Part shown: one piece after another, positions 1 through 32,302 of the stretch | Numbering within the stretch: the first letter of the stretch is position 1 | How the letters are laid out: every line of letters begins with the position of its first letter | Assembly (NCBI GenBank): GCA_905339345.1 | Contig: CAJPFF010000168.1 | Coordinates: 1-32,302, forward strand | Direction: 5' to 3' | DNA length: 32,302 nucleotides | Source of the DNA: Geobacteraceae bacterium | Lineage (GTDB): Bacteria; Desulfobacterota; Desulfuromonadia; Geobacterales; Geobacteraceae | The notes under the pieces: model-generated | Told to the model about the DNA's origin: nothing | Seen by the model: the letters and a program-made list of their open reading frames with translations, nothing else | Database searches by the model: none | Program-made: the position numbers and the translations under genes

Positions 1-95
1 GGGTCAACCAGACGCTCATCGACTGGCTCACCTCGCACATTCTCACCGTAGACAAGGCGGCAAGCGAATTTCTTCTCAAGAAGATGACAGGTTAA
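1..95 (+). CDS. Bacteriohemerythrin, C-terminal end (partial)
   Basis: Only the last 30 codons are in the window, read in frame 3 and ending at TAA 93-95. The peptide contains WLTSHILTVDK, which resembles the last helix of bacteriohemerythrins (W-L-x-x-H-I-x-x-x-D-K), where the His and Asp are di-iron ligands. Hemerythrins bind O2 at a non-heme di-iron centre. The fragment is too short to tell a stand-alone protein from a hemerythrin domain at the end of a larger one. The identification rests on this single motif. Confidence 0.6.
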   Translation, partial: VNQTLIDWLTSHILTVDKAASEFLLKKMTG

Positions 96-161
96 TCCGA
101 TATACTTAACTAAGGGATGCCACGGCTTCCCAGTCAATCAACCAGAACGGCGGGGGAAGGA

Positions 162-494
162 ATGCCAGAATTTTCAGAAGTTCCGCGTGATATGGACGTA
201 TTGGATTCAATCCTGTCCAAAGAGACCAAAAACGGCTTTCTTGTTGACGTGCGCCTCGTGAAGCGGCCGCGCCAGTACGAGGCAGCCCTGTTCCTGAACG
301 GCAAATACAGGCCGGGGCCAGCGGTGCCGCGCCCCCTTGATAATCCGTCGGGAGACACGACCCACTGGATGGGGGTGCGGCCCAGCGTCGGGTTCACCAA
401 CGAGGAGGCCGACACCATCATCGACGAGGTGTCGTCCCAGAACAGGCTCCGTCGCATAACGTTCGCCGACAGATGGGGCAAGGATTACGAGTAA
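162..494 (+). CDS. Conserved-looking hypothetical protein
   Basis: A small soluble protein of about 110 residues that I do not recognise. It has no signal peptide, membrane segment or known motif. The sequence is mixed and well composed, with charged ends and a Pro/Gly-rich middle (KYRPGPAVPRPL), which argues for a real gene. It is the best frame in the interval and ends just before a strong inverted repeat. The start is uncertain. ATG 162 follows the purine run GGGGGAAGGA directly. ATG 117 adds 15 unconvincing residues, and ATG 192 (MDVLDSIL) is also possible. It lies 66 bases after the hemerythrin stop and could be co-transcribed with it. No function can be inferred. Confidence 0.6.
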   Translation: MPEFSEVPRDMDVLDSILSKETKNGFLVDVRLVKRPRQYEAALFLNGKYRPGPAVPRPLDNPSGDTTHWMGVRPSVGFTNEEADTIIDEVSSQNRLRRITFADRWGKDYE

Positions 495-516
495 CATTCC
501 TCATCGCCAGACGACA

Positions 517-556
517 AAAGCGGGACTTCGGCGCACTGCGTGCCGGGTCCCGCTTT
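517..556. terminator. Bidirectional Rho-independent terminator between convergent genes
   Basis: A perfect 10-base inverted repeat, AAAGCGGGAC (517-526) and GTCCCGCTTT (547-556), sits between the + strand gene ending at 494 and the - strand gene ending at 587. The 20-base loop can pair further. The A/T ends of the arms give short U tracts on both strands, so it may serve both convergent transcripts. Confidence 0.7.
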
Positions 557-586
557 CTGTTGCCCGCCAACGGCCGACTCCACGCC

Positions 587-1222
587 TCATCCGGGGGAGT
601 TGAGCCGCTCCGCCACCGCCAGGTAGTCTTCCCACACATCCATGTCCATGATCACCCCCTCGTCGGCCACCGGCACCAGCCGAACCTTGTCCCGGTGCCG
701 CGCGATGACGTCCCGCAGGGATGCGACCTCGCGAAGGTCATGCAGGATGGTTGCGGGGAAGAGGGTGGGGTGCCCCTTGGCGCCGTCGTGGACCGGGATG
801 AGGATGGCGTCGGGCTCTTCTCCGTGAAGGCCGACGAGGGCTGCGACGGTGGCCGGCCTGACAAGCGGATGGTCGGCCAGTGCTACGAGAATACCCGTGG
901 CGCCGGAGGCCAGGTGCGAAAGGCCCGTGCGGACCGAGTCGGCCATGTCGCAGGAGTCGGTTTCGTTGACGGCCACCACCACGGGGTAGCGGGAGACGGC
1001 CCCGGCGACCTCGTCCCCTGTGGGGCTTACCACCACGACAATCTCCCCTAAACCCGCGGCCACCAGGGTGTCGAGGCAATGGACTATGGCGGGGCGGTCG
1101 GCAAGCTGGAGCAGTTGCTTGCAAAGCCCCATCCGTTGCGACCTTCCCGCGGCCAGCAACAGGGCTGCGACAGCTATGCCCTTCTCCGTCCTTGCCGGTG
1201 CCGGCTCGCCCCTACTCTTCAT
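587..1222 (-). CDS. MocA-like molybdenum cofactor cytidylyltransferase (NTP transferase)
   Basis: About 211 residues with the nucleotidyltransferase signature LLLAAGRSQRMG near residues 21-32, followed by a Lys in CKQLLQL. This is the pattern of MobA/MocA/GlmU-type enzymes. Later acidic patches (VALADHPLV, MDMDVWEDY) fit metal and product binding. MocA joins CMP to molybdopterin to make the cytosine dinucleotide cofactor used by xanthine-dehydrogenase-family enzymes. The gene lies directly downstream of such an enzyme on the same strand, so it probably matures that enzyme's cofactor. The start at ATG 1222 is chosen because GAGGA precedes it by about 7 bases. An upstream frame to 1282 would overlap the previous gene's stop. 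Substrate (CTP or GTP) cannot be read from the sequence. Confidence 0.82.
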   Translation of the reverse strand: MKSRGEPAPARTEKGIAVAALLLAAGRSQRMGLCKQLLQLADRPAIVHCLDTLVAAGLGEIVVVVSPTGDEVAGAVSRYPVVVAVNETDSCDMADSVRTGLSHLASGATGILVALADHPLVRPATVAALVGLHGEEPDAILIPVHDGAKGHPTLFPATILHDLREVASLRDVIARHRDKVRLVPVADEGVIMDMDVWEDYLAVAERLNSPG

Positions 1223-1278
1223 GTCGTTTCCTCGCTCGCCTGTCCGCTGGAGGTATCTGCCCGAAGAGCGTCCCGTAG

Positions 1279-3453
1279 TCATTTCCCGCTCGCCGCAGCC
1301 AGAACCCGCTCCGGCGTCATGGGGAGGGTCCGCAGGCGGGCGCCGGTGACGGCGAATACGGCGTTGGCCACGGCCGGCGCCACCGGCGGGACCCCCGGCT
1401 CCCCGATTCCCCCCGGTTTTTCCGTGCTGCGGACGATATGGGTTTCCACCCGAGGCATTTCATCCATCCGGATGATGGGGTAGTCGAGGAAGTTGGACTG
1501 CTCCACCCGGCCGTTTTTGAAGGTGATGGCGCCATGGAGGGCAGCCGAGAGGCCGAAGGCGACCCCCGACTCCATCTGGGCCGCGATGATGGCGGGGTTC
1601 ACGATCCGGCCGCAATCCACGGCGCAGACGACCCGGTGGACCCGGATCTCGCCCTTTGTCCCCACCGACACCTCGGCAACCTGGGCCACGATGCTTCCGA
1701 AGGACTCGTGAACGGCGATTCCCCGGCCGCGTCCCTCGGGGAGTGCTTTCCCCCACCCGGCCTTCTCGGCGGCCAGGTCAAGGGCCCCCACGAGCCGCGG
1801 ATGCTTCTTTAGAAGCTGCCGGCGGTACTGGTAGGGGTCCTTTCCCGCCAGGTGGGCCAGTTCGTCGATGAAACCCTCTTTTACGAAGCAGGTGGCTGAG
1901 TGACCCACCGACCGCCACCAAAGGACCGGCACCCCGGCCGGCGCCATGTGGTAGTCGCAGAGAAAATTCGGAATCTCGTAGGGGGAGTCGGCGGCCCCTT
2001 CCACGGAGGTCTCGTCGATGCCGTTTTTCACCATCCCCCCCTCGAAGGGAGTGCCGATGGCGATGGACTGGCCCACGATCCGGTGCCGCCAGGCAATGGG
2101 CATTCCGGCGGCGTCGAGACCGGCGGCGAGCTCGTTATGGAAGGTGGGGCGGTACCAGCCGCCGTGGATGTCGTCTTCCCTGGTCCAGATCACCTTGGCC
2201 GGCTTGCCGATGGCCTTGGAGACCTGCACTGCCTCCCGGACGAAGTGGGAGTCGGGGACCGCCCGCCTCCCGAAGCCCCCCCCCAGAAACATGGTGCGGA
2301 GGGTTATCTTCTCGGGGGGGAGGCCGGATATTTTTGCCGCTGCATTCCGGTCACCGGTCTGCATCTGGGTTCCGGTCCAGATGTCACACCGGTCGGGCTG
2401 CACGCTCGCCACGCAGTTCAGGGGTTCCATGGGGGCGTGGGCCAGGTATGGCACCTCGTAGATCGCCTCGATCCGTTTCGCTGCCCCCTTCAGGGCGGTG
2501 TCCGGGTCTCCGCGACGGGCTGCCACGGCGCCGGGTTTTTTCGCCATTTCCGCATACTGGTCTCGCTGGCGGCCGCTGTCGAGGCCGGCCAGGGGCCCCT
2601 CGTCCCACTCGATTGCCAGGGCTTCGCGTCCCTTCAGGGCCGCCGGGAAGCTGTCGGCAACTACCGCAACCCCTGCGTCGATGGGGATGACCCGCTTTAC
2701 GCCGGGGACCTTTTCCGCCTGATCATGCCTGATTATCTTGGCCTTCGCCCCGAAGACCGGCGGCCGGGCCACCACGGCGGTGAGCATGCCGGGGATGGCC
2801 ACGTCGAGCCCGAAGATGGCGGTGCCGTTCACCTTGGCCGGGGTGTCCAGGCGCCTGACCGGCCGGCCGATGACCGTGTGCTCCTTCGGATCCTTGAGGA
2901 GCACCTCCGCAGGTGGCTTCAGCCGGGCGGCCCGTTCCGCCAGCTTTCCATAGGAGAGGCGTCTGCCGCTGGCCCGGTGGAGGACAAACCCCTTTTCGGC
3001 CCGGCACTGGTCCGGCTTAACCTTCCACTCCCTGGCAGCGGCGGCGATGAGCATCATCCGGGCCGCGGCCCCCGCCTTCGCGAGGCGCTCCCATTCGGTC
3101 CTCACGCTCGTGCTCCCGCCGGTGGCCTGGATCCCCCATTCGGCGTGGTTGTAGTCCGGTGTTACCGGTGCCGCCTCCACCCGGATGATGGAAGGATCCA
3201 CCTCCAGTTCCTCGGCCACGATCATGGGGAGCGCCGTATAGACCCCCTGACCCATCTCCGACTTGTTGACGATAACGGTGATGGAGTCGTCGGTGCCGAT
3301 CCGGATGAAGGCGTTGGGGGCGAAGGTCTCGCCGGGGGGCTCCATGCCTGCGGCGGTCCCCAACGGGAGGTGGACCCCGATGATCAGCCCTCCCCCCAGG
3401 ACGGCTCCTGCCTTGAGAAAGTCGCGACGGTTCATGGTGACGATCCCGCTCAT
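1279..3453 (-). CDS. iorB: Isoquinoline 1-oxidoreductase-like molybdopterin-binding subunit, Tat-exported
   Basis: A 724-residue large subunit of the xanthine dehydrogenase/aldehyde oxidase family, close to the usual IorB length. The N-terminus has a twin-arginine signal, NRRDFLKAG followed by a Gly/Leu/Ile-rich stretch, so it is expected in the periplasm. Family motifs include [19 protein letters not shown], and near the end [10 protein letters not shown], which carries the catalytic Glu. Such enzymes hydroxylate N-heterocycles or oxidise aldehydes using water, passing electrons to 2Fe-2S centres. The start at 3453 overlaps the stop of the small-subunit gene as ATGA, with GGAGG 7 bases upstream, which implies coupled translation. 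The actual substrate is unknown, and the isoquinoline name is by family only. Confidence 0.88.
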
Positions 3454-3914
3454 GGCGCACCTCCCTTGGACGTCGTGCCGGCGGCCCGGTGAATCGCCGT
3501 GCGGATCCGCTGGTAGGTGCCGCAGCGGCAGAGAATCCCCTCCATGGCCTCGTCGATGGCCGCGTCGTCGGGTTTCGGATTGGCGGCCAGAAGCGCCGTG
3601 GCCGCCATGATCTGGCCCGGCTGGCACCAGCCGCACTGGGGGACATCATCGGCGATCCAGGCCTGTTTCACCGGGTGAGATTCGGGAATCCCCTCGATGG
3701 TGGTGACTTCCTTGCCGGCCACGGCCGACACGGGGGTGACGCAGGAGCGGATCGCCCGCCCCTCCACATGGACGGTGCAGGCGCCGCAGAGCGACATGCC
3801 GCAGCCGTATTTGGTTCCCGTCAGGCCGATCACCTCCCGGATTACCCAGAGGAGCGGCGTATCGGGGGGGACGCTCACCTGGTGGCGCGTGCCGTTGACG
3901 ATCAGGGTGATCAT
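3450..3914 (-). CDS. iorA: IorA-type (2Fe-2S)-binding subunit of molybdenum hydroxylase
   Basis: A 154-residue two-cluster ferredoxin subunit. The N-terminal plant-type 2Fe-2S domain has Cys 38, 43, 46 and 58 ([14 protein letters not shown], then SCV). The C-terminal helical domain has Cys 94 and 97 (QCGWCQPGQ) and Cys 129 and 131 (CRCGTYQRI). It relays electrons from the molybdenum site of the partner encoded immediately downstream. It has no signal peptide of its own, so it would have to be carried through the Tat pathway bound to IorB, as is known for this family. The ATG at 3914 has GGAGGGAGGAAACC upstream. No FAD subunit is encoded nearby, which fits the two-subunit Ior class with a membrane or cytochrome electron acceptor. 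Confidence 0.9.
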
Positions 3915-3946
3915 GGGTTTCCTCCCTCCGGTGGCGGGTAGGCGAA

Positions 3947-4564
3947 CTACCGCACCGTGAAGCTGGTTTCGCGGCTATCCTTTGCCGTGGCGGTCCTGAC
4001 CGTCGAGATCACCCGGTAGCTCCCCTTCTTGGCATCGGTGGGGAGGACGATGGGGATGGTGAAGGTGTAGGTGCCGCCGCCGTGGGTCACCATGGCCTCG
4101 GGATTGCCGACGAGTTCGCCGCCAAAGTAGATCTCGACCGATTCGGTCAACCCCACCTGTTCGCCGGTGGTCGGAGTGAGGAGGGCATAGGTGGTCTGGA
4201 CTTCAAGCCGTTCTCCCGGATTGACGGACGAGGGGGTAGTGGTAACGTTTTCGAGCCGCACCATGGTTCCTGACGAGGGTTGGACGTTGTACTTGGCGGA
4301 GGTCTCTTCGGCGGTGAGTTTCTTGTCGATGGTGTAGTTGCCTATCACGCCGCCGATGAGCGCGCCGGCCAGACCGCCCAGAAGGGCACCCTTGGTCCGC
4401 GACCCCTCTCCTGCCAGCACCGCGCCGGCAAGGGCACCTGCGGCGCCGCCGTAGCCGGCTCCCTTTGCCGCCCCCTCGTGCTCCTTCGGGACGGTGCCGC
4501 ACCCTGCGATGCCGACCAACGTGAATGCTGCCAGCGTGATGAGTGAAATCAGCCTGATTTTCAT
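3947..4564 (-). CDS. Glycine-zipper lipoprotein
   Basis: A 205-residue protein with a lipoprotein signal peptide and lipobox IAGC (Cys 22). It is followed by a Gly/Ala-rich glycine-zipper segment, roughly residues 34-75 ([33 protein letters not shown]), as in the 17-kDa surface antigen/YMGG family. The C-terminal half, about residues 95-205, reads as a beta-rich extracytoplasmic domain with NPGERLEV and [10 protein letters not shown]. It is probably anchored to the outer or inner membrane. It lies 32 bases upstream of iorA on the same strand and may share its transcript. A functional link to the hydroxylase is not evident. Specific function unknown. Confidence 0.75.
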
Positions 4565-4644
4565 AATGTCCCTCCGTGGTCCGTGGTGGTACCCCTGGCG
4601 CCGCCGGGCGCAGAGCGTTCCGGCCCATGCCGGTTAACGGAAAA

Positions 4645-4672
4645 AGTATAGCCGGGAGAGGAGCGAATGCAA
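4645..4672 (-). promoter_or_regulatory. Candidate sigma70-type promoter for the lipoprotein-iorAB block
   Basis: On the minus strand a -10 TATACT (4645-4650) lies 16 bases after a weak -35 TTGCAT (4667-4672). It would give a leader of about 75 bases before the lipoprotein start at 4564. The -10 matches 5 of 6 consensus bases, but the -35 matches only 3 of 6. Confidence 0.35.
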
Positions 4673-4715
4673 GGAGTGGGAGGGGCGAGGAGTGGGAGAA
4701 GGGAGGTGGGGCGTG

Positions 4716-5951
4716 TCAGGTGCAGATACGGTTGCGGCCGCTCCCCTTGGCCCGGTAGAGGGCCTGGTCGGCGGCCTTGATGACGTCGGCGGGGCGGCGA
4801 CGATCGCCGCCGCTCTCGGCCACGCCGATGCTGACGGTGACCGAAACGGTGCCTCTGTTCTGGCCGGAGCCGTAGCGGAGTTTCTTCCCCTCTCGCGACG
4901 AGCTGGGGCGGTCAGTGCTGCGCAGGCGCATCTGGTAGTCGGCGATGGTGCGGCGCAGTTCTTCCAGGCTTCCGAGAACCTCCTCGCGCCCCTTGCGGGG
5001 GAAGAGGATGGTGAATTCTTCGCCGCCGTAGCGGTAGACCGTTCCGCCCCCACCCACGCCCCGCAGCTTCGAAGCCACCATCCGCAGCACCTGGTCTCCC
5101 ACGTCGTGGCCGTAGGTGTCGTTGAACTTCTTGAAGTGGTCCACGTCGACCATGGCAACGGCGTAACGTCGTCCGAGCCAGGTGAGCTGTTCGTTGAGGG
5201 CGCGGCGGGAGGGGAGTCCCGTCAGGTCGTCTTTGAAGGCCATGTTGTAGGAGTCCTTCAGGACCCCCAGCGTGAGGATGGCTGCGGCGGCGGTCATGAA
5301 AACAGGCGTGACGTGCTCCGTCCCGATGCCGTTGCAGGCCACCGCAAAGGCTGTCATGACACCCAGAAGGCTCGCGTCGATGGGAGACTGCCGCATGCAG
5401 GCCCGGCCGGCTACTACGAGGGCCCCGAGGACGATCACCGGCAGGGCCGGCTGGGGAAGCAGGAGCCCGCCCAGGAGATGGCTCTCCGTAAACCGGCAGG
5501 AAAGGAACTGCTGTACCACCAGGTGTCCCGGTTCCATGGCCCATCCGACGAAGAGTGCCTGGAGCCCCAGGAAGGCGAAGCGGAGCCTGCCGGCCACGGT
5601 CGCGATCCCCCGCTCGCGCATGAGGGAGAAGAGGGCGATGTTCAGGGGGACGAGGACGCAGACCGCCTGAAAGAGAACCGTGGCCGTGATCCCCGTCGGC
5701 GCCCCCCTCAGGTGAACCCGAAAGCTCCAGTAGGCGGCGGCCAGGACGAGAAACATGAAGAAGGCCCGGCCCCGGTGGAAGTGAAGGGAGAGCATGGTCC
5801 CCAGGGCCATGGTAAGGTAGGGGGTGAAGGGGAGAAGCTCCAGCCGTCCCGGCGGCAGCGCGGCCACCTGGGGGAAGAACCAGCCGGTGGCCCCAAGGAG
5901 CAGAGCGGGAATGAGGAATATGGTGAAGTTTTTAAGGGGGATTGCCTGCAC
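4716..5951 (-). CDS. Membrane diguanylate cyclase (GGDEF domain)
   Basis: A 411-residue protein. Residues 1-230 contain about six or seven hydrophobic segments. The GGDEF domain runs from about 238 to 411 and includes DDLTGLPSRRAL, VDVDHFKKFNDTYGH and the active site GGEEF at 309-313. It is expected to make c-di-GMP from two GTP at the inner membrane. The inhibitory RxxD site normally found just before GGDEF is absent (the sequence is RGVGGGGTVYRYGGEEF), so simple product inhibition at that site is unlikely. The start is GTG 5951, with AAGGAG about 10 bases upstream. The N-terminal sensor resembles no domain I can name, so the signal is unknown. It is transcribed on its own or behind the phosphoesterase upstream. 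Confidence 0.9.
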   Translation of the reverse strand: MQAIPLKNFTIFLIPALLLGATGWFFPQVAALPPGRLELLPFTPYLTMALGTMLSLHFHRGRAFFMFLVLAAAYWSFRVHLRGAPTGITATVLFQAVCVLVPLNIALFSLMRERGIATVAGRLRFAFLGLQALFVGWAMEPGHLVVQQFLSCRFTESHLLGGLLLPQPALPVIVLGALVVAGRACMRQSPIDASLLGVMTAFAVACNGIGTEHVTPVFMTAAAAILTLGVLKDSYNMAFKDDLTGLPSRRALNEQLTWLGRRYAVAMVDVDHFKKFNDTYGHDVGDQVLRMVASKLRGVGGGGTVYRYGGEEFTILFPRKGREEVLGSLEELRRTIADYQMRLRSTDRPSSSREGKKLRYGSGQNRGTVSVTVSIGVAESGGDRRRPADVIKAADQALYRAKGSGRNRICT

Positions 5952-6025
5952 GTTGCGAGGGCTCCTTGGTGATAGGACCTAACAAACGTATCGGGGGAAA
6001 ATGAGAAAACTTTAGCCGATATTCT

Positions 6026-6706
6026 CTAGTCGATATTCTCCTGGAAGGAGAGCGTCATGGAATCGAGTTCGAGGGCGGCCAGGCATCCCATGCCGGCTCG
6101 CCCCGGATAGACGCAGCCGTTGTCCAGGACGATCCGGTCGGTGGCAAGGCCCCGGAGGATTTCGGTGCGGCTCATCGGGGTGTGGCCGCCGATTACGCGC
6201 CGTCCCTCGATCATCTCCTTCCGGACCTCCAGGGAGCGGCTCCAGAGCATTGTCTCCGTGTCGGCAAAGGGGGAGGGGATGGCGAAGTTGAGGCTTGCGT
6301 GGACCAGGACGAAATCGGGGAGAATGCGGTAGTAGGGCATCTCTGCCATGAAGCGGCGGTAGGGGAGGGGGATCTCGCAGGCATCCTCCACACCGAAGCT
6401 GTCGAGGGTGGCGCGGCCGCCGTTGAGGAGCCACATCCGGAAAAAATCGCGGTCTCCGCAGCTGTTCAGGAACATCTCCTCGTGGTTTCCCCGCACGGGG
6501 TAGACCCGGTATCCCTTCATCACGAGACCCATGAGGATGTCGAGGACCTCCCGGCTGCGGGGGCCCCGGTCGATGTAATCACCGAGGAGGTAGAGCTCGT
6601 CGCGGCGCTTCAGGTGGATTACCTCCCGGAGGAGCCGGTCCAGGGTCAGGGCGCAGCCGTGGATATCGGGGATGACAAAGCGGTGGGAAAGGTGAACTCT
6701 TTTCAA
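6026..6706 (-). CDS. PPP-family metallophosphoesterase (ApaH/serine-threonine phosphatase-like)
   Basis: A 226-residue protein with the full metal-binding set of the PPP phosphatases: PDIHG (residues 13-17), GDYIDRGP (42-49), GNHEE (73-77) and GGHTP (about residue 173). The family contains symmetrical Ap4A hydrolases and bacterial Ser/Thr protein phosphatases. At 226 residues it fits the PrpA/lambda-type phosphatases better than E. coli ApaH (about 280). The substrate cannot be assigned. The start appears to be TTG 6706: an in-frame stop lies just upstream and no ATG or GTG precedes the first motif. There is no strong ribosome-binding site. It is divergent from bioF. Confidence 0.82.
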   Translation of the reverse strand: MKRVHLSHRFVIPDIHGCALTLDRLLREVIHLKRRDELYLLGDYIDRGPRSREVLDILMGLVMKGYRVYPVRGNHEEMFLNSCGDRDFFRMWLLNGGRATLDSFGVEDACEIPLPYRRFMAEMPYYRILPDFVLVHASLNFAIPSPFADTETMLWSRSLEVRKEMIEGRRVIGGHTPMSRTEILRGLATDRIVLDNGCVYPGRAGMGCLAALELDSMTLSFQENID

Positions 6707-6799
6707 GGGGATACCATTAAATCAAAATTCTTACGGAGGAATGAACCTTTATAGCACGCGAGCCCCACCCAAGTAAACCGCCATGACGTGTCGTTTGGT

Positions 6800-6829
6800 C
6801 GTTAACCAGCTGTGTTGGTCTGGTTGACG
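6800..6829 (+). promoter_or_regulatory. BirA-like biotin operator upstream of bioF
   Basis: CGTTAACC (6800-6807) and GGTTGACG (6822-6829) form an inverted repeat with 7 of 8 bases paired and a spacer of exactly 14. Known bacterial BirA operators have the form TTGTAAACC-N14/15-GGTTTACAA or TGTTAACC-like variants. Half-site sequence, spacing and position upstream of a biotin operon all agree. The right half covers the -35 hexamer of the candidate bioF promoter, as expected for repression. Confidence 0.65.
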
Positions 6830-6853
6830 GTTGGGTGGCGAGTGTGCTACAAA
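6824..6853 (+). promoter_or_regulatory. Candidate promoter of bioF-bioH-bioC
   Basis: A -35 TTGACG (6824-6829) and a -10 TACAAA (6848-6853) are separated by 18 bases. This predicts a start near 6860 and a short leader before GTG 6880. The -35 matches 5 of 6 bases and the -10 matches 4 of 6. It overlaps the right half of the BirA-like dyad. Confidence 0.5.
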
Positions 6854-6879
6854 CGGGTGCACGTGCGAAAGGAGAATCC

Positions 6880-8055
6880 GTGTCAAAGGGCTTTGCTGAA
6901 GAGCTGGAGGCGCTGAAGACCCAGGGGCTGCACCGGAGGATGCGATGCATCGCCGGGAGCCAGGGGAGCCGGGTCGTTGTGGATGGAAAGGAGGCGCTCC
7001 TGCTCTGTTCCAACAACTACCTGGGGCTTGCCGACCACCCCCGCCTCGCGGAAGCGGCGATCCGGGCCGTGGAGCGTTACGGCACCGGCAGCGGCGCCTC
7101 GCGCCTCGTCTCGGGCACCATGGAGCTTCACGAAGCCCTTGAGGAGCGGCTGGCCCGTTTCAAGGGGACCGAAGCGGCGCTCGTATTCAACTCGGGCTAC
7201 GCTGCCAACAGCGGCATCATCCCGGCGCTGGCGGGGAAGGGGGACCTGGTCTTTTCCGACCGGCTCAACCACGCGAGCATCGTTGACGGTTGTCTCCTCT
7301 CCCGGGCCACGATGGTCCGCTATCCCCACAACGACATGGCGGCCCTGCGGCGCCTGCTGGAACGGCATGAAACCGCCGGCCGGCGGCTCATCGTCACCGA
7401 CGGGGTCTTCAGCATGGACGGCGACATGGCCCCGCTCCGGGAACTGGCGGCCCTCAAACGGGAGTTCGGCGCCCTCCTCATGGTGGACGATGCCCACGGC
7501 ACCGGGGTTCTCGGTGCCACTGGACGGGGAAGCGCGGAACTTCAGGGGGTCATGACGGAGATCGACATCCACATGGGAACTCTTGGCAAGGCCCTTGGCA
7601 GCTTTGGCGCCTACGCCGCAGCCTCCGGGGAGATCGTCGACTACCTGGCAAACCGGGCCCGCAGCTTCATCTTCTCCACCTCGCTTCCCCCTGCGGTCCT
7701 GGCCGCCTCCCTGGCCGCCATCGACCTGATCGACTCCCCCGAGGGAGCAGCGCTTCGGCAGCGGCTCAAAAGGAACACGGCCTTCTTCCGGGATAGCCTG
7801 GGCGCCGCAGGTTTCGATACCATGGGGAGCGAGACCCAGATCGTTCCCCTCTTCGTGGGGAGGGCCGAGCAGACCATGACGTTCACGTCCCGTCTCCTGG
7901 AGGAAGGGGTCTTTGCCCAGGGGATTCGCCCCCCGACGGTCCCGGCCGGTACCTGCCGGCTCCGCTGCACCCTCATGGCGACCCACGGGGAGGAGGATCT
8001 GGCTCGGGCGGCGGAGCTCATTGCGGGAATCGGCAGAGAGATGGGGGTAATCTGA
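6880..8055 (+). CDS. bioF: 8-amino-7-oxononanoate synthase
   Basis: A 391-residue PLP enzyme of the alpha-oxoamine synthase family. It condenses pimeloyl-ACP (or -CoA) with L-alanine to give 8-amino-7-oxononanoate, releasing CO2. Visible motifs are [12 protein letters not shown] (substrate site), [13 protein letters not shown], the PLP-contacting DDAHGTG near 203-209, and the Schiff-base lysine K237 in LGKALGSFG. The start GTG 6880 is preferred because GGAG lies 5 bases upstream; an upstream frame to 6835 would run into the promoter. It is followed after 3 bases by bioH and then by an overlapping bioC, so this is an operon for the early steps of biotin synthesis. bioA, bioD and bioB are not in the window. 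Confidence 0.93.
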
Positions 8056-8058
8056 CCG

Positions 8059-8877
8059 ATGCCGTTCCTTGAAACCGCCGACAGGGTATCGATCCACTAC
8101 GAGGAGGAGGGCAAAGGCTTCCCCCTCGTGCTTGTCCACGGCTGGGCCATGTCCGGGAAGGTCTGGGCCTTCCAGAAGCCCTTGGCCGAGCGCTTCCGGC
8201 TCATAACCGTCGATCTCCGGGGACACGGGGAATCGTCAACGGCTGCAGGGTATGCCTTCGCCGACTTCGCCGCCGACCTGGTGGCCCTGTTCGACCGGAT
8301 GGGCCTTGCCCGCGCCGGACTCATGGGCTGGTCCATGGGCGCCCAGGTTGCCCTGGAGGCCATTTCGCTTCTGGGTGACCGCGTAGCCGCCCTCATGCTC
8401 GTGGCCGGAACCCCCAAATTCACCGGTGACGATGGCTGGCCCTACGGGCTTCCGGCCACCGAGGCACGGGGGCTGGCCCTGCGGCTCAAGCGCGATTACG
8501 ACATCACCCTGGGAGCGTTTTTCCGGCGGATGTTCGTCGAAGGCGAACTGGCCAACGATCAGTATCAGCGGATCGTCCGCGAGATCGTCATCCCCCGCCG
8601 CAATCCCGATCCCGCCGCGGTGCAGGCGGCCCTCGCCACCCTGGCCGAGGGGGACCACCGACCGCTCCTTCCCGCTATAGTCTCCCCGACCCTCGTCATG
8701 CACGGCGACCGGGACGCCATCTGCCCCCCGGATGCCGGCCGCTACCTGGCCCGGGAGATTCCCGGCGCGCGGCTCTTTTCCCTTGAGGGGGTGGGGCATG
8801 CCCCCTTCCTCTCAAGGCCGGAAGCGTTCAACCGGGAAATCAGTCGGTTCCTGGCGGAGGTGATCGGCCGTGATTGA
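8059..8877 (+). CDS. bioH: Alpha/beta hydrolase, BioH-like pimeloyl-ACP methyl ester esterase
   Basis: A 272-residue alpha/beta hydrolase. The nucleophile elbow is GWSMG (Ser 92). The other triad members are probably Asp 219 (HGDRDAICPP) and His 247 (EGVGHAPF), and the oxyanion motif is HGW at 27-29. Between bioF and bioC, the natural role is hydrolysis of pimeloyl-ACP methyl ester, which ends the methyl-masked fatty-acid cycle begun by BioC. The length is close to E. coli BioH (256). It starts 3 bases after the bioF stop and overlaps bioC by 8 bases, indicating translational coupling. The assignment depends on context, since the fold alone covers many esterases. Confidence 0.83.
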   Translation: MPFLETADRVSIHYEEEGKGFPLVLVHGWAMSGKVWAFQKPLAERFRLITVDLRGHGESSTAAGYAFADFAADLVALFDRMGLARAGLMGWSMGAQVALEAISLLGDRVAALMLVAGTPKFTGDDGWPYGLPATEARGLALRLKRDYDITLGAFFRRMFVEGELANDQYQRIVREIVIPRRNPDPAAVQAALATLAEGDHRPLLPAIVSPTLVMHGDRDAICPPDAGRYLAREIPGARLFSLEGVGHAPFLSRPEAFNREISRFLAEVIGRD

Positions 8878-9688
8878 CCGCCACAAGGTGAAACATTCCT
8901 TTCACCGACAGGCCGTGGAGTACGACGCCCATGCCGCGGTGCAGAAACGGGTCGTGGACCGGTTCCTCGATATCCTGACCGAGGAGGGGAACTCCCCTGC
9001 CCGGATTCTCGACGTGGGGGCCGGCACCGGCCTTCTGGCCCGACATCTTGCCGACCGCCATCCAACGGCGCTCCTCTCCTGCGTCGACCTGGCCCCGGGC
9101 ATGGCCGCAACGGCGCGGCAACGCCTCGGTTCGCGGGCCCTGGTGGCCGTGGCCGATGCGGAGCATCTCCCCTTTGCTGATGCTTCCTTCGACTGCGTCG
9201 TTTCCACCTCCACCTTCCAGTGGCTCACCACCCTCGACGCCGCCTTTACCGAGGCATGGCGGGTGCTGGCCCCCGGAGGCCTCTTCGCATTCGCCCTGTT
9301 CGCCCACGGCACTTTTCATGAGTTGAAGGCATCCTACCGTGCCGCTCTGGTAACGGCAGGGCGGGAAGGGGAGGACCGGACCCAGCGCTTTTTCACTGGC
9401 GACGACGTCCGCGCCGCCCTGGAGCGGACCGGTTTCGAAGCGAGGCGCCTCGGCTCCGAGGACGAGGTGGAATGGCACGCGGATGTGCCCGCCTTTCTCC
9501 GCTCGGTGAAGCGGGTCGGCGCCGGCAACGCCTCGCCGCTCCGGGGGCGGGGGCTCGCGGAGCGGCGGGTAATGATGGAGATGATGCGGGTATACGGGGA
9601 ACGGTACGGCGCGGAACGGGGAATTCCGGCCACCTACACGGTGGTGTACGGGGTGGGAATTAAACGCACTGCAACACGAGGCACTTGA
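8870..9688 (+). CDS. bioC: Malonyl-ACP O-methyltransferase
   Basis: A 272-residue class I SAM-dependent methyltransferase. The SAM motif is ILDVGAGTG (about residues 46-54), the acidic loop VDLAPGM follows, and LPFADASFDCVVSTSTFQW is typical of BioC. BioC methylates the free carboxyl of malonyl-ACP so that fatty-acid synthase can extend it to pimeloyl-ACP methyl ester. It starts with GTG inside the end of bioH. Its last 29 bases overlap the 3' end of the convergent methyltransferase gene on the other strand. The final residues after VYGVGIK (RTATRGT) look like non-conserved read-on into that neighbour. Confidence 0.9.
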   Translation: MIDRHKVKHSFHRQAVEYDAHAAVQKRVVDRFLDILTEEGNSPARILDVGAGTGLLARHLADRHPTALLSCVDLAPGMAATARQRLGSRALVAVADAEHLPFADASFDCVVSTSTFQWLTTLDAAFTEAWRVLAPGGLFAFALFAHGTFHELKASYRAALVTAGREGEDRTQRFFTGDDVRAALERTGFEARRLGSEDEVEWHADVPAFLRSVKRVGAGNASPLRGRGLAERRVMMEMMRVYGERYGAERGIPATYTVVYGVGIKRTATRGT

Positions 9689-10847
9689 GGTACTCCGTCT
9701 CCGGTACGGCCAGGAGCACCGGATGGTCCGGCGCCTGGGAGCGGGCTTCTACAACCCGCACCTGCCGACCCGCCAGACGGGCAGCCTGGGTCAACAGATC
9801 CCGGAACGGCTCCCGCCCCATGTGGTAGGAGCAGGAGCAGGTGATCAGATACCCTCCCTCGCTGAGGAGTTCCAGCCCCCGCCGATTGATGGTGAGGTAT
9901 CCTTTTTCCGCCTCCTTAAGGGCCTTCTTGCTCTTCACGAAGGCAGGGGGGTCGAGGACCACCACGTCGAAGCACCTTCCCTCATGCTTCAGGCTCCGCA
10001 GCCGGTCGAAGGCGTCGCAGGCCTCTACGCGAACCACCCCCTCCAGGCCGTTCAGGGCCGCATTCTCCCGGGCAAGGGCCGCTGCCCGTTCCGAGATGTC
10101 GAGGCAGGTCACCTCTGCGGCGCCGAAGGCAGCGGCGTGCACCCCCCAACTCCCCGAGTAGGAGAAGCAGTCCAGGACCCGCTTTCCCGCAGCCATCCCC
10201 TTCAGCATGAGATGGTTCTCCTTCTGGTCCAGGAAGTGGCCGGTCTTCTGGCCGCCGGCCAGATCGACCCGGAACCGCAGGCCGTGCTCCTCCACCTCCA
10301 CCATCTCCGGAATCTCTCCGTAGAGGACCTCCACCGATTCAACCAGCCCCTCCAGCGTTCGCACGGCCACATCGTTGCGGGCGATGATCCCCCGGGGGCT
10401 GAAGAGCTCCACGAGGGCCTCCACAATGGCCCCCCGGCGTGCCTCCATCCCCGCGGTCAGGATCTGAACCGAGAGCAGGTCACCGTACTTGTCGACCACG
10501 AGGCCCGGCAAAAAGTCCCCTTCGCCGTGGACGACCCGGAAAGTCGCCAACTCAGGGTAGATGCGGTTCCGCAGTTCCAGTGCCCGGCCGATCCGCTTCC
10601 TGAAAAAGGCCGGCGAGTCGATCTCCTCCCGCTCCCGGGAGAGGAGGCGCACTGCGATGAGGGAGTGGGGATTGTAGTAGCCGGTGCCGAGAAATCCTCC
10701 CCCGATGTCGTAGACCTCGGCGGAGACGCCAGGGATCCGTTCCCCCCGCAACTCGCGGATCTCGTTGCTGAAGACCCAGGGGTGGCCCCCCTTGATCCGG
10801 CGGTCTTCGCCACGGTTGAGGGTTATGCGGATGCAGTTCGTTTCCAT
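9660..10847 (-). CDS. rlmI: RlmI-like class I SAM-dependent rRNA (cytosine-C5) methyltransferase
   Basis: A 395-residue protein with the layout of RlmI (23S rRNA m5C1962 methyltransferase): an N-terminal PUA domain (about 1-75, with RIKGGHPWVFSNEI), a central EEHGLRFRVDL domain, and a C-terminal Rossmann methyltransferase. The latter has VLDCFSYSGSWGVHAA (SAM motif, about 224-240), VVLDPPAF (about 296-303) and CSCSYH (about 337-342), where the catalytic Cys of this family is found. The start is ATG 10847, preceded by GGAG with a 6-base spacer; a TTG 12 bases further up is less likely. A terminator hairpin lies just upstream, so expression may need read-through or its own start site. The exact target base is inferred from the family only. 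Confidence 0.85.
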   Translation of the reverse strand: METNCIRITLNRGEDRRIKGGHPWVFSNEIRELRGERIPGVSAEVYDIGGGFLGTGYYNPHSLIAVRLLSREREEIDSPAFFRKRIGRALELRNRIYPELATFRVVHGEGDFLPGLVVDKYGDLLSVQILTAGMEARRGAIVEALVELFSPRGIIARNDVAVRTLEGLVESVEVLYGEIPEMVEVEEHGLRFRVDLAGGQKTGHFLDQKENHLMLKGMAAGKRVLDCFSYSGSWGVHAAAFGAAEVTCLDISERAAALARENAALNGLEGVVRVEACDAFDRLRSLKHEGRCFDVVVLDPPAFVKSKKALKEAEKGYLTINRRGLELLSEGGYLITCSCSYHMGREPFRDLLTQAARLAGRQVRVVEARSQAPDHPVLLAVPETEYLKCLVLQCV

Positions 10848-10857
10848 GGTTGTCTCC

Positions 10858-10886
10858 AAAAAAAATCCCCTCGCCGGGAGGGGATT
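10858..10886 (-). terminator. Rho-independent terminator after the arsR-family gene
   Basis: On the minus strand, AATCCCCTC pairs with GAGGGGATT (9 bp) across a 5-base loop and is followed by eight U residues. It lies 28 bases after the ArsR-family stop and only 11 bases before the ATG of the rlmI-like gene, so its U tract abuts that gene's ribosome-binding site. Confidence 0.85.
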
Positions 10887-10914
10887 CAGTCGTTGTCAGT
10901 TCGTGATGTGCCGG

Positions 10915-11190
10915 TCAGCCGAGGACGTCGATGAGCTTTTTCGCCAGGGGATGCACCACCGAGTAGTGAACCTCCACCCCTTCACGCTTCCCCTCGATGA
11001 TCCCCTTGTTCTTCAGGAGCGCCAGGTGCTGGGAGACGGTTGCCTGGGGAAGCCCGAGGCATTCCCAGATATGCTTCACGTTGCACTCCCGGGTACAGAG
11101 GCCGGCAACGATCTTGAGCCGGACCGGATGGCCGAGCACCTTGAGGATTTCCGCTTCCTCTGAAAAATTCCTGTTCACGTCAAAGTCCAT
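10915..11190 (-). CDS. ArsR/SmtB-family winged-helix transcriptional regulator
   Basis: A 91-residue repressor of the ArsR family. It has the usual N-terminal helix (EEAEILKVLGHPVRLKIVAGL), a helix-turn-helix with LPQATVSQHLALLKNKGII (about 47-65) and a wing (GKREGVEVHYSV). Three cysteines, C32, C36 and C44, flank helix 3. The C-x3-C pair precedes the recognition helix, near where metal- or thiol-sensing ArsR members place their cysteines. The start is ATG 11190; the longer TTG version adds ten residues not typical of the family. It is monocistronic: a near-consensus promoter upstream and a strong terminator downstream frame it. The inducer is unknown; metal, arsenite or a sulfur species are all possible. 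Confidence 0.87.
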   Translation of the reverse strand: MDFDVNRNFSEEAEILKVLGHPVRLKIVAGLCTRECNVKHIWECLGLPQATVSQHLALLKNKGIIEGKREGVEVHYSVVHPLAKKLIDVLG

Positions 11191-11265
11191 GAATCCATTC
11201 CCGTGACGGCGGAGCGGCAACGCTTCGGTACGAAACGGTTCTCTCTCAGCCCGATAATAATCTAG

Positions 11266-11277
11266 ATATATTTATAT
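11266..11277. promoter_or_regulatory. Palindrome over the -10 box, possible ArsR autoregulatory operator
   Basis: ATATATTTATAT is a palindrome of two 5-base arms around TT. It covers the -10 of the arsR-family promoter. An adjoining 8-base palindrome ATCTAGAT (11260-11267) overlaps its left edge. ArsR-family repressors commonly bind AT-rich dyads over their own promoter. AT-rich -10 regions often look palindromic, so the operator role is an inference. Confidence 0.4.
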
Positions 11278-11299
11278 TGTTCCCGACTGTTGTTGTCAA
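11271..11299 (-). promoter_or_regulatory. Near-consensus sigma70 promoter for the arsR-family gene
   Basis: On the minus strand a perfect -35 TTGACA (11294-11299) and a -10 TATAAA (11271-11276) are separated by 17 bases. The region is sharply AT-rich against a GC-rich background. Transcription would start near 11264, giving a leader of about 74 bases before ATG 11190. Confidence 0.8.
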
Positions 11300-11313
11300 G
11301 GAAAAGGTGCGGG

Positions 11314-12291
11314 TCAGCAGAACAGCTTTTTACTGAAATGGCAGGCCGCCAGGTGGTCGGTCCGCTTCTCTTCGAGGGGGGGGCGGGAGGTTGCGCAGAC
11401 CGGCTCCGCGTAGGGGCAGCGGGGGTGGAAGGGGCATCCCGGTGGCGGGTCGAGGGGGGTGGGGGGATCTCCCTTGAGGATGATCCGTTTCTTGTCGGGA
11501 GCGGGGATTACCCGGGGGACCGCCGAAAGGAGCGCCTCGGTGTAGGGGTGCTGGAAACGGGCGAAGATCTCGTCCCGCGGACCGGTTTCGACGATCCTCC
11601 CCAGGTACATGACCGCCACCCGGTCGCTCAGGTGGCGGACCACGGAGAGGTCGTGGGCGATGAAGAGATAGGAAAGCCCCAGCGCCCGCTTCAGCTCATC
11701 CAGCAGGTTGATGATCTGGGCCTGGATGGAGAGGTCGAGGGCCGAGACAGGCTCGTCGGCAACGATAAGTTTCGGCGAGACCGCCAGGGCCCGGGCGATG
11801 CCGATCCGCTGCCGCTGTCCGCCGGAAAACTCGTGGGGGTAGCGGTTGATCTGTTCCGCCGAAAGCCCCACCATCCCCATGAGTTCCAGGATCCGCTGCT
11901 GGCGTCCATCCCTCGGAACGAGGCCGTGGATGGCAAGGGGCTCGCCGATGATCTCGCCGACCCGCATCCGCGGATTGAGGGAGGAGAAGGGATCCTGGAA
12001 GATCATCTGCACGTCCTTGCGGAAGGCCGTGCGCTCTTCCCGCGTCGCCCCCGCCAGGTCTCTGCCCCGGAAGCGGATGGAGCCGCCGTCGGGCTCCAGA
12101 AGACCCATGAGGAGCTTTCCCACGGTGGACTTGCCGCATCCCGACTCGCCGGCAAGTCCCAGGGTCTCGCCTGCTCCGATCCGCAGCGACACGCCGTCCA
12201 CGGCCTGAAGCGTCCTGCGGGGGGCGAAGGGGCCCGGCCTGACGGCGAAGGTTTTCGAGATAGTGTCCGCTTCGATAAGGGGTGTGGTCAT
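11314..12291 (-). CDS. Oligopeptide/dipeptide ABC transporter ATP-binding protein (DppF/OppF type)
   Basis: A 325-residue ATPase. Walker A is GESGCGKST (48-56), the signature is SGGQRQR (155-161) and Walker B is LIVADEP (174-180). The C-terminal oligo_HPY segment with [16 protein letters not shown] is typical of Dpp/Opp ATPases. It pairs with the ATPase encoded immediately upstream to power uptake of peptides, nickel or similar solutes at the inner membrane. The start at 12291 overlaps the upstream stop as ATGA. A longer frame to 12366 lies inside the neighbour and is rejected. No permease or solute-binding gene is adjacent, so the substrate cannot be assigned. Confidence 0.9.
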
Positions 12292-13250
12292 CGGTATTTC
12301 CAGCACCGGACCCGGTGGCCCGGCGCAATTTCCCTGAGCTCCGGCATCTCGCGGTCGCACTCCCACTGCTTTTCAGGGCAGCGGGAACAGAAGCCGCAGC
12401 CCGGGAGTTCGCTGAAGAGGCTCGGGACGTGGCCGGGTATCGTCGTGAGGGGGCGGCCCGGTTCGCTCCGCTGGGGGAGCGAGGCGAGGAGCCCTTCGGT
12501 GTAAGGGTGGCGAGGGGTGGTAAGGAGCTTATCCGTCGGTCCCTCTTCCACGATCCGCCCCGCGTACATGACCAGGGTCCGGTCGGCCCGCTCGGCCACC
12601 ACCCCCAGGTCGTGGGTGATGAGCATGAGCGACATCCGGTTCTCCTCCCTGAGCCGGTCCATGAGTTCCAGTATCTGGGCCTGGATGGTGACGTCGAGGG
12701 CGGTGGTCGGCTCGTCGGCAATGAGGAGGCGGGGCTTGCAGGCAAGGGCCATGGCGATCATGACCCGCTGGCGCATCCCCCCTGACAGCTGGTGGGGATA
12801 GTCCCGGATCCGTTCGGCCGGGGAGGGTATCCCCACTTGGGCCAGGAGCCGCACCGCCTCTTCCTGGGCTTCATGACGGGAGAGCCCCCGGTGGAGGACG
12901 AGCCCCTCGGCGATCTGCCGGCCGATGGGGAAAACCGGGTTCAGGGAGGTCATCGGCTCCTGGAAGATCATGGCGATCCGGTTTCCCCGGATTTTGCGCA
13001 TCTCTTCATCACGGGCGCTGATGAGGTCCTTTCCCTCGAATATGATCTCGCCGGCCGTGATCTCTCCGGGAGGAAGCACGAGGCGGAGGATCGAAAGGGC
13101 GGTCACGCTCTTGCCGCACCCCGATTCGCCCACCACGGCCAGGGTTTCTCCTTCTGCGACGGTGAAGTCCACGCCGTTCACGGCATGAACAAACCCCTCG
13201 GCGAGGCGGAAACGGGTGGTGAGTCCTCTGACGGTGAGAAGGTCCGGCAC
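12288..13250 (-). CDS. Oligopeptide/dipeptide ABC transporter ATP-binding protein (DppD/OppD type)
   Basis: A 320-residue ATPase. Walker A is GESGCGKSV (41-49), the Q-loop is [10 protein letters not shown], the signature is LSGGMRQR (155-162) and Walker B is LLIADEPT (175-182). The tail is a Cys-rich oligo_HPY segment ([16 protein letters not shown]). The start is GTG 13250 with AGGAA about 9 bases upstream. It is the first gene of a two-gene unit with the DppF-type ATPase, overlapping it by 4 bases. Permeases and a binding protein must be encoded elsewhere if the system is complete. Confidence 0.9.
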
Positions 13251-13306
13251 GATGGGTTCCTAGGTCGGTGATGGTACTGTTTCGGTGGCTTGCGGGTCAG
13301 GGAGAC

Positions 13307-13335
13307 CTTATACCACGATCACGGGGAGGGGGCAA
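13307..13335 (-). promoter_or_regulatory. Candidate promoter of the two ABC ATPase genes
   Basis: On the minus strand a -35 TTGCCC (13330-13335) and a -10 TATAAG (13307-13312) have a 17-base spacer, in the 117-base gap after the HD-GYP gene. The -10 matches 5 of 6 bases and the -35 matches 4 of 6. Confidence 0.5.
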
Positions 13336-13367
13336 ACCGTAATGCGAAACCGGAACATAAGGGGAGA

Positions 13368-15500
13368 TCAGACGGCGCGTACGTTATAGTCGCTGAGGGG
13401 GACCACCTTCCGTGGTTCCCGGAGGAGGGAGGCTTCCTGGCTCTCCCTGTCGCAGGAAAAGCCGAAGGTGCCGTTCTCGATGAGCTCGATGAAGTGGGGG
13501 ACCAGCGCGGGGTCGAACTGGGCGCCGGCGTGGTCCACCAGTTCCTTCACCGCGGCCTCCACCGGGAGGGCTTTGCGGTAGGGGCGATCCGAGGTCATGG
13601 CGTCAAAGGCGTCGGCAATGGCGAGAATCCGCGATTCCAGAAGGAGTTCTCCGGCCGGGATGCGGTTCGGGTAGCCCCGTCCGTCGTAGCGCTCGTGGTG
13701 CTGGCCGATGCAGAGGCGGACATCCTGGAGGAAGTCGATGGGCTCCAGAATCTTCATGCCGATGACCGGGTGCTGCTGGAGATCGTGGATATCTTCGGGA
13801 GAGAGCTTCCCTTCCTTGTGGAGGAGGTTCAGGTCGATGCCGATCTTGCCGATGTCGTGGAGGATGGCGGCCCGTTCGATTACTTTGAACCGCTCGGGGG
13901 GGAGGGCCAGCTTGCGGGCAAGCTCCACCGAGTAGCGGGTCACCCGCTCGGAATGGCCGCGGGTGTAGCTGTCGCTTGCCTCGATGGCGGAGACCAGGGC
14001 CTGGATCGTGTGGAGATAGGTGGCCTGCTGTTCGTCGTAGAGCTGGGCGTTCTTGATGGCGATGCTCGCCTGGGCGGCGATGGTGGCGAGGAGTTCCAGT
14101 TCCTCGGCGTTGTAGGTGGAGCTGTCGCGCTTGTTGACGACGGTAATGGTGCCGATGATCTCGTCCTTGACCAGGAGCGGCGCGCAGATGAGATTCTTGC
14201 GCTCGTAGCCGAGGGCACTGTAGCGGTCAAAGTGGGGAAACTCGTTGATGTCGGGGATGAGAAGGGGCTTGCGGTTCTCGATGACCCAGGTGGAGACGCT
14301 CGAAGGCTTCATGGGGATAGTGGTGGAGGTGTCCTGCGGAACCTCGTGCCCCAGGAGGGTGGTCACCTTAAGGTTCCGTCCCTGATGGTTGTAGAGGATA
14401 ATGTAGCCGATCTGTGCCTGCAGAGTCTCCACTGTTGTCCGCACGATGAGGTCGAAGATCTTTTCGCTCTCCATGGTGGAGTTGACGGCGAGCCCCACCT
14501 TGTAAAGGGTCGAGAGACGGGCCACCGCCCGCTCCAGGGTTACGTTTTTGTCCTCCAGTTCGCTGGCCAGGTCGGCGATCCGGTAGTTGGCCTCCTCGAT
14601 CTCCTCGATCCGTTCCTCCATGCCGACGTTGAGGTTTTCTATCTCCTTAAGCTGATCCTCAAGCTTCTGGTTCATGAGGTGCATCTCGTGGTGGTGGGAG
14701 AGTTTCGACTGGGCCCGGGCCAGTTCCCGCTCGTGGCCGACGGTAGTGTCCATGTAGTATCTGAGCTTACTCACCATCATGTTGAAATTGTCGGAGAGAG
14801 TTTTCATCTCAATGCTGGTGGATATGTCGGTCTGAACGTCGAAATCGCCCTGCTCGATCCGTTGCATGGAAGAGATGATCGCCCTGAGGGGCCTGTTTAC
14901 GTAGGTGTTGAGGAAGAAGAAAATGATGACGAGGATGAGGACGACCATGGCGAGCATTGAGACCGTCATGAAGAGCTTTTCTTTGTCCAGGTACGACTCA
15001 AGGTATTTGATGGAGAGCTCGATCTCCAGGGCGCCGAGGAGGGTGGTGCGGGCATCGTGACAGGCGTGGCAGGCCGGTTTGTTGTAGATTGGGGCAATGC
15101 TCTTGAAAATCTCAGTACTGTTTTCGTTGGCGGCACGTACAAGGGCGATCCGTTTGCCGTCCTTGTACATCTCAAGCTCGCGGGGGCTTACCTGCAAACC
15201 GATTTCCCGCTTGATGGCCGAGTTGAGGATGCGGCCCGTTTCGTCAAAGATCCGCAGGTTCTCGATTTTGTCCTTTTCTTTCAATCGGGTGAGGATGCGG
15301 AAGACCTCGTCCGATCGGCCGCTCATCATCACGTTCTCGATGGTGCTCTGGAGTGTCGTGGTGAGGAGGATGGCGTTCTGGGCGGATATCTGCGTTATTA
15401 TGCGCTTCTGGTGTTGATACTCCAGTAAGCTGACCACGAAGACGATGACAACCACGATAAGGGTGATCATCCCGAGTATTTTTACTTTGAGTGAATTCAT
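13368..15500 (-). CDS. Membrane HAMP-GAF-HD-GYP c-di-GMP phosphodiesterase with periplasmic CxxCH heme motif
   Basis: A 710-residue sensor. Transmembrane helix 1 is about 7-27, a periplasmic domain follows (28-174), then helix 2 (about 175-199), HAMP (200-250), a coiled coil (255-330), GAF (335-488) and HD-GYP (about 500-680). The HD-GYP active site is intact: HDIGK (548-552) and HHERYDGRGYP (601-611). It should therefore hydrolyse c-di-GMP. The periplasmic domain contains CHACH (144-148), a c-type heme attachment motif, in the setting IYNKPACHACHDA. Similar single-CxxCH sensor domains are known in Geobacter chemoreceptors and kinases. The expected role is to couple redox state or a small ligand to c-di-GMP turnover. 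The start is ATG 15500; the ribosome-binding site is weak. The transcript may run on toward the ABC ATPases. Confidence 0.9.
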   Translation of the reverse strand: MNSLKVKILGMITLIVVVIVFVVSLLEYQHQKRIITQISAQNAILLTTTLQSTIENVMMSGRSDEVFRILTRLKEKDKIENLRIFDETGRILNSAIKREIGLQVSPRELEMYKDGKRIALVRAANENSTEIFKSIAPIYNKPACHACHDARTTLLGALEIELSIKYLESYLDKEKLFMTVSMLAMVVLILVIIFFFLNTYVNRPLRAIISSMQRIEQGDFDVQTDISTSIEMKTLSDNFNMMVSKLRYYMDTTVGHERELARAQSKLSHHHEMHLMNQKLEDQLKEIENLNVGMEERIEEIEEANYRIADLASELEDKNVTLERAVARLSTLYKVGLAVNSTMESEKIFDLIVRTTVETLQAQIGYIILYNHQGRNLKVTTLLGHEVPQDTSTTIPMKPSSVSTWVIENRKPLLIPDINEFPHFDRYSALGYERKNLICAPLLVKDEIIGTITVVNKRDSSTYNAEELELLATIAAQASIAIKNAQLYDEQQATYLHTIQALVSAIEASDSYTRGHSERVTRYSVELARKLALPPERFKVIERAAILHDIGKIGIDLNLLHKEGKLSPEDIHDLQQHPVIGMKILEPIDFLQDVRLCIGQHHERYDGRGYPNRIPAGELLLESRILAIADAFDAMTSDRPYRKALPVEAAVKELVDHAGAQFDPALVPHFIELIENGTFGFSCDRESQEASLLREPRKVVPLSDYNVRAV

Positions 15501-15877
15501 TGCATCACATACCGATTGCCGGTGGGTAGCGTCGTGACAATCTTGGCCGTTATTGGCCAGCTTTTATGGTTATATGGCGATTAGTGTTAATTAATGACGG
15601 TTTTTCGCATCGTTTGGTGCCATGTTTTTGGCAGTGCTCCGTCGGAGGAGCATCCCCTTCCAAAGCTGCATGAACAGCGGTTTCCGCCCCCTAAACGCTT
15701 GACATTGAACCGGTCTCCACCTATGATTGCCATCCGTTGCGGCGTGTGGTCAATGCCCATGTCCTTGCCAATGAGAAGCAAAACAGTTGCCAAATCAAAC
15801 GCTCGAGGGGGACTGCCCCTCTGTGTATTTATCGTAAGCAGTATTGCTGAAAGTCTTTATCGGAAGGTTGTCCCGTC
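15501..15877. other. Intergenic region between HD-GYP sensor and spoIID-like gene
   Basis: About 377 bases without a convincing gene, less GC-rich than the flanks. It holds the divergent control regions. On the minus strand a weak promoter for the sensor is possible (TTAACA 15585-15590, CATAAA 15563-15568, 16-base spacer). On the plus strand there is a strong promoter at 15699-15727. Short hairpins are seen at about 15635-15650 (GCTCC/GGAGC) and at 15805-15821 (GAGGGG/CCCCTC, loop GACTG) in the predicted leader. Two small frames, 15594-15881 (+) and 15587-15793 (-), overlap these elements and look like chance. Confidence 0.6.
15699..15727 (+). promoter_or_regulatory. Strong sigma70-type promoter upstream of the spoIID-queA-tgt-sec cluster
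   Basis: A perfect -35 TTGACA (15699-15704), a 17-base spacer and a -10 TATGAT (15722-15727, 5 of 6 bases). Transcription would begin near 15734 and leave a leader of roughly 145-170 bases, which contains the GAGGGG/CCCCTC hairpin. It is the best + strand promoter candidate upstream of the cluster that runs to the terminator at 22816. Confidence 0.75.
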
Positions 15878-15901
15878 ATAGTCAGGCATCTGTTTGCCAT
15901 A

Positions 15902-17011
15902 GTGGCTGTCCTCCTGTTTTTTGCGGGGGATGGCTTTACCGCCCCCCTCCTCCGGCAGGAGATCGTTCGGGTTGCCATCATAAAAGGGGGCGACGGCGTC
16001 AGGATCGACGGCGACGGCCTGCTTGCAACCGACGAGAAGGGCGAGCCACTTCGGCTGACCCTCCCCACGCAGGTCAAGCGGGCTGGGGGGAACCTCTCGG
16101 TGGGGGGGCAAACGGTCAGTCGTCTGACAGTTGCTTCTCCTGCCACCATACAGGTTAACGGTAAGCGCTACCGCGGTACCATCGAGGTCGAACCCTCTGA
16201 CAAGGGGGTGCTTGTGGTGAACGAGCTCCCGCTGGAGGACTATCTGGTGGGGCTCATCAACTGCGAGATCTCGTCCCAGTGGCCCATCGAGTCGGTGAAG
16301 GCCCAGGCAGTTGTTGCGCGCACCTATGCAGTCTACCAGATGCGGGCCCGTGCGGGAGCTCCGTACCACCTGGAGTCATCGGTACTTGACCAGGTCTATG
16401 ACGGGTGCGAGATCGAGGACAGCCGGGCGGCGCGGGGGGTGCGTGAAACTGCGGGAGAAATCCTTACCTACGGGGGGCAGCCGATCCAGGCGTTCTATCA
16501 TTCCAACTGTGGCGGCCGTACTGAGGTGGCCGAGAACGTCTGGGGGGTTCGGCTTCCCTATCTCAGAAGTGTCGACTGTGCCTACTGTGCCACAAACCCC
16601 TCCATCCGGTGGGAACTTGCCATCCCCCTGAAGAAGCTTGAGGTGCTCCTAAAAGGAGCAGGCATCCAGGTTTCGGGCCTCCGGGAAATCAGGGATGGGA
16701 AACGAAACGAGAGCGGCAGGCTCATTGATCTCACCCTTGTTTCTTCCAGGGGGGGGGTAACAATCTCGGCGGTGAACTTCCGCAAGATTGTCGGCTACAC
16801 CGCCATCAAGAGCACCAATTTTGCAGTCAGGCCCGCCACCGACTCGGTTCATTTTTCAGGGACAGGTTACGGACACGGCGTTGGTCTCTGTCAGTGGGGC
16901 GCCAAGCAACGGGCCTCCGACGGTTTTTCCTACCGGGAGATTCTTGCGTATTACTATCCTGGCGCCCTTCTGGGTCAGCTCCCGGGGGAGCAGGGCGTCG
17001 ATGCGCGTTGA
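15902..17011 (+). CDS. SpoIID/LytB-domain protein, probable peptidoglycan lytic transglycosylase or amidase enhancer
   Basis: About 369 residues, exported. The SpoIID domain fills the centre: [40 protein letters not shown], where the Glu of the first E-I-S/W-P stretch is the catalytic residue in SpoIID. Then come [11 protein letters not shown] and a C-terminal [15 protein letters not shown]. In spore formers SpoIID cleaves denuded glycan strands. Non-sporulating bacteria keep homologues for wall remodelling. The GTG at 15902 is the first conventional start but leaves a signal peptide without a basic N-region; an upstream ATA at 15878 would restore one (see findings). The gene overlaps queA by 11 bases and appears to lead the operon. 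Confidence 0.83.
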
Positions 17012-18032
17012 CGATTTCGACTATGACCTGCCGTCGGAGCTGATCGCCCAGGAACCCCTTGACCGTCGTGACGCTACCCGGCTCATGACCGTTGACCGGG
17101 CGCGGGGAGACGTTGACGAGGTTCCCTTTCGCGAGATCGCCCGGCTCTTCCGGCCGGGTGACCTTCTGGTGGTAAACGATACCCGTGTCATTGCCGCACG
17201 ATTCTTCGGTGTCAAGGAGAGCGGTGGCCGCGTGGAAGTTTTCCTTGAAAGGAAGCTTCCCGCCGAGGGGGAACAGTGGCAGTGTCTGCTGCGCTCCTCA
17301 AAGCCGTCTCGACCCGGCACCCGGATCCTCCTCCCCGGCGCAGTGACAGCCGAAGTCAACGGACGCGGCGAGGGGGACACATGGTGTCTTTCGTTTACTC
17401 CTGTTGCGGGATTCGATGAATGGCTCGAGCGGACCGGCGTCATGCCCCTGCCCCCGTACATAAAGAGGAGTGCGGTAGACGCCGACCGGGAGCGGTACCA
17501 GACGGTTTTTGCCCGGCACCAGGGGGCGGTTGCGGCCCCGACGGCCGGTCTCCATTTTACCCGGGAGCTTTTGGATGAAATCCGGGAGCGGGGCGTCGAG
17601 ATTGCAACCCTTACCCTCCATGTGGGGCTCGGCACCTTTATGCCGGTCAGAGTGGAGCAGGTGGAGGAACACCGGATGCACCGGGAGCGCTATGGTATCC
17701 CCTCTTCGACCGCCGATGCGGTGAATGCCCGGAAAAAGAGCGGAGGGAGGGTGGTCGCCCTGGGAACCACCGTATGCCGCACCCTGGAGCACGCGGCCTG
17801 CGGCGATGGGAGCGTGACAGCCGGCGCGGGGGAGACGGACATCTTTATTTACCCCGGCTACCGGTTCAAGGTGGTGGATGCCCTCATCACCAATTTCCAC
17901 CTCCCCAAGTCGACCCTGCTCATGCTCGTCTCGGCCTTTGCCGGGAAGGAGCTTCTCTTCAGGGCCTACAATGAGGCGATGGCGCGGCGTTTCCGGTTTT
18001 TCAGCTACGGCGACGCGATGTTTATATCTTAG
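17001..18032 (+). CDS. queA: S-adenosylmethionine:tRNA ribosyltransferase-isomerase
   Basis: A 343-residue QueA. It transfers and isomerises the ribosyl group of SAM onto 7-aminomethyl-7-deazaguanine in tRNA, forming epoxyqueuosine. Family motifs: [15 protein letters not shown] at the N-terminus, [38 protein letters not shown], and [18 protein letters not shown] near the end. The length matches E. coli QueA (356). The start ATG 17001 lies within the end of the SpoIID-like gene; the longer frame back to 16788 only reads that gene out of phase. The next gene is tgt, the preceding step in queuosine insertion, as in many bacteria. Confidence 0.95.
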
Positions 18033-19226
<1,194 letters not shown>

Positions 19227-19292
19227 TTGCTCCATAATAAAGAGGGAAAACCAACAGGTTAGCCACTCTATAAATCGTTCGGAGGTTACACA

Positions 19293-19613
19293 ATGTTCGG
19301 AGTTGCTTTTGCCATGGCTTCACAACCGGGAGGAGCCCAAGCTGGCGGCCCCCTAGGCGCTTTTCAGGCGATCCTGCCGCTCGTATTCATGTTTGCCATC
19401 TTCTATTTCCTCCTTATCCGTCCCCAGCAGAAGAAGGCCAAGGATCACCGCGCACTTATCGACTCCCTCAAGAAGGGGGACCAGATTGTCACTGCCGGCG
19501 GCATCCATGGCAAGGTGAGCGCCATCGACGGTGATGTCGTCCTCCTTGAAGTGGCTACGGGGGTGACGATCAAGATCTCCAAGGGCTACATCGCTACCCT
19601 GAAGAAGGATTAG
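19293..19613 (+). CDS. yajC: Preprotein translocase accessory subunit YajC
   Basis: A 106-residue inner-membrane protein with one transmembrane helix (about residues 25-42, ILPLVFMFAIFYFLLIRP). The family signature RPQQKKAKDH follows, then a small cytoplasmic domain with GDQIVTAGGIHGKV. YajC joins SecD and SecF in the holotranslocon and assists the proton-driven stage of secretion. GGAGG lies 8 bases before ATG 19293. The gap from tgt is 66 bases with no clear terminator. secD follows after 32 bases. Confidence 0.94.
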   Translation: MFGVAFAMASQPGGAQAGGPLGAFQAILPLVFMFAIFYFLLIRPQQKKAKDHRALIDSLKKGDQIVTAGGIHGKVSAIDGDVVLLEVATGVTIKISKGYIATLKKD

Positions 19614-19645
19614 AACCTAACGGGATCTTGAAAGGAGCTTCGCGC

Positions 19646-21247
19646 ATGCCAAAGGGGCTTACTTGGCGTTTCGGCCTCATCCTGCTGTTTATTTTTCTGT
19701 CGGGCCTCTATCTCACCCCGACGTTCGTGTCCCCCCTTCCGTCGTGGTGGACGGGGCTCCTCCCCAAGGATCGCATCAGCTTGGGGCTCGACCTTCAGGG
19801 GGGGACCCATCTGGTAATGGAGGTGGAGATCCAGAAGGCGGTGGAAGGTGCCCTCGACCTCATTGCCACCGATCTGGAGGACAGCCTCACTGCCAAGACC
19901 CTGCGATTCAAGAAGATAGGCCGGACTGCATCTGATCGCGTCCAGCTCACCTTCTACGACCGGGGCACCGCCGACACGGTCCAGAAGATGATCAAGGAGA
20001 AGTACCCGACCATGGAACTGGTTCCCCCCTACGACGAGGGGGGATTTGTGAGCATGCAACTCCGGATGGGGGAGAAGGAAGCCCAGGAGCGCAAGGACCG
20101 CGCCGTTGCCCAGGCCCTGGAGACGATCCGCAACCGGATCGACCAGTTCGGGGTTTCCGAGCCGGTCATTGCCCGGGAAGGACTTACCAATATTGTTGTC
20201 CAGCTCCCGGGCATCAAGGACCCCAAGCGGGCCATCGAGCTCATCGGCCGCACGGCAAGGCTGGAGTTCAAGCTGGTTGACGAGGCGATCAACCCGGCTA
20301 CCGCCACCCCCGGCACCGTACCCGAGGACTCGGAAATTCTCATTGAGAAAAAGACCGACTCAACCACCGGAGCCGTAACCGAGATTCCCCTCGTGGTCAA
20401 GAAAAAGGCGATGATCACCGGGGACCTCCTCACCGATGCCCAGGTCCGCATCGATTCACAGTTCAACCAGCCCTATGTGGCGATCGATTTTAATGCCACC
20501 GGCGCCCGCCTCTTCGATCAGGTTACTGCCGCCAATGTGGGCAAGCGGTTTGCGATTGTCCTCGACAACACCATCTATTCGGCGCCGGTGATCCGGGAGC
20601 GGATTTCGGGGGGGAGTGCCCAGATCTCCGGGTCTTTCACCGAGAAGGAGGCCGCCGATCTCGCCATCGTGCTCCGGGCGGGGTCGCTTCCCGCTCCGGT
20701 CAAGATCATCCAGAACGTGACGGTTGGTCCCTCCCTCGGTCAGGACTCCATCAACAAGGGGTTGATTGCCGGCCTCGTGGGAATCGGCCTCGTTATCGCC
20801 TTTATGACGATTTACTACAAACTGTCCGGCCTCGTGGCCAACTTCGGCATGGTGCTGAACGTTGTCTACCTCATGGGAGCCCTGGCGGCTCTTGGGGCTA
20901 CCCTGACGTTGCCGGGCATTGCCGCCATCGTCCTCCTTATCGGCATGTCGGTGGACGCCAACGTCCTCATCTTCGAACGGATCAGGGAGGAGATGCGGCT
21001 CGGCAAGCCCCCCAAAGCGGCTCTGGATGCCGGCTATGACAAGGCGTTCCTCACCATCATGGACTCCCACGTCACGACCCTCATCACTGCCGCCGTCCTC
21101 TTCCAGTTCGGCACCGGCCCGGTCAAGGGATTTGCCGTATCGCTGAGCCTGGGGGTCATCATCAACCTGTTTACCGCTCTCGTTGGCACCAAGGCTGTTT
21201 TTGACTTCGCCCTGTCACGCCTGCGGGTCAAGCGTCTGAGCGTTTAG
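19646..21247 (+). CDS. secD: Protein translocase subunit SecD
   Basis: A 533-residue RND-type membrane protein. An N-terminal transmembrane helix is followed by GLDLQGGTHLVMEVE, the conserved D1 motif. A large periplasmic P1 region comes next (including IRNRIDQFGVSEPVIAREG), then five C-terminal helices from about residue 365, with GMSVDANVLIFERIREE in helix 4. SecD uses the proton gradient to pull proteins out of SecYEG on the periplasmic side. AAAGGAG lies 8 bases before ATG 19646; a TTG start at 19628 would use part of that site and is rejected. Confidence 0.96.
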   Translation: MPKGLTWRFGLILLFIFLSGLYLTPTFVSPLPSWWTGLLPKDRISLGLDLQGGTHLVMEVEIQKAVEGALDLIATDLEDSLTAKTLRFKKIGRTASDRVQLTFYDRGTADTVQKMIKEKYPTMELVPPYDEGGFVSMQLRMGEKEAQERKDRAVAQALETIRNRIDQFGVSEPVIAREGLTNIVVQLPGIKDPKRAIELIGRTARLEFKLVDEAINPATATPGTVPEDSEILIEKKTDSTTGAVTEIPLVVKKKAMITGDLLTDAQVRIDSQFNQPYVAIDFNATGARLFDQVTAANVGKRFAIVLDNTIYSAPVIRERISGGSAQISGSFTEKEAADLAIVLRAGSLPAPVKIIQNVTVGPSLGQDSINKGLIAGLVGIGLVIAFMTIYYKLSGLVANFGMVLNVVYLMGALAALGATLTLPGIAAIVLLIGMSVDANVLIFERIREEMRLGKPPKAALDAGYDKAFLTIMDSHVTTLITAAVLFQFGTGPVKGFAVSLSLGVIINLFTALVGTKAVFDFALSRLRVKRLSV

Positions 21248-21256
21248 GGGGAGTGT

Positions 21257-22165
21257 ATGGAATTTATTGGAAAGACCCATTTTGACTTCATGGGGAAGAA
21301 GAAGATCTCTTTCGCAGTCTCCATCATCATCTCCATCATCGGTATCATCGGCGTCGTCCAGATAGCACTTGGGACGGCCAACATGGGGATCGATTTCTCC
21401 GGCGGTACCGCCGTGCAGCTTAAGTTCGCCCAGCCGGTCTCCATCGACAAGGCCCGGGAGGCCCTGTCGAAGCACGGCCTGAAGGACGCCAACCTCCAGG
21501 AGATCACGGAGGGGAATAAGCTCCTCGTGAAGGTAGGTAAGACATCCCTTCCCCAGGGGAACGCCGCCGATCTGATCCAGGGAGCATTTCAGAAGGAAGT
21601 TCCCGGCAACCAGTTCGTGGTGGAAAGCTCCACCGAGATCGGCCCCGCCATCGGTGACAAGCTCCGCAAGGACACCCTCATTGCCGTGGCCATATCGCTG
21701 ATCTGCATCGTCATCTACATCGCCTGGCGGTTCGACTTCACCTTCGGCGTGGGGGCTCTCGCCGCCACCCTCCACGATGTCCTCGCCATGTTCGCGGTCT
21801 TTTTCCTGCTGAACAAGGAGATCAACCTCCTCTTCATCACGGCGGTCCTTACGATCGCCGGGTACTCGCTCACCGACACGGTGGTAGTCTTTGACCGGAT
21901 CAGGGAGAATCTCCACAAGAACACGAAGGATTCGCTGTCGGTAATTTTCAATCACAGTATCAACGAGGTGCTCTCCCGGACTATAATCACCGGGCTCACC
22001 ACCTTCCTGGCCGCCGGGTCGCTCTACTTCTTCGGCGGCGAGGTTATCCATGACTTCGCCCTGGCACTGGTCGTCGGCATTGTTGTCGGCATCTACTCGT
22101 CCGTCTTCGTGGCGAGCCCCATTGTCGAGGTCTGGGGACGCCGGACCAAAACCAGCAAAGCGTAA
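21257..22165 (+). CDS. secF: Protein translocase subunit SecF
   Basis: A 302-residue partner of SecD with six transmembrane helices. MGIDFSGGTAVQLKF is the conserved segment after helix 1. SSTEIGPAIGDKLRKDT precedes helix 2, and TIAGYSLTDTVVVFDRIREN is the helix 4 signature. It begins 9 bases after the secD stop with GGGGGAG upstream. SecD and SecF are separate genes here, not fused as in some bacteria. Confidence 0.96.
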   Translation: MEFIGKTHFDFMGKKKISFAVSIIISIIGIIGVVQIALGTANMGIDFSGGTAVQLKFAQPVSIDKAREALSKHGLKDANLQEITEGNKLLVKVGKTSLPQGNAADLIQGAFQKEVPGNQFVVESSTEIGPAIGDKLRKDTLIAVAISLICIVIYIAWRFDFTFGVGALAATLHDVLAMFAVFFLLNKEINLLFITAVLTIAGYSLTDTVVVFDRIRENLHKNTKDSLSVIFNHSINEVLSRTIITGLTTFLAAGSLYFFGGEVIHDFALALVVGIVVGIYSSVFVASPIVEVWGRRTKTSKA

Positions 22166-22178
22166 AGGCGAGGAGACG

Positions 22179-22778
22179 ATGATGAACAAGGAAACTGTGC
22201 TGTATGTGGTCATTGCGCTTCTTGTCGGTATCCTGGGTACCGTTCTGGTGGTCGGCGTGGTCAACAAGCAGAAGCCGGCTCCGGCCACGGCCGGCATTCC
22301 TGCCGGAGGTGGTTCCCCTGTCGACTACCAGCAGCGGATCACCCAGGCGGAGAAAATTGTTGCCGGTGACCCGAAGAACCTCCAGGCCTGGATACAGCTC
22401 GGCAACGATTATTTCGACACCGACCAGCCCCAGAAGGCGATCACCGCCTATGGCAAGGCCCTGGAGTTTGACCCCAACAACGCCAACATACTCACCGATC
22501 AGGGGATCATGTTCAAGCGGGTGGGGTGGTTTGACAAAGCCATCGCCAACTTCGAGAAGGCCCAGCAGATCGACCCGAAGCACCTTCAGAGCCTTTACAA
22601 CCTGGGGGTGGTTTACATGGCCGACCTGAAGCAGCCCGCCAAGGCGGTGAAATACTGGGAGCGCTACCTGGAGCTCGACCCCATGAGCCCCAACTCCCAG
22701 CAGGTCCGGGCGATGCTTGAAGAGGCCAAGGGGATGGGACAGGCCTCACCTCCTCAGGGACAGCTCTTCAAAAGATGA
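22179..22778 (+). CDS. Membrane-anchored TPR protein
   Basis: A 199-residue protein with an N-terminal transmembrane anchor (about 7-28), a short Pro/Ala-rich linker and three or so tetratricopeptide repeats. Visible repeat signatures are AWIQLGNDYFDTDQPQKAITAYGKALEFDPNN, the following ILTDQGIMFKRVGWFDKAI unit, and SLYNLGVVYMADLKQPAKAVKYWERYLELDP. The repeats are expected in the periplasm, acting as a protein-binding scaffold. AGGAG lies 3 or 6 bases before the double start ATGATG. It starts 13 bases after secF and is the last gene before the terminator, so it may assist a secretion-linked assembly step. The partner is unknown. Confidence 0.85.
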   Translation: MMNKETVLYVVIALLVGILGTVLVVGVVNKQKPAPATAGIPAGGGSPVDYQQRITQAEKIVAGDPKNLQAWIQLGNDYFDTDQPQKAITAYGKALEFDPNNANILTDQGIMFKRVGWFDKAIANFEKAQQIDPKHLQSLYNLGVVYMADLKQPAKAVKYWERYLELDPMSPNSQQVRAMLEEAKGMGQASPPQGQLFKR

Positions 22779-22792
22779 CCTGCACATTGAAT

Positions 22793-22816
22793 CCCCCGCT
22801 TCGGCGGGGGTTTTTT
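22793..22816 (+). terminator. Rho-independent terminator ending the spoIID-to-TPR cluster
   Basis: CCCCCGC (22793-22799) pairs with GCGGGGG (22804-22810) around a UUCG tetraloop and is followed by six T. It lies 15 bases after the TPR gene stop. It is a textbook hairpin and marks the end of the cluster. Confidence 0.95.
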
Positions 22817-22845
22817 GTTGGACCGTTCGCGGAGAGGAATAAGAG

Positions 22846-24582
22846 ATGAAACCGGTTACCGAGAGGCGCTGGACGGTTCGGGAGCATGACAGGGAAACGG
22901 CGGAGAGAATCGCACGGGAGCTCTCCGTTGACCCTTTCCTGGCCCGGCTGCTCGTTAACCGGGGAATGGCCGATGGTGCGGCTGCCGGTCGCTTCCTTTC
23001 TTCCTCCCTGTCCGACGTGAGTGATCCTTTCCTGCTGAAAGGGATGTCAGAGGCGGTCGCGCGTCTCTGTGCGGCACGGACGCGGGGCGAGACGGTCTGC
23101 GTCTACGGCGATTATGATGTGGACGGGGTCACCGCCACGGCGCTGCTGATACGTTTTTTCCGCGCGGTTGGCATCCACTGTTTCTTTCATATTCCCAACC
23201 GCTTTGAAGAGGGGTATGGCCTGTCGGAGGATGGGCTCCGCAAGGTGGCAGAGCGTGCCCGGGTTGTCGTTTCGGTTGACTGCGGGGTGACCGCCGTGGT
23301 CGAGGCGGAACTCTGTGTTTCCCTGGGACTCGACCTGATCATCACCGACCACCACACCCCCGGGCCGATCCTTCCCAACGCCTGCGCCGTTATCAACCCG
23401 CACCAGTCAGGCTGTTCCTATCCCTTCAAGTCGCTGGCAGGTGTCGGAGTTGCCTTCAACCTGATGGTCGCGCTTCGGGGACGGCTCCGGGAGGAGGGGA
23501 CTTTTGTCGGCGGGAACGAGCCGAATTTGCGGGAATATCTCGACCTCGTCGCCCTCGGAACCATTGCCGACGTGGTCCCCCTTGTGGGCGAGAACCGGAT
23601 CTTCGTGAAGTTCGGGCTCCGGGAGCTCACTTCTGCTTCCCGCGTCGGGGTGAAGGCTCTCAAGGAGGTGGCGGGCGTGACCGGCGCCGTGGGGTGCGGC
23701 GCCGTCGGCTTCCGGCTTGCCCCCCGGCTCAACGCGGCTGGCAGGCTGGAGGATGCGACCCGGGGGGTGGAACTCCTCCTGGAGAACGAGTTGTCCCGGG
23801 CAGCAACCATTGCCGCGGAACTGGACGAAAGCAATGCCGAACGCCAAACCATCGAGCGGCAGATCCTTGCCGATGCCCTTGCCCGGGTTCAGGAAAATCC
23901 GGCCATGGGGGGGAGAAAAAGCATCGTCCTCGCCTCTGATGCATGGCATTCGGGAGTTATTGGCATCGTAGCGTCGCGGATGGTTGACCTCTTCCATAGA
24001 CCCACGGTTCTCATTGCCTTGCAGGAAGGGGTCGGACGGGGCTCGGGGCGCAGTATTCCCGGCTTTCACCTCTACGATGCCCTCGATGCCTGTGCCGAAC
24101 ACCTGGTGAAATTTGGCGGGCACCGCTACGCTGCCGGGCTTTCCATTGACGAGTCAACGTTGGAGAGTTTCGTCGCCCGTTTCGAAGAGGTTTCTGCTGG
24201 GCTGTTGTCCGCCGACGACCTGACGCCGGTGCTCCGCGTGGATGCGGAACTTTCGCCCCACGAAGTGACTGCGGAACTGGCGGACGCGGTTTCGTTGCTT
24301 GAGCCCTTTGGCGCCGGGAATCCGGAACCGCTTTTCGTGCTTCGTGGCATGGAGATCGTGCAGCGGTGGCCGATCCGCGGGAATCATCTCAAGATTCGAC
24401 TTGCAGCTGCGGGGCACACCTTTGACGCCATCGGTTTCAATCTCGCGGAGAAGGGGGCCGAACTCTCCGATGCGGTGGCCATTGCCTTTACTCTCGGCTG
24501 GAACGAGTGGAACGGTCGGAAAACACTGCAGCTGAATCTTCGTGACATTACCAACTCCGGGCAGGTGCTTGACGTATGCTGA
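22846..24582 (+). CDS. recJ: Single-stranded-DNA-specific exonuclease RecJ
   Basis: A 578-residue DHH-superfamily 5'-3' exonuclease, used in RecFOR recombination, mismatch repair and base-excision repair. Catalytic motifs: DYDVDG (89-94), SVDCGVTA, DHH (168-170) and NPHQSGCSYPFKSLAG with GVGVAFNLM. Then GTIADVVPL and RLNAAGRLEDA follow, and the DHHA1 region has WHSGVIGIVASR and GRGSGRSIPGFHLYDAL. The C-terminal OB fold is seen around HLKIRLAAAGHTFDAIGF. The length equals E. coli RecJ (577). GAGAGGA precedes ATG 22846. There is no clear promoter between the terminator and the start, so the promoter may lie within the 30-base gap or rely on read-through. It overlaps the next gene by 7 bases. 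Confidence 0.95.
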   Translation: MKPVTERRWTVREHDRETAERIARELSVDPFLARLLVNRGMADGAAAGRFLSSSLSDVSDPFLLKGMSEAVARLCAARTRGETVCVYGDYDVDGVTATALLIRFFRAVGIHCFFHIPNRFEEGYGLSEDGLRKVAERARVVVSVDCGVTAVVEAELCVSLGLDLIITDHHTPGPILPNACAVINPHQSGCSYPFKSLAGVGVAFNLMVALRGRLREEGTFVGGNEPNLREYLDLVALGTIADVVPLVGENRIFVKFGLRELTSASRVGVKALKEVAGVTGAVGCGAVGFRLAPRLNAAGRLEDATRGVELLLENELSRAATIAAELDESNAERQTIERQILADALARVQENPAMGGRKSIVLASDAWHSGVIGIVASRMVDLFHRPTVLIALQEGVGRGSGRSIPGFHLYDALDACAEHLVKFGGHRYAAGLSIDESTLESFVARFEEVSAGLLSADDLTPVLRVDAELSPHEVTAELADAVSLLEPFGAGNPEPLFVLRGMEIVQRWPIRGNHLKIRLAAAGHTFDAIGFNLAEKGAELSDAVAIAFTLGWNEWNGRKTLQLNLRDITNSGQVLDVC

Positions 24583-25475
24583 GGGAAGAGCGGTTCAATA
24601 CGGCCGACAGAATCATTACAGTCGGATTTTGGGTCAACGCGGCTCTCATGACCATGAAGCTTCTTGCCGGCCATTTCGGTAAATCCGATGCGGTGTTTGC
24701 CGACGGCCTGGAAAGCGCCTGCGATTTCGTGGCGATTCTCTCCACCATGATCGCCCTGCGGGTCGGGCGCCAACCCTTTGACCCCAAGCACCCCTATGGG
24801 CATGGGAAGGCGGAGAACATCGCAGCGGTTCTGGTCTCCCTCGTTATCTTTACCACCGGCCTCGGAATTCTGATCAAGGCGGTCCATACCGTTATCGACC
24901 GCACCTACCAGACCCCCGATCTGATGGCGGTGCTTGCGGCAGTTGCCACCATTGGCATCAAGGAATGGCTTTACCGGTTCTCGATGAAAACCGGCGAGCA
25001 CCTTCAAAGCCCCGCACTCACGGCCGTGGCGAAGGACCACCGCAAGGACGCGGTGACCTCCGTCGCAACCCTGGTGGGGGTAACCGGAGCCTTTTTCGGG
25101 GTCGGCGTCATGGATCCCCTTGCTGCGGGTCTTACGGCGTTCTTCATCTTTCACATCGGTTACGAGACGTGTATGGGAGCCGTCCATGACCTCATGGATG
25201 GCAGCCCTTCCGAGGATCTTATCCGGTCAATTACGCAGCTTTCCGAAGGGGTGGACGGCGTTGAGCACGTCCACGAAATCCGGGGCCGGCGTTCGGGCCA
25301 GTACCTTATCATCGACCTGAAGCTCGACATGGATCCGGATATGACCGTCAAGCGCTCCCACGACATCGCTACTACGGTCAAACGACTTATTTTCGAGCGA
25401 TATCCCAATGTGGGAGACGTGATGATTCACATAAATCCCCATGATGAAGAGCACGAGGATCTGATCAGGCTGTGA
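24576..25475 (+). CDS. Cation diffusion facilitator (CDF) family transporter
   Basis: A 299-residue CDF protein with about six transmembrane helices (residues 12-200) and a C-terminal cytoplasmic ferredoxin-like domain (about 210-290). Motifs: FADGLESACDFVAIL in helix 2, PFDPKHPYGHGKAENIAA in the loop after it, and VAKDHRKDAVTSVATL in helix 5. CDFs export divalent metals in exchange for protons. By alignment from memory, the transport-site positions are Glu 46 and Asp 50 in helix 2 and Asp 154 and Asp 158 in helix 5. This all-acidic set is unlike the zinc type, which has histidines, and could suit Mn, Fe or Mg. The ATG lies inside the recJ stop region, so the two genes are translationally coupled. 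Confidence 0.9.
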   Translation: MLREERFNTADRIITVGFWVNAALMTMKLLAGHFGKSDAVFADGLESACDFVAILSTMIALRVGRQPFDPKHPYGHGKAENIAAVLVSLVIFTTGLGILIKAVHTVIDRTYQTPDLMAVLAAVATIGIKEWLYRFSMKTGEHLQSPALTAVAKDHRKDAVTSVATLVGVTGAFFGVGVMDPLAAGLTAFFIFHIGYETCMGAVHDLMDGSPSEDLIRSITQLSEGVDGVEHVHEIRGRRSGQYLIIDLKLDMDPDMTVKRSHDIATTVKRLIFERYPNVGDVMIHINPHDEEHEDLIRL

Positions 25476-25488
25476 GTTCGACGGGCCT

Positions 25489-25510
25489 CGTCTCCGTGCC
25501 AGGGGAGACG
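25489..25510 (+). terminator. Weak hairpin after the CDF gene, possible terminator
   Basis: CGTCTCC (25489-25495) pairs with GGAGACG (25504-25510) around an 8-base loop, 13 bases after the CDF stop. There is no U tract, so intrinsic termination is doubtful. Confidence 0.3.
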
Positions 25511-25602
25511 GCAGCAGCACACAGATCTCCATTGAGCCGAAAGGCGAAGACGAATTTTCACGGGGCGATATACTGCATGAGGGCAGCAACGGCAACTACT
25601 TA

Positions 25603-25632
25603 TTGACATTGTTGTGATGCCAAGGGTATTAA
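25603..25632 (+). promoter_or_regulatory. Candidate promoter for the receiver-like/LysM/GspE gene set
   Basis: A perfect -35 TTGACA (25603-25608) and a -10 TATTAA (25627-25632, 4 of 6 bases) are separated by 18 bases. The nearest + strand gene begins at 26079, so the leader would be about 440 bases and could hold regulatory RNA structure or a small RNA. Confidence 0.5.
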
Positions 25633-26078
25633 TAACGTTTAAATCTTGTCCCGGGGTTTTCTGTCTCGTGCCAATCTGGGATGTGTCCGACGAAACCACG
25701 ACCGGCGGCGCTTTCCAAGTCGTTTCGTTAGTAATCTCCGTTATATCACGGTATCTGCGACGGATGGTGCCGCTACGGACGGTGTGTCTCTCCGCGGGGC
25801 TTCACTCAATGCTCCACACCGTATGGTGCCCGGCACTAAGGCTATTTAATGAACGTCGGATGATAGAGGGTAAAACCTCTGTTAATTCGACTGTTCCGTT
25901 GCTTTGGGGCTCGCTTGGCGGAGGCAATAACCCCCGACTCTCAGGTGGTGCCTGTGTTTGAGTCTTGGAGTGGTCATGAAATTGCAGAGTTATCAGCGGA
26001 ACGTGCTGGATTCTGGGGTGGATAACTGATGACACTGAAATCATGGTCATGTGACTATCGAACCTTCAGGGAAGACTC

Positions 26079-27551
26079 ATGATCACCATACTCTTCATCT
26101 CTGATGATACCCGGGCTGCCGATCTCATCGCCCGGTTTCAGCCTCAGCTCAAGGCGCGCCTGAGGCTTGCCCTCGATTTCGACCAGGGGCTTAAGGAGGT
26201 GTTCGACAACAGGCCCGCCGCGGTTTTCATCCAGAGCAACATTTCGGGAATCTCCGGCGAGACGGTTGCTCGCCACATAAAGACTCTCCTCCGTACCGAT
26301 GCACCCCGTATCGTCCTCATTCACTCGTCGCCCCTGTCGATGCAGGGAACAAAAAAATGGTTCGACGACACGGTCGATTTCTCTCTTCCGCAGACTGATC
26401 TCGTCGAGCAGTTCAGGCAACGGCTGGCGGAGATTGCCCCTGATCATTGGTTTGATCAGAATCACGGGCAGCGCCGATCCTTTGAAGACGTTCCGGTGGC
26501 CAATGAGGTGGATGCTCCGGTGCCGGTGTCACCTCCGCCTGGAGAGTTCGAGTTCTTCGATTGGGAGTCGCCTGGCAATACCGGTACTGCTGTCGTTCAG
26601 GCACCCCCCATTCAACCTGCTCCAGAGATAAACGAGTTTCAGCACAGGGCTCCTTCGTCTGGGGCTACACCGGTTCCTGTCGAGGAAGGCGAGGACGCAG
26701 TCGCTCCAAGCCTCGTTTCGCCGGGGGCGGAGCTTCGGGCCGTGATGCCTTCGATTATCGAAGAGACGGCCGCTGCCCAGTCTGTTTTTTCGGATCAGGA
26801 GCCTTCTCCCCTGGTCAGCGCTTCTCCGCCAGTGCTTCCCCCCCGTGAGGTGGCGCATCAGCCCGCCCCTCCTCCGCGCGCTTCTCTGCCTCATGGGGTG
26901 GCCGTTCCTGTAGAGCAGTCCGCCGCATCCCTTGGGTCCTTCAGTGCAGAGAAGCCCGACGGGGGAAATGCTGAGTGGGTTACCGTACCATCGCCCGGCA
27001 AAGAGTTTAAGGAACCGTCAGGGCAGCGCCTTTCCCTCTGGGCCGTCGTTATCGTAGTTTTACTCATCGGCGCGGTGGTAGGTGGGTCCCTGCTGCTCAA
27101 GGGTGGGGGGAGGAATACCGGAACTGTTGGTAAGCCGGCATCTCAAACCCCGGCTCCGGCACGTCCTCTCTCTGCATCGGCACCTTCAGCTGTGACTCCC
27201 GCCGCGGTGGAAATTCCTTCTTTTGTTCCCGTGTCAGGGAGGGATCCAGGGTACGGGAAGGCCCATCCTGGCTGGGAGCGGTACCGCGGTGCGGGGGTCG
27301 AGTTTCGGCTCTACCGCGAACAGGGCCGGTTGAAGGTTGTGCAGGTGATTGCCCTGCGCGGTAAGACCATTCCTGAGGCACAAGTCACGAAAATTGTCAA
27401 AGTGTTGACCGGAAGTGGGAACCGCACCATATCGTCCCACACGAACAAGGGTGGCTATCTGCGCGAGGTCGGCAAAATTGCCGGCAACAACGAGATTGTC
27501 ATCTACCGCAAGGGGAGTGTCATCCGGGGGGTTGTTATAACCCTCGGATGA
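26079..27551 (+). CDS. Degenerate-receiver, single-transmembrane protein of unknown function
   Basis: A 490-residue protein in four parts. Residues 1-120 resemble a response-regulator receiver (ITILFISDDTRAADLIARF; PAAVFIQSNISGISG). The acidic pair D9-D10 is present, but the phospho-acceptor Asp position reads Gln/Ser and the conserved Lys region reads IHSSPLS. It is therefore probably not phosphorylated. Residues 135-315 are a long Pro/Ala/Ser-rich, probably disordered linker. Residues 319-340 form one transmembrane helix. Residues 345-490 are periplasmic, ending in a compact domain (EFRLYREQGRLKVVQVIALRG to the end). It lies upstream of an exported LysM protein and a GspE-like ATPase on the same strand. 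It may connect a cytoplasmic partner to the periplasm. I do not recognise the full architecture. Confidence 0.75.
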   Translation: MITILFISDDTRAADLIARFQPQLKARLRLALDFDQGLKEVFDNRPAAVFIQSNISGISGETVARHIKTLLRTDAPRIVLIHSSPLSMQGTKKWFDDTVDFSLPQTDLVEQFRQRLAEIAPDHWFDQNHGQRRSFEDVPVANEVDAPVPVSPPPGEFEFFDWESPGNTGTAVVQAPPIQPAPEINEFQHRAPSSGATPVPVEEGEDAVAPSLVSPGAELRAVMPSIIEETAAAQSVFSDQEPSPLVSASPPVLPPREVAHQPAPPPRASLPHGVAVPVEQSAASLGSFSAEKPDGGNAEWVTVPSPGKEFKEPSGQRLSLWAVVIVVLLIGAVVGGSLLLKGGGRNTGTVGKPASQTPAPARPLSASAPSAVTPAAVEIPSFVPVSGRDPGYGKAHPGWERYRGAGVEFRLYREQGRLKVVQVIALRGKTIPEAQVTKIVKVLTGSGNRTISSHTNKGGYLREVGKIAGNNEIVIYRKGSVIRGVVITLG

Positions 27552-27697
27552 GGCGGAAGTGCCGGGCGTGTTCGGCTCGGCCCTGTGGTTCTTCGCTCGG
27601 TGGCCGTACAGGCCCAATTCAACATTGACACGTGCGGGATATTCCTCCATCCTCCGCAGGTGGTGCTACGAAAGTACTTTGTTTAACGGGAGATGCA

Positions 27698-29266
27698 ATG
27701 ATAGCTACCCCCCCCCGGCATGTTGTTGCCATCGCACTTGCAGTGCTGGCCTTCGGCGTTGTGCCGACGCAGGTGCACGCCATAGACCCCCGCTTTGAGC
27801 TGGATCCGCGCCTTCTCGACAAAGCCGCTGAGCCACCTGCAGGGGATCGCCAGGGACGGACTGTCCGCAAAGCGGTGCGTCCGGCCACCGGCATGTCAGA
27901 CTATACCGTCAGGCCTGGCGACCACATCTTCAAGATCCTCATGAAGGAGTACGGTCTCTCCAACGCCGAGTCCGAGGCCCTTATCCCCGAAGTAAAGCGA
28001 CTCAACGGGATCTCTGACATTAGAAGGCTTCGGCCGGGACAGTCGATCCGGATTCCGCTGGCCCAGCGGCGCGGACAAGGGGCCGTAGCTGAACGGAGTG
28101 CACCGAAAGCAACACGTGGGGCGCCTTCGCGGTCTGAAGGCTCTGACCCGGTTTCCGCTGCGAAAGCCGGGGGTGGCGAGAGGCCTTCAGGCCACTCCAT
28201 GCGGATGATGAGCGTCGCAGGGGAGCGGGAGCCTGCAGGCATCGAAACGGTGCGTCAGGTATGGGGCGGTCTCGTTTCTTCTCAACCGGTCTCTTCCGGG
28301 CCGGTCGCCATCAAGGACAAGAACTTTTCCCTTTCCCTCGATCCTGAATCCTTCCCGTCGTTCCCTGCGGCCGACGGGGGAAGGGTGCTCGTGGATGCCG
28401 GGGGAAAGATCCCCCCCCTCGTGAGATCCCTCATCGAGGAGAAGGATCCGTCAATCCGCATCGTCTCTGAGGACCCGCGCAACCGCAAGCGCTTTATGGC
28501 ATCCCTTCTCACGGGGGCTCGCTTCTATTCGGTGGAGGAGGACGTTTCCCTCTCATTCGGTGCCGATCCCAAGCTGACGGTGAACGCCGATTTCAAGATC
28601 GAAAAGACCCCCGAAAGCGTCCTGCATCACGACGTGGTGTTGATGAACGTCGAGGAGTACCGGCGGGGCATGCCGCCTTCCCTGGTTCAGTTTCTCCGCC
28701 GCGAGGGGTTCCAGGTCATGGAGCCTTTTCCTGCACGGGAAGATGCACCGCCACGGGGCGCACGAACTCTCCACCAGATTACGGCCCATGAGACCCGGGG
28801 GATCGTCGATGGGCTCCTGCGGGCCCTTAATGTTCGCTATGAGACCGACCGCAGCGTTGAGCTCTACGGTATGGGGGACGGGGGGCTCAGGCTCGACGTG
28901 AGGGCAGACCGCTACTTCGAGGATGGACGAGACCGTTACGTGGTGAGCTACTTTGATGGAGACCCGGTTTCCTATACCCTGACGCGACTTCTCGAGACGC
29001 GGGGCTATCGGGTGGTGGTCCTCGACCCGAAGGACGATTTCCGGAAGGTTTCCGAGAAACTCCTGGCGAGGTTGAGGCTTCCCGGGGTCTTTGCCCAGCA
29101 CGATCTCCTTCCGCACCGGGACGCACCCTACGGCATCCAGATGTCGGGGGTCAGGATGCGCGGCCAGGGGGCGGGCGGGGAAACCGTCTTTCTCACCAAC
29201 GCCGAGCTCGATCCGCTCTTCAGGGATCTCCTCGATTACAACGGCTACGCGGTCATTTCCTACTAA
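27698..29266 (+). CDS. Exported LysM-domain protein of unknown function
   Basis: A 522-residue protein with a signal peptide (cleavage probably after VHA, residue 28). One LysM domain follows at about 69-120 (YTVRPGDHIFKILMKEYGL, LRPGQSIRIPL), which would bind peptidoglycan glycan. A low-complexity basic linker runs to about 200. A large C-terminal region, about 205-522, has no motif I recognise. It seems to contain repeated alpha/beta units, each with a hydrophobic strand and an acidic turn (GGRVLVDAGGKIPPLVRSL, RDRYVVSYFDGDP, YRVVVLDPKDD), and ends with TNAELDPLFRDLLDYNGYAVISY. The start is ATG 27698 with GGGAG 7 bases upstream; the frame extends to 27632 without support. It is 146 bases after the receiver-like gene and 18 bases before the ATPase gene, so it is likely co-transcribed with at least the latter. 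Confidence 0.8.
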   Translation: MIATPPRHVVAIALAVLAFGVVPTQVHAIDPRFELDPRLLDKAAEPPAGDRQGRTVRKAVRPATGMSDYTVRPGDHIFKILMKEYGLSNAESEALIPEVKRLNGISDIRRLRPGQSIRIPLAQRRGQGAVAERSAPKATRGAPSRSEGSDPVSAAKAGGGERPSGHSMRMMSVAGEREPAGIETVRQVWGGLVSSQPVSSGPVAIKDKNFSLSLDPESFPSFPAADGGRVLVDAGGKIPPLVRSLIEEKDPSIRIVSEDPRNRKRFMASLLTGARFYSVEEDVSLSFGADPKLTVNADFKIEKTPESVLHHDVVLMNVEEYRRGMPPSLVQFLRREGFQVMEPFPAREDAPPRGARTLHQITAHETRGIVDGLLRALNVRYETDRSVELYGMGDGGLRLDVRADRYFEDGRDRYVVSYFDGDPVSYTLTRLLETRGYRVVVLDPKDDFRKVSEKLLARLRLPGVFAQHDLLPHRDAPYGIQMSGVRMRGQGAGGETVFLTNAELDPLFRDLLDYNGYAVISY

Positions 29267-29284
29267 CGAGGGTTCCAAGCGGAC

Positions 29285-31213
29285 ATGTCCCCAAAAAAGG
29301 TCGGCGAGATACTCATTGAAAATCGGCTGATTACCGAAGATCAGCTTCGGGAGGCCCTGGAACTCCAGAAGGTTTTCCCCGACCAGCCTGTCGGCCAGCT
29401 CCTCTGCAAGCTCGGTTTTCTCTCCGAGAGCGAGCTCTCCTATATCCTGGAGCAGACCGGCAAGCGCCAGAAGCTGGGTGACATCCTTCTGCGCGAACGG
29501 CTCATCGACCAGGAGCGGCTCAATCAGGCCCGTGCCGCTGCCAAGAGGGACGGCATCCCTTTAGACAAGGCCCTTCGCAAGCTCCGCATCGTCGAGGAGG
29601 AGCCCCTTGCCAAGGCGATAGCCGTCCAGTATGACCTTTCCTTCGTTCACATCAACACCCTCGAGATCGAACCGGAGCTTGCCCGGTACATCAATCCGTC
29701 CTACGCCCAGAAGCAGCGGATCGTTCCCATCTCCAAGATCGGCAATACCCTCACCCTGGCCATGGCCAACCCTATCAAGCTCCACGATCTGAAGGAGCTC
29801 GAACAGAGCATCAGGGCGCGGATCATTCCCGTGATCGCCGTGGAGAGTGAGATTCTCAAGGCCCAGCAACGTCTCTATCGAACGGCCACCAGTCAGACCC
29901 ATTCCTTCGATGAAGCCGACCTGGAGATCGAGCCGGGGAGCATCACGGAAATCCTGGGCTCCACCGTTGAGGATGAACCGGACATCGAGGACGAAGTCCG
30001 GAAGGTGACTGAGCGTGACAGCATCATTGTGAAGCTCGTCAACAAGATCATCTTCGATGCCCACCAAAACCGCGCCTCCGACATCCACATCGAGCCCTAT
30101 CACGGCAAGAACGACGTCATTGTCCGGATGCGCGTGGATGGACGGTGCAAGATTTACCAGCGCATACCCTACCGCTACAAGTACGCGATCCCTTCCCGCC
30201 TCAAGATCATGGCTGACCTCGACATTGCCGAGAAGCGCAAGCCTCAGGACGGAAAGATCAATTTCAAGAAGTTCGGCCCCCTCGACATGGAGCTCCGCAT
30301 CGCCACCATGCCCACCGCCGGTGGGCTCGAGGATGTGGTGATCCGGCTCGTCAATACCGGTGAGACCTACTCCTTCGACAAGCTCGGCCTGACCGAGCGG
30401 AACATGCGCATTTTCAGTGAGGCCGTGACCAAGCCCTACGGACTGGTCCTGGTGGTGGGGCCCACGGGGAGTGGCAAGACCACCACGCTCCATTCAGCAA
30501 TATCCCGAATCAATCGCCCCGAGGTGAAGATCTGGACCGCCGAGGACCCGGTGGAGATTACCCAGAAGGGGCTTCGGCAGGTGCAGGTGAATCCCCGGAT
30601 CGGCCTCACCTTCCCGGTGGCGCTCCGGTCGTTCCTGCGTCTCGATCCCGATGTCATCATGGTGGGGGAGATGCGGGACGAAGAGACCGCCTCCATCGCC
30701 GTGGAGGCCTCCCTTACCGGGCACCTGGTACTTTCCACGCTCCATACCAACTCGGCCCCCGAGACCGTTACCCGCCTTCTGGAGATCGGACTCGACCCCT
30801 TCAGTTTCTCCGACTCTCTCATCTGCATCGTGGCCCAGCGCCTTGCCCGTCGGCTCTGTGAGGAGTGTCGCGAAATCTACCGTCCCGACAGGCAGGAGCT
30901 GGCAGAGATAATCGAGGAGTTCGGCGAGGAGCAGTTTGCCGCCACGGGGCTTGTGGGCAACGAGCTCGTCCTTGCCCGGTCCGTGGGGTGTCCTGTCTGT
31001 GGTCAGACCGGGTACCGCGGCCGTCTCGGCATTCATGAGGTCCTTGAATGCACCGACGGCATGAAGAGCCTTATCAAGAAGCGGTCTGAAACCGAGCTTA
31101 TCCGTCGCCTGGCCATGGACGAGGGGATGACCACTCTCCGGCAGGACGGTATCCTTAAGGTTTTTCAGGGGCTCACCGACATCCACGAGGTGCGTAAGGT
31201 CTGTCTAAAATGA
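29285..31213 (+). CDS. GspE/PilB-type secretion or pilus ATPase with two MshEN-like N-terminal domains
   Basis: A 642-residue hexameric-type ATPase. Two consecutive MshEN/T2SSE_N-like repeats start the protein: KVGEILIENRLITEDQLREAL (about 5-55) and KLGDILLRERLIDQERLNQA (about 63-122). MshEN repeats bind c-di-GMP in MshE and related ATPases. The catalytic core has an Asp box SDIHIEP (265-271), Walker A GPTGSGKTT (392-400), the Walker B/His-box region VIMVGEMRDEET with STLHTN (about 457-490), and the zinc tetracysteine C525/C528 and C569/C572. It would power a type II secretion or type IV pilus-like machine at the inner membrane. No platform, pseudopilin or secretin gene is nearby. It follows the LysM gene by 18 bases. 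Confidence 0.9.
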   Translation: MSPKKVGEILIENRLITEDQLREALELQKVFPDQPVGQLLCKLGFLSESELSYILEQTGKRQKLGDILLRERLIDQERLNQARAAAKRDGIPLDKALRKLRIVEEEPLAKAIAVQYDLSFVHINTLEIEPELARYINPSYAQKQRIVPISKIGNTLTLAMANPIKLHDLKELEQSIRARIIPVIAVESEILKAQQRLYRTATSQTHSFDEADLEIEPGSITEILGSTVEDEPDIEDEVRKVTERDSIIVKLVNKIIFDAHQNRASDIHIEPYHGKNDVIVRMRVDGRCKIYQRIPYRYKYAIPSRLKIMADLDIAEKRKPQDGKINFKKFGPLDMELRIATMPTAGGLEDVVIRLVNTGETYSFDKLGLTERNMRIFSEAVTKPYGLVLVVGPTGSGKTTTLHSAISRINRPEVKIWTAEDPVEITQKGLRQVQVNPRIGLTFPVALRSFLRLDPDVIMVGEMRDEETASIAVEASLTGHLVLSTLHTNSAPETVTRLLEIGLDPFSFSDSLICIVAQRLARRLCEECREIYRPDRQELAEIIEEFGEEQFAATGLVGNELVLARSVGCPVCGQTGYRGRLGIHEVLECTDGMKSLIKKRSETELIRRLAMDEGMTTLRQDGILKVFQGLTDIHEVRKVCLK

Positions 31214-31235
31214 CGTTTGTGTAAACCAGAAAAAG

Positions 31236-31263
31236 TTTGCGTTTTAGCCCCCTTTGCTATAGA
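31236..31263 (+). promoter_or_regulatory. Candidate promoter of pheA
   Basis: TTTGCG (31236-31241), a 16-base spacer and TATAGA (31258-31263) lie in the 105-base gap before pheA. The match is modest. No terminator hairpin is evident after the ATPase gene, so read-through is also possible. Confidence 0.3.
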
Positions 31264-31318
31264 GTACCCCCTCCACGGCATGTCCGCTAACTCCCACCTG
31301 GACGGTCCCAAGCGCACC

Positions 31319-32302
31319 ATGAAAACGCTCCAAGAGCTTCGGCGCGATATCGACGCCATTGACGATGAGATTCTTGCTCTCCTAAACCGTCGATCCGAGC
31401 TGGCCATAGAGGTCGGCAAGGTCAAGGCGGTGGAAAACCGTGATTTCCATGCCCCGAGTCGGGAGCGTGAGATCTACGATCGGCTCAAAACCGCAAATCC
31501 GGGACCCTTCCCGAGCGATGCGATCCGGAACGTTTTCAAGGAAATCATATCAGCCTCCCTCTCTCTTGAGGCGCCGATGCAGGTTGCATTTCTCGGTCCC
31601 AAGGCGACGTTTACCCATCTTGCCTCCATGCAGCATTTCGGACTGTCGGCTGAGCTCGTACCCCAGAAGTCGATCCCGGCAGTATTCGAGGAGGTCGGCA
31701 AGGGGCGGGTCCTCTATGGCGTGGTGCCGGTGGAGAACTCCACGGAGGGGATGGTCTCCCACACCCTCGACATGTTCATGGAGAGCGACCTCAAGATCAA
31801 TGCCGAGATCCTCCTGGAGGTTTCCCATGATCTCCTCTCCCGCACCGGCCGCCTGGAAGACGTGAAGAAGGTCTACTCCCATCCCCAGGCCATTGCCCAG
31901 TGCCGCAACTGGCTCGACGAGAACTTGCCGGGGGTGCCGGTGGTAGATGTGGCCTCCACGGCCCTGGCGGCCCAGATCGTTGGAGACGATTACACCGCAG
32001 CTGCCATTGCCAGCGAGTTCGCCGCATCACTCTACGAGCTGAAGGTGGTGCGGAAGCGGATCGAGGATCAGGTGAACAACTTCACCCGGTTCCTCGTCGT
32101 GGGGCGGAAGATGGCCGAGCGGTGCGGCGACGATAAAACTTCCCTCATGTTTTCGGTCAAGGACGAGCCGGGAATTCTCCACCGGATGCTGGAACCCTTT
32201 GCCAAACGGGGGGTTAACCTTTCCAAGATCGAGTCGCGTCCTCTCAAGAAGAAAGCGTGGGAGTACATTTTTTTCCTCGATCTGGTCGGACACATTTCCG
32301 AT
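31319..32302 (+). CDS. pheA: Bifunctional chorismate mutase/prephenate dehydratase (P-protein), 3' end cut off
   Basis: The first 328 residues of a P-protein, open at the window edge. The chorismate mutase domain (about 1-85) starts LQELRRDIDAIDDEILALLNRR. The prephenate dehydratase domain (about 90-270) has VAFLGPKATFTHLA, VVPVENSTEGMV and the catalytic NNFTRFLVVG. The regulatory ACT domain starts near residue 280 with DEPGILHRML and has the Phe-binding ESRP motif. The enzyme converts chorismate to prephenate and then to phenylpyruvate, and is normally inhibited by phenylalanine. Family length suggests about 30 residues are missing. ATG 31319 is chosen because the homology begins there. An in-frame ATG at 31280 would add 13 residues, and neither has a strong ribosome-binding site. 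Confidence 0.95.
   Translation, partial: MKTLQELRRDIDAIDDEILALLNRRSELAIEVGKVKAVENRDFHAPSREREIYDRLKTANPGPFPSDAIRNVFKEIISASLSLEAPMQVAFLGPKATFTHLASMQHFGLSAELVPQKSIPAVFEEVGKGRVLYGVVPVENSTEGMVSHTLDMFMESDLKINAEILLEVSHDLLSRTGRLEDVKKVYSHPQAIAQCRNWLDENLPGVPVVDVASTALAAQIVGDDYTAAAIASEFAASLYELKVVRKRIEDQVNNFTRFLVVGRKMAERCGDDKTSLMFSVKDEPGILHRMLEPFAKRGVNLSKIESRPLKKKAWEYIFFLDLVGHISD

Follow-up and report, generated by a model that had tools for sequence, protein, structure and literature searches.

Closest described systems

Geobacter-type bacteria are a model for electrically wired biofilms, and it is disputed which motors assemble their surface filaments. For electrode biofilms, Geobacter sulfurreducens employs c-di-GMP, and for Fe(III) particles it employs cGAMP (PMC6456294). 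In one study, deletion of pilB left pilin filaments and current in place; the genes listed there as possible substitutes include GSU2609, a PilB/PulE/GspE ATPase which is 40% identical to PilB and well expressed on anodes (PMC8557921). A second pilus extension motor, TfpB, works alongside PilB in Acinetobacter baylyi (PMC8213720), and PilB of Myxococcus xanthus has been reported to regulate exopolysaccharide (PMC5544727). The MshEN consensus requires a pair of 24-residue motifs that have Gly, Leu and Gln at key positions (PMC5013675). Of the corresponding units in Thermus PilF, GSPII-B, which has Lys and Leu at the key Arg positions, bound c-di-GMP at 6 nM, and GSPII-C, with Pro at the first position of motif II, is also c-di-GMP-binding (PMC11731258).

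Organization of the locus

The window (the whole stretch of 32,302 nucleotides that was analysed) contains three genes, denoted P1, P2 and P3, which the preliminary description had placed at 26079-31213 (Table 1). This observation is confirmed: the open reading frames lie at these coordinates, all on the + strand, with intergenic gaps of 80 nt (P1–P2) and 18 nt (P2–P3). The set is flanked by a cation-efflux gene on one side and by pheA downstream. The open reading frames around it showed no PilC/GspF, prepilin or secretin. Riboswitch control of the set was considered and dropped, as an Rfam search gave no match in the window or adjoining P1 in four other loci.

Table 1. Positions of the three genes and of their predicted domains and motifs in the window.
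Feature	Position	Strand	Remarks
P1 ORF	26079..27551	+	490 aa; predicted bitopic inner-membrane protein
P1 pseudo-receiver	aa 1-122, 26079..26444	+	Profile match to PDB receivers, alignment A3
P1 transmembrane helix	about aa 322-340, 27042..27098	+	Hydropathy scan
P1C periplasmic domain	aa 385-490, 27231..27548	+	AlphaFold2 model
P2 ORF	27632..29266	+	Exported LysM protein
P2 signal peptide	27698-27781	+	Alignments A1, A4
IDPRFELD motif	27782..27805	+	Predicted mature N-terminus of P2; alignment A4
P2 LysM domain	27902..28057	+	Pfam PF01476, alignment A4
P2 C-terminal modules	28235..29263	+	28235-28471, 28469-28738, 28778-29026, 29021-29263
P3 ORF	29285..31213	+	Assembly-type secretion/pilus ATPase, 642 aa; Pfam T2SSE and MshEN, PilB/GspE structures
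First MshEN N-unit	29297..29458	+	Motifs K5-Q28 and P35-T58
Second MshEN N-unit	29471..29629	+	Degenerate
P3 T2SSE motor domain	30011..31195	+	Walker A, EDPVE, Walker B, His box, tetracysteine motif

Architecture of P1

P1 is built from a pseudo-receiver, a proline-rich linker, a single transmembrane segment found by hydropathy scan, and a periplasmic domain, P1C; a Pfam search of the protein returned no families up to E 1. Residues 1-116 resemble the receivers of response regulators in a profile comparison with PDB chains (E 4.4e-5), which assigns this part of the protein to the receiver fold. The phospho-acceptor Asp is replaced with Gln52, which is invariant in 17 of the 17 aligned homologues (alignment A3); judged from its sequence, the receiver is phosphorylation-dead. 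The profile match, the Asp-to-Gln replacement and the single transmembrane segment bear out the earlier view of P1 as a pseudo-receiver/transmembrane protein.

The AlphaFold2 model of P1C is good (pLDDT 89, pTM 0.80), and a fold search of it against the PDB gave no match below E 0.001. A relationship to LolA/LolB-like proteins or to SAV1118 was rejected, the matches being weak (TM below 0.36). P1C is a new periplasmic domain, nearly restricted to this order: among 395 sampled genomes of the phylum, the sole match beyond the order was one short, frame-broken hit.

Conservation of the receiver exceeds that of P1C (43% vs 36%) in P1 proteins that are linked to the ATPase; in the short and paralogous unlinked P1s the relation is reversed (33% vs 43%). 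This contrast in sequence conservation gives a weak hint that P3 docks on the receiver. In genus g6, which has no P3 (see below), the receiver of P1 is also slightly above P1C in conservation, and because the same trend is seen there, the argument for docking is weakened. Recent loss of P3 may explain why g6 departs from the contrast.

The exported protein P2

The N-terminus of P2 is signal-type. The true start is probably ATG 27698, 22 codons downstream of GTG 27632, and the signal peptide begins there. Within the FELD-type motif of P2, the Phe is invariant in all 16 aligned P2 proteins (alignment A4). The single LysM domain barely clears the Pfam threshold (21.2 bits vs a cut-off of 20.9 for PF01476); with the signal-type N-terminus, it upholds the assignment of P2 as an exported LysM protein. 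The domain is degraded or missing in the P2 proteins of G002, G041, G040 and L080, where the ATPase is retained (alignment A4). Since LysM has been lost from several ATPase-linked P2s, peptidoglycan binding, and with it the link to the cell wall suggested at first, would be an inconstant part of the design.

The C-terminal region of P2 probably consists of tandem alpha/beta modules, of which at least two, and probably four, can be recognized by sequence comparison. Pairwise hhalign gives 1.4e-5 for m2-m3 and about 1e-3 for m1-m2 and m0-m3, unrelated control pairs scoring no better than 0.05; a Pfam search matched the modules to no family. Structure models were built from six sequences per alignment, which is probably why the model of P2 is poor (pLDDT 54, pTM 0.31). 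With this low-confidence model, Foldseek reports a match to the ring-forming periplasmic domain of PrgH (E 2.4e-4, TM 0.1-0.2), which would fit a ring but should not carry weight. Several Foldseek matches to PD-(D/E)xK-like nucleases were also obtained; such a function was ruled out, given the poor model and the export of the protein. Large regions of P1 and P2 had been described as unassigned and, as far as sequence searches can tell, the two proteins indeed lie outside all Pfam and NCBIfam families, the receiver fold and LysM excepted.

The ATPase P3 and its MshEN units

P3 matches Pfam T2SSE (E 6e-118) and MshEN (E 2e-18). The motifs of the T2SSE superfamily are present: Walker A, EDPVE, Walker B, the His box and the four cysteines are all conserved in 36 P3 orthologues, and the protein is predicted to be an intact ATPase of the GspE/PilB type. 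It scores below the equivalog cut-offs for PilB (TIGR02538, 553.9 vs 675.65 bits), GspE (TIGR02533, 488.4 vs 630.25 bits) and TfpB (NF053534, 424.9 vs 850 bits). In a tree of 45 ATPases, the P3 clade has 100/100 support, and the GAF-MshEN-T2SSE ATPases, which are widespread, form its sister clade; a 100/100 branch parts both groups from the PilB and GspE of this genome, the exact rooting being unsure owing to the long branches to PilB/GspE. Just three of the 74 GAF-MshEN-T2SSE loci have PilC/GspF within reach. P3 is a novel lineage within a familiar type of ATPase.

Two stretches of P3 match the NCBIfam c-di-GMP motif NF053729. In the first MshEN unit, the key Gly, Leu and first Gln positions are 100% conserved among 36 sequences; Lys mostly stands in for the first Arg and Pro or Thr for the second, and another residue has taken the place of the final Gln. 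The preliminary description had counted two likely c-di-GMP-binding domains. The first unit retains the core of an MshEN receptor; the second does not, its conserved Gly being lost in most homologues, and it is probably no binding site. Since GSPII-B and GSPII-C of PilF bind c-di-GMP despite similar substitutions, binding by the first unit of P3 is plausible by analogy. As Geobacter sulfurreducens uses both nucleotides, either c-di-GMP or cGAMP is conceivable as the ligand.

Conservation of the set

The set was surveyed in 117 genomes of the order. Relatives of P2 are present in 91 of them, while 65 have P3-like ATPases (72 hits, E up to 1e-220). P2 lies directly upstream of 57 of these hits by script, on the same strand and at a distance of 15-168 nt; the count rises to 58 with G070, which was added by hand, its split P2 match having been joined when read together. 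At 63% identity or above, 55 of 58 P3-like hits adjoin P2. In the family set, P1 adjoins P2 in every locus with a long enough flank (44 P1 and 44 P2 hits, in the same loci); later, shorter loci in which P1 is cut off were left out of the P1 scoring. Some P3-like genes occur without P1 and P2, for example in G036 and as the second copy in G048.

The 58 places in which P2 and P3 are adjacent are spread over four families, and the set persists in at least five gene neighbourhoods. In several named MAGs (L077-L079 and L124), odhA lies upstream and rimP-nusA-infB downstream; gltX is found downstream in L080, and in G002 the downstream gene encodes a YchF-type GTPase; G041 has a DUF11-TPR gene upstream, and pheA lies downstream in G008, as in the window. 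These flanking genes were named from their sequences, a family search being made only for the DUF11-TPR gene of G041 and for pheA. Because the order is kept against changing flanks, the three genes can be regarded as one unit, which strongly supports the original proposal, and by this comparison the linkage is far beyond chance. The orthologues are not scattered, and no well-described system was found that matches P1 or P2.

P1-P2 pairs without the ATPase

This genome carries a further P1-P2 pair, on contig C69, that has no ATPase; long pairs without an ATPase are found in genus g6, and shorter ones in other genera. On this distribution, the pair is a wider core than the three-gene set. When a tree is built from the last two P2 modules, the proteins of g6 fall inside the ATPase-linked clade, support at the relevant forks being moderate (91/84, 93/83 and 95/90), from which it follows that g6 most likely lost its ATPase. 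A GAF-type ATPase was considered as a stand-in partner in g6 and rejected, since its presence is independent of that of a long P2. P1 also occurs alone, beside exported DUF11-TPR and LysM-TPR genes. The second pair on C69 is likewise associated with DUF11-TPR and LysM-TPR genes.

Platforms and the proposed role of the module

The only contigs with T2SSF domains in this genome, which is 70.7% complete, are C92 and C93, and a tblastn search for PilC/GspF in the fetched P1-P2-P3 loci gave no hits. The reported lack of PilC/GspF near the set is therefore upheld; these loci do not pair a platform with the ATPase. In six near-complete genomes (G008, G028, G049, G073, G084 and G111), each PilC/GspF platform adjoins its own ATPase, as read from the coordinates. 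P3 is an orphan in five of the six (G028 lacks it), usually with at least one other orphan ATPase. Because every platform already has its own ATPase, P3 must share a platform, go without one, or act as a sensor.

As no platform or pilin of its own was seen with the module, an accessory role for an outside platform is most likely. In the reading that we favour, to which we assign a probability of about 0.4, P1, P2 and P3 form one unit: a c-di-GMP-gated accessory motor that is docked via P1 and P2, the platform being encoded elsewhere. P3 would be hexameric, and its first MshEN unit would bind a cyclic dinucleotide, most probably c-di-GMP. P1 is predicted to cross the inner membrane, its dead receiver being the probable cytoplasmic dock for P3, much as GspL and PilM serve GspE and PilB, and P1C probably meets P2 in the periplasm. 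P2 would be an exported scaffold of tandem modules, often tethered to peptidoglycan by LysM. The platform that the module may then gate, drive or position would belong to a type IV pilus or to type II secretion and be encoded elsewhere. Against this reading, P1-P2 pairs exist without P3 and should thus be able to do something without this ATPase, and some P3-like genes lack P1 and P2.

Two possibilities had been raised at the outset, an accessory module feeding a platform elsewhere and a stand-alone machine controlled by c-di-GMP. The kinship of P3 with orphan ATPases, the lack of a spare platform and the intact motor motifs fit the former better. The latter, in which P3 would drive P1 and P2 directly, with no PilC/GspF, for example in building a ring or conduit or in remodelling the cell wall, we consider unlikely. 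It would agree with the tight linkage of the three genes, with the absence of a free platform from the six genomes checked and with the tandem modules of P2, whose model matches the PrgH domain; however, that model is of low confidence (see above), g6 keeps P1 and P2 without P3, and the known assembly ATPases of the GspE/PilB kind work via a platform protein.

P3 may alternatively signal rather than exert force: as a sensor that responds to c-di-GMP, it would control an envelope or matrix process together with P1 and P2. The GAF sensor domains of the sister ATPases, which lie outside pilus loci, the pseudo-receiver of P1 and the precedent of Myxococcus xanthus PilB all point in this direction, but a pure sensor would have no need of the motor motifs that are conserved in the 36 orthologues, and we think it improbable that signalling is the sole role.

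It is more doubtful still that P1 and P2 form a self-contained envelope scaffold and that P3 is just a neighbouring gene that is co-transcribed with them, was recruited in a single clade and makes no contact with them. The wider distribution of P1-P2, the g6 pairs whose P2s nest, with moderate support, in the linked clade, and the occurrence of P1, alone or with P2, beside the DUF11-TPR and LysM-TPR genes are consistent with such a scaffold; against it, P3 directly follows P2 in 58 places and four families despite the changing flanks. There is a similarly slight chance of a novel order-specific machine, in which a hexameric motor gated by a cyclic dinucleotide would act on a P1-P2 ring of the new tandem module with no pilin platform, and in which, where an organism uses cGAMP besides c-di-GMP, the altered MshEN site could even read cGAMP.

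The counterpart in Geobacter sulfurreducens

In Geobacter sulfurreducens, GSU2613 is annotated as cation efflux and GSU2612 as rubrerythrin (PMC10599522). As exactly two genes lie between GSU2612 and GSU2609, GSU2611 and GSU2610 should be P1 and P2, respectively, and from this numbering the counterpart of the set is probably GSU2609-2611. In the literature searched, we found no paper naming GSU2610 or GSU2611, nor the P1-P2-P3 combination. What is new here is that ATPases of the GSU2609 type are conserved across the order and are accompanied by two envelope partners dedicated to them, together with a probable second-messenger switch; the set bears on whether a hidden motor compensates for PilB.

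Comparison with known systems

The GspE-GspL pair of type II secretion and the PilB-PilM pair of type IVa pili resemble P3-P1 in that an ATPase is combined with a membrane-linked partner that has a cytoplasmic domain, although docking of P3 on P1 is putative. The partners GspL and PilM have an actin-like domain, whereas P1 has a pseudo-receiver instead, and near the P1-P2-P3 set, in contrast to those systems, no PilC/GspF, pilin or secretin was seen. TfpB is, like P3, an extra motor of the PilB family, phylogenetically distinct from the canonical one; P3 differs in scoring 425 bits against the TfpB cut-off of 850 and in its linkage to P1-P2, and its role in pili is putative. MshE and Thermus PilF share the N-terminal tandem 24-residue motifs with P3, and Thermus PilF also has several GSPII units ahead of the ATPase; in P3, however, the Arg and Gln sites are changed, the second unit is degenerate and there is no pilus operon. 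The orphan GAF-MshEN-T2SSE ATPases of Desulfobacterota and other groups, the sister clade, are up to 58% identical to P3; in these, GAF replaces the first MshEN unit, and P1-P2 was not found at their loci.

Among envelope proteins, FimV/HubP and TsaP are, like P2, LysM proteins, and are tied to pilus machinery. P2 differs in being fully exported, in lacking the FimV TPR domain and in having C-terminal modules that belong to no Pfam family. The periplasmic ring domain of PrgH/SctD may share with P2 a tandem alpha/beta ring-building fold; the sole tie is the Foldseek match of a low-confidence model, and sequence similarity was not found. With these likenesses and differences, the set looks like a real, so far undescribed envelope module and not like a known pilus or secretion system.

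Related loci

The source genome carries, on a contig other than the window (C69), a second pair of P1 (pseudo-receiver membrane protein) and P2 (exported LysM protein) without the ATPase, convergent with two genes; this neighbourhood is found again in genomes G033, G029, G050, G056 and G059. A domain resembling P1C, the periplasmic domain of P1, occurs in other, shorter proteins, which suggests that it may be mobile. At L160, P1-P2 is absent beside a P3-like ATPase (61-62% identity), which adjoins a second MshEN-T2SSE ATPase, with an Hpt-receiver-GGDEF protein farther upstream. The G002 neighbourhood features two orphan ATPases together, and its small GTPase is Ras/Arf-like, possibly of the MglA type. 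At L167, two riboswitches in tandem are located close to a gene that shows similarity to DUF4388 and MshEN; the distance between these riboswitches and a P1-P2-P3 set is about 6 kb.

Coordinates of the related features
Feature	Position
Second P1-P2 pair	L045:6462-9557
Exported TPR/DUF11 protein, convergent with pair	L045:2674-5547
LysM-TPR protein, convergent with pair	L045:5549-6253
P1C-like domain proteins	L223:1252-1890; L234:1114-1860
Locus of the P3-like ATPase without P1-P2	L160:7377-11239
Small GTPase, histidine kinase and receiver-MshEN-T2SSE ATPase, 5' of P1 (G002)	L166:2140-6731
Tandem c-di-GMP-I class riboswitches	L167:2134-2437 (-)
Gene with DUF4388 and MshEN-like similarity	L167:2793-3851
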